Below, piece by piece: positions 1-64,000 of a DNA stretch of 64,000 nucleotides (position 1 is the first letter of the stretch; every line of letters starts with the position of its first letter). The stretch comes from Lysinibacillus sphaericus (lineage in GTDB: Bacteria > Bacillota > Bacilli > Bacillales_A > Planococcaceae), in NCBI RefSeq assembly GCF_006864135.1, contig NZ_SADV01000006.1, positions 124,001 to 188,000 on the forward strand, in the 5' to 3' direction. The translations under genes and the position numbers were made by a program. The notes beneath the pieces were generated by a model, which made no database searches, was not told the origin of the DNA, and saw only the letters and a list, made by a program, of their open reading frames with translations.

Positions 1-73
1 TCATGCGTAAAACACCACGCAGTTGACCTTCTATTCGCTTCACCCGATTAGCCGTTTTTGTACCGTAAGCCAT
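1..73 (-). CDS. CsoR/CstR-family repressor, N-terminal part
   Basis: Only the first 24 codons lie in the window, so the gene continues past the left edge. The peptide has a short lead followed by KRIEGQLRGVLRM, which is the first-helix signature of the CsoR/FrmR/CstR (DUF156) tetrameric helical repressors that sense copper, formaldehyde or persulfide. The diagnostic cysteines lie outside the window. A good ribosome site (AAAGGAGGCG) precedes the ATG. The neighbouring thiosulfate-uptake genes and the GC-centred near-palindrome upstream make a persulfide sensor (CstR type) the likeliest subgroup. That choice is inference. Confidence 0.8.
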   Translation of the reverse strand, partial: MAYGTKTANRVKRIEGQLRGVLRM

Positions 74-126
74 ACTATCACGCCTCCTTTCAAAACGATT
101 GATTGAACTTGCTTACGTGATTCATG

Positions 127-146
127 ATATACCCCATTAGGTATAT
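127..146. promoter_or_regulatory. Near-palindromic operator upstream of the CsoR/CstR-like gene
   Basis: The 20-bp sequence ATATACCCCATTAGGTATAT is an inverted repeat with two mismatches near its centre. It lies about 55 bp upstream of the repressor start. CstR operators in staphylococci have the same ATACCCC/GGGTAT type of symmetry, so autoregulation is likely. A weaker, more widely spaced ATACC...GGTAT pair occurs at 1658-1681, just upstream of tsuA. Confidence 0.5.
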
Positions 147-264
147 TGTCAACATGCAAGCTTGAATTTTTCTTAATCATCGTTACAATATCAGTTCCCT
201 CTTGTATCAACGCTTTATCGATCCCTTTCTGGTTGTTACCCTCATTTTCTTATCTTTCAGTTAC

Positions 265-312
265 AAAAAAAAGCGAGAAATCCGACGATTCTATCATCGA
301 ATTTCTCGCTTA
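265..312 (-). terminator. Rho-independent terminator after tsuB
   Basis: On the minus strand AAGCGAGAAAT pairs with ATTTCTCGCTT around a loop and is followed by a run of T. It closes the tsuA-tsuB unit and separates it from the downstream repressor gene. Confidence 0.85.
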
Positions 313-333
313 ATAGCGCATTGCTATGAAGAC

Positions 334-558
334 TTACTTCTTTTTAATAGTTATTGTCCAAGCAGCTTCGCCAACTTGTTCATACTCCGTTACCTCGTGC
401 CCTTCTTCAGCAGCCCAACGAGGAATGGATTCGGTACCTTGTGTACAATCAAATTGCACTTCTAATTCATCGCCTGAATGTAAGTCTTTTATAGCTTCTT
501 TTGCTTCTACTAAAGGAAATGGACAAACCATCCCCATTACTTCTAATGTTTTTTTCAT
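334..558 (-). CDS. tsuB: TusA/YeeD-like sulfur-carrier protein (TsuB)
   Basis: A 74-residue TusA-fold protein. The VCPFP motif near residue 12 carries the single sulfur-accepting cysteine of the CPxP type found in the TusA/YeeD family. In E. coli YeeD (TsuB) works with the YeeE (TsuA) channel in thiosulfate uptake, probably taking over the sulfur at the cytoplasmic face. The gene lies directly downstream of a TsuA homologue on the same strand with an 8-20 bp gap. The start is placed at the ATG at 558 because GGAG sits about 11 nt upstream of it; the GTG at 570 overlaps that ribosome site. It ends before a strong terminator. Confidence 0.85.
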   Translation of the reverse strand: MKKTLEVMGMVCPFPLVEAKEAIKDLHSGDELEVQFDCTQGTESIPRWAAEEGHEVTEYEQVGEAAWTITIKKK

Positions 559-578
559 ATGAATATACACTCCTTTTT

Positions 579-1640
579 TTACGCTGTTATTACTTGCGCA
601 GCTCGCTTAGCTTTTTTACTTGGTCGAACGAATACAAAGTAAGATGCTGTCCATGTACCTAAAATCATAAACCCTAATGAAATCCAGCCTTGCCAAGTCA
701 TCATCGCTGTCATCACCAATCCATTACCAATTGAGCAACCTCCTGCTAAACCTGCGCCGAATCCCATCAAAAGTCCACCACAAAAGCTGTTAATCGCCGT
801 TTTTGTATCTGGAATACGGAATCTAAATTCACCACTCATTTTTGCTGCGAATAATGATCCTAAGAAAATCCCTAGTACTAGGAAAACGCCCCAGTTGATG
901 AAATTTATTTGTCCAGTCACCAAAAATTGCAAAATATTAGCAGAAGGTGTTGTAACGCCTAACCCTCCTATGCGACCAGTAGCAACACTTAATGGCCATG
1001 CTAAAGTTGCAATCACGCCAATAATTGTTGCAGTTATAAATGGATGCCAACGTTTTTCAAATAAAATATGTGCTAATCCCGTTTTTTTCGGCTTTAACCC
1101 CGGGATTTTCAATCGAGGCTTCTTGAGCTCACGGTATACGATATATGCTACAACTATTACAAAAATAGTTATAATCAACCAGTTGTTTACGCCAATTGTC
1201 TCGGCAATAGAATTACTTTCAATGCTCGTTTCTTTAATAGTCTTATCCAATGGCAACAATACGCCTGATTTCACCATTGCTGCTACAAGCATATAACCAG
1301 CTAATGCAATCCAACTGCCAATTAGACCTTCTCCTGCCCGATACCAAGTCCCTGTTGCACAACCACCAGCAAAAATAATGCCAATTCCAAAAATAAATGA
1401 ACCAACTATAACAGCTACGATCGGTAAAGAACCAGCACTAAATTCAAATACCTTCAAACTAATTAAGGTATATACACCTACACTTTGAATTGCTATCGCA
1501 ATAAGTAATGCGTAAAACATACGATTATCTTTTGTCAAATACATATCGCGGAAGCCGCCAGTTAAGCAAAAACGACCACGTTGCATAACAAATCCAAGTA
1601 AAGCTCCACAAATAAGTCCTGTAATAATCATTTGACCCAT
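579..1640 (-). CDS. tsuA: YeeE/YedE-family thiosulfate transporter (TsuA)
   Basis: A 353-residue polytopic membrane protein with about nine hydrophobic segments and two internally related halves. Each half contains a GGC motif: GGCATG with Cys94 and GGCSIGNG with Cys302. Cys25 lies in RGRFCLTGGFRD. These three cysteines match the conserved line of cysteines that relays thiosulfate through YeeE. The downstream gene is its usual TusA-like partner. The first genes of the window therefore form a thiosulfate or related reduced-sulfur uptake unit, plausibly controlled by the CsoR/CstR-type regulator at 1-73. The start has GGGGAATGG upstream. Confidence 0.88.
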   Translation of the reverse strand: MGQMIITGLICGALLGFVMQRGRFCLTGGFRDMYLTKDNRMFYALLIAIAIQSVGVYTLISLKVFEFSAGSLPIVAVIVGSFIFGIGIIFAGGCATGTWYRAGEGLIGSWIALAGYMLVAAMVKSGVLLPLDKTIKETSIESNSIAETIGVNNWLIITIFVIVVAYIVYRELKKPRLKIPGLKPKKTGLAHILFEKRWHPFITATIIGVIATLAWPLSVATGRIGGLGVTTPSANILQFLVTGQINFINWGVFLVLGIFLGSLFAAKMSGEFRFRIPDTKTAINSFCGGLLMGFGAGLAGGCSIGNGLVMTAMMTWQGWISLGFMILGTWTASYFVFVRPSKKAKRAAQVITA

Positions 1641-1766
1641 CTACCATTCCCCTTTCAATACCAAGTATTCTTATAAGGTATATTACCACTTATTTTACTA
1701 TGAATTCAATCACTTTTTTTCATAACTGTGAAAAATCTAATAACTTTTTATGCATATTCACACAAA

Positions 1767-1811
1767 AACCCTTGCTACAAGTGCAGATAGCTGCTTCTTA
1801 TAACAAGGGTT
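1767..1811 (-). terminator. Terminator downstream of the hmp fragment
   Basis: On the minus strand AACCCTTG pairs with CAAGGGTT around a loop that has its own GCAGC-type pairing, followed by TTTTTG. It lies just beyond the stop codon of the detached hmp 3' end at 1822-1916, so it may be that gene's original terminator. Convergent use by other transcripts is possible. Confidence 0.6.
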
Positions 1812-1821
1812 CATTATTTGT

Positions 1822-1916
1822 TTATTTTGTTAATTGCATGGCTGAACCAAAGAATTCATAATGAACTTTTTCGTCTTTCACACCAATCTCATGTAAATCT
1901 TTAACTTCTTTCAGCT
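1822..1916 (-). pseudogene. 3'-terminal fragment of a flavohaemoglobin (hmp) gene
   Basis: Read on the minus strand this stretch encodes about 31 residues, including KDLHEIGVKDEK and VHYEFFGSAMQLTK followed by TAA. The intact hmp at 8824-9990 ends [26 protein letters not shown] and TAA, so about four residues in five are shared and the nucleotide similarity is also clear. Upstream of this stretch no hmp-like coding continues and repeat A1 begins 30 bp away. It is a leftover of a second hmp copy, or of a rearrangement, with no start and no function expected. Confidence 0.8.
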
Positions 1917-1946
1917 AATATTTTTGGATTATCACCAAAACGTGTG

Positions 1947-2236
1947 GTTGATTTCCGTTCCGACTGGGCGCTTTGTAGCTGTCGCTATGCTTTCGCTACA
2001 GAAAACATTTGCCGCCGACGCTTCGCTTTCGCACAGAGCAGAGCTTCCTGGGGGCGTCCGATGAGCCGCTTTTGGTGTTGCTGTCGCTACGCTTTCGCAC
2101 AGAAAACATCCGCTACGCTGCAGGGTCTCGGGCCAACACGATGTTGGTCACGAAGGCGTTATCACAGGATGTGATAACGCCTTCGATCCTCTATTACTGA
2201 TCCCCGAGGAGTCGCCCAGTTTCCACTCCAATCAAC
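1947..2236 (+). repeat. Dispersed repeat, family A copy 1 (290 bp)
   Basis: The left end is GTTGATTTCCGTTCCGACTG and the right end is a weaker inverted copy finishing in CCACTCCAATCAAC. Inside are GC-richer modules of the form GCTGTCGCTWYGCTTTCGCWCAGAAAACAT, a GGCGTCCGATGAGCCGCTT block, a GGCCCAACACGATGTTGGTCAC hairpin and a GAAGGCGTTATCACAGGATGTGATAACGCCTTC hairpin. The same blocks recur at 45650-45998 and, inverted, at 49992-50225. Short open frames here come from the repeat and are not genes. Confidence 0.85.
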
Positions 2237-2433
2237 TATTTACATAGTAGAAGTTTTAACAAAAGTCATCCACAACTTTTGGTGATGAACCATATTTTTT
2301 TGTAAAGGTTTTTTATAATGACTGTTTTCAGTTTTTTTGCAGTATGATTACCAAGGAATTGTATGCTCTGCACAAATAAAAGTTTGCTTTATTACACCCC
2401 TTTTTTGTATTTAACCTATAGAATTACAATGTT

Positions 2434-3486
2434 TTAAGGATTAAAAATACTGTGATTTAGTTTTGTACTAATATGTTTATGAAATTCAGGTAATTCTTTT
2501 AACGGTTCTTTAAAAGTAACTAGCACTTTTTCTATACCAATGCTACTTAATTTTTGTAATTTAGTAACTACCTCATCATAACTACCGATTAACCCTGTAC
2601 GAAAACCTTCATTATTAGCTACAAAATCACTTAACTGAGTGGCATTTTTCCACATCCCTAACGTTTCTTTGCGATTCCGGAACTGCAAGATTGCTTCTTC
2701 ATCGGCATGATCAATAATTGATTGAAATTCTCGGAACGCTTCTTCAGAAGTTTTACGGGCAATCACAAATGCATTAACAGCAAATTTTATCGTCCGCCCC
2801 TTTCTTTTCGCAATTTCATTTACATTTTCAATTTGTTTTTGCAGCTCTTCAATCGGAGCTCCGTTCATAAAATAAACATCACTGTGCACGCCTGCCATAA
2901 CTTGAGCGTCCTCTGAATTACCACCTTGATAAATTGAAGGATATGGCTTTTGAATTGGTTTTGGTGTAAGCGTAGCATTTTTTATTGTATAGAAATCGCC
3001 CTCATAGCTAAAGTTGTCTTGTGACCAAAGACCTTTCAATACTTCTAAATACTCAGTTGAACGTCGATAGCGATCTTCATGGTTGATCCACTCAATACCA
3101 AAGGTTTCTTGTTCTTTTTTAAACCATCCACTCACTAAATTAATATGAAATCTACCATTTGAAATGACGTCTATTGTTGAACCTATTTTGGCTAAAGTTG
3201 CTGGATGGATGAACCCAGGCAAAACAGCTGCTATAAAGTGAATATTTTCCGTTTCAGCAAATAATGCTGCCGCAAGCGTTAGGGCATCCAGCTGTCCTTC
3301 CTCAGCACTACCATTACCACCGATATTCCCCATATATCGAATCGGAAATAAAACAGCATTTATATTTAACTTTTCAGCTAATTTTATCAGTGTTTTATTG
3401 TACTCAAAGCTTCCTTCTGTATTTTGCTCTATTCTAGAACGTAGAAATCCACCTGCTAAATTTGAGCCCCAAATAACAAATTCCAT
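2434..3486 (-). CDS. SfnG-like FMNH2-dependent sulfone monooxygenase (LLM class)
   Basis: A 350-residue luciferase-like (LLM) flavin monooxygenase. The N-terminal stretch FVIWGSNLAGGFLRSRIEQ, the NLVSGWFKKE segment and HEDRYRRSTEYLEVLKGLW strongly resemble dimethylsulfone monooxygenase SfnG, which splits dimethylsulfone to methanesulfinate using reduced FMN. QGGNSEDAQ is the usual flavin-phosphate region. It is the last gene of a four-gene minus-strand operon, 16 bp behind an SsuD-like gene, so a role in scavenging sulfur from organosulfur compounds is inferred. No flavin reductase gene is seen nearby. Dimethylsulfone itself as the substrate is not proven. Confidence 0.75.
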   Translation of the reverse strand: MEFVIWGSNLAGGFLRSRIEQNTEGSFEYNKTLIKLAEKLNINAVLFPIRYMGNIGGNGSAEEGQLDALTLAAALFAETENIHFIAAVLPGFIHPATLAKIGSTIDVISNGRFHINLVSGWFKKEQETFGIEWINHEDRYRRSTEYLEVLKGLWSQDNFSYEGDFYTIKNATLTPKPIQKPYPSIYQGGNSEDAQVMAGVHSDVYFMNGAPIEELQKQIENVNEIAKRKGRTIKFAVNAFVIARKTSEEAFREFQSIIDHADEEAILQFRNRKETLGMWKNATQLSDFVANNEGFRTGLIGSYDEVVTKLQKLSSIGIEKVLVTFKEPLKELPEFHKHISTKLNHSIFNP

Positions 3487-3502
3487 TCAATGATCACTCC
3501 AT

Positions 3503-4546
3503 TTATTCAAATAATGGCAATACCTTTTCTCCGAAAATTTCCGCTTCCTCCTTATGTGGGAAGCCTGATAAAATAAAGTGCGTTACACCGATATCAATAT
3601 ACGCTTGCAATCCTGCTTTTACTTGCTCTGGCGTACCAACAATAGCCGTTCCTGCACCTTTTCGAATTTTACCTATACCAGCCCAACTGTATTGATCAAA
3701 TCGCTCGTTTTCAGCAGTAAGGACGTTCATTCTTTTTTGAGCTACTGAATCTACCGTTTCATAATATTGATTCAGATTCGATTGTACAGGGTTTTCAATT
3801 TTACTAATAATGTTATAAGCAGCATCCCAAGCCTCTTGTTCTGTATCACGTACAACTATATGAATTCGAATACCGTACTCTAATCGACGATTATACTTTT
3901 TAGCTCGACTTTCAACATTTTGAATTTGCTCCTGAATGCTTGCTATAGGCTCTCCCCATTGCAAATAAACATCTGCAGCTTTTGCAGCTATTTCCTTAGC
4001 CACATCGGAAGAACCTCCAAAATAAATAGGAATACCACTTTCTTGATAAAGAGTAGGAATCAACTTTCCTTCAGTTACCTTAAAAAACTCGCCATCATAA
4101 TGAAATGATTCTTCTTGCCAGGTTTCTTTCACTACAGTTAAAAATTCATCTGTACGTTCATAGCGTTGTTGATGTGATAAATAGTCACCGTCTTGTGCTA
4201 GCTCTTTTTCTGAACCGCCCGTTACAACATTGACCAACACTCTTCCCTTCGAAAATTGATCTAAAGTCGCTGCCATTTTAGATGCAACTGTCGGTGAAAC
4301 AAAGCCGGGTCTAAATGCAATTAACGGCTTTATATGCTTTGTCTGATGAATGATAGCAGACCCTACGAGCCAAGAATCTAAATAAGGAATACCAGTAGGA
4401 ATCAAAATCCCTTCAAATCCTGCTTTTTCTGCCGTTTGAGCTACATCTACTAAATACTCAAAGGTTGGCTCTCTTTCAGGCTGCTTTAACCCTAAATACC
4501 TTCCGTCTCCACTTGTAGGAGCAAACCAATAAAAATGTGGTTTCAT
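3503..4546 (-). CDS. SsuD-like alkanesulfonate monooxygenase (LLM class)
   Basis: A 347-residue LLM flavin monooxygenase. FYWFAPTSGDGRYLG at the N terminus, LIAFRPGFVSPTVASKMAATLD, VNVVTGGSEKELAQDGD and HQQRYERTDEFLTVVK follow SsuD, which uses FMNH2 and O2 to release sulfite from alkanesulfonates. The length is close to that of SsuD (about 380), with a slightly shorter C terminus. It sits 16 bp from both neighbours in the monooxygenase operon. The usual ssuABC transporter and the ssuE reductase are absent here, so reduced flavin must come from elsewhere. Assignment to family is firm, substrate is not. Confidence 0.78.
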   Translation of the reverse strand: MKPHFYWFAPTSGDGRYLGLKQPEREPTFEYLVDVAQTAEKAGFEGILIPTGIPYLDSWLVGSAIIHQTKHIKPLIAFRPGFVSPTVASKMAATLDQFSKGRVLVNVVTGGSEKELAQDGDYLSHQQRYERTDEFLTVVKETWQEESFHYDGEFFKVTEGKLIPTLYQESGIPIYFGGSSDVAKEIAAKAADVYLQWGEPIASIQEQIQNVESRAKKYNRRLEYGIRIHIVVRDTEQEAWDAAYNIISKIENPVQSNLNQYYETVDSVAQKRMNVLTAENERFDQYSWAGIGKIRKGAGTAIVGTPEQVKAGLQAYIDIGVTHFILSGFPHKEEAEIFGEKVLPLFE

Positions 4547-4562
4547 CGTTCTCTCTCCTTAC

Positions 4563-5978
4563 CTAATTAAATTCTTCAACTAGCTTTAACAATCGATCCT
4601 TTTCACTATAGTTTTGATATTGCGCTGCAAAGGTACGAACAGGATCACCTGAATAAAAACGTTCATATAATTCGTGACGCGCCCCAAGCTGACTACCTAT
4701 TAAATCCCAAGCTAGTTTAATAAATTTGGTTCTTGCAAATGCACTTGTATGTGTACCTCCATAATACGCCTGTAACTTGTCACCTATTGGCCCATTGATT
4801 TCTTCAATAGTAGACGGCACTTGCAATAATCCACTTGCTCCAATTTGCTGTAATATTTCCAAAGCACGTGGATAATAACGTGTACCTAAATTTCGGGCAG
4901 TCGTTAAAAATCGTTGTTTAGGTAGATAAATTCCATTATGTTCGATAGCTTCATATTCAGCCGCAGTTAATAAACCCTTTATAGTTTCTAACTGTATGAT
5001 TAACTCACTTAACTTCTCTTTTACATGTAAAAACTCCGTCGCTCCAGCTGTTTCCGCAAGTTCGTTGCCAATTGCTACTACCGATTCTAATTTACTAATT
5101 AGGCGTACAACCGTTTGATGCTGACTTAACAAAGATGATGCCGTTTCAGTTCGCAGCTTCCAAGCTAATTCAGGATCTTCTGCTACCAACACCCTTTCCC
5201 AAGGGATTAGAACATTATCAAAAATTACGACAGCATCCATTTCATCAAAACGAGAGCTTAAAGGGTGGTTGTGTGAATCAGTGGAAGCAAACGATTCTCG
5301 ACATACCATATGTAACCCTTGAGCTGCGGTTGGAACATAAAATACATTTGCCATTGGTGCTTCCTCTAACCCTCGCTTATGATAAGAGGTTATGAGCAGT
5401 TCATCTACATATGGTGCTGCTGTAGCAATTGTTTTGGCACCGCTCACAAAAATACCTTCTTCATTTTTAGTAACTACACGTAATTTCCCATGCTCTATCT
5501 CTTCAGCAGATTTAGAACGGTTTTTTTGCGGGTCATGTGCTGCTACCGTTGATAATAAATCTAAATCACGTGCCGCTGTGTATAGTTTTTCAAGCTTTGT
5601 TGCAATGCCTGGTGACAAAACATCTAATTGTTGTCTACTTGCATACCAACCTACTAACTGCGAACGAGAATACTCGGATAAGCGGCTCATTACGCCAAAT
5701 GTTTCATCTGCCCAGCATTTATAAGCTAAACTTTTCCTTTTCAAATCATTGATTGATGTTGGCACTAAAAAAGATAAATGGGCATTTGTACCTTCTGCCG
5801 TTTCATACGTTAAAATCGATTTTGTCGGCTCCACGGTTTGTAAATTTAATAAATGCTGGATTGTACGAACAGTCCCTTTAAAGGATTGATGGTTTTCTAA
5901 ATTATTAACAATCCCTCCATCTAACCAAACTGTTCGCCCATTATTCAACCTCCGCAAATATGGAATCTGCGTATTCAT
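4563..5978 (-). CDS. HpaB-family flavin-dependent monooxygenase, copy 2
   Basis: About 471 residues with the fold of 4-hydroxyphenylacetate 3-hydroxylase oxygenase (HpaB), which uses FADH2 supplied by a separate reductase. Visible family landmarks are TFGVMSRLSEYSRSQLVGWY, HDPQKNRSK, SGAKTIATAAPY and the signature FDEMDAVVIFDNVLIPWERV. It overlaps the upstream paralogue at 5941. The start is given as the ATG at 5978 because GGGAGG is 9 nt upstream of it; an ATG at 5984 is only about 3 nt from the same site. Being in an operon with SsuD- and SfnG-like enzymes, it may act on an organosulfur or sulfonated aromatic substrate rather than on 4-hydroxyphenylacetate. Confidence 0.78.
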   Translation of the reverse strand: MNTQIPYLRRLNNGRTVWLDGGIVNNLENHQSFKGTVRTIQHLLNLQTVEPTKSILTYETAEGTNAHLSFLVPTSINDLKRKSLAYKCWADETFGVMSRLSEYSRSQLVGWYASRQQLDVLSPGIATKLEKLYTAARDLDLLSTVAAHDPQKNRSKSAEEIEHGKLRVVTKNEEGIFVSGAKTIATAAPYVDELLITSYHKRGLEEAPMANVFYVPTAAQGLHMVCRESFASTDSHNHPLSSRFDEMDAVVIFDNVLIPWERVLVAEDPELAWKLRTETASSLLSQHQTVVRLISKLESVVAIGNELAETAGATEFLHVKEKLSELIIQLETIKGLLTAAEYEAIEHNGIYLPKQRFLTTARNLGTRYYPRALEILQQIGASGLLQVPSTIEEINGPIGDKLQAYYGGTHTSAFARTKFIKLAWDLIGSQLGARHELYERFYSGDPVRTFAAQYQNYSEKDRLLKLVEEFN

Positions 5979-7410
5979 CTTCATTTACCTCCCTTTCAAT
6001 TAAATTATCTAAAAAATGGTTTAACTTATTTTTCAAATAGGATTTATCATAAGTTTCATACTGCAAGGCATGAACACGAATTGGATCACCTGTATAAAAC
6101 CGTTCGTATAAATCATGACGTGAGCCGAGTTGACTGCCAATAAGTTCCCACCCAATTCTAAATAGCTTTTCTTTTGTTCGTGCATCTACCTTTGCCCCTT
6201 TATAGTACTTGGAAAACAATGGGAACAATTCGTGATTTTCTAGAATCGGAGATGACGATAATTGAATAAAGCCTCCTGCACCAATCTCCTTTAAAATATC
6301 TAGAGCACGACCATAGAAATGCGTACCTAAATTTCTTGCTGTTTGTAGTGGCGTAATATTAGGTAAATAAACATTCTGCTCATTTAGATGCCCTTCTTTT
6401 TCTGATGAAATTAATAAAGCTTCAATACTATCAATTTGTGTATAAAGCTCCCCTATTTTTTCCTGAACATGTAAAAAGTAATCTGCACCAATTGATTGAG
6501 CTATTGCCGTTGTAACCCCAGCAGCAAATTCTAATTTTGATAGTAAACGAACTACCGTTTGATGCTGCGCTAGTGCATCGAGTTGCTGATGCCGATGTGC
6601 TTTCAACACGCCCTCAGGTGAACCCTTAATAAGCACCCTATCCCACGGGATTAAAACATCGTCAAATAATAAAACAGCGTCCATTTCATCGAATCTTGAA
6701 CTTAATTTATGATGCTCTTTATTTGAAGCAAATGATTCTCGACAAACAATTTGTAGCCCAGGTAAATTTAATGGCACAATAAACATATTTGCTTGTGCGA
6801 TTTGATTTGATGATAATTTTTGCGGAGAGGTGACAATGACATCATGTGCATAAGGAGCACCAGTCGCAATCATTTTAGCCCCTCGTACAACTACCCCCTC
6901 CTTGGTCTCCCGTATAATACGCAATAATGCATCTTCATCTTGCTCTTCCGCTGGTTTCGAACGATCAATTTGAGGATCCAAAATTGCAGTAGTAACAATT
7001 CGCCGTTCATCTCTAGCTAGCTCATAATATTTCGTTATTTTTTCAACGAATCCAACATCATATTGCGCAAACTGTTGACGATCCAAATAGTATCCGGTAA
7101 TTAGAGAATTAGCATAATCTGATAAACGACTCATCACTCCATAGGTTTTATTCGACCATAGAGCAAATGCCTTTTTACGCTTTATTAAATCCTCATAGCT
7201 ACGCGGAATATAAAATGCACTATGAACAAATCGATTACTTTTTGGAATTTTAAAACCTGCAATGCTTTGATTGTTCTCATCATCTAGAAGTGCTAATAAA
7301 TTTGTGATAGTTTCTAATGTTCCCGTAAAGGCTGGATGAGTTGTTACGTCCACTTTTACTCCGTCCAGCCACACACTTCTTCCATCTTTCAAACTTCCAC
7401 TAAAAGACAT
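5941..7410 (-). CDS. HpaB-family flavin-dependent monooxygenase, copy 1
   Basis: A 489-residue paralogue of the next gene with the same landmarks: TYGVMSRLSDYANSLITGYY, LDPQIDRSK, RGAKMIATGAPY and FDEMDAVLLFDDVLIPWDRV. It is the first gene of the operon and its 3' end overlaps the start of copy 2, so the two are translationally coupled. The His of the substrate pocket region in copy 2 (AHDPQ) is Leu here (ILDPQ), so the two may differ in substrate, or the pair may form a heteromer. A sigma-A promoter and a hairpin-bearing leader lie upstream (7542-7643). The family is clear; the substrate is unknown. Confidence 0.78.
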   Translation of the reverse strand: MSFSGSLKDGRSVWLDGVKVDVTTHPAFTGTLETITNLLALLDDENNQSIAGFKIPKSNRFVHSAFYIPRSYEDLIKRKKAFALWSNKTYGVMSRLSDYANSLITGYYLDRQQFAQYDVGFVEKITKYYELARDERRIVTTAILDPQIDRSKPAEEQDEDALLRIIRETKEGVVVRGAKMIATGAPYAHDVIVTSPQKLSSNQIAQANMFIVPLNLPGLQIVCRESFASNKEHHKLSSRFDEMDAVLLFDDVLIPWDRVLIKGSPEGVLKAHRHQQLDALAQHQTVVRLLSKLEFAAGVTTAIAQSIGADYFLHVQEKIGELYTQIDSIEALLISSEKEGHLNEQNVYLPNITPLQTARNLGTHFYGRALDILKEIGAGGFIQLSSSPILENHELFPLFSKYYKGAKVDARTKEKLFRIGWELIGSQLGSRHDLYERFYTGDPIRVHALQYETYDKSYLKNKLNHFLDNLIEREVNEDEYADSIFAEVE

Positions 7411-7541
7411 TTATTATCTCCAACTCCTTTTCATGAACACAAAAAAACTCCCACCAAATCTCCTGCGTAAATCTTCGCTTAAGACATCAATGAGAGCTCC
7501 ATTTTTATGGTCACTATGAGTATTTTTTATGGCTAAAAAGC

Positions 7542-7582
7542 AAAATCGGAGCTTTTAGTTCTAAAACCAAAGCTCCGATTTT
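7542..7582. terminator. Strong hairpin in the leader of the monooxygenase operon
   Basis: AAAATCGGAGCT pairs perfectly with AGCTCCGATTTT around a 17-nt loop that can pair further (CTTTTAGTT with AACCAAAG, partly). T-rich tracts follow on both strands. On the minus strand it falls inside the 5' leader of the operon, between the promoter at 7614-7643 and the first start codon at 7410, so it could attenuate that transcript. No known riboswitch consensus was recognised. Confidence 0.55.
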
Positions 7583-7613
7583 TTCAGTCGCCACATTATA
7601 TAAATTAATTTAC

Positions 7614-7643
7614 ATATTAAACCAAACAAAACCGATAAGTCAA
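7614..7643 (-). promoter_or_regulatory. Sigma-A promoter of the monooxygenase operon
   Basis: On the minus strand TTGACT is followed after 18 nt by TAATAT. This would start transcription near 7607 and give a leader of about 200 nt before the first HpaB-like gene. Confidence 0.6.
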
Positions 7644-7656
7644 GTATATTTTAAAA

Positions 7657-7752
7657 ATCAATTATGCCTCGGCATAATTGCATCCGCCGCATTCATCTCA
7701 CTACCTTTAGAAGTTGTGACCTTTCGCTACCATAACACTTGCTGAAGGAAGT
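7657..7752 (+). repeat. Dispersed repeat, family B copy 1
   Basis: It begins TCAATTATGCCTCGGCATAA, which is itself an inverted repeat (ATTATGCC/GGCATAAT). It ends near ACTTGCTGAAGGAAGTT. The start is shared with 18266, 30700 and 38640. The middle is diverged from the other copies. Confidence 0.55.
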
Positions 7753-7762
7753 TAAAAACTTA

Positions 7763-7791
7763 TTGATTTATAAAAATGCGTTTGCTATAAT
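7763..7791 (+). promoter_or_regulatory. Sigma-A promoter of the orphan binding lipoprotein
   Basis: TTGATT is separated by exactly 17 nt from TATAAT. Transcription would start near 7798 and give a leader of about 135 nt. Confidence 0.7.
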
Positions 7792-7840
7792 CCTACTAAT
7801 CCAATTGGTATAAAATAATTACTGACCGGAATCACCGGAG

Positions 7841-7873
7841 GCGTGTAAACAATTGTCGTTTACGCGTTTTTTT
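7841..7873 (+). terminator. Terminator hairpin inside the 5' leader of the binding lipoprotein
   Basis: GCGTGTAAAC pairs with GTTTACGCG and is followed by seven T. It lies between the promoter at 7763-7791 and the gene at 7934, so it probably works as an attenuator. The preceding ACCGGAATCACCGGAGGCG may form a competing hairpin (ACCGG with CCGG). It matches no riboswitch class I can name. Confidence 0.6.
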
Positions 7874-7933
7874 ATTGCTTTTATTTAGTAGTCAGTGTCA
7901 ATATTACTTTTTTAGATAACGGAGGATAAAATA

Positions 7934-8758
7934 ATGAAAAAATTTCTTTTCCTTTTGCTATTGATATCAATGTTAGGAGCTTGTAATTCAAACGGAACTG
8001 CACAAGAAACATCAAATAAAACAATTAAAATAGGTTTTACACCCGGTCCATACAGCGACCAATTTCAATTTGGCATTGCACCGATACTAAAAGAAAAGGG
8101 ATACACAATTGAAACAATTGTATTCAGTAATATCGTCCAGCCTAATATCGCTTTAGGTGATGGCTCAATTGATGCTAATATTTTTCAGCACACTGCCTAT
8201 TTGGAAGACTTTAAAAAAGAGAAGCATTTAGATTTGACAGAAATACTTAAAGTTCCTACTGCACCGATGGGGGTCTATTCAGATCGTTTTGATTCTATCG
8301 ACAGTTTTAAAAAAAATAAAGAATATACAGTAGCAATTCCTAATGATCCAGCTAATATTGCACGTGCTCTACGAATCTTAGACGATCTTGGATGGATTGA
8401 ACTAAAAGAAGGTTATTCACCTACTACAGTGAGTAAACAAGATATCACGAAATACGTATACACTATTGATTTCGTTGAAATGGAGCAAGCACAATTGCCA
8501 CGTTCACTGTCTGACGTAGATTTTGCACTTGTAAACGGTAACTTTATTTTGTCCTCTGGAAGAAAACTATCATCGACCTTGGCATTGGAGAACCCAACCT
8601 TCGAATACCAAAATCTATTAGCAGTTCGCACTGAGGATAAAGATAAAAAATTTGTAAATGATTTAATTGAAGCATATCATTCGGCGGATTTTCAAAAATT
8701 TATTGAATCTAATAAAGACTACGAAGGATTTCACCGACCAGATTATTTTAAAGACTAA
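7934..8758 (+). CDS. NlpA/MetQ-family substrate-binding lipoprotein
   Basis: A 274-residue secreted lipoprotein: the signal peptide ends in the lipobox LGAC with Cys17 as the lipid anchor. The mature part is an NlpA-type binding protein, as shown by KIGFTPGPYSDQF, the FQHTAYLEDF segment and AIPNDPANIARALRILDDLGWI. Family members bind methionine or related compounds for an ABC importer. No ATPase or permease gene adjoins, so it must share a transporter encoded elsewhere. Its position next to organosulfur oxygenases suggests a sulfur-containing ligand. A GGAGG site precedes the ATG by 9 nt. Confidence 0.8.
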   Translation: MKKFLFLLLLISMLGACNSNGTAQETSNKTIKIGFTPGPYSDQFQFGIAPILKEKGYTIETIVFSNIVQPNIALGDGSIDANIFQHTAYLEDFKKEKHLDLTEILKVPTAPMGVYSDRFDSIDSFKKNKEYTVAIPNDPANIARALRILDDLGWIELKEGYSPTTVSKQDITKYVYTIDFVEMEQAQLPRSLSDVDFALVNGNFILSSGRKLSSTLALENPTFEYQNLLAVRTEDKDKKFVNDLIEAYHSADFQKFIESNKDYEGFHRPDYFKD

Positions 8759-8777
8759 TTCTTTATAAAATTAAAAA

Positions 8778-8809
8778 GATGACGTGCTTTTAAATAAGAG
8801 CACGTCATC
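8778..8809. terminator. Bidirectional terminator between binding lipoprotein and hmp
   Basis: GATGACGTGCT pairs with AGCACGTCATC around a 10-nt loop. It lies between two convergent genes and has T-rich sequence on the minus strand and A/T-rich flanks on both. Confidence 0.75.
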
Positions 8810-8823
8810 CACAATTTTGAATT

Positions 8824-9990
8824 TTATTTTACTAATTGCATGGCTGGACCAAAGAATTCATAATGAATTTTTTCGTCTTCCACGCCAATTTCATGTAAAT
8901 TTTTAATGACCGCTTCCATAAAGCCAGCAGGTCCACATACGTAAACATCTGCATTGTTGGCTACTTTTTCAGCTAAAAATTCTTTTGTGATTTTCTTATT
9001 TTCATCCGAATATAACGCTATGTATGTTGCACTAGGAAGCACATTTACTTTCTTTTGAATGTCATCGCTAAATGCTACAACTTTTTCATTGCGCGCACAT
9101 TGGATAAAGCTCACTTCATTTGCCGCATTATCTTTTAGTGATTGCAGCATACTGTTTAATGGTGTTACACCGATACCACCGCTTATAAATGTAATTGGAG
9201 CAGCAGTTTCTTCTAAGACAAATAGTCCTGCTGGAACACTTACATCCACTAAATCTCCGACTTCTAATACGTCGTGAATAAAGTTAGATACTTTACCATT
9301 TGGCGTATGATCACCTTCACGTTTTACAGAAATACGATAGCCATCTTCTGTACTTGCTTGTGAAAGTGTATATTGACGGTTCATTAAATACTCTTCACCT
9401 GGTACTTTCACGCGGATACTGATATATTGACCTGGCTCATAAGCTGGTAGAGGGGAACCATCTTCATTTTCAAAGTAGATAGATGTAACAAGATCACTTT
9501 CTACTACTTTCTTCGCTACTTTCAATGGTTTAAATAAGCGCCATCCGCCATTACCCTCAGCTTTTTGATATAGCTCTTCTTCTACTTGAATGAAGATATC
9601 TGCAATGACGCCATATGCTTCAGCCCATGCATTAATGATATCATCTGTTGCTGCATCACCAAGCACTTCTTTAATCGCTTTTAGTAAGTATTCTCCTACT
9701 ATTGGATAATGCTCAGGTAAAATACCTAGACTACGGTGTTTATGAGCAATTAACATCACCGCTGGTAAAATAGCTTCTAAATTTTCAATATGAACTGCCG
9801 CAGCATAAACTGTGTTTGCTAATGCTGTTTGCTGACGACCTTTTTCTTGATTTGTATGGTTAAAAATATTTAATAATTCGGGATGAGCTTGGAACAAATT
9901 TTTATAAAATGTTTTAGTAATCTCCACTCCATGAACTTCTAATACAGGAACTGTTGCTTTAATAATTTGTACTGTTTCTTGTTTTAACAT
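8824..9990 (-). CDS. hmp: Flavohaemoglobin, nitric oxide dioxygenase
   Basis: A 388-residue flavohaemoglobin that oxidises NO to nitrate with NAD(P)H. An N-terminal globin domain (about 1-140, proximal His in [11 protein letters not shown]) is followed by an FAD domain ([17 protein letters not shown]) and an NAD domain ([19 protein letters not shown], ending [10 protein letters not shown]). The start is the ATG at 9990 behind AAAGGGTGG; the more distal TTG at 10032 has no ribosome site. It is divergent from nsrR and an NsrR-type operator sits in the shared gap, so it is probably induced by NO. A duplicate of its last 30 codons is at 1822-1916. Confidence 0.95.
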
Positions 9991-10042
9991 ATCGCTTACC
10001 ACCCTTTCATGATTACAATATAACGCTCTCAATTTTTAAAAG

Positions 10043-10059
10043 CAATATATAAAATACAT
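10043..10059. promoter_or_regulatory. Partial second NsrR-like site
   Basis: AAAATACAT at 10051-10059 repeats the right half of the full palindrome at 10083-10099, and 11 of 17 positions match overall. It lies closer to hmp, where it could give tighter repression of that gene. Confidence 0.4.
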
Positions 10060-10082
10060 CTTTAACAAAACGGACATAATTA

Positions 10083-10099
10083 ATGTATTTTAAATACAT
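10083..10099. promoter_or_regulatory. NsrR operator between hmp and nsrR
   Basis: ATGTATTTTAAATACAT is a perfect 17-bp palindrome. It equals the Bacillus NsrR site of the ATGTATTTTAAATACAT type found upstream of hmp and nasD, and lies between the divergent hmp and nsrR genes. Confidence 0.85.
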
Positions 10100-10180
10100 C
10101 TTTAAAAAAGTATTGAATTTATAATACTTCAAGGTAAAAATGCTATAATTATTTTGAACTATAGAAAGTAGGGTGTTCTT

Positions 10181-10618
10181 ATGCGCTTAACTTTATACAC
10201 AGATTATTCTCTCCGGACGCTCATATATTTGGGTGCGAAGGGAGATGGCCAATTATCAACTATCCAAGAAATTTCAGATGCTTATAATATATCGAAAAAC
10301 CATTTAATGAAGGTGACACACCAGCTTGGATTATTGGGCTATATTGAAACGATTCGAGGGCGTGGTGGAGGAATTCGCCTAGCAATTGATCCAAAGACTA
10401 TTACAATTGGTGAAATAGTACGTCATACAGAAGAGGATTTTCATCTCGTCGAATGCTTTGACAAAGAAAATAATCTTTGTAAGATCGCTCCAGAATGCCA
10501 GCTGAAAGGCATATTATACGAAGCATTGCAAGCCTATTTAACCGTCTTAGATCGCTATACTCTAGATGACTTTTTACATTCGAAAGAAAAGTTGATGGCA
10601 CTGTTGTTTGGCGAATAA
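10181..10618 (+). CDS. nsrR: NO-sensing Rrf2-family repressor NsrR
   Basis: A 145-residue Rrf2 winged-helix regulator. RLTLYTDYSLRTLIYLG and the recognition helix ISKNHLMKVTHQL followed by the GRGGGIRLA wing are typical of NsrR. Cys92, Cys100 and Cys106 occur at the positions of the [4Fe-4S] ligands of Bacillus subtilis NsrR. NO breaks the cluster and relieves repression, here most directly of hmp, which is divergently transcribed across a perfect NsrR palindrome. It is monocistronic and followed by a terminator. Confidence 0.93.
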   Translation: MRLTLYTDYSLRTLIYLGAKGDGQLSTIQEISDAYNISKNHLMKVTHQLGLLGYIETIRGRGGGIRLAIDPKTITIGEIVRHTEEDFHLVECFDKENNLCKIAPECQLKGILYEALQAYLTVLDRYTLDDFLHSKEKLMALLFGE

Positions 10619-10655
10619 AAATACCCGCACAACTCAAGTTGGACGGGTATTTTTT
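10619..10655 (+). terminator. Terminator of nsrR
   Basis: AATACCCG pairs with CGGGTATT, with further CAACT/AGTTG pairing in the loop, followed by six T. It may also serve the convergent acetyltransferase gene. Confidence 0.85.
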
Positions 10656-10669
10656 ATGTTTATTTTATT

Positions 10670-11650
10670 TTACAATGCCTTTGAAAAGAAAATCATATCG
10701 AGTGCACGAATTCCATTTTCATAGATTGGCTCAGGGTAATTACTGAAAAAATCTTTTTCAATGGCTTCCATACGAAAACCTGCTTTTTGATAGAAGGCAA
10801 TATTATCAATACTAGAATTTGCAGTTCCAACTATTATCGTTTGATATCCTTGTGATTGACAAATGGTTGTTATTTGTCGCAGTGCTTCTTTCCCAAGTCC
10901 TTTACCTTGATACTTCGGTACAATCGCAATATTTTTTAACTCAACTGTCGAATCAGACTGTTCAAGAAGTAACGCTACACCCGCTAACTGCTCACCACAT
11001 TTTATTTCGTATAACTCACCGTCCTCTAAATATTCTCGAACAGCGACTTCACTTTCATCAGCTAATAATAGTTGAGGTAAATAGTCTTCCCGAGCACCTT
11101 CCACTTTCTTTAAGGATGTACGATATCGAACAAAATCTTCGCGCTCAAAAACATTTAAAACACACGGCTGCTTTTCTTTGATCTCTAGCCATGAATGCTC
11201 CTGCGGAAAATCATTCTCAACTCCTAATCGAATAAAAGACAACTTTTCCTGCGCCTTTTGTGAGCGTATATTAACCTTTCTAGCTCCTGCAAAAACACGC
11301 TTTAGCCCTAACTCAAAGAATGCAATATCTAAAATCGCAACTTTTGATTGAAGATTATAGCCTTTTCCCCAAAATTCATAGCCCAGCCATGAGCCAATAT
11401 GACAGCTCTTTTTATTGTGATCAATAAACATTAATGCCGTCACACCAATCAGTTGTCCTTCCTCATCCAGTACAACACGAGGGACTGTTTTTCCAGCCTC
11501 TTCGTCCACACATTCACGTTTAATAAAATTAATCGTATCTTCCACTTTACCAGCAGGTAACCCTAGTGCATCTCGAACCTGTGGCATAGAAGATAGTGCA
11601 TGCATCGCTTCAGCATACTTTATATCGTGTCTCACTAAATTTACTACCAT
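10670..11650 (-). CDS. Two-domain GNAT acetyltransferase
   Basis: A 326-residue protein made of two acetyltransferase domains. The first (about 1-165) is of the RimJ/RimL type, with IGSWLGYEFWGKGYNLQSK and RVFAGARKVNIRSQKAQEKLSF. The second (about 170-326) has VELKNIAIVPKYQGKGLGKEALRQI, the acetyl-CoA pyrophosphate loop, and ends in the IAFYQKAGFRMEAIEKDFF region. Either domain alone is the size of a normal GNAT protein, so this is a fusion. The substrate is unknown. No operon partner is evident. Confidence 0.8.
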   Translation of the reverse strand: MVVNLVRHDIKYAEAMHALSSMPQVRDALGLPAGKVEDTINFIKRECVDEEAGKTVPRVVLDEEGQLIGVTALMFIDHNKKSCHIGSWLGYEFWGKGYNLQSKVAILDIAFFELGLKRVFAGARKVNIRSQKAQEKLSFIRLGVENDFPQEHSWLEIKEKQPCVLNVFEREDFVRYRTSLKKVEGAREDYLPQLLLADESEVAVREYLEDGELYEIKCGEQLAGVALLLEQSDSTVELKNIAIVPKYQGKGLGKEALRQITTICQSQGYQTIIVGTANSSIDNIAFYQKAGFRMEAIEKDFFSNYPEPIYENGIRALDMIFFSKAL

Positions 11651-11737
11651 ATGCTATTCTCCTTTTAACATGATTAACAACGGACTTAATATCATCCTCT
11701 ACTAACATAATGCATTTATTTATATTTCTTTTGAAAA

Positions 11738-12115
11738 TCAATTATACGTTAGTTGCCATGATACACCAAAACGATCCTGAATCCAGGCAAATTTCTTAGA
11801 AAATCCATAATTATTAAGTGGCATTAAAGCTTGTCCACCTTCTAAAATTTGAGCAACTAAACTATCGATTTCTTCTTCAGACTCACATTCCATAAAAATA
11901 GAAGTTGACGGTGTAAATGTAAAGTTATGCTGTATTACACTATCATTCACCATCATTTTCAAACCTTTTAAATGTAGAACAGCCATCGCAATCTGTTGTG
12001 AGTTTTCCATATAGGTTAAGCTTTCCACCTGTAATTCTGAAAACCACTGTTGATATTGCTGGATAGCTTCATTGGCTTGTCCCTGAAACATTAAAAATGT
12101 AGTGGCACTTTTCAT
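11738..12115 (-). CDS. PhnB-like VOC-superfamily protein
   Basis: A 125-residue protein of the PhnB/3-demethylubiquinone-methyltransferase-like branch of the vicinal oxygen chelate fold. FLMFQGQANEAIQQYQQWF at the N terminus and FAWIQDRFGVSWQLTYN at the C terminus are the family's two landmarks. The metal ligands of true glyoxalases are not obvious, as is usual in this branch. Its start overlaps the stop of the DUF1801 gene by 4 bp (ATGA), so the two are co-translated. Function unknown. Confidence 0.78.
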   Translation of the reverse strand: MKSATTFLMFQGQANEAIQQYQQWFSELQVESLTYMENSQQIAMAVLHLKGLKMMVNDSVIQHNFTFTPSTSIFMECESEEEIDSLVAQILEGGQALMPLNNYGFSKKFAWIQDRFGVSWQLTYN

Positions 12116-12549
12116 TTATTTAACTCCCCTTCATATTTTAAAATCCATTGCGCTGGTGTCATTTTCGCAACAAGCTCTCCTATTAATTCAAACGGAATAT
12201 TTTTAGTGCTTGTAAAACGAATACAACTTTTCCCCATATTGAGTTTCGTCGGTACTCGTTTCGCATATTCCTCTTGGAACCACGAGAGTAACGCTCGATC
12301 TGCATAAATGCCCATATGATAAACTGCAATATGCCGTTTCTGTGCAGCAAGACTTATAAAGGGCAAGGGAGTATTGGGTGTGACATGATAGCCCTTCGGA
12401 TAAGTAGTTAGTGGGACCACATAGCTTACCATGTCATAGTACATACTTTCTTCAAAACCCTCTGGTAAATTGTTTTCTACCACGTCCACAAGTTTGCCAA
12501 AACTCTCCCGCCATTTTTCATCCACTTGCTCAATATATGTGCTTTTCAT
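12112..12549 (-). CDS. DUF1801-family protein
   Basis: About 145 residues, YdhG/DUF1801 type. Visible landmarks are GFEESMYYDMVSYVVPL, PFISLAAQKRHIAVYHMGIYAD and the GKSCIRFTSTKNIPFELIGELV segment near the C terminus, which give the frataxin-like fold of this family. Start chosen at the ATG at 12549, which has GAGGGAAGG upstream; an in-frame ATG at 12570 gives seven more residues. It is the first gene of a two-gene unit with the VOC protein. No activity is established for the family. Confidence 0.75.
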   Translation of the reverse strand: MKSTYIEQVDEKWRESFGKLVDVVENNLPEGFEESMYYDMVSYVVPLTTYPKGYHVTPNTPLPFISLAAQKRHIAVYHMGIYADRALLSWFQEEYAKRVPTKLNMGKSCIRFTSTKNIPFELIGELVAKMTPAQWILKYEGELNK

Positions 12550-12766
12550 GCCCTTCCCTCTTTTCAACATAGTATTATTGCTAGGTGTGTATTTTTATTA
12601 ATCAAAAGACTCATTCATTTCATAACGTAGCATTGATCTCCGTTCTGACTTAATATTTAATCGCTCCGCTACATAATAAATCCTAGTTGCTAACCATCTG
12701 TCTTATTTTGCTAATTACAATAAATATAGCATCATTTAAAGGAATCAATAAAGCCTCTTTAATAAA

Positions 12767-13420
12767 TTATGCTTTACCCTCCGCCTTTGCTTTTCGGTAT
12801 AATTCCTTTGTTTTGTAGCCCAATCTAATAATTTCACGCATCTCCTCTAAACGTGCTACTTGCGTCTCTTCCTTTTTCGCACTATAAATATATCGGGCCC
12901 AGTCCTTTTGATAACCCGGTGTTAATCCATTATAAAATATTAAATCATCCGGATTTTCCATAAGTGAATCACGCAATTGAGGAATCATACCTTCATAGTC
13001 ACTAACGCATTGACTACTCGCTGTCTTCTTGCCGCGTCCCTTGCCATCTCTCTTTATACTTACTATAGAAAATGTCTCATCTAACGACATAAGACTTGCA
13101 AATTTATAATCACTGCCAACAATGTATTTTTCCTCGTCCACTTGAATTGCTGGGAAGATTTCATCGCGGTGGATAAACTGTTCATACTTCTTATTACCCT
13201 TTTTCGGATAAACAAAAAATAAATAACCTTGTTCCGTAAGCGTGTTTAACTTTCGTACATTTTGTAAATACGTTACCATTTCATCAATAGTAAACACAAA
13301 GGCAATTATTCGATCATGAGGTGCATTCCCTATTTGGGTTATTCCCTCTAATTGCATCTCCTCTGGTTGATTATGAATGGCAATAGACAGTCCATCCTTC
13401 ATTTTAAATTTCTTTAGCAT
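12767..13420 (-). CDS. YdeI/OmpD-associated-family protein
   Basis: About 217 residues. The C-terminal part GYQKDWARYIYSAKKEETQVARLEEMREII followed by LGYKTKELYRK is the OmdA/YdeI family hallmark, and the N-terminal 130 residues form a less conserved domain. The ATG at 13420 is preferred because GAGGTG is 8 nt upstream. The gene stands alone. Biochemical function is not known; related short proteins have been tied to cationic peptide resistance in Bacillus, which is only a family association. Confidence 0.65.
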   Translation of the reverse strand: MLKKFKMKDGLSIAIHNQPEEMQLEGITQIGNAPHDRIIAFVFTIDEMVTYLQNVRKLNTLTEQGYLFFVYPKKGNKKYEQFIHRDEIFPAIQVDEEKYIVGSDYKFASLMSLDETFSIVSIKRDGKGRGKKTASSQCVSDYEGMIPQLRDSLMENPDDLIFYNGLTPGYQKDWARYIYSAKKEETQVARLEEMREIIRLGYKTKELYRKAKAEGKA

Positions 13421-13500
13421 AGTTTTGACACCTCTTCTAATGATCAATACAATTTTCTCTTAGTTTTGATAGTATAGCTGATTTAGTGCAATTTTCGTAC

Positions 13501-13530
13501 AAAAAAACGCTCGATTATTCTCGAGCGTTT
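13501..13530 (-). terminator. Terminator of the DUF1648 gene
   Basis: On the minus strand AAACGCTCGA pairs with TCGAGCGTTT around six bases and is followed by seven T. Confidence 0.85.
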
Positions 13531-13544
13531 AAGATTGAGATAAG

Positions 13545-14051
13545 CTATTTAATTTTTGTAGCCACAACTATTCCTCTAATAATCGGAATGGCCATTACAA
13601 TTAGCACTAGTGGTAGGAACCACCAACCAAGACTCTCTGCCTCTCCAAGTGCAATACGTACCATTTGGAATGATATAGCTGTAAATATAATTAGACAAAG
13701 GTTTTTTATTTCATTCAATATTTTTCGGCTATTTAAATAAAACGCCTCTACATTACTTTCGTTTAAGCGTGCTGGGTAATTATGAATATGCGGAATTTTT
13801 TCAAGTAATCCTAGTAATATCCACAGCAATATTCCGATAAACGGAAGGATGAGTAACTCTATTTTTGAACCCCACCGATTAACTTCTCCTGCACCATTAA
13901 AATGACCTGGAATCTTCTCGGGTAGTTGTCCCCACATTACAACAATATAAAAAATGGACAGTATAAATAACCCGCCACCGATAAAGTCCCCAATCTTTTC
14001 ATATCTTGTTTTCGGCAATTTCAAAATTGGCCTATACATATCTTCCCACAT
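13545..14051 (-). CDS. DUF1648 membrane protein
   Basis: About 164-168 residues with four likely transmembrane helices. The segment QLPEKIPGHFNGAGEVNRWGS after the first helix is the DUF1648 signature, as found in SdpI-like and YhdX-like small membrane proteins. The ATG at 14051 lies inside the ribosome-site-like AAGGATG, so the ATG at 14039 (MYRPILKLPK) may be the true start. Monocistronic with a strong terminator. Function unknown; some relatives are immunity proteins or signalling partners of peptide systems. Confidence 0.7.
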   Translation of the reverse strand: MWEDMYRPILKLPKTRYEKIGDFIGGGLFILSIFYIVVMWGQLPEKIPGHFNGAGEVNRWGSKIELLILPFIGILLWILLGLLEKIPHIHNYPARLNESNVEAFYLNSRKILNEIKNLCLIIFTAISFQMVRIALGEAESLGWWFLPLVLIVMAIPIIRGIVVATKIK

Positions 14052-14350
14052 CCTTACTTGTTCCTTTATTCATTTTACGTTACTACAGTTCAGTTAGTTT
14101 CAAATTTATGCAAATTGTCATAATTTTCGAGGTATACAGGTAACTATCCGCCTTCACTTACTGTAAAAAAGCAAATTATTCAGCTTTTTTATCATTCTAC
14201 CTACAACTATTTACCTTATTATTCCTAATATATATTATAGAAATACTCGCAATACTTTGTAAAATTCATATAATCTGATATAAATGGTATAAACACATTT
14301 CATTTTTTTGTAACATTTCTACTAAATTACTGAGAAAGGAAACGACAACT

Positions 14351-16045
14351 ATGCGATTTACTATCTACAAGAAGTTAGTACTCGGTTTTTTTATTGTTAT
14401 TTTAGTATTAGTTGGCACAATCGGATTAAATTTCAAACAGCTTAATTCAGTAAACAAAACATATCGTGTGTTACTCGAAGAACAAACAACTAAATCTATT
14501 AGTATTCAAGAGCTACGCGCAATTGCTAAACAAGAAATTGTAAATATCAGAGGTTATCTATTACTTGGGGGTGAGCAAAATTTCCAAAGTAATACGGCTT
14601 CACGTGAAGAGTTTAAAAAGAAATATGATGAATTAAAGGCTTCATTCGATTCTCAAAAATCTAGCGATTTATTAGAGGCAATCAATAAAAGTGAGCAAGA
14701 TGTCCAAAAGTTCGCAGATCGAATGTTTTCATTAAAGGATGCTGGAGAAACAGAGCAATACGAAAAGCTCGATAGTACACAAGGTCGCCTACTTATAAAA
14801 CAATTCGATAACCGTGTAGCTAACCTTGCTAACTACCAAGATGATTATATAAAAGAAAAAATCGCTGCTACATCTAAAGAAATTCAAGCTATTAAATTCC
14901 AAATGATAATTCTTGGCATCTTCGCTGTTGTCACTAGTCTCATCATTGCTATGGTCATGGGAAGCCTTATCTCCCGCCCTATCAAAGGTATGGCAAAAAC
15001 CGCTAAAAAGATTACTAATGGCGATTTAACAGCTGAGCAAATTCACATTAAGAATCGTGATGAGGTAGGTGATTTAGCAATTGCCTTTAATCAAATGGCG
15101 GTAAATTTAAAGGATCTTATTACAAATGTACGGCATAATACTGTACAAGTAAGTGGTTCTGCCGCTGAATTAACCGCAAGCGCTGAACAAACAATCCAAG
15201 CGACAGAGCAAATTACTTCCTCTATACAAGAAGTGGCAAGTGGCTCCGAGGCCCAAGGGAAAAATGCTACTGAAAGTTCAGCAGCTATGAAAACTATGAC
15301 AAAAGGCATTCAGCAATTGGCTACGACGACAGCTGCCGTTTCAGAGCTTGCTATAGAAACAAATACTGAAGCTAATAAAGGAAATGAATCACTACACCGT
15401 GTTATTACACAGATGGACACAATTAATTCAGCGGTTTTAGAATCTGCTAGCGTTGTGAAAAACTTAGGAAATCATTCCTTTGAAATCGGAAATATTATTG
15501 GTCTCATCACGGATATCGCAGAGCAAACAAATTTACTAGCACTAAATGCTGCGATTGAGGCAGCTCGTGCAGGAGATCATGGTCGCGGCTTTGCAGTAGT
15601 TGCAGATGAAGTGAAGAAATTAGCAGATCAATCCAAGCAATCAGCTGAACAAATAGCAAGTCTGATTTCAGAAATACAACAGGATACAAACCGTGCCGTA
15701 ACTGTTATGGAAACTGGAACACAAGAGGTAAAAGTCGGTATGCAAGTGGTAAAGGTAGCTGAGGAAGGCTTCTCAACAATCGTTAAACTGATCGAACAAG
15801 TATCCCAACAAATTCAAGAAGCAACAACAGTTTCAGAGGAAATGTCATCAAGTGCTGAGCAAATTTACGCATCCTTCGATGAAATTGCAACAATCGCACA
15901 GATGTCTTCTTCAAATCTACAAAATGTAGCTTCTGCTTCTGAAGAGCAACTAGCAACTATTGAAGAAGTTGCCGCTTCTGCTGCCACACTATCCAACATG
16001 GCCGAGGAATTACAAACACAGGTTTCACGTTTTAAAGTGGAGTAA
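14351..16045 (+). CDS. Methyl-accepting chemotaxis protein
   Basis: A 564-residue chemoreceptor. A first transmembrane helix at about 10-30 is followed by an extracellular four-helix (4HB_MCP) sensor, a second helix at about 184-206, a HAMP domain ([19 protein letters not shown]) and a long cytoplasmic coiled coil. The signalling tip reads [18 protein letters not shown] and [13 protein letters not shown], which contacts CheA and CheW. Methylation helices flank it. The ligand cannot be read from the sensor domain. AAAGGAAACG precedes the ATG. No chemotaxis operon adjoins, and the 300 bp upstream hold only AT-rich sequence. Confidence 0.93.
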
Positions 16046-16283
16046 AAAGTCTTTTCAAGAAGCTTGTATTATTAAAGGTGTTCAATCTTCCGAATTTTAT
16101 TTGTTAATTAAATACGATTCGGGAGATTACTTATGTCTTTGAAATCTAGAATACGCCATTTAGGAGTCCCCAGCCTCCAATTTACGTGGCATATATTTTA
16201 ACAAACAAAGCCTCCGCTTTTGGTAATAAGACAACATTAAGGCTTTTACATAAGACAGAAAAAATATAATTTTTAGAATTTTA

Positions 16284-16312
16284 TTGACAAATTAAAAATA
16301 CCCAAGTATCAT
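16284..16312 (+). promoter_or_regulatory. Sigma-A promoter of the leuA T-box transcript
   Basis: TTGACA, 17 nt, TATCAT. The predicted start near 16319 is exactly where the T-box leader begins. Confidence 0.75.
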
Positions 16313-16319
16313 TGCTTTC

Positions 16320-16598
16320 AACAACACATTATTGTAGGCCAAGATTGGAAATAGTAGAAATGCAAGTGTACTTGTAGAGAGTCGGTGATTGGTGCAAACC
16401 GATAGGCACACATTTTGAACTCGTCCATGAGCCACTCCCTGAACTTTGAGTAAGGGACGTCGGTTTCCTCCGTTAACGGGATAGACAGTGACTGCTGTCG
16501 ATAAGGGGACTTTTTCTGTAAAGAGAAGGTCAATTAGAGTGGTACCGCGAGCATAAACTCGTCTCTATATTTTTATATAGAGGCGGGTTTTTTATTTT
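16320..16598 (+). ncRNA. T-box riboswitch (probably leucine) upstream of leuA
   Basis: The leader has the standard parts: an AGAGAGTCGGTGATTGGTG distal stem I region at 16376-16394, a specifier region TTTTGAACTCGTCCATGAGCC, the T-box AGAGTGGTACCGCG at 16536-16549, and a terminator (CGTCTCTATAT with ATATAGAGGCG, then six T) ending near 16596. The codon CTC at 16420-16422, followed by a purine, is the best specifier and means leucine, in agreement with the downstream leuA. An offset register would read TCG (serine), so the specifier is likely rather than certain. Confidence 0.88.
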
Positions 16599-16691
16599 TA
16601 TTGAAATTTGGCCTAAGTGTGTATTTCGTCTCTATTGTGCAAGGCTGAGACTTTATCAATATAATGACTACTACAAAAGGAGTGTTTGAAA

Positions 16692-18263
16692 ATGGGAAGA
16701 AAAATTTGGGTGTTTGATACAACTTTACGTGACGGCGAGCAAGTGCCTGGTGCAAAACTAAATTTATATGAAAAAGTAGAGATTGCACAGCAACTCAAAA
16801 AATTAGGCGTCGATATTATCGAGGCTGGTTTCCCGGCTTCATCACAAGGAGATTTTGATGCAGTTAAAGCTGTCGCACAAAAAGTTGGTCATACGAATGA
16901 CATTATGATTACTGCTTTAGCACGTGCTGTACAGGCAGATATCGATGCTGTTTATAACGCTGTAAAATACGCTGAAAATCCTATGATTCATATGGTGCTC
17001 GGTACTTCTGATATTCATGTTGAGAAAAAATTTAGCAAATCCAAGGATCAAATTCTACAGATTGGTGTTGATGCAGTAAAATATGCGAAAACTCTTCTAC
17101 CACAAGTCCAATATTCAACAGAAGACGCATCTCGTTCAGATTTCGAGTATCTTTGGAAAACCATCGAAGCCGTAATGAAGGCTGGTGCAACAATGATTAA
17201 TGTACCTGACACAGTCGGCTTTGCAGAACCAGAAGAATTTGGATCGATGATTTATAAACTAAATGAGCGTATGAAAAATCTAAACGATAGTGTTTTGTTG
17301 AGTGTTCATTGCCATAATGATCTTGGTATGGCCACTGCTAACACGCTTGCTGCGATTAAAAACGGCGCGGATAAAGTAGAATGTACAATTAATGGCATTG
17401 GTGAACGCGCAGGAAATGCAGCATTAGAAGAAGTTGTCATGGCATTGAAAACACGTGGCTCTGTATACAATGCTGAGACACGTATTAACACAAGAGAAAT
17501 TATGAATACATCTCGTCTTGTTTCAAGCTTTATGGGCTTAGACGTACAAGTAAACAAAGCGATAACTGGGGATAATGCTTTTGCCCATTCCTCTGGTATT
17601 CATCAAGACGGCCTTCTAAAATCTCGCGATGCTTATGAAATTGTACATCCAGAAGATGTAGGTCTTGACGATATGGAGCTAGTCCTTACGGCTCGCTCTG
17701 GGCGTCACGCGGTGAAAAATGCCCTTGAAAAACTTGGTTTTTCCAATCTTTCAGCAGATGAGTTTGAAGGAATTTTCGAAGGCTTCTTAAAGCTTGCGGA
17801 CGCAAAAAAAGAAGTTTACGATCACGATTTATATGTTATTGTGGAAAGCTATTATGAAAAACATGACGCAAACAATGCTAATGCCACACATTATAGTGAT
17901 CAGTTCTTTGACTTCGATGATTTACAAGTCGTCAGCAACGCAAGCTTCCCTTCAGCAAGTGTGAAAGTACGTAAAGGAGGGCAGATATTTAAAGCAAGTG
18001 CAGTTGGCTCAGGTCCGATTGATGCCCTATATTCTGCCATCGCAGAAATTACAAACATTGATGTAAAACTTGTAGAATATAATATCAATAGCGTTTCCCG
18101 TGGTAAAGAAGCGCTTGGAAAAGTAAAAATTACAATCGAGCATGAAGGTGAAAAATATATCGCAAAAGCGGCAGATACAGATATTTTAAAAGCGAGTGCG
18201 CTAGCTTATATTAATGCCATCAATAGTATTGTTGTCGCTAAATTAACGCCTGTTATGAACTAA
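16692..18263 (+). CDS. leuA: 2-Isopropylmalate synthase
   Basis: A 523-residue enzyme that condenses 2-oxoisovalerate with acetyl-CoA, the first step of leucine synthesis. The TIM-barrel domain shows FDTTLRDGEQVPGA (metal Asp and substrate Arg), the metal-binding SVHCHNDLGMATANT and NGIGERAGNAALEE. The last 130 residues form the LeuA allosteric domain that binds leucine. The ATG at 16692 has AAGGAG 9 nt upstream; a TTG at 16686 is too close. It is under a T-box leader. leuBCD do not follow it: a repeat and a terminator come next, so it is a stand-alone leuA. Citramalate synthase is the main alternative but the T-box argues against it. Confidence 0.9.
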   Translation: MGRKIWVFDTTLRDGEQVPGAKLNLYEKVEIAQQLKKLGVDIIEAGFPASSQGDFDAVKAVAQKVGHTNDIMITALARAVQADIDAVYNAVKYAENPMIHMVLGTSDIHVEKKFSKSKDQILQIGVDAVKYAKTLLPQVQYSTEDASRSDFEYLWKTIEAVMKAGATMINVPDTVGFAEPEEFGSMIYKLNERMKNLNDSVLLSVHCHNDLGMATANTLAAIKNGADKVECTINGIGERAGNAALEEVVMALKTRGSVYNAETRINTREIMNTSRLVSSFMGLDVQVNKAITGDNAFAHSSGIHQDGLLKSRDAYEIVHPEDVGLDDMELVLTARSGRHAVKNALEKLGFSNLSADEFEGIFEGFLKLADAKKEVYDHDLYVIVESYYEKHDANNANATHYSDQFFDFDDLQVVSNASFPSASVKVRKGGQIFKASAVGSGPIDALYSAIAEITNIDVKLVEYNINSVSRGKEALGKVKITIEHEGEKYIAKAADTDILKASALAYINAINSIVVAKLTPVMN

Positions 18264-18264
18264 A

Positions 18265-18375
18265 TAGATTATGCCTCGGCATAATTGCCGCTGTCTCACA
18301 GATAAATTGCCACAAGACTTGGCGTTCTTAGACTGAGTCCCTCTATTTCAATGGATGTTTGAACATCGTTGAAAA
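18265..18375 (+). repeat. Dispersed repeat, family B copy 2
   Basis: It runs from ATAGATTATGCCTCGGCATA through CCGCTGTCTCACAGATAAATTGCCACA and GGCGTTCTTAGACTGAGTCCCTCTATTT to the hairpin ATGGATGTTTGAACATCGTT. Copy 3 at 30697-30808 matches along its whole length. It sits between leuA and its terminator. Confidence 0.75.
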
Positions 18376-18381
18376 AAGCTA

Positions 18382-18414
18382 AAAGCAGTATGACATTATT
18401 GCGTCATACTGCTT
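18382..18414. terminator. Terminator between leuA and the convergent metG paralogue
   Basis: AAAGCAGTATGAC pairs perfectly with GTCATACTGCTTT around seven bases, with T-rich sequence after it on the plus strand and AGCTTTT on the other. Confidence 0.85.
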
Positions 18415-18423
18415 TCATTTTTC

Positions 18424-20058
18424 CTATCGACTACCCTCTACTAACTTTTGATATTCCTCTTCAATTAATTCAACATCAAGACGTTCAAACAGTGGTGTCA
18501 CTTCACTAATGCTTGCTGGTAATTCCACTTGTTCATGCCACATTACTTCATTGATCTCTAACATTTTTCTCACCTTCTCAGCTGAAAACGGTAAAAATGG
18601 ATGTAACAGCTGTCCAAGATTAGCAATTATATAAACACACGTTGCAAGTGTTTGATTGCTAGCTTCTACATTCTCTTTCACCTGTAGCCACGGCTGCTGC
18701 TCGTCAAAATAGCGATTAGCTGCACGAATGTATTCAAAAATAGCCTCTAAAGCTTGTTTAAAATGACCCGCTTCTAGTTGAATCCCAACATCATTAAATA
18801 GCTGAATCGTATTTTTTCGAATAATGGCATCTATCTCGGCTTGAGGCACTTGACGATCAAACGATTTTTCTAAAAACTTCAATGTTCGATTGACAAAATT
18901 ACCATAAGCACCAAGTAATTCGCCATTATGGCTATAAATAAATTCTCGCCAAGAGAAATCAGTATCACGATTTTCTGGCGCATTCATTGTTAAAAAATAA
19001 CGAACAGAATCAGCATCGTATCGACTCAAAATATATGGCACCCATACCGCCCAGTTTTGGCTCGTCGATAATTTCCGTTTTTCTAATGTCAAATATTCGT
19101 TTGATACAATATGTGTAGGTAAAGCCTTTGCCCCTATCCCCATAAGAATGGCTGGCCATATAACTGTATGGAACGGAATATTGTCTTTACCATGCACATA
19201 ATACGAAATCGTTTCTTCATTCCACAAATCTTCAATAGCTATTTGATGCTGCTTCGCCCATTCAATACTCGCTGTTAAGTAACCCGCTACTGCTTCAATC
19301 CACACATATATTTTTTTGCCTTCAAAACCTGGTACTGGCACATCGATACCATTTGGTAAATCCCTTGTTACTGCGCGGTCTGGTACCCCTTCTGCCAAGT
19401 AACGTTCTGTTAAACCTAAAGCATTGTCTCGCCAGCGTTTTTCCGCCTTAGCCTCCGCTAAATAAGTCTCCAATCTCCCTTGAAACTGACTAAAAGCAAA
19501 ATAAAAATGCTCTGTCCCCTTGATAATTGGCTCATTCCCACAAATTTTACAGTGTTTATCGATTAAATCGAGCGGGTCTAAAATTGTTGAGCAATGATCA
19601 CATTGATCACCACGCGCCTTCGCACCACAGTTTGGACAAATCCCCTCTACAAATCGGTCCGGTAAAAACTGCTTATCTGTTTCACAGTATGCTTGTTCAA
19701 TTTTCTTTTTATATAAAAATTTGTTCGCTAGCAGCTGTGAAAAAATTGCCTGAACAGATTCATGATGGTGCTGCGCATCTGTTCGCGTATACATATCGTA
19801 AGTAAATCCTAAATCATTGAAGCATCTTGAAAACTCTTCATGATAATGATTAGCAATTGCTTCCGTTGTCGTATTTTCCTGCGCAGCTCGAATTGAGATT
19901 GGTGTACCATTACAATCACTTCCCGAAACATATAAAACCTTCTCGCCCTTTTGTCGGTAATATCTAGCCAAAATATCACCCGGTAATAATGCAGCAACAT
20001 GCCCTAAATGCAAAGAACCATTTGCATATGGCCACGCGCCTCCAATAACAATTGTCAT
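18424..20058 (-). CDS. metG: Methionyl-tRNA synthetase, second type
   Basis: A 544-residue class I synthetase that charges tRNA-Met. The HIGH motif reads SLHLGH near residues 15-20. A double zinc knuckle follows (CPNCGA, CDHC, CKICG), which is typical of the four-cysteine-pair type rather than of the main Bacillus MetRS. The KMSKS loop is the variant KLSTS. It lacks the C-terminal tRNA-binding EMAP-like domain of the housekeeping enzyme (about 650 residues). It is preceded by a T-box with an ATG specifier, so it is made when charged tRNA-Met is scarce. Probably an auxiliary or inhibitor-resistant isoform. Confidence 0.9.
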
Positions 20059-20100
20059 CCTAAGTTGCTCCCCTCAACAAAATTGTAAAAAAGTGTATAA

Positions 20101-20397
20101 AAAAACGCCCTAATCAAAATTGATTAGGACGAGTATACCCGTGTTACCACCTATATTTACAAATAGCTCACACTATTTGCCGCCATCAGTGCGTCTCATT
20201 CAAATTTTTAATGAGAGATACTGCCGCTGTTGTAACGAGTGCCCATCTCGTCGTAATCTACTTGCAAACTTGCTTTCGGTACGAAGCTCAAAGGTCATTT
20301 TCAAAAGGGGGCATTTACCTCATTTCCACCAACAGAGGCTCTCTATATAATGCTTATCCAATTTACTTTTCCTTATCAATGCTCTTACTATAGATTT
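20101..20397 (-). ncRNA. T-box riboswitch (methionine) upstream of the second metG
   Basis: Read on the minus strand the leader holds a stem I region, the specifier context GAAAATGACCTTTGAGC with ATG at 20298-20296, the T-box AGGTGGTAACACGGG, and a terminator CGTCCTAATC with GATTAGGGCG followed by seven T (20101-20133). The specifier ATG agrees with the downstream methionyl-tRNA synthetase. The T-box core is TGGTAACACG instead of TGGTACCGCG, a known variant. Confidence 0.9.
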
Positions 20398-20402
20398 CCT
20401 CC

Positions 20403-20431
20403 ATTTTACTCTTTATGCCGTTGAATTGCAA
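20403..20431 (-). promoter_or_regulatory. Candidate promoter of the metG T-box transcript
   Basis: On the minus strand TTGCAA is followed after 17 nt by TAAAAT, giving a start near 20397. The CGATAAA array begins 8 bp upstream of the -35. Confidence 0.5.
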
Positions 20432-20438
20432 TGCATGT

Positions 20439-20550
20439 CGATAAATTGCTCTTAGTTCTCGATAAACTGAAAAACTTAGGCGATAAATCATTCAATCTTC
20501 TCGATAAAACGAAAAAGTTGGGTGATAAATCAGAAAATGTAGTCGATAAA
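20439..20550. repeat. Six-copy CGATAAA array with exact 21-bp period
   Basis: CGATAAA (TGATAAA once) starts at 20439, 20460, 20481, 20502, 20523 and 20544, so each copy is exactly 21 bp from the next. The intervening 14 nt are AT-rich and partly alternate between two sequences (GAAAAACTTAGG-like and CATTCAATCTT-like). It fills the gap between the HAD gene and the metG promoter. Two helical turns per unit would place all heptamers on one face of the DNA. Confidence 0.85.
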
Positions 20551-20553
20551 ATT

Positions 20554-21201
20554 TTATCCAAACTTTATTTCAAGCAACTCTTTTAAATTATTAATGACAA
20601 TGTCCGCTTTTCGTAATTCTGTTTCCTGCGCAAAGTCGAAACGTACGCCAACTGAAAGCAACTGATTATCCTGAGCTGCTTGAATATCAGAAGAACGGTC
20701 ACCTACTACTGCGCCGCGTTCAATGGCATTTTCCTCGATGACCTTTTTCACTAAATCAGATTTATGACCGCTCGAAATGGACTGAATACTATATGTACCG
20801 TTGATAAAACGCTGTAATTGATAGGTTTCTACAATTGCTTGTAAATACTCTGTTTGCCCATTACTGGCGATGAATAAATCATAGTTTTCTGCCAACGTAG
20901 CAAGTGTTTGCTCTGCATTTGGATATAATGCGCCCTGGCGATTACGTATTTGTTCAATAAGCTTAACATGGAATAATGCGTTGCTTTCTTCACGTGTCTC
21001 TAGCGTGTGCATAGGACATAACGTTTCCCAGACAACAGGTAATGGAACACCCATAATTTCACGGTATTTCTCTATTGGTGTTTCTCCTTGCCACAAGCCT
21101 TTTGCACGCAGCACATTAAACGTCGCCGATAATGCTGGCTCTAATATTAGATTTGTTTGAAATAAAGTACCATCCATATCAAAAATAATAGCTTTTTTCA
21201 T
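20554..21201 (-). CDS. HAD-superfamily phosphatase
   Basis: A 215-residue haloacid-dehalogenase-type phosphatase, phosphoglycolate-phosphatase-like. Motif I is IIFDMDGTLFQT with the nucleophile and acid Asp residues, motif II is LFIASNGQ, motif III is the Lys in GHKSDLVKK and motif IV is VVGDRSSDIQAA. A helical cap lies between motifs I and II. The substrate is probably a small phosphorylated metabolite. The gene is monocistronic; no terminator is seen beyond it, only the CGATAAA array. Confidence 0.85.
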   Translation of the reverse strand: MKKAIIFDMDGTLFQTNLILEPALSATFNVLRAKGLWQGETPIEKYREIMGVPLPVVWETLCPMHTLETREESNALFHVKLIEQIRNRQGALYPNAEQTLATLAENYDLFIASNGQTEYLQAIVETYQLQRFINGTYSIQSISSGHKSDLVKKVIEENAIERGAVVGDRSSDIQAAQDNQLLSVGVRFDFAQETELRKADIVINNLKELLEIKFG

Positions 21202-21272
21202 AAAATCACCCCTACGGTTATGAACGTTTTCTACTTTTTATTGTTTCTCTTTCGTGCCATTTAAATAATATA

Positions 21273-21300
21273 CCCCCTCTAGTTCTAAAACTAAAGGGGG
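21273..21300 (-). terminator. Terminator of the sigma/anti-sigma operon
   Basis: CCCCCTTTAG pairs with CTAGAGGGGG on the minus strand around TTTTAGAA, but the following sequence TATATTATTT is only moderately T-rich. Confidence 0.7.
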
Positions 21301-21309
21301 ATCCTATTT

Positions 21310-22323
21310 TTAAGGTTCTAAAGGTACCACTATTTCTAATTCCTTTATTTCCTCCCAATAACCCTGCTCGTTCGTCTTACCTGGTCTAAGTGTAAAAGAT
21401 TTCGGCATTTTCTCCATAGGAGGCAGTACTACAATAATATGATGTCCATTATCCTTGGTCGCACCCATTTGTATATTCTCCCCATCGTATAACTTTCCCT
21501 CACTATCTGTTACCTCAAACTCAAAAAATGGCCATTTATCATTTCTATCTAAATCGTTTGGATAATCTACTAGGATATCTATACGTGTCGATAGCGGTGT
21601 AAATGAAACCTTCCCAACGTTTAACTTGTATAACCCATTGTTCGTACTAGCTATTACATTTGGATAGATCTTAACAACTTCTTCCTTTAATTTTTCAAGA
21701 GTAAAATCTATATGCCAATTACCTTTGTAGCCAAATAAATCGCTTCCATCTAATGCGACTTCAATGTTATCCCCGTATATATCTGGATTTGATAAAGTTA
21801 ATTCATGATGTTCAATAATCGTGTTTTTATCTATATCATCTTGACCTGTAGAACCGATCGCAACATCTATTGGCTCCCCATTGACAGTTAGCTTATTCGT
21901 ACCTACAACCTCTTCTTTTAAAGAAACACCATTCTGCCCTGTATAAGCAACCGTAACTAATAATCTATTACCATCATATACCGCTTCTTCAACAGCCATT
22001 GTAAGACCTGCATGTTTATCCTCCTTTCCTATTTTTGTCATCAAATGATTTTGTTCAATTTTTTCAGCTGCAATATCCCCAAATTCAGCATAAATAACCC
22101 CAATATAAGGTACATTGGCCAGTGCAGTCGCTATTGTAGGGGAGAAAAATCCTGCACCTAGTAGCGCTATACATAATCCACAGGCTACTAAAAGGGGTTT
22201 TATAATTCTAATGTTCCGTTTCTTCTTTTTTGCAGCACGCATTGCCGCCTGCTCTCGCGCCATCAATTGTTGAAGTGGAATATCGATACGATCAATAAAT
22301 TGATTATTATTTTCCTTACTCAT
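21310..22323 (-). CDS. DUF4179 anti-sigma factor
   Basis: A 337-residue single-pass membrane protein. About 40 cytoplasmic residues with a basic KKKKRN stretch precede a transmembrane helix near 45-63; the rest is an extracytoplasmic DUF4179-type domain, starting SPTIATALANVPYIGVIYAEF, plus a beta-rich C-terminal part. Its start overlaps the stop of the ECF sigma gene by 8 bp, which is the usual arrangement for a sigma factor and its membrane anti-sigma factor. It probably holds the sigma factor inactive until an envelope signal arrives. Confidence 0.85.
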   Translation of the reverse strand: MSKENNNQFIDRIDIPLQQLMAREQAAMRAAKKKKRNIRIIKPLLVACGLCIALLGAGFFSPTIATALANVPYIGVIYAEFGDIAAEKIEQNHLMTKIGKEDKHAGLTMAVEEAVYDGNRLLVTVAYTGQNGVSLKEEVVGTNKLTVNGEPIDVAIGSTGQDDIDKNTIIEHHELTLSNPDIYGDNIEVALDGSDLFGYKGNWHIDFTLEKLKEEVVKIYPNVIASTNNGLYKLNVGKVSFTPLSTRIDILVDYPNDLDRNDKWPFFEFEVTDSEGKLYDGENIQMGATKDNGHHIIVVLPPMEKMPKSFTLRPGKTNEQGYWEEIKELEIVVPLEP

Positions 22324-22849
22324 ACAAGTAGCCCTCCCTTAAGACTGGTTTTAATTCTTTCTTAGCTCTATTAATATAGGACTTCACTGTTCCTTCAGGA
22401 CAGCCCAGCATTTTTGCAATCTCTTTAACAGAAAAATCATGATAAAAGCGTAACCATAAAATCGTTTTATACTTGGCATCTAGTGTTTCAAACGCCTCTT
22501 TTAAATCTAATGTATGCGTAATATTTTCAATATTTTGATGTCCAGCTAACTCTATAAATAACGCCTCGTCTCCTGAAGTAAATTTCCTTGAATCTTTTCT
22601 AATAAAATCAATAGATTTAAAAGTAACAATCTTAACAATCCACCCTGGAAAACTGCTTGGATTCTTTAATGTTTTCAATGTTGTATAGGCTTTATAAATA
22701 GATTCTTGATAAATATCAAGCGCATCCTGCTCATTTCGAACATACGAGTAGGCCGTGCGATATAATTTCTCACGCATCAAAACGATCAACTGCTCAAAGG
22801 CTTCATCATCCCCCTTTTTTGCGCTTTTAACCAATTTTTCTAGATCCAC
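22316..22849 (-). CDS. ECF-type RNA polymerase sigma factor
   Basis: A 177-residue sigma-70 family member of the ECF group. Region 2 is visible as AYSYVRNEQDALDIYQESIYKAY and the FPGWIVKIVTFKSIDFIRK segment; region 4 as YHDFSVKEIAKMLGCPEGTVKSYINRAKKEL. It resembles SigV/SigW-like factors of bacilli. The start is GTG behind AGGAG. The gene leads a two-gene operon with its anti-sigma factor and has an ECF-style promoter upstream at 22880-22906, so it is probably autoregulated. Confidence 0.9.
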   Translation of the reverse strand: MDLEKLVKSAKKGDDEAFEQLIVLMREKLYRTAYSYVRNEQDALDIYQESIYKAYTTLKTLKNPSSFPGWIVKIVTFKSIDFIRKDSRKFTSGDEALFIELAGHQNIENITHTLDLKEAFETLDAKYKTILWLRFYHDFSVKEIAKMLGCPEGTVKSYINRAKKELKPVLREGYLYE

Positions 22850-22879
22850 CTAATCTCCTCCTTCTAACTACACTTTAAA

Positions 22880-22906
22880 GTCGTTTTGGGAAATGAAAAC
22901 GTTGCA
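22880..22906 (-). promoter_or_regulatory. Probable autoregulatory ECF promoter
   Basis: On the minus strand TGCAACGTTTT (like the TGAAACNTTTT -35 of extracytoplasmic sigma factors) is followed after a standard spacing by CGAC at 22883-22880. It lies 31 bp upstream of the sigma gene. Confidence 0.6.
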
Positions 22907-22941
22907 AAAAAAAATAGATGTCCTCCATTTAGAGACACCCA
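22906..22941 (-). terminator. Terminator of fosB
   Basis: On the minus strand GGGTGTC pairs imperfectly with GACATCT around an AT-rich loop and is followed by nine T. Confidence 0.65.
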
Positions 22942-22952
22942 TTTTTTTAATT

Positions 22953-23375
22953 TTAATCAAAAAACTCCATATGCATTTTTTCCTTCTTATAGTAATCCAT
23001 TCGGTCCTGTAAAGTCCCCGTATGAAATTCGAATTTATGGCCGTCTGGATCCGTGAAGTAAATTGATTTTTTATCTCGTACATCTCTTTGTCTGCCTTCC
23101 AGAATGTTGACATTATGATGTACTAGCTTTTCATACATTTTGTCAAAATCGGCCTCCTGGATAGAAAACGCTATATGTGTATAGGATTGATGTATGTCAT
23201 TGCGTGGGATATCCTGTTCTACATTCAGGGCAAGCCACAGCCCATTTACATCTAAATAGGCTGTACTTCTACCCTTCACTAATAATTTTGCGTCAAAAAC
23301 CTTTTCATAAAATGCGATGGATTTCTCTAAATTTGACACTGAAAATAATAAATGATTTATGTTTTGGATTGTCAT
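22953..23375 (-). CDS. fosB: Metallothiol transferase FosB
   Basis: A 140-residue VOC-fold enzyme that adds bacillithiol (or cysteine) to fosfomycin. The sequence follows FosB closely: [19 protein letters not shown] with the first metal His, [11 protein letters not shown] with the second, and [20 protein letters not shown] with the metal Glu. Residues [17 protein letters not shown] form the antibiotic pocket region. The length equals the family norm. Monocistronic. It implies a bacillithiol-making Bacillales host, in line with YfiT at 33414. Confidence 0.92.
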
Positions 23376-23413
23376 TTTCGTACCCCCAACTATGAAATTG
23401 CTGCTGACTCTTA

Positions 23414-24490
23414 TTAATTTGATTTTTTGCCCTTCTTTAAGCCTTTCGCAATTTGCTTCGATTTGCGTTGCTCATTTAGCCTTGCTTGAGCATTTGTTTT
23501 GCGTTCGATAAAAGCAAGCTCTCTTTGCAATTTAAAGTAGCTTTGGAGACGTGATCGTTCAAGTACACCGTCTGTAATTGCTTGCTGTACAGCACAGTGT
23601 GGCTCCTTCTGATGTGTACAATCCCTGTAACGACAGGCCGCAGAAAGTTCCTCAATATCCTGAAAACTAGCGGATAAGCTATCACTCTGATCCCATAATT
23701 GTAGCTCCCGCATCCCAGGTGTATCAATTAAACAGCCGCCTTCTGGCAATAAAACTAACTCACGATGTGTTGTTGTATGGCGTCCCTTCGCATCATCTTC
23801 ACGAATACCTGAAACCTTCATAAGCTCCTCACAACTAAGAGCATTTGTCAATGTGGATTTCCCTGCGCCAGAAGAGCCAAGCAATGCGCCCGTCACACCT
23901 TCCGTAAATAGCGCACGAATATCTTCTAAGCCCTCACCTGACAGCGCACTAGTCACAAAAACATCTACACCAAACGCTACAGACTCAACCTCACGTATTT
24001 TACTAGCAACATCTTCACAAAGATCTGCCTTCGTCAATACAACGATCGGCTTAGCACCCGAATCCCACGCAGCTACTAAATAGCGTTCTAAACGACGAAT
24101 ATTAAAGTCTGCATTTAAGCTCATAACAAGAAGTACGATATCAACATTCGATGCTACAATCTGCTCTTGTATTTCCAGCCCCGCCGCCTTGCGGGAAAAG
24201 ACTGATTTTCGTGTAAACAATTTATGAATGATCGCCTTTTCCTCACCAGGCATTTTCTCGACTAGCACCCAATCTCCTACAGCGGGAAAATCTTCACGTG
24301 CTAATGATGTATAGGCGTAATGTCCAGCAATCGTTGCCAGCCACTCTCCTTCTTCAGCTAGTACACGATAGGAATGTTTATGCTCTAAAGTAACCCTAGC
24401 CGGCACACAATTCGCCAGCTTAGCCTCCTGCTTAAATCCAGTCATTTGCTCTTCAAAATATGGTAAAAATCCTAAAGTTGTTAAATTCAA
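23414..24490 (-). CDS. rsgA: RsgA-family circularly permuted GTPase (second paralogue type)
   Basis: A 358-residue GTPase of the RsgA/YjeQ family, which acts in late 30S ribosome assembly. An N-terminal OB-fold (about 30-100) precedes the permuted G domain, where VLTKADLCE (G4) comes before [17 protein letters not shown] (G1) and [11 protein letters not shown] (G3). A zinc site [14 protein letters not shown] follows and the tail is lysine-rich. It is longer than housekeeping RsgA (about 295) and resembles the longer second paralogue. Unusually, the gene has a 230-nt leader with a small peptide gene and a terminator, so its expression seems regulated by attenuation. Confidence 0.88.
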
Positions 24491-24544
24491 GTTGTTTTCC
24501 TCCTAAATGTGAATATCCTTTGTACTCAAATTGATACTAAACAC

Positions 24545-24584
24545 AAAAAACCTTGTCTCTGCGCAATTCGGCAGTTACAAGGTT
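24545..24584 (-). terminator. Attenuator terminator in the leader of the RsgA paralogue
   Basis: On the minus strand AACCTTGT pairs with ACAAGGTT and is followed by six T. The loop contains CCGAATTGC (24571-24563), which is perfectly complementary to GCAATTCGG inside the leader peptide gene (24691-24683). Pairing of the two would open the terminator. Confidence 0.75.
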
Positions 24585-24645
24585 CACAGGCACATTTAAG
24601 AGAATATACAAATTTCCACAATTGTCATTTAAATACACAGCGTGG

Positions 24646-24720
24646 TCAATTTATATATTTTAGGCGTGTGAAACTGAACAAACCGAATTGCAGCTCGTTA
24701 AAAACGGATCTATTCATCAT
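24646..24720 (-). CDS. Leader peptide of the RsgA paralogue
   Basis: A 24-codon frame, MMNRSVFNELQFGLFSFT followed by RLKYIN and TGA, with AGGTGATG 7 nt upstream of the first ATG. It is the first frame after a strong promoter (24754-24782). The codons for LQFG contain the antiterminator half GCAATTCGG. This layout is that of ribosome-stalling leader peptides that control antibiotic-response genes. Whether it is translated is inference. Confidence 0.55.
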   Translation of the reverse strand: MMNRSVFNELQFGLFSFTRLKYIN

Positions 24721-24753
24721 GTCACATCACCTACTTCCGATTTAGTTATTTCC

Positions 24754-24782
24754 AATATAGCGAAATATTCCGAAATTGTCAA
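24754..24782 (-). promoter_or_regulatory. Sigma-A promoter of the RsgA-paralogue leader
   Basis: On the minus strand TTGACA is followed after exactly 17 nt by TATATT. The start would be near 24747, 27 nt before the leader peptide ATG. Confidence 0.8.
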
Positions 24783-24860
24783 TTATCTTCTAACAAGCAT
24801 GTATCCCCTCCCCCCCTGCATACAATAAACAAGACCACTATTGGCAAAGGAGATGTTGAA

Positions 24861-25943
24861 TTGTCAAAAATCATTTCTATTAGTACATACCAACCACCGT
24901 ACACATTACAACAAATAAACGCAGAGGAGCTAACAAAGGAACTTTTCCATGCGAAAATCCCTAAGTTAGAACGTTACTTAAAAGTTTTTGAGAATGGTGG
25001 TATTGCAACACGCCATTTTTGTGTACCACCTGAATGGCATCGTACCGATCATTCCTTTGAGGAACGAAACGATTTATATATTGAACTAGCTACACAATAT
25101 AGCGTTGATGTTATTCAAGCCTGTTTACAAAATGAAGCGTTTTTACAATCACCGGTTTCTCCTAAAGACATTGATGCTATTATTTTTGTAAGTAGTACGG
25201 GTATTTCCACACCAAGTATTGATGCACGCGTTATGAATAAACTTCCTTTTTCAGACAGACTTAAACGTATTCCACTTTGGGGACTTGGCTGTGCTGGTGG
25301 TGCGGCGGGTGTTAGTAGAGCCTATGATTTTTGTCGTGCCCATCCAGAAGCAAAAGTTCTTGTCGTTTGTGTCGAGCTTTGTAGTCTAACCTTTCAGCCA
25401 AATGATTTTTCAAAAAGCAATTTAATCGGTGCGTCTCTTTTTGCAGATGGGGCCGCATGTATACTCGTCTGTGGAGATGACGTGAATATCGCAGTAAAAA
25501 AGCCAATACCTGCTATTATCGGGACTGGCTCTAAATGGATGCCAGATTCAGAAAATGTTATGGGTTGGAATATTAAAAACAATGGTCTACATGTCGTTTT
25601 TCAGAAAAGTATTCCTGCCATCATTACCAATTGGCTTGGTCCATTCATTGAACAATTTTTATTGGAACATGAACTATACAATGAACAGCTTACCCATTTC
25701 ATCGCACATCCCGGCGGTAAAAAAGTGTTAAAAGCTTATGAAGATACTCTATATCTAGCTTCCAAAAAAACCGATATTTCTCGGGAAATATTGAAATTTC
25801 ACGGAAATATGTCATCTCCTACGGTGCTATATGTATTGGAGCAATTTATGTTAAACGAAGGACAAGTAGAGGATACTGGCTTGCTCGTCGCTCTCGGCCC
25901 TGGCTTCTGTGCTGAAGCTGTATTACTTAAATGGAGGGAGTAG
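24861..25943 (+). CDS. bpsA: Type III polyketide synthase BpsA
   Basis: A 360-residue chalcone-synthase-fold enzyme. The catalytic triad is visible: Cys144 in GLGCAGGAAG, His283 in FIAHPGG and Asn316 in HGNMSSPT. The best-known relative, Bacillus BpsA (BcsA), extends long-chain acyl-CoA with malonyl-CoA to alkylpyrones or alkylresorcinols. The start is TTG behind AAAGGAG. It is followed 1 bp later by the methyltransferase bpsB, which methylates such products. CATACAATA at 24819-24827 fits a sigma-K -10 element, but without a convincing -35, so sporulation control is only a possibility. Confidence 0.92.
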   Translation: MSKIISISTYQPPYTLQQINAEELTKELFHAKIPKLERYLKVFENGGIATRHFCVPPEWHRTDHSFEERNDLYIELATQYSVDVIQACLQNEAFLQSPVSPKDIDAIIFVSSTGISTPSIDARVMNKLPFSDRLKRIPLWGLGCAGGAAGVSRAYDFCRAHPEAKVLVVCVELCSLTFQPNDFSKSNLIGASLFADGAACILVCGDDVNIAVKKPIPAIIGTGSKWMPDSENVMGWNIKNNGLHVVFQKSIPAIITNWLGPFIEQFLLEHELYNEQLTHFIAHPGGKKVLKAYEDTLYLASKKTDISREILKFHGNMSSPTVLYVLEQFMLNEGQVEDTGLLVALGPGFCAEAVLLKWRE

Positions 25944-25944
25944 C

Positions 25945-26487
25945 ATGATTATCTACATTATTTTGATCCTCGTCATTCTACAAAGATTGACAGAAGTTTT
26001 CATTGCAAAACGCAATGAAAGATGGATGCTTTCACAAGGGGCATATGAAGTTGGTTCTTCTCATTATCCATATATGGTTGCTTTGCATGCTGGTTTTTTC
26101 CTATTTTTAATTATTGAAGTCGTTACTAATCATAAAAGTTTATCTCCTTTATTTCCGTTATTATTCTTATTATTTATTGCCGTTCAAGTATTACGCATTT
26201 GGTGTATCCGTTCATTGGGGTCTTTTTGGAACACAAAAATTCTCATATTGCCGGATGCAGAAGTTGTACGAAAAGGCCCTTACACATTTATGCGTCATCC
26301 AAATTACGCTGTAGTTTGCTTAGAAATTATGCTTCTACCTTTAATGTTTCAAGCATATTTTACAGCATTTTGCTTTACACTTTTAAATGTGACAATGCTG
26401 TCCGTGCGCATTCCACTTGAGGAAAAGGCCTTGCGAGATGCGACTAATTATAATCATGTATTTCACAAGAAGATTTCGGAATCCTAG
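25945..26487 (+). CDS. bpsB: Alkylpyrone O-methyltransferase BpsB (ICMT family)
   Basis: About 180 residues, integral membrane, of the isoprenylcysteine carboxyl methyltransferase family (YpbQ). Four to five hydrophobic helices are followed by the SAM-binding region KGPYTFMRHPNYAVVCLEI and a C-terminal EEKALRD motif, typical of these enzymes. In B. subtilis the pair BpsA-BpsB makes methylated alkylpyrones. The ATG at 25945 has GGAGGGAG upstream, which lies in the last codons of bpsA, so the genes are co-translated. The terminator overlaps the 3' end. Confidence 0.9.
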   Translation: MIIYIILILVILQRLTEVFIAKRNERWMLSQGAYEVGSSHYPYMVALHAGFFLFLIIEVVTNHKSLSPLFPLLFLLFIAVQVLRIWCIRSLGSFWNTKILILPDAEVVRKGPYTFMRHPNYAVVCLEIMLLPLMFQAYFTAFCFTLLNVTMLSVRIPLEEKALRDATNYNHVFHKKISES

Positions 26488-26503
26488 CCGAAATCTTCTT
26501 TGT
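26467..26503 (+). terminator. Terminator of bpsAB
   Basis: AAGAAGATTTCGG pairs perfectly with CCGAAATCTTCTT around eight bases. The stem begins inside the last codons of bpsB. Confidence 0.8.
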
Positions 26504-26537
26504 TTCGCTTTCGCTATCTAAACACTTGCTGAAAGAA

Positions 26538-27731
26538 TTAATGCCATTCCCAATTGAACGGATCTTGTAAACCATCCCATGAGTTATTAAACTCATCTTC
26601 CGTTAATAAACACTTGTCTAGTTCTTTTATAATCGCCTCTTTATCTAAATCAACACCAATAATAACGAGCTGTGTCATGCGATCTCCAAATTCCTCATCC
26701 CAATCTTCTACTACCTCAGGACTTTGCAAGAAAACATCCTGCTGTTGTTCCTTTGGTAGAGCGGCTACCCAATAAGAAACTGGTTCTATTTTTGCCGATG
26801 AACCTGCCTGTGATAGTAATAATGCAACATTCTGATGTTTCGCACTCCAAATAATACCCTTTGCTCGGACAATAGATTCTGGCATATGATCACACCATTC
26901 TACAAATCGCATTGGATGAAATGGTCTTCTACGCTTATAAATGAAAGAAGAAATGCCATACTCCTCCGTTTCCGGTGTATGATTTTCATGACCAAGCTCT
27001 AATTCCTTTAACCAGCCAGCAGATTCTGATACCCGTTCAAAGTCAAAGCGTCCAGTATTTAAAATCTCAGCTGGCTCTATTACACCGTTTACTGTACGAA
27101 TTAGCTTGGCTTCAGGTTGTAATGCACGTAAAATACGTTCTAATCTTTCAAGCTCTTCATCTGATACTAAATCACATTTGTTTAATACAAGGACATCACA
27201 AAACTCGATTTGGTCAATGAGTAAGTCGGCAACATCCCTTTCATCTAACTCGCCGACTGCCTCCTTACGCTCTAAAAGACTTTCACCCGACTGAAAATCA
27301 TGCCAAAAACGATTCGCATCTACAACGGTCACCATCGTATCAAGTTGGCAAAACTTTGTTAAATCAATACCAAGCTCCTCATCTAAATAGCTAAATGTTT
27401 GAGCAACAGGTATTGGTTCGCTAATCCCCGTCGATTCAATTAAAATATAATCAATAGTACCGAGCCTTGCGAGACGCTCCACCTCCTGCAATAAATCCTC
27501 ACGTAGCGTGCAACAAATACAACCATTCGATAACTCCACAAATTTTTCCTCTGTTCGTGAAATGCCGCTTCCATTTGCAATTAGTTCTGCATCGATATTA
27601 ATTTCACTCATATCATTGACGATTACAGCAACACGCATATCTTTTTCATTTTGTAAAACATGATTCATCATTGTTGTCTTACCAGAACCTAAATAACCAC
27701 TTAACACTGTAACAGGGATTTTCTTTGTCAT
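26538..27731 (-). CDS. yciC: Zinc metallochaperone GTPase, COG0523 (YciC/ZigA)
   Basis: A 397-residue G3E GTPase. LSGYLGSGKTTMMNHVL is the Walker A region, GCICCTLREDL carries the CxCC metal motif of COG0523 proteins, ESTGISEP is the Walker-B-like segment and LNKCDLV the NKxD motif. The C-terminal CobW domain includes the RRRPFHPMRF segment. YciC-type proteins deliver zinc to client enzymes under starvation. Zur boxes of the Bacillus type lie in the 170-bp gap shared with a zinc-free rpmG, which supports the zinc role over cobalt or nitrile hydratase roles. Confidence 0.92.
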   Translation of the reverse strand: MTKKIPVTVLSGYLGSGKTTMMNHVLQNEKDMRVAVIVNDMSEINIDAELIANGSGISRTEEKFVELSNGCICCTLREDLLQEVERLARLGTIDYILIESTGISEPIPVAQTFSYLDEELGIDLTKFCQLDTMVTVVDANRFWHDFQSGESLLERKEAVGELDERDVADLLIDQIEFCDVLVLNKCDLVSDEELERLERILRALQPEAKLIRTVNGVIEPAEILNTGRFDFERVSESAGWLKELELGHENHTPETEEYGISSFIYKRRRPFHPMRFVEWCDHMPESIVRAKGIIWSAKHQNVALLLSQAGSSAKIEPVSYWVAALPKEQQQDVFLQSPEVVEDWDEEFGDRMTQLVIIGVDLDKEAIIKELDKCLLTEDEFNNSWDGLQDPFNWEWH

Positions 27732-27745
27732 CTTTACAACTCCTT

Positions 27746-27766
27746 AAATCGTAATTATTACTATTT
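27746..27766. promoter_or_regulatory. Zur box upstream of yciC
   Basis: AAATCGTAATTATTACTATT is a 20-base match to the Bacillus Zur consensus TCGTAATNATTACGA extended by A/T; one arm has ACT in place of ACG. A partial TTCGTAATTA follows at 27771-27780. Confidence 0.8.
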
Positions 27767-27863
27767 ACATTTCGTAATTAAAACATAGAGTCCTAAAAAA
27801 CGCAACGCTAAAAACTTTACGGAAATACGGTATTGACATATTTCTCTAAAAATAATAATGTAT

Positions 27864-27884
27864 AAAGCGTAATAATTACGATTT
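27864..27884. promoter_or_regulatory. Zur box upstream of the zinc-free rpmG
   Basis: The core GCGTAATAATTACGATTT is a near-perfect Zur palindrome (one mismatch, GCG for TCG). It lies 17 bp upstream of the L33 start codon, overlapping the likely promoter, so zinc-bound Zur would block rpmG. Confidence 0.85.
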
Positions 27885-27900
27885 AAAAGGAGGTTATTTT

Positions 27901-28050
27901 ATGCGTGTACAAGTGACATTAGCCTGTACAGAAACAGGTGATAAAAACTATATCACTACAAAAAATAAACGAACTAATCCAGAAAGGCTGGAGCTTAAGA
28001 AATATTCACCACGTTTAAAAAGGGTTACATTACACAGAGAAACGAAATAA
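27901..28050 (+). CDS. rpmG: Ribosomal protein L33, zinc-independent form
   Basis: A 49-residue L33: [20 protein letters not shown], then [17 protein letters not shown] and [11 protein letters not shown]. Only one cysteine is present, so the paired CxxC motifs of the zinc-binding form are missing. Together with the Zur box at 27864-27884 this is the C-minus paralogue that replaces zinc-L33 when zinc is scarce and frees metal from ribosomes. AAGGAGG is 8 nt upstream. It is divergent from the zinc chaperone yciC and shares its regulatory gap. Confidence 0.93.
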
Positions 28051-28089
28051 TATGTATTACGTCTAGAATCCACTAGTAACATAAAAATG

Positions 28090-28126
28090 GCTGTTTCAAA
28101 AGTGTCTGTCGTACTTTTGAAACAGC
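28090..28126. terminator. Bidirectional terminator after rpmG
   Basis: GCTGTTTCAAAAG pairs perfectly with CTTTTGAAACAGC around 11 bases. On the minus strand CCATTTTTA follows, which also serves the coiled-coil gene. Confidence 0.8.
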
Positions 28127-28140
28127 TTGCAACACAAATT

Positions 28141-28944
28141 TTATACAATTTTATCAGTATTGATTTCGATAGTAAGCTCGTTCAATTTATGTTCCAGATC
28201 CTCAAGTAAGCGTAATTTATGATTCAATTGCTTCTCAAAATCCATTGATTGAGCAAATACCTTATTTACTTGAGCATCTATATGTGTAATAAACCCTGTA
28301 TTCATTATCGTTTTTCCACTCAGGGAAAGGCTATATTTTTTGATATTCGCCAATTCTTCCGTTAATTTTGCTATCTCACTACTTTTCTCCTCTATTTCTT
28401 TGGTTAAATGCTTATTAAGATTGTCTGAACTGGCTTGTTCTAAACGGGATCTTTCAAGGGCTTCAATGATAGTATTCATTTGTTGGCTTATATCTTTTGT
28501 AAAAACGTTTAGCTTCTTTTCAAGGCAATCGACTATAGTCTTATCATGAACATCTGAATTTGTAGAAAGTAATTTATCTTTAGCGGATGTTAACGTTTCC
28601 TTCATTAGCTTATTTTCTGCACGCAGCTCTTCTAATTCCTTTAATAAACCCTCTATCGAAGAAAGTTGTTTTTTCTTCTGGGTTTCTCTTGCTTGTATAT
28701 CTTCATAGTAAGTTTTAAGCTTTTTTTCATGGTCTCTCTTCTGCTTTAAAAGCTCCATCGAAAGCTCCTTTTTCTGCTTTGTTAATTGAACATTTTCCCG
28801 CTCTAATCTCAGTACTAGTGAATAATAATCACTATCTCTGAGCCTTTTAACTTCATTTTTATATTTCGCTAATTCTGCTCTTAAAAAAATGATCATTTGC
28901 TGCAACTGAATAGGATCATTGTTTTTAACAATATCATTATCCAC
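28141..28944 (-). CDS. Coiled-coil protein of the spore-surface island
   Basis: A 267-residue soluble protein predicted to be coiled coil from about 15 to 260, rich in Lys, Glu and Leu heptads (for example ENVQLTKQKKELSMELLKQK), with one break near DVHDKTIVDCLEKK. No enzyme motif or signal peptide. The start is GTG behind AGGAGG. It is the last gene of a three-gene minus-strand set with the small helical gene and the beta-domain gene. I do not recognise the family; a structural role in spore or coat assembly is inferred from the neighbours only. Confidence 0.7.
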   Translation of the reverse strand: MDNDIVKNNDPIQLQQMIIFLRAELAKYKNEVKRLRDSDYYSLVLRLERENVQLTKQKKELSMELLKQKRDHEKKLKTYYEDIQARETQKKKQLSSIEGLLKELEELRAENKLMKETLTSAKDKLLSTNSDVHDKTIVDCLEKKLNVFTKDISQQMNTIIEALERSRLEQASSDNLNKHLTKEIEEKSSEIAKLTEELANIKKYSLSLSGKTIMNTGFITHIDAQVNKVFAQSMDFEKQLNHKLRLLEDLEHKLNELTIEINTDKIV

Positions 28945-28959
28945 ACTCGCGCCTCCTAA

Positions 28960-29256
28960 TCACGACATTTTTTTAAGTAAACTAATCACTTCTTCAAATT
29001 GCTCCTTACTATCCTCTAACATCTCATCAAGCTGCTTAATAATCTTAATATCTATTTCCTCATCACCAATTTCTTCAGCTTTGCTCTTTTCTCCTGACAT
29101 TAAATAGGCAAGAAGTAGATTCAATGTGCCTTTTTCGAGATAGGCAAAGCTGTTATTTTTCGTATTATTATAGTTAGATAGATTCGTAAGCTGTTCCTTT
29201 ATTAGTTGATGGACAACACTATCTATTTTTTGATTTATATTTTCAGACTCACTCAT
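28960..29256 (-). CDS. Small helical acidic protein, unknown
   Basis: About 98 residues, mostly helical and acidic, starting MSESENINQKIDSVVHQLIK and ending EQFEEVISLLKKMS. No cysteine, signal peptide or known motif. The ATG at 29256 has AGGAGG six bases upstream; upstream in-frame starts overlap that site. It overlaps the stop of the preceding gene by 8 bp and is 15 bp from the following one, so the three genes form an operon. Function unknown. Confidence 0.65.
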   Translation of the reverse strand: MSESENINQKIDSVVHQLIKEQLTNLSNYNNTKNNSFAYLEKGTLNLLLAYLMSGEKSKAEEIGDEEIDIKIIKQLDEMLEDSKEQFEEVISLLKKMS

Positions 29257-29824
29257 TTTCATCCTCCTGTGTATGACTAATTCCATTGAGATTAATAGGA
29301 TTTAAGACAACGACACCATCTTTGAACTCATCACAATATGTAAAACCCATGATACTTCCTGAATAAGAAAAATTATGACCCCACTTAATTTGAAAGTTAG
29401 GAAATGATAATGTTTCGTTTGGCTCTAACGTTGTTTTGCCTATAGGTCTAAGCCAGAATTCCTCCTTGCTTGATTGATCGTTGATTCGTTCCCAGCTACT
29501 GTTGCCTTTTAAATTTGGTGCGAAATGTTCATAGACATACCTTCCTGAGAAAGAGAATGGAGAGTCTTCAGGCAGTTTTATACATAGATACGGATTCGTT
29601 ATAGGCTGATTCCCTATATTGCGAATATGATAGGAGCCCAAACATAAGCTTTCCTCATCAGGATTATAAGAAATATTGAACGAGGACGTGAAATAACTAA
29701 TGATGTTGACACTATCCGGAATAATAAGCTTCTCAACCGTTTTTTTAATTTCATGAACATAAAAATCTGTTTGTTTTTTTAGTTCATTTATCTTTTCTTC
29801 CACATGATCGATACGAGTAGTCAT
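29249..29824 (-). CDS. Coiled-coil plus beta-domain protein, unknown
   Basis: A 191-residue protein. Residues 1-35 form a short coiled coil (RIDHVEEKINELKKQTDFYV). The rest is beta-rich, with aromatic and Pro/Gly residues such as IRNIGNQPITNPYLCIKLPE and NETLSFPNFQIKWGHNFSYS, like a surface or appendage domain. A GGGGG site precedes the ATG. It leads the three-gene operon that ends at 28141. I do not recognise the family. Its place between spore-type proteins suggests a spore-surface role, which is inference. Confidence 0.65.
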   Translation of the reverse strand: MTTRIDHVEEKINELKKQTDFYVHEIKKTVEKLIIPDSVNIISYFTSSFNISYNPDEESLCLGSYHIRNIGNQPITNPYLCIKLPEDSPFSFSGRYVYEHFAPNLKGNSSWERINDQSSKEEFWLRPIGKTTLEPNETLSFPNFQIKWGHNFSYSGSIMGFTYCDEFKDGVVVLNPINLNGISHTQEDENE

Positions 29825-29900
29825 AATTAGTACCCCCTTGCCAATAGTATTTAATTAACCAACCTACTTTAAGCGCTAGCTACTGTCTGAAATCTTGCAT

Positions 29901-29926
29901 AAAAAAAAGAGAGGATTAACCTCTCT
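29901..29926 (-). terminator. Terminator after the Cys-rich spore-type gene
   Basis: AGAGAGG pairs with CCTCTCT around five bases and is followed by eight T on the minus strand. Confidence 0.8.
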
Positions 29927-29960
29927 TTATAATATGATTTTCTTCTATGTGTTAGTACCA

Positions 29961-30599
29961 TTAACCAACTGTTGGGAATATAGCTGGGCACTGCTGCGGG
30001 CGTACTACACCCGGACATGCGAACGGTAATTCTGCTCTTGGTTCGCAGAAAGTCGCTAAGAATTCCACAGTTACTGGGAATGTAGATTGAATACTTTGGC
30101 AAACAGATACAGTAATCGTTAATGCAGAAAACGTAATTGTCCCTGCTCCAGCTGTTAATGTTCCAGTTGTACACACGAAACAATCTAAATCTGTGAATAA
30201 AATTTCTACATCTGTCCCTGTTGGCGCACATAATGTAACTTGTTCGCAACGAGAAAGTGGAATAGTATTGCTTGTGAACATAGTGCCGTTCGGTAAACAA
30301 ACAACTATCGTAAGAATAAAGTTCTTTTGAATAGTTAAATTTTGAAGACATACAGTTGCACCATCAATTGAGAATTGGCGATTCTCACGGTTCAAGATAA
30401 CAATAGGGTTTGTTGTTGATGGAACTACCTTACATGTAACTACTGCACCTGTTAAATCAGTCGTTGGCGTTACTCCTGGAAAAGTAATTGGTCCAGTAGG
30501 GGAAAAATCAAACGACATTTCCTTTACAATCCAGTCAAATACCTTATCGACGTTTATACAAATAAGTTCTTGCGCCTGGGATGGCATATTCTCTAGCAT
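29961..30599 (-). CDS. Cys-rich beta protein, probable spore-surface protein
   Basis: A 212-residue protein with nine or more cysteines spread through beta-type sequence rich in Thr, Val and Ile. The N terminus QELICINVDKVFDWIVKEM resembles the ICVxVxKVFDW start of Cys-rich spore proteins in Bacillales and Clostridia. The C terminus FACPGVVRPQQCPAIFP is Pro/Cys-rich. No signal peptide is present, as expected of a protein put on the spore from the mother cell. CATAAGATA at 30638-30646 fits a sigma-K -10 box. Monocistronic with its own terminator. Family name not certain. Confidence 0.7.
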   Translation of the reverse strand: MLENMPSQAQELICINVDKVFDWIVKEMSFDFSPTGPITFPGVTPTTDLTGAVVTCKVVPSTTNPIVILNRENRQFSIDGATVCLQNLTIQKNFILTIVVCLPNGTMFTSNTIPLSRCEQVTLCAPTGTDVEILFTDLDCFVCTTGTLTAGAGTITFSALTITVSVCQSIQSTFPVTVEFLATFCEPRAELPFACPGVVRPQQCPAIFPTVG

Positions 30600-30637
30600 C
30601 CTTTTGACACCTCCATAATTTTTTTACCTTTCGTTTG

Positions 30638-30646
30638 TATCTTATG
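30638..30646 (-). promoter_or_regulatory. Candidate sigma-K promoter
   Basis: On the minus strand CATAAGATA matches the sigma-K -10 consensus CATANNNTA, and GCAC lies 14 nt upstream as a possible -35. It is 39 bp upstream of the Cys-rich gene. Confidence 0.5.
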
Positions 30647-30696
30647 TTTTCTAACTAAAAGTGCATGGGCTAAAAAGTAATTCGTTCTGATTTTTA

Positions 30697-30808
30697 TGAA
30701 TCAATTATGCTTCAGCAAAATTGCCGCTGTCGCACAGATAAATTGCCACAGGACGTGGCTGAGTTCCTCTATTTTTTAGCAGGTGTTTGAACCTGCCGAA
30801 AAGTAACT
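30697..30808 (+). repeat. Dispersed repeat, family B copy 3
   Basis: It begins GAATCAATTATGCTTCAGCA and continues CCGCTGTCGCACAGATAAAT, TGCCACAGGACGTGG, GAGTTCCTCTATTTTTTAGC and the hairpin CAGGTGTTTGAACCTG. It aligns with copy 2 at 18265-18375. It fills part of the 440-bp gap between the divergent spore-type genes; the remainder (30809-31020) is AT-rich with no recognised signal. Confidence 0.7.
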
Positions 30809-31038
30809 TAAATTAGCAATGTATCCCCTATAAAGGCGGGAGTCTTCTGTAACTGGTGCTTTACTTTCGTTACGAAAAATAATTGCAAGTTAAAATACTA
30901 AAGTATCAGTATGTATCGTTTTTGCTTATACCGCCCTTTCTTAAGAAGAAACTAAAATGTTTGAAAGGACCGGTATATTTGTAACAGAAAGTAAACATTT
31001 TTAATAAAATATAAATGGACTGAAAGGGGTGAAATGCA

Positions 31039-32391
31039 ATGGAAAATTCAAAATTGTACTCCACTCAAGGCATTGAACAATTGAAGCAAAAAATAGAAGG
31101 CTACAAGGATACATTAACTTCATTAAAAATGGGAAATTCAATTGAAGATTACCTATTTATGAAAATGGATTTTGATGAAATTAAAACGCAAATGGCACTG
31201 TTAGAAGAGCTAAACGAAACAATAGATGATAAGCAAAAAAATTCCCAAATCAGAGGCTATGAGGAGCAGATAAAACTTCTATCAGCACAAATTGAGTCTT
31301 TGAATCAAACAATTGAAGAAATGAACCGAGATATACTAAAGGTTTTAAACAAATTACTTACGATTGAAAATACCGAAGCTCCAACCACTCCACCTAAAAC
31401 TGAAAAAATATCTAATTTCTTTGCTAACGGTGCTCAGAAGGATTCGATCATTACACAGACAACAAGCCCGTCGACGAATACATCTAAGCAGCCCTCTTAT
31501 AAAATGCTACAAAACCTGGCAGGTAAAGCAACAAATACGCAATTAGATGGAAACAATGGTACACCTTCTACTCGCAACGGAAATCAAAAAGATGTACCCG
31601 AGGAACGCCATTTTAATCAACAATACTTTCAATCAATAAATACTCATCCAAGCCAAATATATAATGGCTTATATAGAAATACGAACACTGAATCCACCTT
31701 CCATTTTAAGCACGCTACGAACATACAAGAAATTCCAGTTAGTATCAACGGACCTGCCTTAGCGCCTGACGATGCCTCAACTCCCGAGAATTACAGAAAA
31801 AAAAATACTGCTGTCACTGTAGCTGAAATGAACGCTGCCATAACGAATGAGCCAAGCAATCTTGAGGTACTTGAAACTGTTATTGAGCCTGTCATTCCAG
31901 AAGCAACCGAAAATGTTCTTGAGCCTGTTATTCCAGAAGCCGAAAGCGTTATTGAGCCTATCGTTCCAGAAGTAGCCGAAAACGTTATTGAGCCGCCTGT
32001 CGTTCCAGAAGTAGAAGAAAACGTTATTGAGCCTGTCATTCCGGAAGTAGACGAAAACGTTATTGAGCCTGTCATTCCAGGAGTAGCCGAAAACGTTATT
32101 GAGCCTGTCATTCCGGAAGTAGACGAAAACGTTATTGAGCCTGTTATTCCGGAAGCGACTGAAATGGTTATTGAGCCTGTCGTTCTAGGAACAGATAAAG
32201 TGGTTAACGAGCAAGTGGACGCAAATAAATCACCTATTTTAAAAGGTGATTTATGTGAAATTGTTGAACCTACATTAGGGGAAGTATATGAAACCCATAC
32301 ACAAATTGAAGAGGTAAACGAATCACCTGAGGAAAGCCAGAAAAAAGAGAAGGGTTCTTTGTTTTTCAATTTCTTTCGAAAATGGAGTTAG
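31039..32391 (+). CDS. Coiled-coil protein with acidic-proline tandem repeats
   Basis: A 450-residue protein in three parts. Residues 1-115 are coiled coil (EQIKLLSAQIESLNQTIEEM). Residues 115-275 are low-complexity, Ser/Thr/Asn-rich. Residues 280-387 hold nine copies of a 12-residue unit of the type NVIEPVIPEVDE. The C-terminal KGSLFFNFFRKWS is basic-aromatic and could insert in or touch a membrane. No signal peptide. It faces the spore-type genes and precedes a BclB-domain gene, so a spore-assembly or linker function is inferred. I do not recognise the family. Confidence 0.7.
   Translation: MENSKLYSTQGIEQLKQKIEGYKDTLTSLKMGNSIEDYLFMKMDFDEIKTQMALLEELNETIDDKQKNSQIRGYEEQIKLLSAQIESLNQTIEEMNRDILKVLNKLLTIENTEAPTTPPKTEKISNFFANGAQKDSIITQTTSPSTNTSKQPSYKMLQNLAGKATNTQLDGNNGTPSTRNGNQKDVPEERHFNQQYFQSINTHPSQIYNGLYRNTNTESTFHFKHATNIQEIPVSINGPALAPDDASTPENYRKKNTAVTVAEMNAAITNEPSNLEVLETVIEPVIPEATENVLEPVIPEAESVIEPIVPEVAENVIEPPVVPEVEENVIEPVIPEVDENVIEPVIPGVAENVIEPVIPEVDENVIEPVIPEATEMVIEPVVLGTDKVVNEQVDANKSPILKGDLCEIVEPTLGEVYETHTQIEEVNESPEESQKKEKGSLFFNFFRKWS
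31876..32199 (+). repeat. Tandem 36-bp coding repeat (nine copies)
   Basis: Nine in-frame copies of a unit encoding NVIEPVIPEVDE or close variants. The fourth copy carries an extra codon (PPVVPEV) and the second lacks one. Copies 5 to 7 are the most alike at the DNA level, which suggests recent expansion by slippage or recombination. Confidence 0.85.
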
Positions 32392-32446
32392 TTTAAAGTT
32401 GTTGTGTTCACAGCTTAGGATCAATCTAGATTTATACGATAAATTT

Positions 32447-32484
32447 GTCCAATACGTATGAAAATACATATTGGACTTTTTTTG
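32447..32484 (+). terminator. Terminator of the repeat-protein gene
   Basis: GTCCAATA pairs with TATTGGAC, extended by GTATG/CATAC-type pairing, followed by seven T. Confidence 0.85.
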
Positions 32485-32655
32485 TTTAATTAACCACATA
32501 AGCAGAAGGTCAATTTCATTATAGAATACTTGTCATTGACAAATAACCTCTAAAAAAGGCCTCCATAATTTCCACATATAAAAACTTCAATGCGGATATT
32601 TGCCCTAACCCTATAATCTTAGCTGAATAGAATAATGAAGAAAGGGGGTGTAAAA

Positions 32656-33270
32656 ATGTGTATGAATTGTATGAATTCAGCGTGCGGCGGCTGCGCAAAT
32701 CAAAATAATCAGTGTACTGCACTTGGTCCTTTTGAAGCTATTGAAGCTGCATGTATTACGACTCCACCAGCAACAGGCTCCATCATCCCATTCGCATCAG
32801 GAATAGTTCCTGTTGTTTTAACATCAGTTCTTGGTGGCGCTATCGGTACAGTTAGTCTTGTAGGATTCGGTACGTCTATTCCAGGGGTAACTCTTACTGG
32901 TACAAATATAGATTTAACTGCCGCTACAGGAACAGAAGCCTTTTCAGTTCCACGTGCTGGTACTATTACATCTATTTCTGCATCATTGTCTGCAACAGTT
33001 GCTGTAACCCTTACAGGAACAGCAACAGTCAGAGCACAAATTTACCGCGCGGTTGCGGGAAGTAATGTTTTCAGCCCTACAACAGCATTCGTTGATTTAG
33101 CACCTGCTCTATCAACTATAGCAGTAGGTACTATTACATTTGGTACTGCAAACGTTGCACCAGTGCCAGTAGCTGCTGGTGATCGCTTATTAATGGTGTT
33201 CTCCATTACTTCCTCAGGGATTGTTGCTACTGTGACTGGTAACGCAAGTGCAGGAATTAATATTGTATAA
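32656..33270 (+). CDS. Exosporium protein with BclB-type C-terminal domain
   Basis: About 204 residues. The first 30 are Cys-rich (MCMNCMNSACGGCANQNN). From about residue 40 the protein follows the BclB-related exosporium domain: IPFASGIVPVVLTSVLGG, IGTVSLVGFGTS, GTEAFSVPRAGTITSISASL, TVRAQIYRA and RLLMVFSITSSGIV. Known BclB proteins carry a collagen-like Gly-X-Y stretch before this domain, which is missing here. The ATG at 32656 has AAAGGGGGTG upstream. It probably assembles on the spore surface without a secretion signal. Domain call is confident, role by family. Confidence 0.85.
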   Translation: MCMNCMNSACGGCANQNNQCTALGPFEAIEAACITTPPATGSIIPFASGIVPVVLTSVLGGAIGTVSLVGFGTSIPGVTLTGTNIDLTAATGTEAFSVPRAGTITSISASLSATVAVTLTGTATVRAQIYRAVAGSNVFSPTTAFVDLAPALSTIAVGTITFGTANVAPVPVAAGDRLLMVFSITSSGIVATVTGNASAGINIV

Positions 33271-33358
33271 AAAATTATGTTCGTAAGTTAGATAAAGCTA
33301 CTATACAGTATCATTATCCGTGTAACATACGATATTGACTTAAAAACAATTTCAAAAG

Positions 33359-33396
33359 TAGGCGATTTTCTTTAAGATCTGGAAATCGCCTATTTT
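33359..33396. terminator. Terminator between the BclB-domain gene and yfiT
   Basis: TAGGCGATTTTC pairs with GGAAATCGCCTA around a 10-nt loop, with TTTTC after it. The two flanking genes are convergent. Confidence 0.8.
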
Positions 33397-33413
33397 CACT
33401 CTGGAAAAATTCT

Positions 33414-33926
33414 TTATTTAGCTAAAGCTATCTGAATATGAGCAAGATGATGTTTCCCATGCCAAGCATATAAGGCTACAGCTTTTTCAAGTGTCATTAA
33501 TCCTGAATCAGGATGATTAAATGCTCGTTGTAATTGCTCTGCTGTTAAGTTTGTTAGCAAATAAACCCAGCGTTCATGTAAGCTCTCAATCATTTTATAA
33601 GATGTTGAGGCGGGCATTTTCGAATCCGGAAGCTGTGCCCATTCCACTTCGTTATAAGGTTTAATTGTCGGCATATCCTCCGTCAAAGCTAGTTTAAAAC
33701 GGATGTAGCTATTCATATGACTATCTGCAATATGGTGGACAAGCTGCGTAACAGTCCAAGCATTTTCTCGGTAGGATTTCGTTAATGCTTGCTCACTGGC
33801 TCCACTAAGTGCCTCTGCTAGTTGTTTCGGTAATAGACGAATATCCTTCATCCATTCCTGTACCTGCTGTGCTGTAACTACTTCCGGAAATTGAAATTGT
33901 CCAATTGGATATCGTAAATCGGTCAT
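33414..33926 (-). CDS. yfiT: YfiT-type DinB metalloenzyme (bacillithiol transferase family)
   Basis: A 170-residue four-helix DinB/YfiT-fold protein. The N terminus DLRYPIGQFQFPE is typical of YfiT. The three metal-binding histidines are in QLVHHIADSHMNSY and in WHGKHHLAHIQIAL near the C terminus. B. subtilis YfiT is a nickel-binding protein placed in the bacillithiol S-transferase superfamily. The substrate is not known. Monocistronic, convergent with the BclB-domain gene. Confidence 0.88.
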   Translation of the reverse strand: MTDLRYPIGQFQFPEVVTAQQVQEWMKDIRLLPKQLAEALSGASEQALTKSYRENAWTVTQLVHHIADSHMNSYIRFKLALTEDMPTIKPYNEVEWAQLPDSKMPASTSYKMIESLHERWVYLLTNLTAEQLQRAFNHPDSGLMTLEKAVALYAWHGKHHLAHIQIALAK

Positions 33927-34010
33927 AATAACTATCCTCCATTTCTATTTTCTTACTTTTTATTTTACCAATTTTATAATTTTGTCGCTATTCGCATTAA
34001 TTGTTCTAAG

Positions 34011-34055
34011 CAAAACCCTCATTTTATAAGAATTTCAGCTTACAAAACGAGGGTC
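34011..34055 (-). terminator. Terminator of the DUF4871-like lipoprotein gene
   Basis: On the minus strand ACCCTCGTTTTGTAAG pairs with CTTATAAAATGAGGGT and is followed by TTTTG. Confidence 0.75.
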
Positions 34056-34076
34056 ATTATGTGAAATATTCACTCT

Positions 34077-34559
34077 CTATTCATGTATATCGTAAATTAA
34101 CGTATCAAAATAACTTTCATTTACATACAGTAAAATCGCCCATTCCCCCGGTTTTGGGATTTTTACACTTGATGGTCTATGGGCATCTGCACCATTAACA
34201 GGACCACCAAGCCCTATAGTCCAGCCATCTACTAAAATAGGGTGCACTGTTTTTGAATCTTTATGATAGCCGACAATTGTTAACTTGGTATCACGATCTT
34301 CTGCAATTCCCCAAATATGCCACATCCATTTTTGAGTGTTTAAACTCGGCATATTGGCCCCGATAACACCTGATTTATCCTCATTACCAATAATACCTCT
34401 CTCTCCAAACTCTACAGCCTTTTTGTCCCAATCAATTAATTTGAAGTCACTTTCTTGCACAAAGTCAGGTAAATCCTTTGGCAGGGTAACCGCTTTCTCA
34501 TGCCTTGTACAGCCTACCAACATTAACAACACTGTTACCATAAGTATCCATCGCCTCAT
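34077..34559 (-). CDS. DUF4871-like lipoprotein
   Basis: A 160-residue lipoprotein. The signal peptide MRRWILMVTVLLMLVGC ends in the lipobox LVGC. The mature part is beta-rich: GIIGNEDKSGVIGANMP, KWMWHIWGIAEDRDTKLTIVGYH and GPVNGADAHRPSSVKIP are the most distinctive stretches, and EWAILLYVNESYFDTLI ends it. It resembles small Bacillus lipoproteins grouped as DUF4871; the family number is from memory and less sure than the lipoprotein call. Function unknown. Monocistronic. Confidence 0.65.
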   Translation of the reverse strand: MRRWILMVTVLLMLVGCTRHEKAVTLPKDLPDFVQESDFKLIDWDKKAVEFGERGIIGNEDKSGVIGANMPSLNTQKWMWHIWGIAEDRDTKLTIVGYHKDSKTVHPILVDGWTIGLGGPVNGADAHRPSSVKIPKPGEWAILLYVNESYFDTLIYDIHE

Positions 34560-34649
34560 TACTACACTCCCTACAAGTCATAGTTATTTCATTAAACGAA
34601 TGTATCGCGTAAATTGTTGCAGAGTATTCAGATAATTTTTTGCATTCTT

Positions 34650-34926
34650 TTATTCTATAGATCTCATCACAAATTTAACTAACGACTTTAGTGGATGAGT
34701 AATCGATAAAGCTGTCTCTTTTTCGAATTGCCGTGCAGCCTCAACCATTGAAAGCTGTGCAACTGAAATATACTGCCGTTCGCCCGCTACATCATGAAGG
34801 GCTTGAGCGTGCGAATTGTTGAGGCTCAGCTCAGCGGGTGTCAAGCGCTGAAAGAATTTGAAGGCGTGTAGCATAACGTTATGAATTACTGAAGCATCCT
34901 CTATTTGTGCTAAATTAATTGTTCAT
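34650..34926 (-). pseudogene. Broken GNAT-like gene remnant
   Basis: On the minus strand GGGAGTG is followed by ATG at 34926, but that frame stops after three codons. One base out of phase, an open frame reads INLAQIEDASVIHNVMLHAF and FKFFQRLTPAELSLNNSHAQ and goes on to TAA at 34650. The start resembles the first helix of GNAT acetyltransferases (ASLIHEIMLEAF type). The catalytic second half is absent. A single-base insertion near the start plus a 3' truncation would explain it. An intact short gene starting at ATG 34874 is possible but has no ribosome site. Confidence 0.35.
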
Positions 34927-34970
34927 CTGCCAACACTCCCTTTTTATAATGAATTTTTAAACAAAAATAA

Positions 34971-34996
34971 ACCGCATTACCATAAAATAATGCGGT
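34971..34996 (-). terminator. Terminator of the siderophore esterase gene
   Basis: ACCGCATTA pairs perfectly with TAATGCGGT around eight bases, followed on the minus strand by TTATTTTTG. Confidence 0.8.
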
Positions 34997-35005
34997 CATT
35001 ACAAT

Positions 35006-35779
35006 TTATTTTTTGTTCATAAAACGTATTGCTCTACTCATAACAGTTGGGACGATGGAAGCATGATTTTCCTCCAACGCTTCATAGAAGGAGATATCCA
35101 TGATTTTCTGTAATTCACTCGCGATTTGTTGTGCATCATCCACCATAAAGGTTTCAAGTTCCCCCACGCCAATGAATAATTTTTCATAAGCAAATGGACG
35201 CTCTTTTATAAATGTTGTGGCAAAATTGAATAGTTCATGCTCATTCCACCAAATAGAAGGGCTAATCGCTATATAACGTTGAAAGCTTGCTTGATGATGG
35301 AATAATTGCCAAAGTACATAGTAACCCGCTAATGAATGCCCAAACAGTGCTTCATGCTGCATATTTACTGGGAATTCAGCCTGAATGCTTGGCTTTAATT
35401 CCTCCTCTAAAAATCTACTAAAGTTCGCTGCTCCTCCATGTTCCTCATAGCCATTACCTTTAAATCTTGCAGGATACGTATACGTTTCGGCTTGTCCTGT
35501 AAAATCATAAAATCTCCGTTCATGCATATCCGCACCATGCCCAATTCCTACAACAATAGTTGGCAAAACACCCGTTTTAGGTGCATTACGACTTTGTAGG
35601 CGGACCGCTTCCTTTACAAGATGGAAATAGGACGATCCATCTAATACGTATAAAACAGGAAAACCTCCCTGCGGTACTTCTCCATTCGGTACATAGATAT
35701 TTACTGTATAAGTATAATTCGTAAATTTCGATACAATTTGCTGCGTCTCATAATCAAGTACTTTCTTTTCCTCCATCAT
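35006..35779 (-). CDS. Siderophore esterase (BesA/IroE-like alpha/beta hydrolase)
   Basis: A 257-residue cytoplasmic alpha/beta hydrolase of the Esterase D/IroE/BesA type. The nucleophile is Ser in LFGHSLAGYY, the acid lies in the GVGELETF region and the His is in EENHASIVP. Such enzymes hydrolyse imported ferri-siderophores to free the iron. Its ATG overlaps the stop of the siderophore ABC ATPase by 4 bp (ATGA), which ties it to iron uptake. Trilactone siderophores such as bacillibactin or enterobactin are the likely substrates by family. Confidence 0.85.
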   Translation of the reverse strand: MMEEKKVLDYETQQIVSKFTNYTYTVNIYVPNGEVPQGGFPVLYVLDGSSYFHLVKEAVRLQSRNAPKTGVLPTIVVGIGHGADMHERRFYDFTGQAETYTYPARFKGNGYEEHGGAANFSRFLEEELKPSIQAEFPVNMQHEALFGHSLAGYYVLWQLFHHQASFQRYIAISPSIWWNEHELFNFATTFIKERPFAYEKLFIGVGELETFMVDDAQQIASELQKIMDISFYEALEENHASIVPTVMSRAIRFMNKK

Positions 35780-36576
35780 TTATCGGTCTCCTTCATAACA
35801 TCATAGCCATAACATACTGGTGTTTTCGTAACTGGATCTTGCATAATACGTGCATTAATATTGAATACGTTCCGCATAACATCTGCACATAAAATTTCCT
35901 CAGGCGTGCCAGTTTTCATTACAGCTCCCTGTCGCATTGCGATTAAATGATCGGAATATCGTGCCGCATGGTTAATATCGTGCAATACCATCACAATCGT
36001 ACAACGATGCTGTTCGTTTAAGTCTTTGACAATTTCTAGCACTTCTAACTGATGCGCCATATCTAAATAAGTTGTCGGTTCATCTAATAACAAAATATTC
36101 GTTTCTTGGGCTAAGGCCATTGCAAGCCATACACGCTGGCGTTGCCCTCCAGAAAGCTGAGCAAGCTCTCGATTTCGATACTCCATCGTATTTGTCACAT
36201 TTAAAGCCCATTCAATCATTTCCTCATCCTTGTTTGTTAGGCGATTAACATTGTTACGATGTGGATAACGACCGTAAGCAATAAGCTCCTCAACCTTTAA
36301 CTGACCTGGGGCAATAGGCGTTTGGGACAAGATTGCTAGCTTTTTCGCAATATCCTTCGTCGATAAATTTTGCATATTTTGGTCCTGTAAATAGACCGTT
36401 CCTTGCTGCTTCTTTAATATACGACCAATTGTTTTTAATAATGTTGATTTTCCACATCCATTTGGGCCAATAATAGTCGTAACCTTTCCTTCTTCTATTG
36501 TTAAATTTAAGCCTTCAAACACCCGAACCTGCTCATAGCCAGAAGCCAAATTTTCCATTCTAAATGCAGTTTGCAT
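35776..36576 (-). CDS. Iron-siderophore ABC transporter ATPase
   Basis: A 266-residue FecE/YusV-type ATPase. Walker A is IIGPNGCGKSTLLKTIGRI, the signature is LSGGQRQRVWLAMALAQE and Walker B is ILLLDEPTTYLD, followed by the switch His in VLHDINHAARY. It energises the two FecCD-type permeases directly upstream (12-bp gap) and is translationally coupled to the esterase downstream. GGGGGAAAT precedes the ATG. Confidence 0.92.
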   Translation of the reverse strand: MQTAFRMENLASGYEQVRVFEGLNLTIEEGKVTTIIGPNGCGKSTLLKTIGRILKKQQGTVYLQDQNMQNLSTKDIAKKLAILSQTPIAPGQLKVEELIAYGRYPHRNNVNRLTNKDEEMIEWALNVTNTMEYRNRELAQLSGGQRQRVWLAMALAQETNILLLDEPTTYLDMAHQLEVLEIVKDLNEQHRCTIVMVLHDINHAARYSDHLIAMRQGAVMKTGTPEEILCADVMRNVFNINARIMQDPVTKTPVCYGYDVMKETDK

Positions 36577-36587
36577 ACTATTTCCCC

Positions 36588-37619
36588 CTATGCCTTCGAT
36601 TTCACTAGTAAATATAAGAAATATGGAATCCCGATAATCGAAACAACAATACCAACTGCCAGTTCAGACGGCGCAAACACTGTTTTCCCTATAAAGTCAG
36701 CAAAAATAAGCAATCCCGCACCTATTAATGCACTTACTGGCATGACATAACGATGTTGTATCCCAACAAGCTGTTTAGCAATATGTGGCGCCATTAATCC
36801 AATAAAACCGATACTACCTGACACCGATACGCAGGCACTGACTAAGCCGACGCTTGCCAATAACAGCTTCATCTTCTCTTTTTCTACCGCTATCCCTAAG
36901 CTAGTAATACTGTCCTCTTCTAATTGAAAATAATCGAGCAAATATGATTTCCGATAAACATAAAAGCCTATTAAAATAAGCCATGGTAGCATAGTCACAA
37001 CAAAAATCCAGTTTGCATTATAAATAGAACCAGCCATCCAAACTGCAGCAGCTTCATAATCCTGAGCATTCATTTTCAATGATAAAAACAGTGACAATGC
37101 CCCGAATCCACTATTAATCGCAATCCCTGTTAAAATTAGCCGTTGCATATCTAAATGACCGTTTTTCAGGGCAAACGTGTAAATTAACACAGCAGCCATC
37201 GCACCACCAACGAATCCAAAGATCGGCATCATCAAAATGGACAGCCAGCTACTCATATCTGCAGATGTGAGATGTAATTGAAAGAAAAACATAAAGATAA
37301 CTACCGCTGCACCAGCACCAGCATTGATCCCTAAAATCCCAGGGTCTGCTAGGCCATTACGCGTAATACCTTGTAGCACAACCCCTGCCATCCCTAAACC
37401 AACACCTACTAGTGCTGCAATGACAATACGTGGTAAACGAAATTCAAAAATGACAAGATCAAATTTTGAATTTGGTTCAATGCGTAGCAATGTTTTTAAA
37501 ATATCCATCACCGACATATCAAAGACACCGTTTGTAAGATGTAGATAGCTGGCACCAAGAATAAATAACATGAGTATCGAAACAGTCATAACGAATACAC
37601 TCGAGGTTTTTTTACGCAC
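36588..37619 (-). CDS. Iron-siderophore ABC transporter permease 2 (FecCD)
   Basis: About 343 residues with nine to ten transmembrane helices, BtuC/FecD type. Landmarks are RLPRIVIAALVGVGLGMAG, GITRNGLADPGILGINAGA and IGFIGLMAPHIAKQLVG, the last being the coupling helix that docks onto the ATPase. The likely start is the GTG at 37619, with GGAGG eight bases upstream; a GTG at 37628 abuts that site. It overlaps the stop of the partner permease by 8 bp. Confidence 0.92.
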   Translation of the reverse strand: MRKKTSSVFVMTVSILMLFILGASYLHLTNGVFDMSVMDILKTLLRIEPNSKFDLVIFEFRLPRIVIAALVGVGLGMAGVVLQGITRNGLADPGILGINAGAGAAVVIFMFFFQLHLTSADMSSWLSILMMPIFGFVGGAMAAVLIYTFALKNGHLDMQRLILTGIAINSGFGALSLFLSLKMNAQDYEAAAVWMAGSIYNANWIFVVTMLPWLILIGFYVYRKSYLLDYFQLEEDSITSLGIAVEKEKMKLLLASVGLVSACVSVSGSIGFIGLMAPHIAKQLVGIQHRYVMPVSALIGAGLLIFADFIGKTVFAPSELAVGIVVSIIGIPYFLYLLVKSKA

Positions 37620-38628
37620 GTTTTTCACCTCCGTGTTTACGTACTAAATATAAGAAGAACGGAACACCAACAAATGCCGTTAATACACCGATTGGCGTTT
37701 CGAATGGGTAATTAACAAAGCGACTGAGTACATCACAAAGCGCTAAGAAAAATGCTCCTACTGCAGCTGCACACGGAATGATAAAACGGTAATCCACTCC
37801 AACAAGGAAACGTGTAATATGAGGAATGACTAATCCTACAAAGGCAATCTTTCCTACAAGTGCAACAGCCGTACCTGTTAAACAGACAACGGCTAGCATA
37901 CTAATAATTTTCACGGCTTTTGTTTTTTGCCCGAGTCCAATAGCTATATCTTCTCCTAATGAAGTTATCGTAATGGACTTAGCTGATACTAATGCAAGAA
38001 CTAAACCGACTAGCCCAAATGGAATAGCTAGCATGAGCATATCCATATCCACCATATGTACCTTTGTGTTATACCAAACACTTACCGTTTGTGATACTTG
38101 GAAATACATCGCAATGGCTGTAGCAATACTGCTCAAAAACGTACCAATGACTGTTCCAATAATAGCGAGCCTTACTGGTGATAAACCATTTCGAATTAAA
38201 GAGCCAAAACCAAATACAATCCCTGCTCCTAATGCTGAACCGAACATTGAAAGTAATATCATTTGGTAATTAGGAAGCCCTGGGAAAAATACTATTGCTA
38301 ACGTAATCATAAATGCAGAACCATCATTAACTCCCATTAGCGAAGGGGATGCTAAATAATTTCGTGTAATACCTTGCATTACTGCCCCAGCCACCGCTAA
38401 AAATGACCCAACTAGTAATACCGCGGCAATTCTAGGAATACGTCCTGTTCGTATAATTTGGTGGTCAACATTCGAAGGATCAAATGCAGTAATCGCCTGC
38501 CACACCGTAATTGCACTAATGTCTTTTGTGCCGTACATAACGGATACTAATGCCACAATTGCAATTAGGATTGGAGCAGCTGCTAATATTGAAAATGCCA
38601 CAATGTTTGTTTTTTTCAACTTCCACAC
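37612..38628 (-). CDS. Iron-siderophore ABC transporter permease 1 (FecCD)
   Basis: A 338-residue FecC-type permease with the same fold as its partner: RIPRIAAVLLVGSFLAVAG, QGITRNYLASPSLMGVNDG and IAFVGLVIPHITRFLVGVDY. It heads the permease-permease-ATPase-esterase operon. Start codon is either GTG at 38628 or TTG at 38619; AAAAGG is better spaced from the latter. Repeat B4 and a terminator separate it from the upstream binding-protein gene, so the two transcripts may be partly independent. Confidence 0.92.
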   Translation of the reverse strand: MWKLKKTNIVAFSILAAAPILIAIVALVSVMYGTKDISAITVWQAITAFDPSNVDHQIIRTGRIPRIAAVLLVGSFLAVAGAVMQGITRNYLASPSLMGVNDGSAFMITLAIVFFPGLPNYQMILLSMFGSALGAGIVFGFGSLIRNGLSPVRLAIIGTVIGTFLSSIATAIAMYFQVSQTVSVWYNTKVHMVDMDMLMLAIPFGLVGLVLALVSAKSITITSLGEDIAIGLGQKTKAVKIISMLAVVCLTGTAVALVGKIAFVGLVIPHITRFLVGVDYRFIIPCAAAVGAFFLALCDVLSRFVNYPFETPIGVLTAFVGVPFFLYLVRKHGGEKRA

Positions 38629-38639
38629 CTTTTTCTATA

Positions 38640-38815
38640 TCAATTATTCCTCGGCATCATTGTAGCTGTCGCTGTGCTTTCGCTACAGATAAACAATGCG
38701 TCCGAAGGCTTTGGCCCAACACGATGTTGGTCACTCAGGCGTTTTCACAGGATGTGGAGTTCTTAGCCTGAGTTCCTCTTTTCAGCGGATGTTTGGACAT
38801 CCGATAAAAGAAGTT
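38640..38815 (+). repeat. Dispersed repeat, family B copy 4 (A/B mosaic)
   Basis: The ends are of family B: CAATTATTCCTCGGCATCAT at the left, and GAGTTCCTCTTTTCAGC with the hairpin CGGATGTTTGGACATCCG at the right. The middle holds modules of family A: GCTGTCGCTGTGCTTTCGCT and GGCCCAACACGATGTTGGTC. It lies between the binding-protein gene and its permeases. Confidence 0.75.
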
Positions 38816-38830
38816 GAACTCTATCTTATA

Positions 38831-38878
38831 AAAGGCTGGTAATAGCCTGGTGATGCCACCAAATCTACTACCAGCCTC
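38831..38878 (-). terminator. Terminator of the siderophore-binding protein gene
   Basis: On the minus strand GGCTGGTA pairs with TACCAGCC, and an inner GGTGGCATCACC hairpin lies in the loop; CTTTTATAAG follows. It would make the binding-protein gene partly monocistronic. Confidence 0.7.
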
Positions 38879-38884
38879 TTTATA

Positions 38885-39862
38885 CTATTTAAGTAATTTT
38901 TCAGCTGCGATATCTAAGAATTTCACCTTAGACCATGCAGTACCACCTTGCGCTAAAGGTTCAATGGCATTTAAGAAAACTTGATTATTTTGTGATGCCT
39001 TTAAGCTTGCAAAGATTGGATTCTTTTGTAGCTCTTCTAATGCTTTTGGTGCGTCAGCATTTTCTGATTCCTCAAATTGAAGGAAAATAGCATCTGGATT
39101 AACCTCTGCTAATGTTTCAAGAGATAGTTCAGCCTGTGCCTTTGCAGTTTTTAAAACCTCTGGTATTGGAGCCCCTAAATCTTCATATAGAACAGGGTTT
39201 AAATAAACGCCCGCAGGATAGATATACATGATGCCACCACGTACTCGAATAACTAGAACTTGCTTGTCCGCTAATTGCTCTTTAGATTTCATTTGAGAAT
39301 CAGCAACCTTCGCTTCATAATCAGCAATAATTTTTTTAGCCTCGTCTTCTTTACCTGAAAGCTGTGCAAGTAATGTTAAGTTCTCTTTCCAATTTGTAGA
39401 GACATGTGAATATGGAATCATCGTTTGAATTTTATTGAGCTTTTCAGCCATTTCCTTAGGATATTTTGTAGAACCTAAAATAACATCTGGATCAAGTTTA
39501 AGAATGGCTTCAGTATTCGGTGTCATTTTATCTCCAACAAGCTCAGCACCTTCTAATTCAGAAGCAAGATATGCTGGAATTTTCCCAGCGATATCAAGCA
39601 CGCCAACAGGCTTGATACCGAGCATTGCCGCATCTTCCATTGACTCTAAGCTTGCAGCTACTATGTTTTTGACATCTGCGGCAATTTCGTATTTTTCACC
39701 TAAGTATGTAATCGTTTGTGTTTTCGCTTGATCTTGTGTTTCTGATGCACTAGTTTCTGCTGCATTATTTGTAGATTTAGATTCTTCTGCTTTATCCGTT
39801 CCACATGCAGCCAAGGATAGAGCTAATAGAGCAGGTGCACACATTTTAAAATATTTATTCAT
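38885..39862 (-). CDS. Iron-siderophore-binding lipoprotein
   Basis: A 325-residue FhuD/FepB-type (class III) binding protein. The signal peptide ends at the lipobox LAAC, a Ser/Thr/Glu-rich linker follows, and the mature domain has two lobes joined by a long helix. KNIVAASLESMEDAAMLGIKPVG is the usual first strand and helix, LKLDPDVILGS the next landmark. A strong Fur box lies 33 bp upstream. The FecCD permeases and ATPase follow in the same direction, and an AraC regulator precedes it. Confidence 0.92.
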   Translation of the reverse strand: MNKYFKMCAPALLALSLAACGTDKAEESKSTNNAAETSASETQDQAKTQTITYLGEKYEIAADVKNIVAASLESMEDAAMLGIKPVGVLDIAGKIPAYLASELEGAELVGDKMTPNTEAILKLDPDVILGSTKYPKEMAEKLNKIQTMIPYSHVSTNWKENLTLLAQLSGKEDEAKKIIADYEAKVADSQMKSKEQLADKQVLVIRVRGGIMYIYPAGVYLNPVLYEDLGAPIPEVLKTAKAQAELSLETLAEVNPDAIFLQFEESENADAPKALEELQKNPIFASLKASQNNQVFLNAIEPLAQGGTAWSKVKFLDIAAEKLLK

Positions 39863-39894
39863 AGATTTTCTCTCCTAACGAACATAATTATATT

Positions 39895-39913
39895 GATAAT
39901 GATAATCATTTTC
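39895..39913. promoter_or_regulatory. Fur box upstream of the siderophore-binding protein
   Basis: GATAATGATAATCATTTTC matches 17 of 19 bases of the Fur consensus GATAATGATAATCATTATC. Confidence 0.88.
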
Positions 39914-39945
39914 ATTTATAAGTCAATAGCATTGATCCTTTTAAT

Positions 39946-39964
39946 TGATATTCATTATCATTTA
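39946..39964. promoter_or_regulatory. Second, weaker Fur box
   Basis: TGATATTCATTATCATTTA keeps the TGAT-ATTCA-TTATCAT symmetry of a 7-1-7 Fur site. It lies 33 bp further upstream of the first box, on the side of the AraC regulator gene. Confidence 0.6.
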
Positions 39965-40046
39965 CGGATACTATCCTAACAAAGAGAAAACCAGTTGTGA
40001 ATGGACGAATTCGCGAAGTACATGGACTTTTGCCGATTTTCGACCA

Positions 40047-40077
40047 CAAAAAAAGCCGCTTCTTTTTTAAGAAACAA
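40047..40077 (-). terminator. Terminator of the AraC regulator gene
   Basis: On the minus strand GTTTCTT pairs with AAGAAGC around AAAAA, followed by GGCTTTTTTTG. Confidence 0.55.
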
Positions 40078-40081
40078 CTTT

Positions 40082-40912
40082 TTATACGTATTTAGCTTCC
40101 CCCAGCATTATTTTTCGATATGTTGTCGGGGACATTCCAGTACATTTTTTAAATACTCGACTGAAATAAAAGCAATCTACATAACCTACACATTCTGCTA
40201 TCTCTGCTACTGGAGAATCGTCATATTTCAGTAATTCCTTCGACCGTCGGATACGATATTCCGTTAAGTAGACGCTAGGCGTCATCCCTGTGTGCTGTTC
40301 AAACAGATAAGCAAATCTACGACGCTCCACGCCAAATTCTTCAGCAATTTTCGAAACAGAAAGTTGAGTAGCATAATTCTCATGTATATACTGTAAAGCT
40401 TGCTCCATCTGGTCACTTGCTGTATCGAGTATCTTCACTTTTGCCGATATAAGAATGGCTTCCAAAAGATTCATAAATAGAGTCTTTGCTTTGAATATTG
40501 ACATATTACCTGGCATTGCTTGGCATTCTATTAACTGCTGTACATAGTCAATAATTTTTGTATGATAGCCTGTATTAATTAAAAAGTGCTGAGTTGATAA
40601 TGGACATTGAGGTATTTCTTCAGAAGGGATATGGTAATGAACAACCGCATACTCCCATCCTTTATCATCTGAAGCTTTAATTTCGATTGGCATTTGTGGT
40701 CCTGCATGTACGACCATTCCCGGCTCCATCCCATAAGGGACACCGTTAAAGCTAAATATAGCGCTACCTGCAAGCGGCACAACCAATCCACACTTCCCAG
40801 GGGCTGTTGTTCGACCAATATCTATTTGGCCCGGCTCCATTTTATTTGTAAAAACATCCGTAAAACTTACAGATGCATGTGCATAATAATCGATTAAATA
40901 CTTGATATCCAC
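40082..40912 (-). CDS. AraC-family regulator, Btr-like
   Basis: A 276-residue regulator. An N-terminal AraC-type beta-barrel (about 1-150, with PGMVVHAGPQMPIEI) is joined to two helix-turn-helix motifs: SVSKIAEEFGVERRRFAYLFEQHTG and SPVAEIAECVGYVDCFYFSRVFKKCTG, ending in MSPTTYRK. It lies just upstream of a Fur-controlled siderophore uptake cluster, as Btr does in B. subtilis, so it probably activates that cluster when ferri-siderophore is bound. Unlike Btr it has no fused binding-protein domain. Confidence 0.85.
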   Translation of the reverse strand: MDIKYLIDYYAHASVSFTDVFTNKMEPGQIDIGRTTAPGKCGLVVPLAGSAIFSFNGVPYGMEPGMVVHAGPQMPIEIKASDDKGWEYAVVHYHIPSEEIPQCPLSTQHFLINTGYHTKIIDYVQQLIECQAMPGNMSIFKAKTLFMNLLEAILISAKVKILDTASDQMEQALQYIHENYATQLSVSKIAEEFGVERRRFAYLFEQHTGMTPSVYLTEYRIRRSKELLKYDDSPVAEIAECVGYVDCFYFSRVFKKCTGMSPTTYRKIMLGEAKYV

Positions 40913-40922
40913 TTTATACCCT

Positions 40923-41387
40923 CTACATTCTTAAGGACTTTCGAACTTGTGAAAAATGATGCAAATCATGATCTACTAAACTTGCAAAATAACCGGAAAG
41001 CGTTAATTCTGAATCACCTATTGTAAAAGGCTGTCGCCATTGCTCATCAACTATTTGATAAAGCGCGTCAATTAGCTGCTGTCTCTGTTTAATAAAATTG
41101 GCTATCGTTTCTTCTTTACTTTGTGCACGACTATCTTTTGCTGCACTAGTATTCATCTCTTCTACAGTCGGTCCTTTTGGTAAGCTTTCTTCTGTAAAAA
41201 GAAACGGTAGACGTTGTTTTACCACGAATTCATCCCATGGAGTAAGATGTCCAATTACCTCTGCCACCGTCCATTTTCCAGGAACTATAGACGTGCGCCA
41301 TTGTTCTTCTGTTATGCTTGCTAAACTTTCGACAAACACGATAGCTTTTTCATAATGCGAGATTATTTGATGTTTATCGTGATACAA
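40923..41387 (-). CDS. DinB-family protein
   Basis: A 154-residue DinB-fold protein. The first metal His is in EVIGHLTPWDEF, and the C-terminal pair is in LVDHDLHHFSQVRKSL. The spacing matches DinB/DUF1572 members. The stop is 10 bp from the AraC gene start on the same strand, so read-through is possible. Most members are small metal-dependent transferases or hydrolases induced by stress; the substrate here is unknown. Confidence 0.78.
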   Translation of the reverse strand: MYHDKHQIISHYEKAIVFVESLASITEEQWRTSIVPGKWTVAEVIGHLTPWDEFVVKQRLPFLFTEESLPKGPTVEEMNTSAAKDSRAQSKEETIANFIKQRQQLIDALYQIVDEQWRQPFTIGDSELTLSGYFASLVDHDLHHFSQVRKSLRM

Positions 41388-41412
41388 ATTCCCTTAGCTC
41401 CTTCGCTTCATT

Positions 41413-41979
41413 TTAGTAGAAAATCTGTAGTTTCGGCCAAATTGATTTCCACTGTTTGTTATGGATTCTGCTTTTATAAACTTCATGCATCGGAGAGTCT
41501 TTTTGAAAATATGGTGTAGGAGCGACAGTTCCGGAAACTAAGTGTTTGATACCATGTGGTGCAGCTATCTCAAGTATTCCATTAGTAAATCTCACACCAA
41601 TAGCTGTCGGGATTTCTGGAAAATGCGCCATGCCATCTATAGATGACTGATAAGGTGTACTATTATTTACTACATGCATCCTTGCTTGATTTTTCACAGA
41701 CCAAGGCTCATTCGGTAAATACTTCATCAATTCTTGTTCATGCTGCTTTTCATAGTTCTCGGAAAGATTTACTTTATCAAAATATATCACATCAATATCG
41801 GCTAATGGCGTTCTATATTCTTTTTCATGCAAATAATCCCACACCTTGGATCGAATAAATCCTGCACATACCCATGAATCAGGTAATTGTAACTTTTCTA
41901 CAGTTTTTAAAATGTTCATCATCCATTTATCTGCGGCAATTAAACTTTTTAGCTCTTGTTCTGTTTTTATCAGTTTCAT
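41413..41979 (-). CDS. Nucleotidyltransferase-fold protein (DUF925 type)
   Basis: A 188-residue protein of the NTP_transf_6 (DUF925) group. CAGFIRSKVWDYLH, then PLADIDVIYFD with the metal Asp pair, and MHVVNNSTPYQSSIDGMAHFPEIPTAIGVR are the family landmarks. The C-terminal GTVAPTPYFQ and YKSRIHNKQWKSIWPKL are also conserved in the family. It probably transfers a nucleotidyl group to a small molecule or RNA; no substrate has been assigned. A 26-bp gap separates it from the DinB gene. Confidence 0.82.
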   Translation of the reverse strand: MKLIKTEQELKSLIAADKWMMNILKTVEKLQLPDSWVCAGFIRSKVWDYLHEKEYRTPLADIDVIYFDKVNLSENYEKQHEQELMKYLPNEPWSVKNQARMHVVNNSTPYQSSIDGMAHFPEIPTAIGVRFTNGILEIAAPHGIKHLVSGTVAPTPYFQKDSPMHEVYKSRIHNKQWKSIWPKLQIFY

Positions 41980-42036
41980 TCACCTCTGAATTTGTCATAC
42001 CAATGTTTGCACTGCTAACGAATTATGATTCTCAAC

Positions 42037-42111
42037 CTATGTTCTTATTTTGTTAGCAACATCCTTAGGTGCTTCACGAAAAATATCATGACCTGCGTTA
42101 GCGATTGACCC
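42037..42111 (-). pseudogene. C-terminal remnant of an alpha/beta hydrolase gene
   Basis: On the minus strand the frame reads GSIANAGHDIFREAPKDVAN and KIRT followed by TAG. The A-GHDIFREAP segment is the catalytic-His end of many alpha/beta hydrolases. Upstream the frame is lost within a few codons. No other part of such a gene is seen in the 340-bp gap (41980-42324), which otherwise is AT-rich without signals. Confidence 0.5.
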
Positions 42112-42324
42112 AAACTATTTATAACTCGATTTCATAGCGGCTAAGCAGGGCCAATTAGGAGAGATTGGCGCTTTAAGGGGACTATATTTCAAGAAGTGTT
42201 TATAGTGAAAGAAAAAATCAATTGTATTTTGTATAAATCACATTTATATAAAACAAAAATAATATATTAGATTTATAAATTATATATCAGTACCCTTTAA
42301 CTAATAACGCTAAAGGAGACGTTT

Positions 42325-43119
42325 ATGAAAAAACCTTTTATTTTGATTGTGATGTTTGCCATTGTAATGAGTCTTTTTTATACAAAGCTTACACTGACGC
42401 TCGTCGGTATTGGAATTATTGCTGCTTTTATCGGTACACTTGCTGGGGGGGCTGGGCTAATTACGATCCCTGCTATGATGCTTGTTGGTATACCTATTCA
42501 AACAGGCATTGCTACGAATAAATTTTCATCGGGCGTTGCAGCGTTGTCGAGCATCTTTTATCTTCTTTATCATAAAGAGCTTCGTCTAGTATCTATTATG
42601 AAATATGTTGCTGTAGCTATTGCTGGCGGGGTTTGTGGAGCACTCCTAACCGTATCTATCTCAGAAAAAACAATGAATATTATTGCCTGTATGCTACTTA
42701 TCTTCGCCTTATTTATAACGCTGAAAAATAAAAAATGGACTGTTAGCTCCGAAGAAATTGACATTAAACACAGCAATAAATTATGGCAGCCATTTTTAAT
42801 AGCGGTTTATGATGGCGGCTTTGGACCTGGCTCTTCAACCTTCAGCATACTGCATTTTTTACGCTACCATTACTCCTACATAAAGGCTGTACAGCTCACA
42901 CGCGTACTTATTTTCGGAAGCTGCACAGGGGCATTTATCGTTTTTTACCAAACAGGCTTTATTCAATGGCATTATGCAATGGCGATGGCAATAGGCTCCA
43001 TTATCGGCTCTCAGCTCGGACTTTTAATTCTACCGAAAATTCCGATAAAAATAGCTAAAATCCTCTTAATAATCATCATTTCATTACTACTTATTCAAGT
43101 AGCAATAAAAATAATTTAA
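42325..43119 (+). CDS. TauE/SafE-family membrane transporter
   Basis: A 264-residue protein with seven or eight transmembrane helices of the TSUP (TauE/SafE, DUF81) family. The duplicated motif is visible as GTLAGGAGLITIPAM in the first half and YDGGFGPGSSTFSI in the second. Members export sulfite or sulfoacetate or move other organic anions. AAAGGAGACG precedes the ATG. Its stop codon overlaps the stop of the convergent SnoaL-like gene by three bases. The substrate cannot be read from the sequence; no sulfur gene adjoins it. Confidence 0.85.
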   Translation: MKKPFILIVMFAIVMSLFYTKLTLTLVGIGIIAAFIGTLAGGAGLITIPAMMLVGIPIQTGIATNKFSSGVAALSSIFYLLYHKELRLVSIMKYVAVAIAGGVCGALLTVSISEKTMNIIACMLLIFALFITLKNKKWTVSSEEIDIKHSNKLWQPFLIAVYDGGFGPGSSTFSILHFLRYHYSYIKAVQLTRVLIFGSCTGAFIVFYQTGFIQWHYAMAMAIGSIIGSQLGLLILPKIPIKIAKILLIIIISLLLIQVAIKII

Positions 43120-43475
43120 CTGCTTAAATGCTCATGAATTAACTTCCATTCATTGTTTAAGACCGTAAAAATATTCGTTGCTCTTCCGCTACCCGATACA
43201 AATTTCCCGTTATGATAGCCTTCATAATGGTATGTATAAATACAGGTAGCCGATTGTCCATCAACCGTAAGCCACTGAACATCGGCGGCCGAATAAACTT
43301 CTTCCTTTATCATATCCCATGCATTATTGAAATAAGCTCCTATTTCTTCTAAAGTTATGCATGTTTTATCCGAAAACCAATACACCGCTTGTGGATGCAA
43401 AATTGCCTTTACGTTATTAAAATCATGGGAATTTGTCGCTGCAATATAGTTGTCTAAAGCTTGTTGATATGGCAT
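43116..43475 (-). CDS. SnoaL/NTF2-like protein
   Basis: A 119-residue protein of the NTF2-like (SnoaL/DUF4440) fold: YIAATNSHDFNNVKAILHPQAVYWF at the start and GSGRATNIFTVLNNEWKLIHEHLS at the end are typical. These small alpha-beta barrels are either enzymes or binding modules. Two Trp and several Tyr line the presumed cavity. An AGGAGG site is present upstream. No operon partner. Function unknown. Confidence 0.75.
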   Translation of the reverse strand: MPYQQALDNYIAATNSHDFNNVKAILHPQAVYWFSDKTCITLEEIGAYFNNAWDMIKEEVYSAADVQWLTVDGQSATCIYTYHYEGYHNGKFVSGSGRATNIFTVLNNEWKLIHEHLSS

Positions 43476-43609
43476 GGTAATTCCTCCTTTCTTAACTAAT
43501 ATTAATCGGAATTCTACTACTTAGAAATAACAAGAATGAAATAGAAGAAGACATGACAAGACTATTTCAAACAGTTTATGATGAAATAAAAGAAACAAGG
43601 AGGGTATCC

Positions 43610-44101
43610 ATGCTTGCTACTATTCAACAACAACAAAATAACTATGTCGTAAAATTTAATCGACCACTGTCACATTCAGTTGATGCTGTTTGGGCAGTAT
43701 TAACGGAGAATGAAAAGCTTCAAAAATGGATGAATAATTTAGAAATCATTGATCTTCGAAAGAACGGCACAATACATTTTAATATGAATGATGGAACAAA
43801 CGCTTATAAGGAAATTGCAATTACTGACTATGCCGTGAAGAATATACTCGAGTTTGATTGGGGCAAAGATACAGTAAGGTTTGAGCTCTCCCCTACTAGC
43901 AGCGGCTCTATATTAATATTACTTGAATCGATTAGCGAGCTAACTGAGCATACACCTAAAGATTTAGCCGGCTGGCATATATGCCTAGACATGCTCTCAG
44001 ATTTATTAAACGGAACTGCACATGACGAATTTCCAATGGAAGAATGGCACAATAGGTTTGCAGAGTATACGCAGCTTGTGGATGACGTAGAGAAAATTTA
44101 A
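43610..44101 (+). CDS. SRPBCC/AHSA1-family protein
   Basis: About 163 residues with a START/SRPBCC fold of the AHSA1 type. Landmarks are VDAVWAVLTENEKLQKWM, NDGTNAYKEIAITDYAVKNILEFDW and the C-terminal helix DLAGWHICLDMLSDLL. The ATG at 43610 is chosen for AAGGAGGG five bases upstream; an in-frame ATG at 43553 lacks a ribosome site. Such proteins bind hydrophobic ligands. Function unknown. A terminator follows. Confidence 0.8.
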   Translation: MLATIQQQQNNYVVKFNRPLSHSVDAVWAVLTENEKLQKWMNNLEIIDLRKNGTIHFNMNDGTNAYKEIAITDYAVKNILEFDWGKDTVRFELSPTSSGSILILLESISELTEHTPKDLAGWHICLDMLSDLLNGTAHDEFPMEEWHNRFAEYTQLVDDVEKI

Positions 44102-44115
44102 GCGGAATTACGAAT

Positions 44116-44158
44116 AAACCCCCTAAGCAGAGAAACACATGCTTTAGGAGGTTTATTA
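44116..44158 (+). terminator. Terminator of the SRPBCC gene
   Basis: AAACCCCCTAAGCA pairs with TGCTTTAGGAGGTTT (one bulge) around ten bases, followed by ATTATT. Confidence 0.65.
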
Positions 44159-44351
44159 TTGTTGAAAAATAAAATGGTCAATGCAGACATTTTAGGTGAT
44201 TTACGTTTTAAGCTACTCGCTTTAACATGCTAGAAGATACATGCTAATTCAGGAACATTTCCTTGGCCATTTTTTCAACACTATGAACCAATAAAAATCC
44301 CCTATTAATGACACCTTTATTTCATATACATTTGCTACTTAATACGCCTAA

Positions 44352-44780
44352 TTACCATCTCGTACATTCATACGAGCGAATATTTCTTCTTGCAATAGTT
44401 TGGAAGCGCCAACCACTTCTATTACTCCAACGGAACCCTGCAATAAACTCTCTTCCTACAGCAGTTAGGAAGAACCAAAAACCTGTTCCATTAAACATCC
44501 ATATATACGTATTTCTAAATAAGCAAGATTGAATACCACTTGTACCTACTCCAAAAGGTGGCAGTGATGGCACAAAGCTAGGCGGTGGACCAAGAGGCAT
44601 TTGACCTGCTGGTGGCGGGCCGAAACTAGGTGGTCCAAATGATGGTGGCGGGCCGAACGGCGGTGATGGACCAAAACTAGGCGGGCCAAACGATGGTGGT
44701 GGTCCAAAACCAGGAAGTCCAAATGATGGTTCGAAACCGGGTTCTGGCAGTGGCACAATTTCTTCATATGGATTGTACAT
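44352..44780 (-). CDS. Pro-Gly-Phe repeat protein, probable spore-associated
   Basis: A 142-residue protein. Residues 15-75 are a low-complexity array of PPSFGPP-type units. The C-terminal 65 residues form a compact aromatic domain: CLFRNTYIWMFNGTGFWFFL, TAVGREFIAGFRW and YECTRW. A similar C-terminal domain (CLYRYTYIWLRNG type) follows Pro/Tyr-rich repeats in small Bacillus proteins of unknown function. CATATATTG 25-30 bp upstream with AC 17 nt before it is a loose sigma-K match. GGGAGGGG precedes the ATG. Not a transporter despite some database labels for relatives. Confidence 0.65.
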   Translation of the reverse strand: MYNPYEEIVPLPEPGFEPSFGLPGFGPPPSFGPPSFGPSPPFGPPPSFGPPSFGPPPAGQMPLGPPPSFVPSLPPFGVGTSGIQSCLFRNTYIWMFNGTGFWFFLTAVGREFIAGFRWSNRSGWRFQTIARRNIRSYECTRW

Positions 44781-45034
44781 GATAAACCCCTCCCTTTACA
44801 TAATTCAATATATGTAAAAGGGCTAATAACCGTTGAGCAAATTGCCCATTAACTTTGTATTCAGTCGTTCTAAACCGTATTCGTATTTACAAGGTATGTT
44901 TTCCAAAAAAGTCGTATCTTCATTTTAAATTCTTATTATTGCCCCACAGAATCTTACTAACTTTGGCAGTAATGCCCTATTATAATCCTCTCCGTCAAAT
45001 AACACTAATCAGCAGGGATTTTTTTGTCATGTGA

Positions 45035-45547
45035 TTATCTAGGCAAATAAGAGTGCATCACTCGCCAATCCTCAAACTTTTCTTCAAAGGATTTAATATT
45101 TTTACCTGGTATTGGACTAGTCGAAGGCATTTTTTGATATGCTCGACCATCTAAAACTTCAAGGCCAATATGCTTTTTAAAAACTTCGAATGACTTTGCG
45201 CCATTAAAAAGCACTAACTCAACATTAGAATAGTGTTCGAAAAGCGTTTTAAAATCATTCGGTTTTTCATTACGAATGGCCGCATCTAAGCTCCCTTTAC
45301 GCTCACACGATTCTATTGTATCCCAGAGACCAATATGATGATCCTTTAGCCATTTTAATCTTTGTCTATACTCCTGAGGTACATCCATCTCTAATATTTC
45401 CCCAATAATCGGCCAAAAGTGATTGCGTGGGTTACCATAATATTGTTGTTTCTCTAATGATTGCTTTCCTGGCATTGAGCCGACGATTAACACCTTCGTT
45501 GACAAATCAATAACTGGTGGTAATACATTTTTAAGTTCACTCGACAT
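45035..45547 (-). CDS. DNA-deoxyinosine glycosylase (UDG family 6)
   Basis: A 170-residue member of the uracil-DNA-glycosylase superfamily, hypoxanthine-DNA-glycosylase type. VLIVGSMPGKQSLEKQQYYGNPRNHFWPII is the active-site region, with the catalytic Asn in GNPRNHFW; GLWDTIESCERKGSLDAAI and LVLFNGAKSF follow; PSTSPIPG is the C-terminal loop with Ser in place of the His of other UDGs. It removes deaminated adenine from DNA. ATG at 45547 has AGGAAGG 10 nt upstream. Confidence 0.85.
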   Translation of the reverse strand: MSSELKNVLPPVIDLSTKVLIVGSMPGKQSLEKQQYYGNPRNHFWPIIGEILEMDVPQEYRQRLKWLKDHHIGLWDTIESCERKGSLDAAIRNEKPNDFKTLFEHYSNVELVLFNGAKSFEVFKKHIGLEVLDGRAYQKMPSTSPIPGKNIKSFEEKFEDWRVMHSYLPR

Positions 45548-45649
45548 TACAATCAATCCTTCCTAATATTGTAGCGGAAAATTTGTGTTAATGTTATTAA
45601 ATGTCATGTATCAAATACCAAAAATAAAGGTTCATCACTATACAGTGGG

Positions 45650-45998
45650 GTTGATTTCCGTTCCGACTGGGCGCTTTGTTGCTGCCGCTTCGCTTTCGCA
45701 CAGAAAAAACATTTGTAGCTGTCGCTTTGCTTTCGCTACAGAAAACATTTGTAGCTGTCGCTTCGCTTTCGTAAAGAGCAAAGCTTCCTAGGGGCGTCCG
45801 ATGAGCCGCTTCACTCGCGTTGCTCGCTCCAGGGTCTCGGGCCAACAGATGTTTTTTTGCGCGAAAGCGTAGTGCCAACGAAGCGGCAGCAGCAGGATGT
45901 TGGTCACGAAGGCGTTATCACAGGACGTGATGTTTTTAGCCTTCGTTCCTCTATATCGCTAATCCCCAAGGAGTTGCCAAGCCTCCACTCCAATCAAC
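45650..45998 (+). repeat. Dispersed repeat, family A copy 2 (349 bp)
   Basis: The largest family A copy. Left end GTTGATTTCCGTTCCGACTG, right end CCTCCACTCCAATCAAC. The internal unit GCTGTCGCTTYGCTTTCG with ACAGAAAACATTTGTA is repeated three times, then come GGGGCGTCCGATGAGCCGCT, a CTCGGGCCAACA block and GAAGGCGTTATCACAGGACG. An inserted stretch with GCGAAAGCGTAGTGCCAACG separates the last two blocks. It fills most of the 660-bp gap before the sensor kinase; the last 200 bp (46000-46200) show no clear signal except a ribosome site. Confidence 0.85.
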
Positions 45999-46208
45999 TT
46001 ATATTCAAAGCATACGTATTAACAAATGTAATCAACATCTTTTTGTGATGGTTTTCCCACTATCTTCAAATAGATCAAGCTTGAGGGCCTCCTCTATTTA
46101 TTAGCTATTTATGATAGACTAATCATCAGACAAATGGCTATTTTCGAGATAATTTTATTTTTCCGTAAAGGTAGCAGTTACGAGTATCAAACTACATAGA
46201 GGTGAAAT

Positions 46209-47828
46209 ATGAGAAATTGGTTCCGATCTCTTACAGTTAGAATGATTTTTTTAATAAGTATCCTAATCCTTTTAATATGTGGAATGTTCATGTATCTATT
46301 GCAAGAGCATATCCGGGATACGACAGAAAAACAGATGGGAGCGGAAGCATTAAATATTGCTAAAACTCTCGCATCTATGGAAGAAATCACTGCAGCATTT
46401 GATAAAGAAAATCCAAGCGAAATTATCCAACCCATTGTCGAGCCTTTAAGAAAAGAAACTGACGCAGCATATATTGTCGTTGGAAATTCTCAAGGAATTC
46501 GTTATTCACATCCTTTAAAAGATAAAATTGGAGAGAAAATGGTTGGTGGAGACAATGATGCCGCATTGCTAGATAGACAAGCTTATATTTCTAAAACCAT
46601 GGGATCATTAGGCGAATCTATTCGTGGTAAAGCTCCCATCATAATAGACAATAAAATTATTGGTGTTGTTTCTGTCGGTTTTTTAACAGAAAATATCGAC
46701 ACAATCATCGAAAGCTATATTCACAAATGGATTAAATACACCTTAATTATTCTTTTAATAGGCATATTAGGTGCAATAGCCATTTCCATTTATATTAAAA
46801 AATTATTGTTTAATATGGAACCTATTCAAATCGCTAAATTATATCAACAAAACAAGGTCATTTTAGAAACAACAGCCGAGGGTATAATAGCTGTCGATCA
46901 CTTTAATCAAATTACGACTATTAATAGAAGTGCATACGAAATGCTAGATTCCGCTCATAATAAGTCTCTATCAGATTGGATGGGTGCAAAAATTGAACAT
47001 ATTTTTACGCCTAAAATTGTTGCAGAGAAAAACATTCATAATTTAGAGCTACCACTTGATGAGCATATTATCATTTTAAATAAAACGCCTTTAGTTGAAA
47101 AGAAAAGGAAAATTGGTTCACTATACACCTTCAGAAAGAAAGTAGATATTCAAAAAATCATTGATGAATTAAAACAGATGAAGCAGTATGCAAATGTTCA
47201 ACGGGCATATACTCATGAATTTGCTAATAAGCTCCATATCATTTTAGGTTTGCTTGTTCATAAGCATTACAACGAAGCTATTGAATTTATTAAAGAAGAA
47301 CGAAACATACAACTTAAAAATCAGGCTTTTTTAAATAGCAATGTAACAACCCCTCTTCTACTTGCATTAATACAGGGGAAAATTGCAGAAGCGGCAGAAC
47401 TAGGCATCAAACTCGAGCTTAATGAAATTTCTTCCTCAATCGAAATATCCAAACAGCAAGAAAATGCTATTTTAACAGCTCTTGGTAATGTGCTTCAAAA
47501 TGCTATTGAAACTTTAAAAAGCTGGGAATCCTCAAATAAATTGATTCAACTATCTATCAATAATTATAAAAACCATTACTTATTTGAGATTCAAGATAAT
47601 GGCCCGGGTATTGATAATACTATTTACGATAAAATTTTTACAAAAGGTGTATCCACTAAAGAAGGGTTAGATCGCGGACATGGACTAGCTATAAGCAAGA
47701 AAGCCCTTCAGGAGATAAATGGAGACATTTTATTGGATTCAGGTGATTTTTCTGGAGCATGTTTTTTAATAATAGTTCCTAAAGGAGACGTTGAGAATGA
47801 CAATATCAAAAAGTGTCTGGATTATTGA
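46209..47828 (+). CDS. CitA/DcuS-type sensor histidine kinase
   Basis: A 539-residue membrane kinase. Transmembrane helix at about 12-32, an extracytoplasmic PAS-like (PASTA/CACHE) domain with YIVVGNSQGIRYSHP and GVVSVGFLTENI, a second helix near 175-195, a cytoplasmic PAS (LETTAEGIIAVDHFNQIT), a HisKA_7TM-like dimerisation helix with phospho-His in RAYTHEFANKLHIILGLL, and an ATPase domain (GNVLQNAIET, DNGPGID, GHGLAISKKA). Such kinases sense citrate or C4-dicarboxylates. The regulator and a CitMHS transporter follow. Confidence 0.92.
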   Translation: MRNWFRSLTVRMIFLISILILLICGMFMYLLQEHIRDTTEKQMGAEALNIAKTLASMEEITAAFDKENPSEIIQPIVEPLRKETDAAYIVVGNSQGIRYSHPLKDKIGEKMVGGDNDAALLDRQAYISKTMGSLGESIRGKAPIIIDNKIIGVVSVGFLTENIDTIIESYIHKWIKYTLIILLIGILGAIAISIYIKKLLFNMEPIQIAKLYQQNKVILETTAEGIIAVDHFNQITTINRSAYEMLDSAHNKSLSDWMGAKIEHIFTPKIVAEKNIHNLELPLDEHIIILNKTPLVEKKRKIGSLYTFRKKVDIQKIIDELKQMKQYANVQRAYTHEFANKLHIILGLLVHKHYNEAIEFIKEERNIQLKNQAFLNSNVTTPLLLALIQGKIAEAAELGIKLELNEISSSIEISKQQENAILTALGNVLQNAIETLKSWESSNKLIQLSINNYKNHYLFEIQDNGPGIDNTIYDKIFTKGVSTKEGLDRGHGLAISKKALQEINGDILLDSGDFSGACFLIIVPKGDVENDNIKKCLDY

Positions 47829-48510
47829 AGATGACTTTAGAGTGGCAAAAATTCACGCAGATTATGTTCATAATATAAAAGGATTTATCGTTACTGAAAA
47901 TTTACGTACAGGAAAAGAAACGATTGAAAAGCTAAAGACGACCTCTAGTTTACCTGAAATTGTATTAACAGATTTGTATATTCCTGATGTTGAAGGTTGC
48001 TCATTAGTAAGCCATATACGCCATCTTTATCCATCTATAAAAATCATCGTAATCTCTGCAGCAACTGAAATAAGTTTAATAAAGGATATATTGGACTTAG
48101 GCATTTCAGATTACTTAATAAAACCCTTTGAAGAGCAACGACTTCAAAGAGCATTTCAGAAATATTTACAGGAACATCATTTATTTCAAAATAGCAAAAA
48201 TGTCACTCAAAAGGATCTTGATTCATTATTTTATAGGGAATCTAGCACTAAAATAATAGATGAAGAAACGTTTGTAAAAGGTATAGATTTGCACACATTA
48301 CAAATTGTTAAAAGCATTTTCGAAGATCTCAAAACCCAGGAGCTTACAGCCTCACAATTAAGCGAACTCATCGGTTCAAGTCGTTCAACAGCCCGCCGTT
48401 ATTTAGAATACTTAGTTGGGGAACAGTTTTTACAGACAAAATTGATTTACGGCACCGTCGGAAGACCTGAACGGAAATATGTATATCATGGAACTTATGA
48501 ACAAAACTAA
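47797..48510 (+). CDS. CitB/DctR-type response regulator
   Basis: About 237 residues. The receiver domain has WIIEDDFRVAKIH, phospho-acceptor Asp in VLTDLYIPD and SDYLIKPFEEQRL. The C-terminal domain is a winged helix with TASQLSELIGSSRSTARRYLEYLV, typical of CitB-family regulators. The ATG at 47797 has AAAGGAGACG upstream and overlaps the kinase gene by 32 bp, so the pair is co-translated. It probably activates the CitMHS transporter gene that follows after 105 bp. Confidence 0.93.
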   Translation: MTISKSVWIIEDDFRVAKIHADYVHNIKGFIVTENLRTGKETIEKLKTTSSLPEIVLTDLYIPDVEGCSLVSHIRHLYPSIKIIVISAATEISLIKDILDLGISDYLIKPFEEQRLQRAFQKYLQEHHLFQNSKNVTQKDLDSLFYRESSTKIIDEETFVKGIDLHTLQIVKSIFEDLKTQELTASQLSELIGSSRSTARRYLEYLVGEQFLQTKLIYGTVGRPERKYVYHGTYEQN

Positions 48511-48615
48511 TATTATATTCTTTATTTAACATATGACTATATTGTTTTCCTCTCTTTGGCACTATGATATTTTTTAAATAATCTGAATGATTGATCACAA
48601 AGGGAGGAAATATTT

Positions 48616-49938
48616 TTGAGTTTAAGTATAATCGGATTTTTAACAATTATTATTATTGTTGCTTTGCTTATTAGTGGTCGTGTATCACCACTTGTAGCAA
48701 TGGTAATACCACCTATCGTGGCAGCATTTATAGCTGGCTTTAATTTTGATGAATTAGGAGAATTCTTTAGTTCTGGATTAAGCTCTGTGATGAACGTAGC
48801 TGTTATGTTTATCTTTGCGATTATTTTCTTTGGTATTATGCAGGATGTAGGATTATTCGAACCATTGATCAATAAAATGATTGCGCTTTCAAAAGGAAAC
48901 ATTATTGTTGTTGCAGTAATAACAGTAATAATTGCTGTAGTGGCACAACTAGATGGTTCTGGTGCTTCAACATTTTTAATTACAATCCCAGCATTATTGC
49001 CTTTATATTTACGTTTACGCATGAATCCATATCTATTGCTGTTATTAGTTGGGGGAGCTGCAGCAGTTATAAATATGATTCCTTGGGGTGGTCCATTAGG
49101 TCGTGTTGCTTCCGTTTTAAAGACGGATGTCACTGAACTTTGGTATCCTTTAATCACTATTCAAATCATTGGTGTCGTGTTAATGATAACTTTAGCGGTG
49201 TTCCTTGGTTTTAGAGAAAAGCGCCGTATTCTAAAACAATACGGTACCCTTGACTTCACAAATGATGATCATGCTATTACACAAGGTGTTGTTTCATCAG
49301 AAGTAGACACAAGCTTACAACGACCAAAACTACTGTGGATTAATGCTATTGTTACGGTTCTTGTTATCGGAATTTTAGTTGCAGGTATTTTACCAGCAGG
49401 ATTAGCCTTTTTAATTGGCGTGGCCATCGCCTTACCAATCAACTATCGTTCTCCTAAAGAACAGATGGAACGTGTACAAGCACATGCACCGAATGCCTTA
49501 ACGATGGCGTCTATCATTATTGCCGCTGGATTATTTTTAGGCATCCTTAATGGTACTGGGATGTTAACTGCAATTGCCAACAACGCCGTACACATTCTAC
49601 CATCAGCCCTATCATCTTATTTACATATCATTATCGGGGTTTTAGGGGTACCATTTGATTTATTATTAAGTACGGATGCATATTACTTCGCTTTATTCCC
49701 TGTAGTTGAACAGATTGGCTTATCTTTCGATATTGATTCTCTTTCAACTGCCTATGCAATGATTATTGGTAATATTGTAGGTACATTTGTATCGCCACTT
49801 GCCCCTGCTGTTTGGTTAGCTTTAGGCTTATCAGGCTTAGAAATGGGAAAACACTTAAAATACTCTTTCTTCTGGATGTGGGGATTGAGCATTACTTTAC
49901 TATTCATTGCTGTAGCAATAGGAATTATTGCTATCTAG
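48616..49938 (+). CDS. CitMHS-family citrate transporter
   Basis: A 440-residue secondary transporter with about 11-12 helices of the CitMHS family, which takes up metal-citrate complexes with protons. Landmarks are VVAQLDGSGASTFLITIPALLPLY, INMIPWGGPLGRVASVL and PFDLLLSTDAYYFALFPV near the C terminus. The start is TTG behind GGGAGGAAAT. The upstream CitA/CitB-type two-component system is its likely regulator. The preferred metal (Mg, Ca, Fe) cannot be read. Confidence 0.93.
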   Translation: MSLSIIGFLTIIIIVALLISGRVSPLVAMVIPPIVAAFIAGFNFDELGEFFSSGLSSVMNVAVMFIFAIIFFGIMQDVGLFEPLINKMIALSKGNIIVVAVITVIIAVVAQLDGSGASTFLITIPALLPLYLRLRMNPYLLLLLVGGAAAVINMIPWGGPLGRVASVLKTDVTELWYPLITIQIIGVVLMITLAVFLGFREKRRILKQYGTLDFTNDDHAITQGVVSSEVDTSLQRPKLLWINAIVTVLVIGILVAGILPAGLAFLIGVAIALPINYRSPKEQMERVQAHAPNALTMASIIIAAGLFLGILNGTGMLTAIANNAVHILPSALSSYLHIIIGVLGVPFDLLLSTDAYYFALFPVVEQIGLSFDIDSLSTAYAMIIGNIVGTFVSPLAPAVWLALGLSGLEMGKHLKYSFFWMWGLSITLLFIAVAIGIIAI

Positions 49939-49991
49939 CTCATCATCGATTGTTGGAGATGATATTTTTAAAACGTATGCTATGTGTATAA

Positions 49992-50225
49992 GTTGATTGG
50001 AGTGGGGGCTGGGCGACTCCTTGGGGATTAGCCATATAGAGGCACGAAGGCTAAAAGCATCACGTCCTGTGATAACGCCTTCGTGACCCTGCAGCGAAGC
50101 GGAGCGGCTCATCGGACGCCCCCAGGAAGCTTCGCTCTGTGCGAAAGCGGAGCGACAGCTACAAATGTTTTCTGTGCGAAAGCGAAGCGACAGCAACAAA
50201 GCGCCCTGCCGGAACGGAAATCAAC
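49992..50225 (-). repeat. Dispersed repeat, family A copy 3 (inverted)
   Basis: In the opposite orientation to copies 1 and 2. The left end is GTTGATTGGAGTGGGGGCTG and the right end is GGAACGGAAATCAAC. It contains the reverse complements of the GGCGTTATCACAGGACGTGA, GGCGTCCGATGAGCCGCT and GCTGTCGCTTCGCTTTCGC modules, the last twice. It begins 53 bp behind the citrate transporter. Confidence 0.85.
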
Positions 50226-50262
50226 CATCCGTTATGGTGATAATCCTATAAATGAAAATAAA

Positions 50263-50300
50263 GACCAGTTATCGAGTCGTGAATCGGCAACTGGCTATTT
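50263..50300. terminator. Hairpin between repeat A3 and the DUF2268 gene
   Basis: CCAGTTATCGA pairs with TCGGCAACTGG with one mismatch region, followed by CTATTTTAT. It could end either the citrate transporter transcript or the convergent DUF2268 gene. Confidence 0.5.
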
Positions 50301-50315
50301 TATATAGATATCGTC

Positions 50316-51107
50316 TTATAATGGAAAATCAGATCCAGCAAGTATTTCCTTAGAACTTTTTACATGCAGTTTATTGGCTGAATGATTTCTAATATATGAC
50401 CTTACTATTTCATAACCAATGCAATACCCTATCCATTGAGGAAGCTTTCCGCCATATAAAAATTCAGCATGATTGTTTAACCCTTGTATATTGATTTGAG
50501 GTAAAAAATGCCCCTTCCAAATTTCTAGCATGTTATCTAATGAGTAGGACCTCAACCATGGTGCTAACCATCTATCACCGTAAATCTCCTCCACTGCACA
50601 TTCTGCTAATCCCTCTAAAATTAAAGAATCTAACAACGTCACCTCATCTAGAGATTTATCTAAATATTGCAGACGACAAACGTGATTATACTCATGCGCA
50701 AATAACGCTTTAAGCTCCTGCTTTTCAAGCTCTCCAATATATAAAAACAAAGCATTTGGATAGGCAACACCGTTTTTATTAGTAATCGTTTGCTCTTGTG
50801 TGATTGGAAAGATATAGATTGGTATAGTTGGTCCGCTCCATCTCTCTTTTAAATATATAAATTCCTTCTGTACTACTTCCCAAACGTTTTGTTTTTTCAA
50901 CTTGGTAATGTCTATTTTTTCATGTGATTTAAATAGCCCCTGTTGCTGTAGTTCAAATTGTATTTCATGTGGAGATCCACCAATAAAAATCTCTACCAAA
51001 CGATCGCAAAGGATAGAGCGTTGTAAGTCCTCAAGATTTTTACTATCATTAAGCCTTTGACTAGCTTTTAATTCATTGAGCCACTTATCTGTTGGTATTA
51101 CTGACAT
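50316..51107 (-). CDS. DUF2268 putative zinc protease (YjaZ-like)
   Basis: A 263-residue protein of the DUF2268 (YjaZ) family. The zinc motif HEYNH lies in ALFAHEYNHVCRLQYLDKS, and the third ligand Glu is probably in LILEGLAECAVEEIYG. The end PQWIGYCIGYEIVRSYI matches the family's G-YLVG-like helix. No signal peptide is seen, so it is cytoplasmic or loosely attached. Monocistronic. Substrates are unknown. Confidence 0.85.
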   Translation of the reverse strand: MSVIPTDKWLNELKASQRLNDSKNLEDLQRSILCDRLVEIFIGGSPHEIQFELQQQGLFKSHEKIDITKLKKQNVWEVVQKEFIYLKERWSGPTIPIYIFPITQEQTITNKNGVAYPNALFLYIGELEKQELKALFAHEYNHVCRLQYLDKSLDEVTLLDSLILEGLAECAVEEIYGDRWLAPWLRSYSLDNMLEIWKGHFLPQINIQGLNNHAEFLYGGKLPQWIGYCIGYEIVRSYIRNHSANKLHVKSSKEILAGSDFPL

Positions 51108-51173
51108 ACATTCCCTCCTTACTATAGCTTATGTTCGAAGTAGACAATCGGCTAGTGATAATGATTGCAACCG

Positions 51174-51182
51174 CATATATTA
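51174..51182 (+). promoter_or_regulatory. Candidate sigma-K -10 element
   Basis: CATATATTA fits CATANNNTA and lies 33 bp upstream of the GTG start. No clear AC -35 at 16-17 nt was found, so support is limited. Confidence 0.3.
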
Positions 51183-51214
51183 GCTTGTAAGGAAGTCGAA
51201 AGGAGGGATAGTTT

Positions 51215-51472
51215 GTGAATCCAGCTAATACTTATAATCTTTGTTGTCAATATCATGGTAAACGTGTAAGAATTGAAGAACGAGGTGGCAGAGTACATTA
51301 CGGAGAAATAACTAGGGTGGATAGAAGACAAGTGTGGATTCAACCTGATAGACGATTTGGCGGTTATGGTTTAGGTTATTGGGGTTGGGGAGGCGCCGGA
51401 GCAGGTTTCGGCGTTGGAATCGCACTTGGAGCGGTTGCCGGAATTGCATTAGCACCACTATTATTTTGGTAA
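51215..51472 (+). CDS. Small Gly-rich membrane-tailed protein
   Basis: 85 residues. The first 45 form a small beta barrel-like unit (CCQYHGKRVRIEERGGRVHY, ITRVDRRQVWIQPDRR). The rest is Gly/Trp/Tyr-rich (FGGYGLGYWGWGGAGAGFG) and ends in a hydrophobic helix (GIALGAVAGIALAPLLFW). The start is GTG behind AAAGGAGGG. Similar small proteins occur in spore-forming bacilli, without known function. A spore or envelope role is a guess from composition and the possible sigma-K site. Confidence 0.6.
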   Translation: MNPANTYNLCCQYHGKRVRIEERGGRVHYGEITRVDRRQVWIQPDRRFGGYGLGYWGWGGAGAGFGVGIALGAVAGIALAPLLFW

Positions 51473-51537
51473 TTTTGAAATGACTAATTATTCTATCCGC
51501 TGCGCAATGACAGACTTACTGTCATAGGGGAAAAAAA

Positions 51538-51574
51538 CAAGCCATTTCATGCTGCTGAGATGGCTTGCTTTTCC
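51538..51574. terminator. Terminator between the Gly-rich gene and the deacetylase
   Basis: CAAGCCAT pairs with ATGGCTTG around a 14-nt loop, with CTTTTCC after it; A-rich sequence on the other side makes it bidirectional. Confidence 0.75.
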
Positions 51575-52312
51575 TTATTGCACTTGCTCTTGTTGCTGTT
51601 TACTTTTAATCAACTCGGATATTGTGACAAATGTATAACCTTGTTTTTTTAGTTCTGGTAAGATTTCTTCCAGTGCCTTAATGGTCTGCGTACGATTGCC
51701 GCCTCCATCATGAAACAAAATAACATCTCCAGGCTTCGACCCCTTCATCACTTTTTGGACAATTTTGTTAACCCCTGGCTGTTTCCAATCTTGAGTATCC
51801 TGATGCCAAGACCACATAACTACTTTATATCCATCCTTAATAGCGGAATTGATCATTTGATCATTATAGTATCCGCCTACAGGACGAAACAAAACTGGTG
51901 CAAATCCAGTAATACCATAAATTATTTCCTTTGTCTTGCGTAGTTGTGCCTGTAATTCAGCTACAGAAGCTTTAAACGGATGTGAATACGTATGATTGGC
52001 CAGCTCATGCCCTTCAGAATAAGATCGTAAAACAAGGTCTGGATATTTTTCTGCATTTTTTCCAATAATAAAAAACGTAGCCTTTGCATCATACTTTGCC
52101 AATAAATCTAAAATAGCTGCCGTATATTTAGGATGAGGTCCATCATCAAAGGTAAGAGCAATTATTTTGTCTTTTGTGTTAATATCCCAGACAACTTCCC
52201 CTGTCTCCTCATAATAAGGTCGACCTTTATCCGCATAAGTTGTCAGCCCTGTAAAAAATACCGATATGATTAAAAAACAAAGGGATAAAACCAATACATA
52301 TTTACGTGTCAT
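51575..52312 (-). CDS. Polysaccharide deacetylase (PdaB-like)
   Basis: About 245 residues. An N-terminal signal anchor (YVLVLSLCFLIISVFFTGL) precedes a NodB deacetylase domain: motif 1 IALTFDDGPHPKYT, motif 2 HELANHTYSHPF with the metal His pair, motif 3 FRPVGGYYN, motif 4 WSWHQDTQDW and motif 5 GDVILFHDGGGNR. All catalytic and zinc residues are present. It acts outside the membrane on peptidoglycan or chitin-like polymers; PdaB-type members act in spore cortex formation. The ATG at 52312 has GGGGAGG eight bases upstream. Confidence 0.88.
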   Translation of the reverse strand: MTRKYVLVLSLCFLIISVFFTGLTTYADKGRPYYEETGEVVWDINTKDKIIALTFDDGPHPKYTAAILDLLAKYDAKATFFIIGKNAEKYPDLVLRSYSEGHELANHTYSHPFKASVAELQAQLRKTKEIIYGITGFAPVLFRPVGGYYNDQMINSAIKDGYKVVMWSWHQDTQDWKQPGVNKIVQKVMKGSKPGDVILFHDGGGNRTQTIKALEEILPELKKQGYTFVTISELIKSKQQQEQVQ

Positions 52313-52599
52313 AAGCATCACCTCCCCAGTTCAAATTCACATAACTCCGTCAACTTACTATTTACGAATTACATTGAATTATACTTGCGAAAGGTTTGGC
52401 TGTTTTCTCCTCTTACTTATTTCAAAATTAAATTCCCAGTCATATTTTGAACGAAATGTGAAAACACTCACAAAATACTTTCTTTTTTCACTAATTGATG
52501 TAAAATAAAAGACATAGCTGATATATAACAACAACAGATAAAATCAATTTATTTACCATCTGTTATAGCACAAAAAAACAACAAAGGGGATCTTTCATT

Positions 52600-52722
52600 A
52601 TGTGGGTTATTACAGTTTTTGAACAAAATACTTACCGTATGTTCGAGTATAAAACTAAAAACGAGGCAACGGTTGCATTAAAAAATTTCAAGCAAACTGC
52701 TATGCTTTCTTATACTAAATAA
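52600..52722 (+). CDS. Small conserved-type protein of 40 residues
   Basis: MWVITVFEQNTYRMFEYKTK followed by NEATVALKNFKQTAMLSYTK. AAAGGGGAT precedes the ATG by 9 nt and a terminator follows 5 bp after the stop, so this is a complete gene unit. Basic and aromatic residues alternate in a beta-beta-alpha-like order. Similar short proteins occur in Bacillus; none has a known role. The upstream 280 bp (52320-52599) are AT-rich with no clear operator. Confidence 0.7.
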   Translation: MWVITVFEQNTYRMFEYKTKNEATVALKNFKQTAMLSYTK

Positions 52723-52726
52723 TTTT

Positions 52727-52764
52727 AAAGAATCAGCTCTTATGAAACGGGTTGATTCTTTTCT
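52727..52764 (+). terminator. Terminator of the 40-residue protein gene
   Basis: AAAGAATCAGCTC pairs with GGGTTGATTCTTT around nine bases, followed by TCTTC. Confidence 0.75.
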
Positions 52765-52822
52765 TCAATTTGTTGGAAAAACTAGGTGTCAATTGAGGTG
52801 TCATTTTCAGTATATCGAGGTA

Positions 52823-52926
52823 TTGATTCCTGTTCCAACCTGGGCGCTTTCGTACAGAAAACATCCTCTGCGCTCCAGTCTGTGACGTAATCCCCAAGGA
52901 GTCGCTGGGTTGGAACGGAAATCAAC
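52823..52926 (+). repeat. Dispersed repeat, family A copy 4 (short, about 104 bp)
   Basis: The ends are TTGATTCCTGTTCCAACCTG and the inverted GGGTTGGAACGGAAATCAAC. The interior keeps only a piece of the TTTCGTACAGAAAACATCC module and the AATCCCCAAGGAGTCGC block. The end sequences are changed to CCAACC on both arms, so the pairing between ends has been kept. Confidence 0.8.
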
Positions 52927-53063
52927 CAACTTACTAAGTTGTATCTCCTGGCATAACACATTCGCCGTTCGTTTTATTTTAGGTAACAAATAATTTTTAG
53001 TGAAAATGTCGAACACCTTTTTATCTATTGCCATATGTATATAGAGAAAAGGAGTGATTTCGG

Positions 53064-53366
53064 ATGGTAACAATTGAGCCTATTATGATTAAAGGCAATT
53101 TTTTCACTGCGATAATTGTTCAACTACCTAAAACAACACTGCTGACAATTTCAAATGATACGGGCTACATTATGTGTGGAGCTTTAGATGTTGGACTATT
53201 AAATGATCGTTTAGCAGACCGCAAGATTATTGCTGGGCGAGCAGTTGGTGTGAAAACAATTGATGAGCTATTGACGGCTCCATTAGAATCCGTGACATAT
53301 GAAGCGCATCAACTTGGTATTACTGAAGGAATGTCTGGCGTAGAGGCTTTATTAAAAATGGTATAA
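53064..53366 (+). CDS. DUF1805-family protein (YunC-like)
   Basis: A 100-residue protein of the YunC/DUF1805 family. Landmarks are LPKTTLLTISNDTGYIMCGALDVGLLN and RKIIAGRAVGVKTIDELL, then APLESVTYEAHQLGITEGMSG. The fold is a small alpha-beta domain that oligomerises; no activity is known. AAAAGGAGTG precedes the ATG. Monocistronic with a terminator. Confidence 0.88.
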   Translation: MVTIEPIMIKGNFFTAIIVQLPKTTLLTISNDTGYIMCGALDVGLLNDRLADRKIIAGRAVGVKTIDELLTAPLESVTYEAHQLGITEGMSGVEALLKMV

Positions 53367-53378
53367 CAATTTTTTTAC

Positions 53379-53413
53379 AAAGCGTCAGTGCAATATGCCT
53401 AGGCGCTTTTTTA
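53379..53413 (+). terminator. Terminator of the DUF1805 gene
   Basis: AAAGCG pairs with CGCTTT, with GTGCAATATGCC pairing inside, followed by six T. Confidence 0.75.
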
Positions 53414-53474
53414 CTCCTATCTTATGTAAGGTGTATAAGCTATTTACTATATCCCTATACTTTAGACAAAAGAA

Positions 53475-54122
53475 GTGTTCGTTTTGGAAAAAGATAAACA
53501 TCGGAAAACACATGTAATCTTGTTGTTAATAGTACTTATCATTTTCGTGTGGTCTGTCATAAAACCATCATCCTATTTGGACTGGGTCGCAGAAGTAAGT
53601 CCTGCTGTCGTTGCCATTATTATTGTAATCGCCATTTATAGCAAGTTTCGCTTTACAACGTTTTCTTATTTTATCATTGCCCTTTTGTCTATTTTAACAT
53701 TTATTGGTGGGCACTATACTTATTCGGAGGTTCCACTTTTTAACTGGATTAAAGAGGAGTTTCACTTAAAACGCAATGACTACGATCGATTTGGGCATTT
53801 TTTAAAAGGTTTGATGGCCATTGTCATAAGAGAAATATTAATACGAAAAACACCACTAGTAAAAGGTGCTTGGTTAACAGGCATAACAATAAGCATTATG
53901 CTTGCTATTGCTGCTCTCTATGAAATTATTGAATGGCTCAGTACAAGAATTTCAAAAGGTAGTAAAGGAGCCAAAGATTTTTTAGGTATGCAGGGCGATC
54001 GCTGGGATGCACAATGGGACATGTTTTCGGCCTTCCTTGGAACAATTTTGACTTTACTGCTATTTACAAAATTACATGATAGATTATTAAAAAAACTCAA
54101 AAACAGGTTTCTTCAAAAGTAA
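53475..54122 (+). CDS. DUF2238 membrane protein (YjdF-like)
   Basis: A 215-residue protein with five or six transmembrane helices of the DUF2238/YjdF family: IGGHYTYSEVPLFNWI, YDRFGHFLKGLMAIVIREILI, AALYEIIEWLS and FLGMQGDRWDAQWDMFSAFLG contain the conserved His, Glu and Asp residues of the family. The start is GTG at 53475 or TTG at 53484; neither has a strong ribosome site. Function unknown. Confidence 0.85.
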   Translation: MFVLEKDKHRKTHVILLLIVLIIFVWSVIKPSSYLDWVAEVSPAVVAIIIVIAIYSKFRFTTFSYFIIALLSILTFIGGHYTYSEVPLFNWIKEEFHLKRNDYDRFGHFLKGLMAIVIREILIRKTPLVKGAWLTGITISIMLAIAALYEIIEWLSTRISKGSKGAKDFLGMQGDRWDAQWDMFSAFLGTILTLLLFTKLHDRLLKKLKNRFLQK

Positions 54123-54140
54123 GCATAGTAAAGCTGTATG

Positions 54141-54172
54141 AGCCTTCTGCCTGGATAACATAAGGCTTTTTC
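54141..54172 (+). terminator. Terminator of the DUF2238 gene
   Basis: AGCCTT pairs with AAGGCT around a 15-nt loop, followed by TTTTCT. Confidence 0.65.
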
Positions 54173-54177
54173 TATAG

Positions 54178-54825
54178 TTAAAATTTAAAAGTATTTTTTT
54201 CTAGACATACTGTTTCATCAAAAGCTTTAAAAATGATATCAAAATGCTGACTATACGAATGCATAAACAATTCATATTGGATTCGACGTTCTTCATGGGA
54301 GTGCTTTAAATAATTGATATCAGTTCCCCTTTCAATTACATCACGACTCGACCTTCTCTTCAATTCCGTCTCACCATCTGTATAAAAATAAATTTTTAAA
54401 TCAAATAATTTCGGATTAATAAATGCTACACTCATTCCCTCAACAATGGTTATTTTAGTTTTTGAAGAAATTAACGCACTTTTCATATAGTGCGTATCAA
54501 TTGTCAATAAATCCAGACCTTCTCTAACCATCTGAACATCCCTTTCCAAAGAAGGTAAATGATGTGCCGCTGGATGGCAAGCGGTCATTTTAAAATGATG
54601 CTGTTTTTTTCGAAAATTATAGTTGATAATTGTATGCTTGCGTATATCCGAACTAACAATATACGGGTCTGTATTAATATAATTCACTTCACTTTGGTTT
54701 AAACAGTTGATAAGTTTATTAGCAAATGTTGTTTTTCCTGCTGCACCATGTCCTGAAATACCAATAACAATTGATCTATCTTCCTTTTTGATCCAAGTAA
54801 CAATATCTTGCAATAACCTATCCAT
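54178..54825 (-). CDS. Uridine-kinase-like P-loop protein
   Basis: A 215-residue P-loop kinase of the uridine kinase/phosphoribulokinase type. The Walker A is GISGHGAAGKTTFANKL; INTDPYIV and ITIVEGMSVAF are the substrate Asp and Walker B regions; KRRSSRDVIERG is the lid Arg cluster. The sequence is atypical compared with Udk, so the phosphate acceptor may differ. The ATG at 54825 has AAGGGGGAG upstream. Monocistronic. Confidence 0.8.
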   Translation of the reverse strand: MDRLLQDIVTWIKKEDRSIVIGISGHGAAGKTTFANKLINCLNQSEVNYINTDPYIVSSDIRKHTIINYNFRKKQHHFKMTACHPAAHHLPSLERDVQMVREGLDLLTIDTHYMKSALISSKTKITIVEGMSVAFINPKLFDLKIYFYTDGETELKRRSSRDVIERGTDINYLKHSHEERRIQYELFMHSYSQHFDIIFKAFDETVCLEKNTFKF

Positions 54826-54918
54826 CTTTCTCCCCCTTCCTTTTCCCACAAAATACATTTACATAAAATTCCACAATTAACTTTACAACTCAAAATTTAG
54901 CCTATCACATAATGTAGG

Positions 54919-54963
54919 GTTGATTTCCGTTCCGACTGGGCGCCAGTCGGAACGGAAATCAAC
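54919..54963. repeat. Dispersed repeat, family A copy 5: two ends fused into one palindrome
   Basis: 45 bp: GTTGATTTCCGTTCCGACTG is followed by GGCGC and then the exact inverted CAGTCGGAACGGAAATCAAC. The whole internal part is missing. The arms match the left end of copies 1 and 2 without change. Confidence 0.9.
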
Positions 54964-55038
54964 TTTACACACAGAATACGTTTTAACTAATGATAGCCAA
55001 CTTTTATTAAATAGGAAGGATATTCATATAAATTTTCT

Positions 55039-55371
55039 TCATTCCCATATACGTTCTAGAGTCATTTCATGATCCTTAACACTTAGCCTAAAAACATCTG
55101 GATTTCTTAATTGAGTCCAAAATTGAAAGTTTACATCATTATGATAATGTTTCAACAGTAAGGTAATTATATTTCCATGACTAACGATAATTGTATGTTC
55201 GGACTCACTTTTGAAAGTTTCCTCAACTGCGTTAACGATACGCTCCATCGCTTCATTACTTGACTCTTCACCCTCAAACTTTAACTCCATATCAGTAAAA
55301 GTTGCTCGAAGTTTTTCATACCAATCGAGCAAATCACTTTTGAAACAAGTTCTCGTCTTAACATGATTCAT
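55039..55371 (-). pseudogene. Histidine phosphatase lacking its N-terminal half
   Basis: A 110-residue frame: LDWYEKLRATFTDMELKFEGEESSNEAMERI and HTIIVSHGNIITLLLKHY belong to the second half of phosphoglycerate-mutase-type histidine phosphatases. The family is normally about 180-200 residues and begins with the catalytic RHG motif, which is missing along with roughly 70 residues. GTGAGGTAA before the ATG and the 20-bp gap to the DUF4097 gene show it may still be translated. Without the RHG His it cannot be an active phosphatase. Confidence 0.7.
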
Positions 55372-55391
55372 TTACCTCACAGATTAAGTTT

Positions 55392-56258
55392 TTATTTTAC
55401 AGTAATTATACCTCCATTGCTAATTAGCTCCAATTTGTTTGACGCATCACCAATCTTACCTTTCTTTAATTGATCCGTATGTTCTTCTTTCTGGTAACCT
55501 TCTAAACTTATGTCAGATGAATCACTGTTCGCTATAAGCTCTAATGATTTCGGTGCCTCTTTGTATGAGATCGTAATATCCCCAGAAGCCGTTTCTACAA
55601 ATAGTGCTTTTCCTTCGCTAATTTCTTTCATTAAGACTTCACCGCTAGTCGAAGTAATTTTCGTTTTCGGACTGTTAACCCTAGTAATGAAGCTATCACC
55701 ATTTGTAGCAGCTATCGTTAATTCATTTAAAGAACTTTCTACGATACTTAATTCACCATCTTTTGATGTAATTGTACCTTTATCAGCCGATAGGCCTTTA
55801 ATGATTTTAGCGCCAGAACTCGTAGAGATTGTAAGTTCTTCTGTTTCAATGTTGTTAATTTTGATATCACCATAGCTATTATTTAATGCAATCTTCTTCA
55901 CTGCATTTTTAGGGATTGAAATATGAATAGTAGCTTTTTTTCCAAAGCTAAAATTTTTCATAGCCCCTTTTTCAGTGTCTTGTTGAAGTACCTTTACTTT
56001 ATTTCCGTCTTTCTTAATTTCAACAGGATTACTTTGCTGCTTTTGTTGTTGCTTACTGTCAAATTCAATTGTTAGTTTATCAGATTCTGTATTTTCTAAT
56101 GCTATATCCCAGGACTCTATGTTTAGTTCTAGTTCTTTAATTTGCTCAACATCAAAGGTCTGTTCTTCAGTGATGCTCTTTTCTCCATTTATTTTCAGCG
56201 TGAACAATATTCCCCCTATCGCCATAACGAATATCAATGCTATAATTGCTTTTTTCAC
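55392..56258 (-). CDS. DUF4097 (LiaG/YvlB-like) membrane-anchored protein
   Basis: A 288-residue protein with an N-terminal membrane anchor (AIIALIFVMAIGGILFTLKI). The rest is a repetitive beta-helix of the DUF4097 type, with strands such as ELTISTSSGAKIIKGLSADK, GTITSKDGELSIVESSLNEL and FVETASGDITISY about 20 residues apart. Such proteins accompany antibiotic-peptide ABC transporters and envelope-stress two-component systems. It is 22 bp downstream of the ABC permease, so it is part of that operon. Role by context only. Confidence 0.85.
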   Translation of the reverse strand: MKKAIIALIFVMAIGGILFTLKINGEKSITEEQTFDVEQIKELELNIESWDIALENTESDKLTIEFDSKQQQKQQSNPVEIKKDGNKVKVLQQDTEKGAMKNFSFGKKATIHISIPKNAVKKIALNNSYGDIKINNIETEELTISTSSGAKIIKGLSADKGTITSKDGELSIVESSLNELTIAATNGDSFITRVNSPKTKITSTSGEVLMKEISEGKALFVETASGDITISYKEAPKSLELIANSDSSDISLEGYQKEEHTDQLKKGKIGDASNKLELISNGGIITVK

Positions 56259-56280
56259 ATTACTTCCTCATTTCTCATTT

Positions 56281-56979
56281 TTAGGTTAAATCTACTTTGT
56301 CGACTTTATAATAGGACAGATAGCCGATAATAAGCCCTAATAGACACATTATTGTTGGGACAATGATAAATTGAGATAAACTTGTAGATGTATCCCCATT
56401 TGAAACCGTTGCATTAATCAAAAATCCAATTAAAACAGCGGATGTAATTGTCGCAGCTGTTGATTTTTTCCGCATACCAAAGTACAAAGGAATTAGACTT
56501 ACCCCAGCCATCATAAAAGCAATGATCAAGGTAGAAGGTATAGTAGCTACCATCTCCTGTATCTCAACGGGAGATTCAAAGAAGTTCATCATTGGATTTA
56601 AAAAATAAACAGCGATATTCATCATTAAGGTCGCAATGACAATGCTAAAGAAACAAAATCCGCAAACTAAAGACAGCTTAGCAAAAATAATTTTTTTCCT
56701 TTTTAACGGGTACGTAAATAATAATTGAGCCGTCTTATTTTTGTATTCGTCAATGACTAAACGAGATAAAATCACACTCGAAAAAATGATAAAAACAATG
56801 CGAATTAATATATTTGTCAAAGACATAAAATCTGTATAATCTTGAAACATCTTTTCATCTGCAGAACCAACTGCCATAAGTGCAACTGCCGCAAAAATTC
56901 CAATAATACAAATGGTTAAGCCTTTAAAATAGCTAGACATACTATTCTTTTTCCATTCAAGTCTTAATAGTTTAAGCAA
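56281..56979 (-). CDS. ABC-2-type transporter permease
   Basis: About 233 residues with six transmembrane helices, ABC-2/BcrB-like. N-terminal LRLEWKKNSMSSYFKG, an EYKNKTAQLLFTYPLKRKKIIFAKL loop and helices to the end are typical of lantibiotic or bacitracin exporter permeases. The start is likely TTG at 56979: GGAGGG lies seven bases upstream of it and inside the frame that begins at ATG 56994. It overlaps the ATPase stop by 8 bp. Confidence 0.85.
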   Translation of the reverse strand: MLKLLRLEWKKNSMSSYFKGLTICIIGIFAAVALMAVGSADEKMFQDYTDFMSLTNILIRIVFIIFSSVILSRLVIDEYKNKTAQLLFTYPLKRKKIIFAKLSLVCGFCFFSIVIATLMMNIAVYFLNPMMNFFESPVEIQEMVATIPSTLIIAFMMAGVSLIPLYFGMRKKSTAATITSAVLIGFLINATVSNGDTSTSLSQFIIVPTIMCLLGLIIGYLSYYKVDKVDLT

Positions 56980-57895
56980 TTTGATTCCCTCCATTAATAA
57001 GGTTTAAGAAATACTCTTCTAAATGCTGTTGCTGTTTTTCAATGCCATTGACAGCAATGTTATTGAATATAAGTTCTTTATTAATTTGAGATTGAGAAAT
57101 GCCATGTTCAAAAATTCGAATACAATGCTGATTGACAATTTCATATTTTCGAATTCCTAACTTGTTCTCTAGCACATGGATCGCTTTTTCCACATCGTCT
57201 ATTTTAATCTCCAGATATTCCATGTTCTCTTTTCGAATATCGTCCATTTTTACTTCCTTTAATAATTTTCCATGATGAAGGATGCCAATTGTATCTGCGA
57301 TTGATTCAATTTCTGATACGATATGACTTGATATTAAAATGGTGATTCCTAGCTTCTCCTTTAGATATAGCAAGAGCTCTCGAATATCTTTAATACCGAT
57401 TGGATCAAGACCATTAATAGGCTCATCCAAAATAAGAATTTCCGGTTTAGCAACAATGGCACGTGCGATGCCTAATCTTTGTTTCATCCCTAGAGAAAAT
57501 TCATGTATTTTTTTATGTTCAACACCATTAAGACCTACTATCTCTAATGCCTCTTCGGTAGCTCCTTTTTCATAAACTCCAATATACTCACAGTGAAGCT
57601 CTAAATTCTCCTTCGCTGTTAGCCTGTCGTAAAATTCCGGGTACTCGATAATACTGCCTATTTTGCTCAAGTATTGATAGGAAGTAGTAGAAATGGATTG
57701 ATTCAATATTTTAATATCACCTGAAGTTGGTTTTACTAAGTTTAAAATCATCTTCATAATCGTTGTTTTTCCAGCACCATTCGGACCTAAAAACCCATAA
57801 ATCTCCCCTTTCTTAACGTTCATATTGACATTTGAGACGGTTTCGACTCCTTTAAAGCTCTTACTTAATTGATGTAGTTGAATAACAGTTTCCAT
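56972..57895 (-). CDS. ABC transporter ATPase, BcrA-like
   Basis: A 307-residue ATPase: Walker A GFLGPNGAGKTTIMKMIL, Q-loop SIIEYPEFYDRL, signature FSLGMKQRLGIARAIV and Walker B ILILDEPINGLDPIGI, then the switch His in LISSHIVSEIE. The 80-residue C-terminal extension is found in BcrA-type bacitracin and lantibiotic exporters. It leads the operon ATPase-permease-DUF4097, divergent from the two-component system at 58053. Confidence 0.9.
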   Translation of the reverse strand: METVIQLHQLSKSFKGVETVSNVNMNVKKGEIYGFLGPNGAGKTTIMKMILNLVKPTSGDIKILNQSISTTSYQYLSKIGSIIEYPEFYDRLTAKENLELHCEYIGVYEKGATEEALEIVGLNGVEHKKIHEFSLGMKQRLGIARAIVAKPEILILDEPINGLDPIGIKDIRELLLYLKEKLGITILISSHIVSEIESIADTIGILHHGKLLKEVKMDDIRKENMEYLEIKIDDVEKAIHVLENKLGIRKYEIVNQHCIRIFEHGISQSQINKELIFNNIAVNGIEKQQQHLEEYFLNLINGGNQIA

Positions 57896-58052
57896 GTTAT
57901 GTACTCCTTATCGTTTTGAATTCGTTACATTCAGCTTAATAAACGAAAGTAAAATCAAAGTAAACTCGATGGAAAATGACAGTAATTTTTTCAAGAGAGT
58001 AAGGATAAAAGGATCAGAAGCTGTTATGATGAGTTTGAAACGAGGGATAAAA

Positions 58053-58778
58053 ATGGAAACGGCTGAAAAAATCTTAATCGTAGATGATGAGATTGGTATA
58101 TTAAAATTATTAGAAATTACGTTACGGAAAGAAAACTTTATCCATATTGATACTGCTTCAACAGGCAAAAGTACACTACAGCTTGTCAAAGACAATCATT
58201 ACGATATTATTTTGCTCGATATCATGCTACCAGATATAAGTGGTTTTGAACTTTGCACAGAAATACGCAAGCATACAAATACACCCATTATTTTTGTCAG
58301 TGCTCGCTCTACCGATTTTGATAAATTAACGGGATTAGGTATCGGCGGAGATGATTATATTACAAAGCCTTTTAATCCTTTAGAGGTCGTCGCTCGAATA
58401 AAGGTCATCCTTCGACGTCAAAAAATGTATGAAAGTTCTCAACATCAGCAGACTACAAAATTTGATTTCGGTTATTTTGCTCTTAATCCTGAATCTGCTA
58501 CATTAACCGTTAACAATCAGCCTGTCGAATGTACAGCTAAAGAGCTAGAGTTGCTTCACTTCTTTTGTAAAAATCCAAATCGTATTTTTACAACTTCACA
58601 GCTTTACGAATTCGTGTGGGGAAATGATGTATATGGTGAGGAGAAAACCGTCACGATTCATATTTCAAAACTAAGGAAAAAACTTGGGGATGATACGCGT
58701 AAACCTAAAATAATTGTGAATTTAAGGGGCATTGGCTATAAATTCATTCCACCGAAAGAGGATTCACTATGCGAATAA
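58053..58778 (+). CDS. OmpR-family response regulator
   Basis: About 241 residues. Receiver domain with ILIVDDEIGILKLLEI, phospho-acceptor in DIILLDIMLPDISGFEL, ISVSARS-like FVSARSTDF and Lys in YITKPFNPLEV. The winged-helix DNA-binding domain ends in TVTIHISKLRKKLGDD and RGIGYKF. The ATG at 58053 has GAGGGAT upstream. It is divergent from the ABC operon with a 157-bp gap and overlaps the kinase by 10 bp. Confidence 0.92.
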   Translation: METAEKILIVDDEIGILKLLEITLRKENFIHIDTASTGKSTLQLVKDNHYDIILLDIMLPDISGFELCTEIRKHTNTPIIFVSARSTDFDKLTGLGIGGDDYITKPFNPLEVVARIKVILRRQKMYESSQHQQTTKFDFGYFALNPESATLTVNNQPVECTAKELELLHFFCKNPNRIFTTSQLYEFVWGNDVYGEEKTVTIHISKLRKKLGDDTRKPKIIVNLRGIGYKFIPPKEDSLCE

Positions 58779-59863
58779 ACACTCGATTTACGTTACACCT
58801 TGCACTTGGGATTATTCTGTGGATGCTATTGAGTGGAATTTGTATTGTGATCGGGCTTGAAGGTATTCTCCCACTCCTTAAAAAATCTGTTAGTGAAGCT
58901 TATCAGAGTCTACTAGTCGCATGGATTTTCGGATTTAGCACTATTGTTTGTATTGCTGTATTTGGTTGGTATTTCGGGGGTCCTCTTGGTTTTATAATGT
59001 CTTGGATCCATCAGCTATCACAAGAAAACTATACAAAACCTGTTGGACTATCAAAAATCTATACACGCAAAGAAAAGCTCCGTATGCGTTATATGTTATA
59101 TCAAGAGGTACTTCAACATCTACAATCTTTATCTGAAAAATTAAAAGCTGCTAAAACAGAACGTAACAAGGTTGAAGAGGCAAAACAAGAATGGATTGCC
59201 GGTATATCACATGATTTAAAAACGCCATTAACGTATATTACAGGCTACTCTACCTTACTATTAAACGATCAATACGATTGGTCCAAGGAGGAAGCTCGTT
59301 CCTTTATTCAAGAGATTGCAGATAAAGGCAAGCATATGGAGGAACTTATTCAAGATTTAAGTCTCGTCATTCAGTTTAATCATACAGATGGTCAGTTACC
59401 CTTGCATAAAACCAAGCAGGATATTGTGGATTTCTCTAAAAGAATTGTTGCTAATATAAGCAACAATCCACAGGCCAACGACTATATATTGCATTTTAAA
59501 ACTGATACATCTGATATAAACATTGACTTTGATACGAAATTCATGCAACGCATTTTACAAAACATTCTGATGAATGCCGTTATCCACAATCCACCTAATA
59601 CAAATATTTATACACAGATTTTTAATAGGGCAGAGCATGTAGCAATCCACATTGTGGATAATGGCGTAGGTATGTCTCAACACATGAAGGAGAATATATT
59701 CCAACAATATTATCGTGGAACTACTACAGAATCTTCTTCTGAAGGTACTGGACTGGGCATGGCGATTGTTTATAAACTCGTTCAAGCTCATAATGGCACT
59801 ATCACAGTACAGAGCGAACCTTCTGATGGGACTACATTTATTATTACATTACCTAAAAAATAG
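58769..59863 (+). CDS. Sensor histidine kinase, two-transmembrane type
   Basis: A 364-residue kinase with two transmembrane helices near 10-30 and 47-72 and a very short extracellular loop, as in the intramembrane-sensing kinases of peptide-detoxification modules. H-box WIAGISHDLKTPLTYITGY, N-box QNILMNAVIHNPP, G1 DNGVGMS, F-box MKENIFQQYYRG and G2 EGTGLGMAIVYKLV are all present. With the regulator it probably controls the adjacent ABC exporter. A perfect terminator follows. Confidence 0.92.
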   Translation: MRINTRFTLHLALGIILWMLLSGICIVIGLEGILPLLKKSVSEAYQSLLVAWIFGFSTIVCIAVFGWYFGGPLGFIMSWIHQLSQENYTKPVGLSKIYTRKEKLRMRYMLYQEVLQHLQSLSEKLKAAKTERNKVEEAKQEWIAGISHDLKTPLTYITGYSTLLLNDQYDWSKEEARSFIQEIADKGKHMEELIQDLSLVIQFNHTDGQLPLHKTKQDIVDFSKRIVANISNNPQANDYILHFKTDTSDINIDFDTKFMQRILQNILMNAVIHNPPNTNIYTQIFNRAEHVAIHIVDNGVGMSQHMKENIFQQYYRGTTTESSSEGTGLGMAIVYKLVQAHNGTITVQSEPSDGTTFIITLPKK

Positions 59864-59908
59864 AAACCCCACCTCTTAGAAGTTAACATCTAAGAGGTGG
59901 GGTTTTTG
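59864..59908 (+). terminator. Terminator of the two-component operon
   Basis: AAACCCCACCTCTTAGA pairs perfectly with TCTAAGAGGTGGGGTTT around eight bases and is followed by TTG. Confidence 0.9.
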
Positions 59909-59955
59909 TGTATTTTACTAAAAATTCAAACGACCCAACTTTTCTTACCCCTTGC

Positions 59956-60819
59956 CTAGTCACTTTTGATTGCCTTTTTATTTGATAACAAAAGCGCACA
60001 AAGAATAATAAATATTCCTACCATATGCTGCAATGCTAATGATTCGTTTAAAATAAAATACCCCATCAGTACACCAACTACAGGAACAATGTAATTACTA
60101 AAGGAAGCAAATAATGCTCCCTCTTTTTTTATTAATAGGTTATAAAGCATGTAAACAATCCCCGCGTGAAAAATACCTAAAATAACAATCGAGGCCATTT
60201 GTAGCCTGTCTATATCCAAATGTAATGGTCGTTCAAAGATAAAGGCTAATGGTAACAATATGATTGTAGAAATCCATAATACATTTCGCATATGAATAAC
60301 CGGCGAACGATTATCTAACTTTTCCATTAAAATCAATGACAGTGCAAAACTAATTGCCGCCAATAAGAGAAGCACATTTCCAAATATCGTTCCTGAGCCA
60401 TCCATTACTTGTATCGGCCATGATAGAATAACCATTCCTAAAAAGCCTAAAAAAATACTGAAAAATTGAAACTGACTTACTTTCATTTTAAAGAAAAGGA
60501 AGAAAAGAATTAAAGTGATGATTGGTACTGTCGCTATAAGCATAGATGCAATACTGCTCGATACATACTTTTGACCTTGGGCAATAAGGAAAAAGGGTAA
60601 CACTACTTCAAAAAAAGCGATTCCAACATACAATTTGAAATCGGTCGGGCTTTTTTCTCTTTTAAAAACTAAGCTAACGAAGGATAAGCATAGAGCACCA
60701 ATAATTGCTTTTAGCAAAGATAGGGTAAATGCTCCAACATCATTCGTTACTAACGCTACGAAGAAAAATTGAGAACCCCAAATACAGCTTATTAAAAGTA
60801 AAAGAATATATTTACTCAT
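59956..60819 (-). CDS. EamA-family transporter, copy 2
   Basis: A 287-residue drug/metabolite transporter (DMT) with ten transmembrane helices in two EamA halves; the first half begins LISCIWGSQFFFVALV and the second ends QHMVGIFIILCALLLSNKK. Start overlaps the stop of the upstream EamA gene by 4 bp (ATGA), so the two are co-translated and may act as a pair. The pair faces a MocR regulator. Substrates are probably amino acids or related metabolites. Confidence 0.88.
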   Translation of the reverse strand: MSKYILLLLISCIWGSQFFFVALVTNDVGAFTLSLLKAIIGALCLSFVSLVFKREKSPTDFKLYVGIAFFEVVLPFFLIAQGQKYVSSSIASMLIATVPIITLILFFLFFKMKVSQFQFFSIFLGFLGMVILSWPIQVMDGSGTIFGNVLLLLAAISFALSLILMEKLDNRSPVIHMRNVLWISTIILLPLAFIFERPLHLDIDRLQMASIVILGIFHAGIVYMLYNLLIKKEGALFASFSNYIVPVVGVLMGYFILNESLALQHMVGIFIILCALLLSNKKAIKSD

Positions 60820-61727
60820 TGTGCTCCCCTCCTGTGCCCAAAATAATTGGTTCCTATTACGCCAATAATAATGACTAACCCACCAATCAAATGATAGAAA
60901 TGAAATGTTTCCTGTAAAAAGATCACACCCGAAAGTATTGTAATAAGCGTAGCAAAATTACTAAAAACACTCATTTTGGAAGCTTCCAATATCGATAAAG
61001 TATAATTTGATAAGTAGGAAGTAACGAGGGAAGATAGAATACCTAAATATAAAATAGCTATAACAAAATCTACATGAACAAATGGTTTGAAAAATTGAAG
61101 AAGCGTACCATTTATTAAGTGATTTCCAATTGATACTCCATTAAAAATAACAAACCCACATAATGTCATCACATATGTTAATGTCAGTAATGAATATTGT
61201 TTTGTAAGCTTTCTTGCTAAAACGTTATATAACGAAGCTGCACAAGCTGACATTAATATAAATCCGCTACCAATTAAATTCCCTGAGCTAGCACTTCCAT
61301 TGTTCATAAAAAGCATATAGATAACACCAAATACTGATAAACTAATGAAAATAAGTTGTTCACGTGTAGCTTTTTCCTTTAAAAGTACACTTGCAAGCAA
61401 TAATGTAAAAATAGGAATTGTCGCTTGAATAATTCCTGCCTCTGTGGAGGAAATTCTTGCGAGCCCAAGCACCTGAAAAGTAAAAAATGCTATCGGATAT
61501 AATAGTGCCAAAGGTAGAATTTTAGCTATATCTTGTTTATTAATTTTCAACTTATTCTGTGTAATGACTATACAAAAGACAATACCAATAAGTGCGATAG
61601 TAAATCGGTGTGCAAGCGTATCAATAGGGCTTGCCACTGTCAATGTAACTTTAACAAACATAAATGATAGCCCAATGACAAAAGCATAAATAATGGCTGC
61701 CAAATACGCCTTTCTTTTCATTGTCAT
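60816..61727 (-). CDS. EamA-family transporter, copy 1
   Basis: A 303-residue DMT-superfamily protein with ten helices: YAFVIGLSFMFVKVTL at the start, GLARISSTEAGIIQATIPIFTLLL closing the first half, and FLQETFHFYHLIGGLVIIIGVIG at the end. It is the first gene of a two-gene operon whose promoter region holds a 20-bp palindrome shared with the divergent MocR-type regulator. Probable exporter of a metabolite sensed through PLP chemistry. Confidence 0.88.
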   Translation of the reverse strand: MTMKRKAYLAAIIYAFVIGLSFMFVKVTLTVASPIDTLAHRFTIALIGIVFCIVITQNKLKINKQDIAKILPLALLYPIAFFTFQVLGLARISSTEAGIIQATIPIFTLLLASVLLKEKATREQLIFISLSVFGVIYMLFMNNGSASSGNLIGSGFILMSACAASLYNVLARKLTKQYSLLTLTYVMTLCGFVIFNGVSIGNHLINGTLLQFFKPFVHVDFVIAILYLGILSSLVTSYLSNYTLSILEASKMSVFSNFATLITILSGVIFLQETFHFYHLIGGLVIIIGVIGTNYFGHRRGAQ

Positions 61728-61807
61728 ATAATGTACTCCTTCTCTTCATTCCGGCCGGTAAAGCTATAGTAATAAAAAGTAAAGACTCGCACGATATAAA
61801 AATTACA

Positions 61808-61827
61808 CATCTGTACCGATACAGATG
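61808..61827. promoter_or_regulatory. Palindromic operator between the MocR gene and the EamA operon
   Basis: CATCTGTACCGATACAGATG has perfect 8-bp arms around CCGA. It lies 15 bp upstream of the regulator start codon and about 80 bp from the EamA start, so one dimer could control both. Confidence 0.7.
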
Positions 61828-61842
61828 CGTAGGAGGCTGTAT

Positions 61843-63180
61843 ATGTTTAAATACGAATTAATCTATTCTAAGCTATTGAACCAAATACAAACAGGTGCCC
61901 TACAGTCTGGTGCAAAGCTTCCCTCTATTCGTCATTTATCACAAGAATTTTCTTGTAGTAAAAGCACCATTTTGACCGCCCTAAGGAAACTGGAAAATCA
62001 GCATCTTATATACGCACTATCCAAAAGTGGTTACTATGTTGTTGACAATCAACTCCCAGATAAGCCACAAGAGTACAATTGTATAGATTTTGCAACATCA
62101 TCACCTAGTTGGCATGCATTCCCCTACAAGGATTTTCAGCATTGTATTAATAAAGCTATTGAGACATATCAAGCAGACTTATTTCGATACGGAACAGCAA
62201 AGGGATTGCCTTCGCTAATTATAGAAGCAAAAAAATTGTTAGAATCGTATCAAATATTCACAAAAAAAGATAATATCTTTATCACTTCTGGTGTACAGCA
62301 GTCTCTCTGCTTGTTAAGTGTTATACCATTCCCTAATAATCGGACAACAATTCTAGTAGAACAGCCTAGCTACCACCTATACATGGATTATTTAAAAACA
62401 TATCAAATACCAGTAATGGGCATTAAAAGAACATTAAAAGGCCTAGATTTAGAGGAGTTAGAAACTCTTTTTAAGACGTATGACATTAAGTTTTTTTATA
62501 CAATGCCACGCCTGCACAATCCTCTAGGTACTTCCTTTAGTAAAAAAGAGAAGGATGATATTCGAAAGCTTGCCTATAAATATAATGTTTATATCGTTGA
62601 AGATGATTATTTAGCGGATTTCGATCAAAATACAAAAAATGATCCAATATTTACAGATGATACGGAGGGGCATGTTATATATTTAAAAAGCTTCTCTAAA
62701 ATTATGTTTCCAGGCTTACGTATTGGACTTGCTATATTACCAGATGTATTCATTGATAGTTTTCAAAAACATAAAAACACCACGGATATTGATAGTTCCA
62801 TGATTTCACAAGCTGCGCTAGAGCTATATTTAAAAAGTGGTATGTTTGAACGCTACCAAAAGAAAGTGAGCGAATCCTATACAATACGTGCCAATATACT
62901 TCAACAATCCATAAAAACTTATTTACCAAAATATCAAGCATCTACAGAAATTTGCATGCATAGTCATATCGTATTGCCGAGGGAGGTCAATACAAATATG
63001 CTTATACAGCATTTAGCACAGCAGGACATTTACTTAGATACAATTGATCGTAATTATTTAGATGGATTTTACCGAGAACGAATTTTAAAACTAAATGTTT
63101 CGAATGTTGCTGACCAAAAAATTGAAGTCGGTATAAAGGAAATTGCTCAGGCCCTTAGCAGTCCTAATAACTACTTTTAA
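61843..63180 (+). CDS. MocR-type GntR/aminotransferase regulator
   Basis: About 445 residues. An N-terminal GntR winged helix (FKYELIYSKLLNQIQTG, KLPSIRHLSQEFSCSKSTILTALRKLE) is fused to a class I aminotransferase domain. The PLP lysine is in YLKSFSKIMFPGLRIG, and YTMPRLHNPLGTSFS and VEDDYLADF are the other cofactor-binding segments. The ATG at 61843 has AGGAGG six bases upstream. Members sense amino acids or PLP forms and act on neighbouring genes, here the divergent EamA pair. Confidence 0.9.
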   Translation: MFKYELIYSKLLNQIQTGALQSGAKLPSIRHLSQEFSCSKSTILTALRKLENQHLIYALSKSGYYVVDNQLPDKPQEYNCIDFATSSPSWHAFPYKDFQHCINKAIETYQADLFRYGTAKGLPSLIIEAKKLLESYQIFTKKDNIFITSGVQQSLCLLSVIPFPNNRTTILVEQPSYHLYMDYLKTYQIPVMGIKRTLKGLDLEELETLFKTYDIKFFYTMPRLHNPLGTSFSKKEKDDIRKLAYKYNVYIVEDDYLADFDQNTKNDPIFTDDTEGHVIYLKSFSKIMFPGLRIGLAILPDVFIDSFQKHKNTTDIDSSMISQAALELYLKSGMFERYQKKVSESYTIRANILQQSIKTYLPKYQASTEICMHSHIVLPREVNTNMLIQHLAQQDIYLDTIDRNYLDGFYRERILKLNVSNVADQKIEVGIKEIAQALSSPNNYF

Positions 63181-63250
63181 ATCTTATTCATGAAAATTAG
63201 GTGATAGGCATATAGTTAGACATCATTATTTGTTCAAAAAGGAGGATTCC

Positions 63251-63496
63251 ATGCAATCTGAAAAATTGCGACTAAGAAAAATTCAACATCTTGCTCATGA
63301 AATTACTGATAAAATGAATAAAGGTGAGGAACTTACTCACTCAAAAACGATAATTCCTGTTATTGATAATTTATCTCGTGCAATTGGCGATTTAACCGAT
63401 TCCTATGGACAGTATTCATTAGATTATGTAGAGGAAAAAGTAAAAAACGCTCATGCCCTTTTATTTAACAAGGAAAAAATTGATGTCTATTTATAA
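63251..63496 (+). CDS. Small helical protein, unknown
   Basis: 81 residues, helical and charged: LRLRKIQHLAHEITDKMNKG, IIPVIDNLSRAIGDLTDSYG and EEKVKNAHALLFNKEKIDVYL. No cysteine, no membrane segment. AAAGGAGGA lies seven bases before the ATG at 63251. It is 70 bp after the MocR gene with its own terminator. I do not recognise the family. Confidence 0.65.
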   Translation: MQSEKLRLRKIQHLAHEITDKMNKGEELTHSKTIIPVIDNLSRAIGDLTDSYGQYSLDYVEEKVKNAHALLFNKEKIDVYL

Positions 63497-63506
63497 AGAT
63501 ATGGGA

Positions 63507-63536
63507 AAAGGGTAACCATTAATATGGTTACCCTTT
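63507..63536. terminator. Terminator between the small helical gene and the DUF1540 gene
   Basis: AAAGGGTAACCAT pairs perfectly with ATGGTTACCCTTT around TAAT. It serves two convergent genes. Confidence 0.85.
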
Positions 63537-63540
63537 AGAT

Positions 63541-63699
63541 TTAATGCGTTTCAGGATTAAATGTCTTACAATCTGTTTCTTCACTATTAGATGCCTGTTG
63601 TCCCTTTTGACTTACAACATAGATTTTTTCTGCACCACATCTGTTTCCAGAGTTCCAAAATGTACAGTTATTGACTTCACAAAGAATTTCTTGTGCCAT
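63541..63699 (-). CDS. DUF1540 small Cys-rich protein
   Basis: 52 residues: MAQEILCEVNNCTFWNSGNR followed by CGAEKIYVVSQKGQQASNSE and ETDCKTFNPETH. The pattern CxVxNCxxWxxGxxCxAxxIxV...TDCxTF is the DUF1540 signature, with four cysteines that probably bind a metal. Such proteins occur in spore-forming Firmicutes and are often expressed in sporulation. AGGAGGTG is eight bases upstream of the ATG at 63699. Confidence 0.9.
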   Translation of the reverse strand: MAQEILCEVNNCTFWNSGNRCGAEKIYVVSQKGQQASNSEETDCKTFNPETH

Positions 63700-63840
63700 C
63701 GTTTCCACACCTCCTCTTTTTTTATCATTAACAAAATCGAGGTATTCAATACTTATTTAGATGGTGTAATGAAACAGAGGTATGCATCTTATATGAATGT
63801 TTATTGGCTCCTGGTAAAGAAATTTAAGCTCCATGATTAT

Positions 63841-63880
63841 AAAAAATGCTATTGCCTTCAGATAGGTAACAGCATTTTTT
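63841..63880. terminator. Terminator of the partial gene at the right edge
   Basis: On the minus strand AAATGCTGTTACC pairs with GGCAATAGCATTT around CTATCTGAA, followed by a T run. Confidence 0.8.
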
Positions 63881-63887
63881 TCGCACG

Positions 63888-64000
63888 TTATTCAATAACC
63901 TTTGTTGGCGTTGCCTCTTGCACAATTATCATGCCATCATATGCCTCAGTTGGTGTCATTTTAATTGTATAAAGCATCTGTGTGAACTTGTACCAAAAGC
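63888..64000 (-). CDS. C-terminal end of an unrecognised gene (partial)
   Basis: The last 37 codons of a frame that enters from the right edge: FWYKFTQMLYTIKMTPTEAY followed by DGMIIVQEATPTKVIE and TAA. A terminator follows at 63841-63880, which supports a real 3' end. Too little is present to name a family. Confidence 0.5.
   Translation of the reverse strand, partial: FWYKFTQMLYTIKMTPTEAYDGMIIVQEATPTKVIE

Follow-up and report, generated by a model that had tools for sequence, protein, structure and literature searches.

Translational attenuators of the erm and cat type are a known class of leaders that carry arrest motifs. RsgA is a GTPase known for its part in the assembly and proofreading of the 30S ribosomal subunit. 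For vmlR of Bacillus subtilis it has been described that antibiotic-induced stalling on an upstream open reading frame (ORF) prevents formation of an anti-antiterminator, while a further hairpin partly closes the Shine-Dalgarno (SD) site (PMC9226507). In Listeria, hflXr (leader rli80) is a copy of a ribosome GTPase gene that is under attenuator control (PMC6310831), and the motif uORFC-6-1, which is found 5' of hflX mainly in Bacillales, carries an RLR peptide (PMC8632094). For Streptomyces coelicolor, a passage that deals with genes activated by WblC and with paralogues of these genes mentions the RsgA/EngC proteins SCO6149 and SCO5211 as a pair (PMC7157823). Deletion of rsgA in E. coli lowered the MIC of gentamicin (one of four mutants, 2- or 4-fold) and that of cefotaxime as well (PMC10295648). 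Both observations, made on other RsgA proteins, would agree with a function of this protein family in ribosome stress. The initial annotation of the locus studied here held that no leader of this kind is known for RsgA paralogues. This stands for the best-ranked matches in the open-licence full-text literature, among which there is no such leader for rsgA, but the Streptomyces pair is a precedent for drug-linked control of RsgA of another kind (PMC7157823).

Here we describe a leader in front of a second rsgA gene (the rsgA paralogue) of Lysinibacillus sphaericus. The locus lies on the minus strand of the window, that is, the whole stretch of 64,000 nucleotides that was analysed, and its parts are listed in Table 1. 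Very probably, a ribosome-mediated transcription attenuator of the vmlR and hflXr kind controls this RsgA-type GTPase, with a probable second layer on translation; it would act as a sensor of early arrest, and the induced paralogue would protect or reset small subunits. The initial annotation had read a promoter, a 24-codon ORF with a ribosome site, a terminator and the GTPase gene from the DNA, and the sequence bears out each of these parts at its place. In a promoter scan of the window sequence the promoter matches the consensus at 11 of 12 positions with a 17-base spacer. The leader ORF encodes the peptide MMNRSVFNELQFGLFSFTRLKYIN and is preceded by the ribosome site AGGTG at 24732-24728. 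By folding, the terminator hairpin has -16.5 kcal/mol, and the end of the terminator is 54 bases from the rsgA paralogue. The hairpin (24585-24548) is absent from the output of a generic terminator scan yet is recovered by folding; inner mismatches are probably the cause of the miss. The leader of 248 nt folds with a z of -4.95 and 0 of 200 shuffles are as stable. Its minimum-energy fold contains two hairpins, the first of them at the ORF start, as well as the terminator and a helix that closes the SD site of the GTPase gene. The region of the second hairpin is variable in length and very short in some relatives.

Table 1. Features of the rsgA paralogue locus, with positions in the window
Feature	Position	Strand	Details and basis
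SigA-type promoter	24754..24782	-	TTGACA - 17 - TATATT; -35 at 24782-24777, -10 at 24759-24754
Anti-antiterminator 5' arm, contains leader SD	24722..24733	-	folding, covariation, partner swap
Leader ORF, 24 codons + stop	24646..24720	-	ATG 24720, TGA 24648-24646; sequence
Antiterminator core 5' arm = leader codons 10-13	24683..24691	-	covariation, partner swap
Anti-antiterminator 3' arm = leader codons 17-20	24661..24671	-	folding, partner swap, covariation
Second hairpin, 3' of leader ORF	~24604..24660	-	folding, relatives; limits approximate
Segment CTCTTAAATGTG, can close the rsgA SD site	24591..24602	-	12-bp helix in minimum-energy fold; partner swap
Outer antiterminator segment TGTGAA	24583..24588	-	potential partner TTCACA 24672-24667; the weakest pairing of the four
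Intrinsic terminator	24545..24585	-	hairpin 24585-24548 and six-T run 24550-24545; folding
Antiterminator core 3' arm, inside terminator hairpin	24563..24571	-	covariation, partner swap
SD region of rsgA paralogue, CACATTTAGGAGG	24499..24511	-	sequence, folding, partner swap
rsgA paralogue (RsgA GTPase, 358 aa)	23414..24490	-	start TTG 24490; TIGR00157, PF03193
fosM-type fosfomycin resistance gene	22953..23375	-	NF038306 259.2 bits (cut-off 255); 38 nt 3' of rsgA paralogue

The product of the rsgA paralogue scores 174.5 bits with TIGR00157 (cut-off 100) and 178.8 bits with PF03193 (cut-off 30). Another RsgA protein is encoded in the same genome and shares 31-33% identity with it. We rejected the paralogue as the orthologue of housekeeping RsgA since the other copy in the genome scores higher with NF008931 (214 vs 175 bits). 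The RsgA GTPase domain is present, and its DTPG(M) and GxHTTTHR motifs are, like the Cys/His metal site, invariant in 23 aligned relatives, position x of the second motif being R, or K in one row of that alignment. Because these motifs and the metal site are invariant, the product is probably an active GTPase. The identity of the paralogue is 84-94% within the genus and mostly 55-75% within the family, with 48% in one genome (G072). With matches counted at E 1e-75 or better, 206 of 250 sampled genomes of the family and 71 of 398 genomes sampled across the phylum carry the gene.

Nine bases of the leader ORF had been claimed to be perfectly complementary to nine bases of the terminator, and GCAATTCGG (24691-24683) and CCGAATTGC (24571-24563) are indeed exact complements. 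The partner was placed in the terminator loop, but most relatives also use the 5' arm of the terminator stem in their predicted duplexes. As a finding on its own the match was rejected: perfect complements of at least 9 bases that are at least 40 nt apart are present in 61 of 500 dinucleotide shuffles of the window leader. The match is thus weak evidence in one sequence, and because it arises by chance in shuffles, comparative proof is needed. Its weight rests on conservation, namely the ORF and terminator in 67 of 67 distinct leaders, and on covariation. In a column alignment of 33 leaders out of 43 references, the 9-base antiterminator helix is 93.3% paired and has double changes at 7 of 9 pairs, with 37 double-change cells vs 9.3 in shuffles. 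The anti-antiterminator is paired in 87.5% of the cells of this alignment and has double changes at 5 of 11 pairs. A count of five double-changed pairs is not unusual (107 of 500 shuffles reach it), while the 31 double-change cells, vs 13.1 in shuffles, are reached by 0 of 500. Ten leaders judged too divergent (L065, L122, L124, L126, L127 and L130-L134) were omitted from the columns, and all of them are present in the partner-swap test as cluster members or representatives.

The partner-swap test paired each ORF with its own and with foreign terminators across 21 sequence clusters with 20000 permutations, which are not fully independent as the clusters are related to each other. For the antiterminator, own partners have -20.57 kcal/mol vs -12.45 kcal/mol for foreign ones (z -9.4, 0 of 20000 permutations). 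When the whole ORF is used, z is -10.6 and the own partner is among the best three for 18 of 21 clusters. The anti-antiterminator, in which the leader SD pairs with codons 15-22, has z -7.7, and the closure of the rsgA SD site has z -7.2 (0 of 20000 permutations). The outer antiterminator has z -4.3 (1 of 20000 permutations), and in it the leader of the window comes no higher than rank 11 of 21, with L065 at 15 and L131 at 20. Some clusters also fit poorly elsewhere, again by rank of 21: L065 (19), L131 (15), L122 (8) and L061 (7) for the antiterminator, L065 (20), L131 (20) and L134 (13) for the anti-antiterminator, and L126 (18), L066 (16), L061 (13) and L124 (13) for the SD closure. In L131 the fixed segment that was tested misses part of a longer ORF. 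The terminator and the antiterminator are mutually exclusive, with bases common to both and a pairing that covaries, and by covariation and swap the anti-antiterminator overlaps the leader ORF. Judged by these comparisons, the 9-base pairing is the core of an antiterminator that competes with an anti-antiterminator on the leader's own SD region. The idea of an attenuator with a leader ORF has strong support from covariation and from the ORF and terminator kept in 67 of 67 leaders, and sequence data could hardly make this attenuator more certain.

The leader is tied to this gene. By the first rule, a leader ORF and a terminator were found at 90 of 93 paralogue loci, and 67 of these leaders are distinct. 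Among the other three, the leader lies beyond the 420 nt taken in L119 and L120, while the start is misplaced in L142, whose genome has a model match. All 67 distinct leaders have an ORF of 21-29 codons (mostly 24), a terminator 3' of it (-12.4 to -31.5 kcal/mol) and, by a loose pattern, a promoter-like pair 5' of it. The peptides differ widely and begin with MMNRSVFNELQFGLF in Lysinibacillus and with MTNVYAIVNKRFGLS, MAKVEIAMKQSGRPG or MSNSIENVKMRMGMF in relatives. With a covariance model, the genome of the window yields a single copy (E 5e-28), the next match having E 1.8. In a sample of 32 genomes of the genus the paralogue is present in 30 and the leader in 30 of these 30, and the two genomes without the paralogue are also without the leader. 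A search of the family with this model gave 130 matches in 129 of 250 genomes: 124 directly 5' of the paralogue, 5 in paralogue-bearing genomes with position unlisted and 1 elsewhere. With its strict filters the model misses 77 of the 206 paralogue-bearing genomes of the family, and in some of those missed (L126, L130, L132) the leader is visible. Housekeeping rsgA genes of 20 genomes have a leader with ORF and terminator in 0 of 20 cases (short ORF in 4, terminator-like hairpin in 2, both in none; one control start, L164, is probably misplaced). An automatic scan for the whole class of this leader (type 1) covered 177 non-redundant loci of 213, leaving out 5 short-upstream loci and loci with N. 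It assigned 61 of 177 real vs 4 of 885 shuffled upstream regions, and of these 61 a small number from outside the family seem to be accidental (L203 and perhaps L236). Two single loci deserve mention. The one family match that lies elsewhere, at G025:C26 (L278:1020-1190), is a second copy of the leader, with the ORF MTNKLVNKFLPFSLSNFSHCLCTL and a terminator, and stands 5' of a remnant that by eye resembles a GNAT acetyltransferase. The Lysinibacillus plasmid pMGMM7 (L174) carries a paralogue whose leader is without the promoter side and the ORF and has kept the 3' half of the terminator.

Folding with a ribosome in place predicts which event the leader may read. An unpaired footprint (assumed to be -14 to +16) was set on each codon and the transcript up to the terminator was folded at equilibrium. 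Without a ribosome the mean terminator probability is 0.98, and it is below 0.5 in 0 of 67 leaders. With the P site on codons 1-6, the means over 21 clusters are 0.55, 0.58, 0.65, 0.74, 0.81 and 0.86, codon 1 being on average the most effective position; from codon 7 onward they are 0.97-1.00, with one of the 21 clusters below 0.5 at codon 22. Shuffled ORFs have a probability of 1.00 at each of the first five positions, and the minimum over codons 1-5 falls below 0.5 in 10 of 21 real clusters vs 0 of 105 ORF-shuffled ones. Leader by leader, the probability drops below 0.5 somewhere in codons 1-6 in 36 of 67 and never does in 31 of 67. The window's own leader does so at codon 5 only (0.15), with 0.69-0.96 at codons 1-4. 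This model makes it a good prediction that ribosomes held at the start or within the first few codons are what the leader senses. A loss of translation is not predicted to be detected, and a conserved peptide is predicted not to be required. According to the initial annotation, a stalled ribosome or its absence would decide which pairing forms. Folding retains the former, as read-through is predicted with a ribosome at codons 1-6, and not the latter, as the terminator dominates in 67 of 67 leaders without a ribosome.

Leaders of other types stand before the same gene. In some Clostridia (for instance L071, L072, L076, L081, L105) and some Bacilli (L135, L143, L147, L150) the leader is translational (type 2), with competition among a GGAGG-like stretch in the ORF, a CCTCC-like stretch and the SD site of rsgA. 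By a strict rule it is found at 34 of 177 non-redundant loci vs 3 of 3540 shuffles; this replaced a loose rule that was dropped, as it gave 68 of 177 real regions and also 78 of 885 shuffled ones. The strict rule leaves 33 type-2 loci that are not also of type 1; L097 was dropped for a wrong-frame ORF, and the ribosome test was run on the other 32. The rsgA SD is free with a probability of 0.53 for an early ribosome and 0.13 for a late one (0.21 and 0.15 with shuffled ORFs) and is intermediate at 0.43 without any ribosome. The gain in free SD exceeds 0.2 in 20 of 32 real vs 12 of 96 shuffled leaders. In this model both the transcriptional and the translational platform appear to turn the gene on when the ribosome is stuck early. 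A motif E[ISN](A)V near the ORF start occurs at 34 of 177 loci vs 4 of 3540 shuffles and on both platforms. Its Glu is at codons 3-8 (for example in L182, L189, L113 and L066) and is encoded by GAG in 33 of 34 cases, while the other codons vary; the motif may be either an arrest peptide or an RNA element. By eye, a third leader was noted at L075, L080, L083, L089, L096, L099 and L103, among others, with an ORF of four or five codons (MTVIR, MSVVR and others), a long-range complement and a terminator. A tie between the five-codon leader and plasmid resistance genes was considered and dropped, the leader of L083 having no plasmid match. Neither automatic class holds 83 of the 177 loci; among these some have a leader by eye (Listeria L172, Brevibacillus L173) and others are without one.

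Put together, the folding predictions suggest the following mechanism. When the leader carries no ribosome, or one that has moved beyond codon 6, codons 10-20 would be blocked either by the anti-antiterminator or by that ribosome, the terminator would form and the rsgA paralogue would be off. A ribosome held at the start or within the first six codons would cover the SD arm of the leader and free codons 10-20, so that the antiterminator would form and polymerase would read through. An inhibitor of initiation or of the first peptide bonds may hold the ribosome at these early codons. The leader would thus be an early-arrest sensor that depends little on the peptide, and the segment at 24591..24602 that can close the rsgA SD site is a probable second layer, on translation. 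The induced RsgA paralogue may then protect or reset small subunits during early-arrest stress. The initial annotation inferred that this GTPase responds to ribosome-targeting stress; the data are consistent with this, and ribosome-targeting drugs would induce the gene.

Four other explanations were weighed against this drug-responsive, early-arrest attenuator. The most serious of them, though still unlikely, keeps the same RNA switch and lets it read the status of 30S subunits or of initiation (assembly defects, growth phase, alarmones) in place of antibiotics, so that cells short of working subunits would make more RsgA. In its favour, the 30S subunit is the established site of action of RsgA, codon 1 is on average the position at which a ribosome or initiation complex has most effect in the scan, and a gene found in 206 of 250 sampled genomes of the family is unlike a typical acquired resistance gene. 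However, such a leader is found at 0 of 20 housekeeping rsgA genes, the relatives of this architecture described in the literature (vmlR, hflXr) answer to drugs, and the Streptomyces RsgA pair is named among WblC-activated genes and paralogues (PMC7157823).

It is quite improbable that the switch answers to a ligand, a protein or a tRNA and that the small ORF has no part in it. Riboswitches and T-boxes also use terminator/antiterminator pairs and there are two T-boxes elsewhere in the window, but no described RNA family (Rfam), be it T-box or riboswitch, matches at the window leader or at 15 loci. An ORF with a ribosome site is kept by all 67 distinct leaders, and the ORF and the early-ribosome window are common to two unlike RNA outputs. 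Classical amino-acid attenuation, in which a run of codons would stall the ribosome at an uncharged tRNA, is highly improbable. Codons 1-6, which are decisive in the folding scan, precede the four Phe codons of the window peptide that might suggest it, and Bhargavaea peptides have a single Phe, at the end. Some residue occurs twice in codons 2-8 in 16 of 21 clusters, but one residue occurs three times there in only 1 of 21, at each of codons 2-9 even the commonest residue is found in at most 10 of 21 clusters, and the target gene is not biosynthetic. We rejected this explanation because residue counts over codons 2-9 in the 21 clusters show no common codon run. That an ordinary terminator stands beside a chance ORF without any regulation has a probability close to negligible: the covariation and partner-swap tests and the frequency of the whole class (61 of 177 real vs 4 of 885 shuffled regions) oppose it, whatever room is left by the 9-base match in 61 of 500 shuffles.

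Downstream, fosM adjoins the paralogue in 16 of the 17 named loci with an identity of 80% or more vs 0 of 22 loci of 55-80%, and the two genes are presumably on one transcript in Lysinibacillus. As fosM begins 38 nt behind the rsgA paralogue, the leader would govern fosM too in Lysinibacillus if no other promoter does. Co-transcription of rsgA and fosM would tie ribosome stress to a cell-wall drug. The window also contains four Bacillaceae-1 RNAs (38716-38782, 45889-45955, 2133-2195 and 50035-50091), two T-boxes (16332-16569 on the plus and 20122-20388 on the minus strand) and a gene for a CobW-type GTPase close to ZigA in type (26538-27731, minus strand) that scores 518.8 bits with NF038288, below the cut-off of 600.

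A widespread second RsgA under an early-arrest sensor points to an unrecognised protective or rescue role. The leader could also offer an inexpensive way to detect compounds that act by arresting initiation or early elongation. We tentatively extend the early-arrest reading to the whole branch, as a possibility that deserves attention short of conviction: for the small subunit, this RsgA branch may be what corresponds to HflXr, a GTPase made only under stress that would release 30S subunits stuck at initiation or at the first codons, or re-qualify them. In many Bacillota it would be wired to leaders that read that arrest, with the output platform swapped between transcription and translation and with the input window and, in part, E[ISN](A)V kept.

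The closest described system is comparable in its parts. As described for vmlR, the ORF lies in a first hairpin that is the anti-antiterminator, followed by a middle hairpin, the terminator and a hairpin partly closing the SD, and stalling favours the antiterminator (PMC9226507). The target there is an ABC-F protein whereas here it is an RsgA GTPase, and the vmlR ORF is given as MIN whereas the ORF here has about 24 codons (PMC9226507). NusG pausing and a lincomycin response were shown for vmlR (PMC9226507). The leaders reported for hflXr and hflX are likewise small-ORF attenuators that control a ribosome-associated GTPase, and hflXr is a second copy of a housekeeping gene (PMC6310831, PMC8632094). 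They differ in their RLR motif, which for hflXr lies in an ORF of 14 amino acids, while no RLR is conserved here (PMC6310831, PMC8632094). The GTPase studied here differs from theirs in being of the 30S type. The type-2 leaders of the paralogue, in which an ORF segment, an anti-SD and the SD are in competition, resemble erm and cat attenuators; they have another target gene and E[ISN](A)V instead of the arrest motifs of that class. In the WblC/WhiB7 system a WblC-activated gene also differs from its paralogue in the RsgA pair SCO6149/SCO5211, but it is a transcription factor that acts there and a cis RNA leader here (PMC7157823). The kind of switch is known, while its target, the RsgA paralogue, is widely shared and was not expected.
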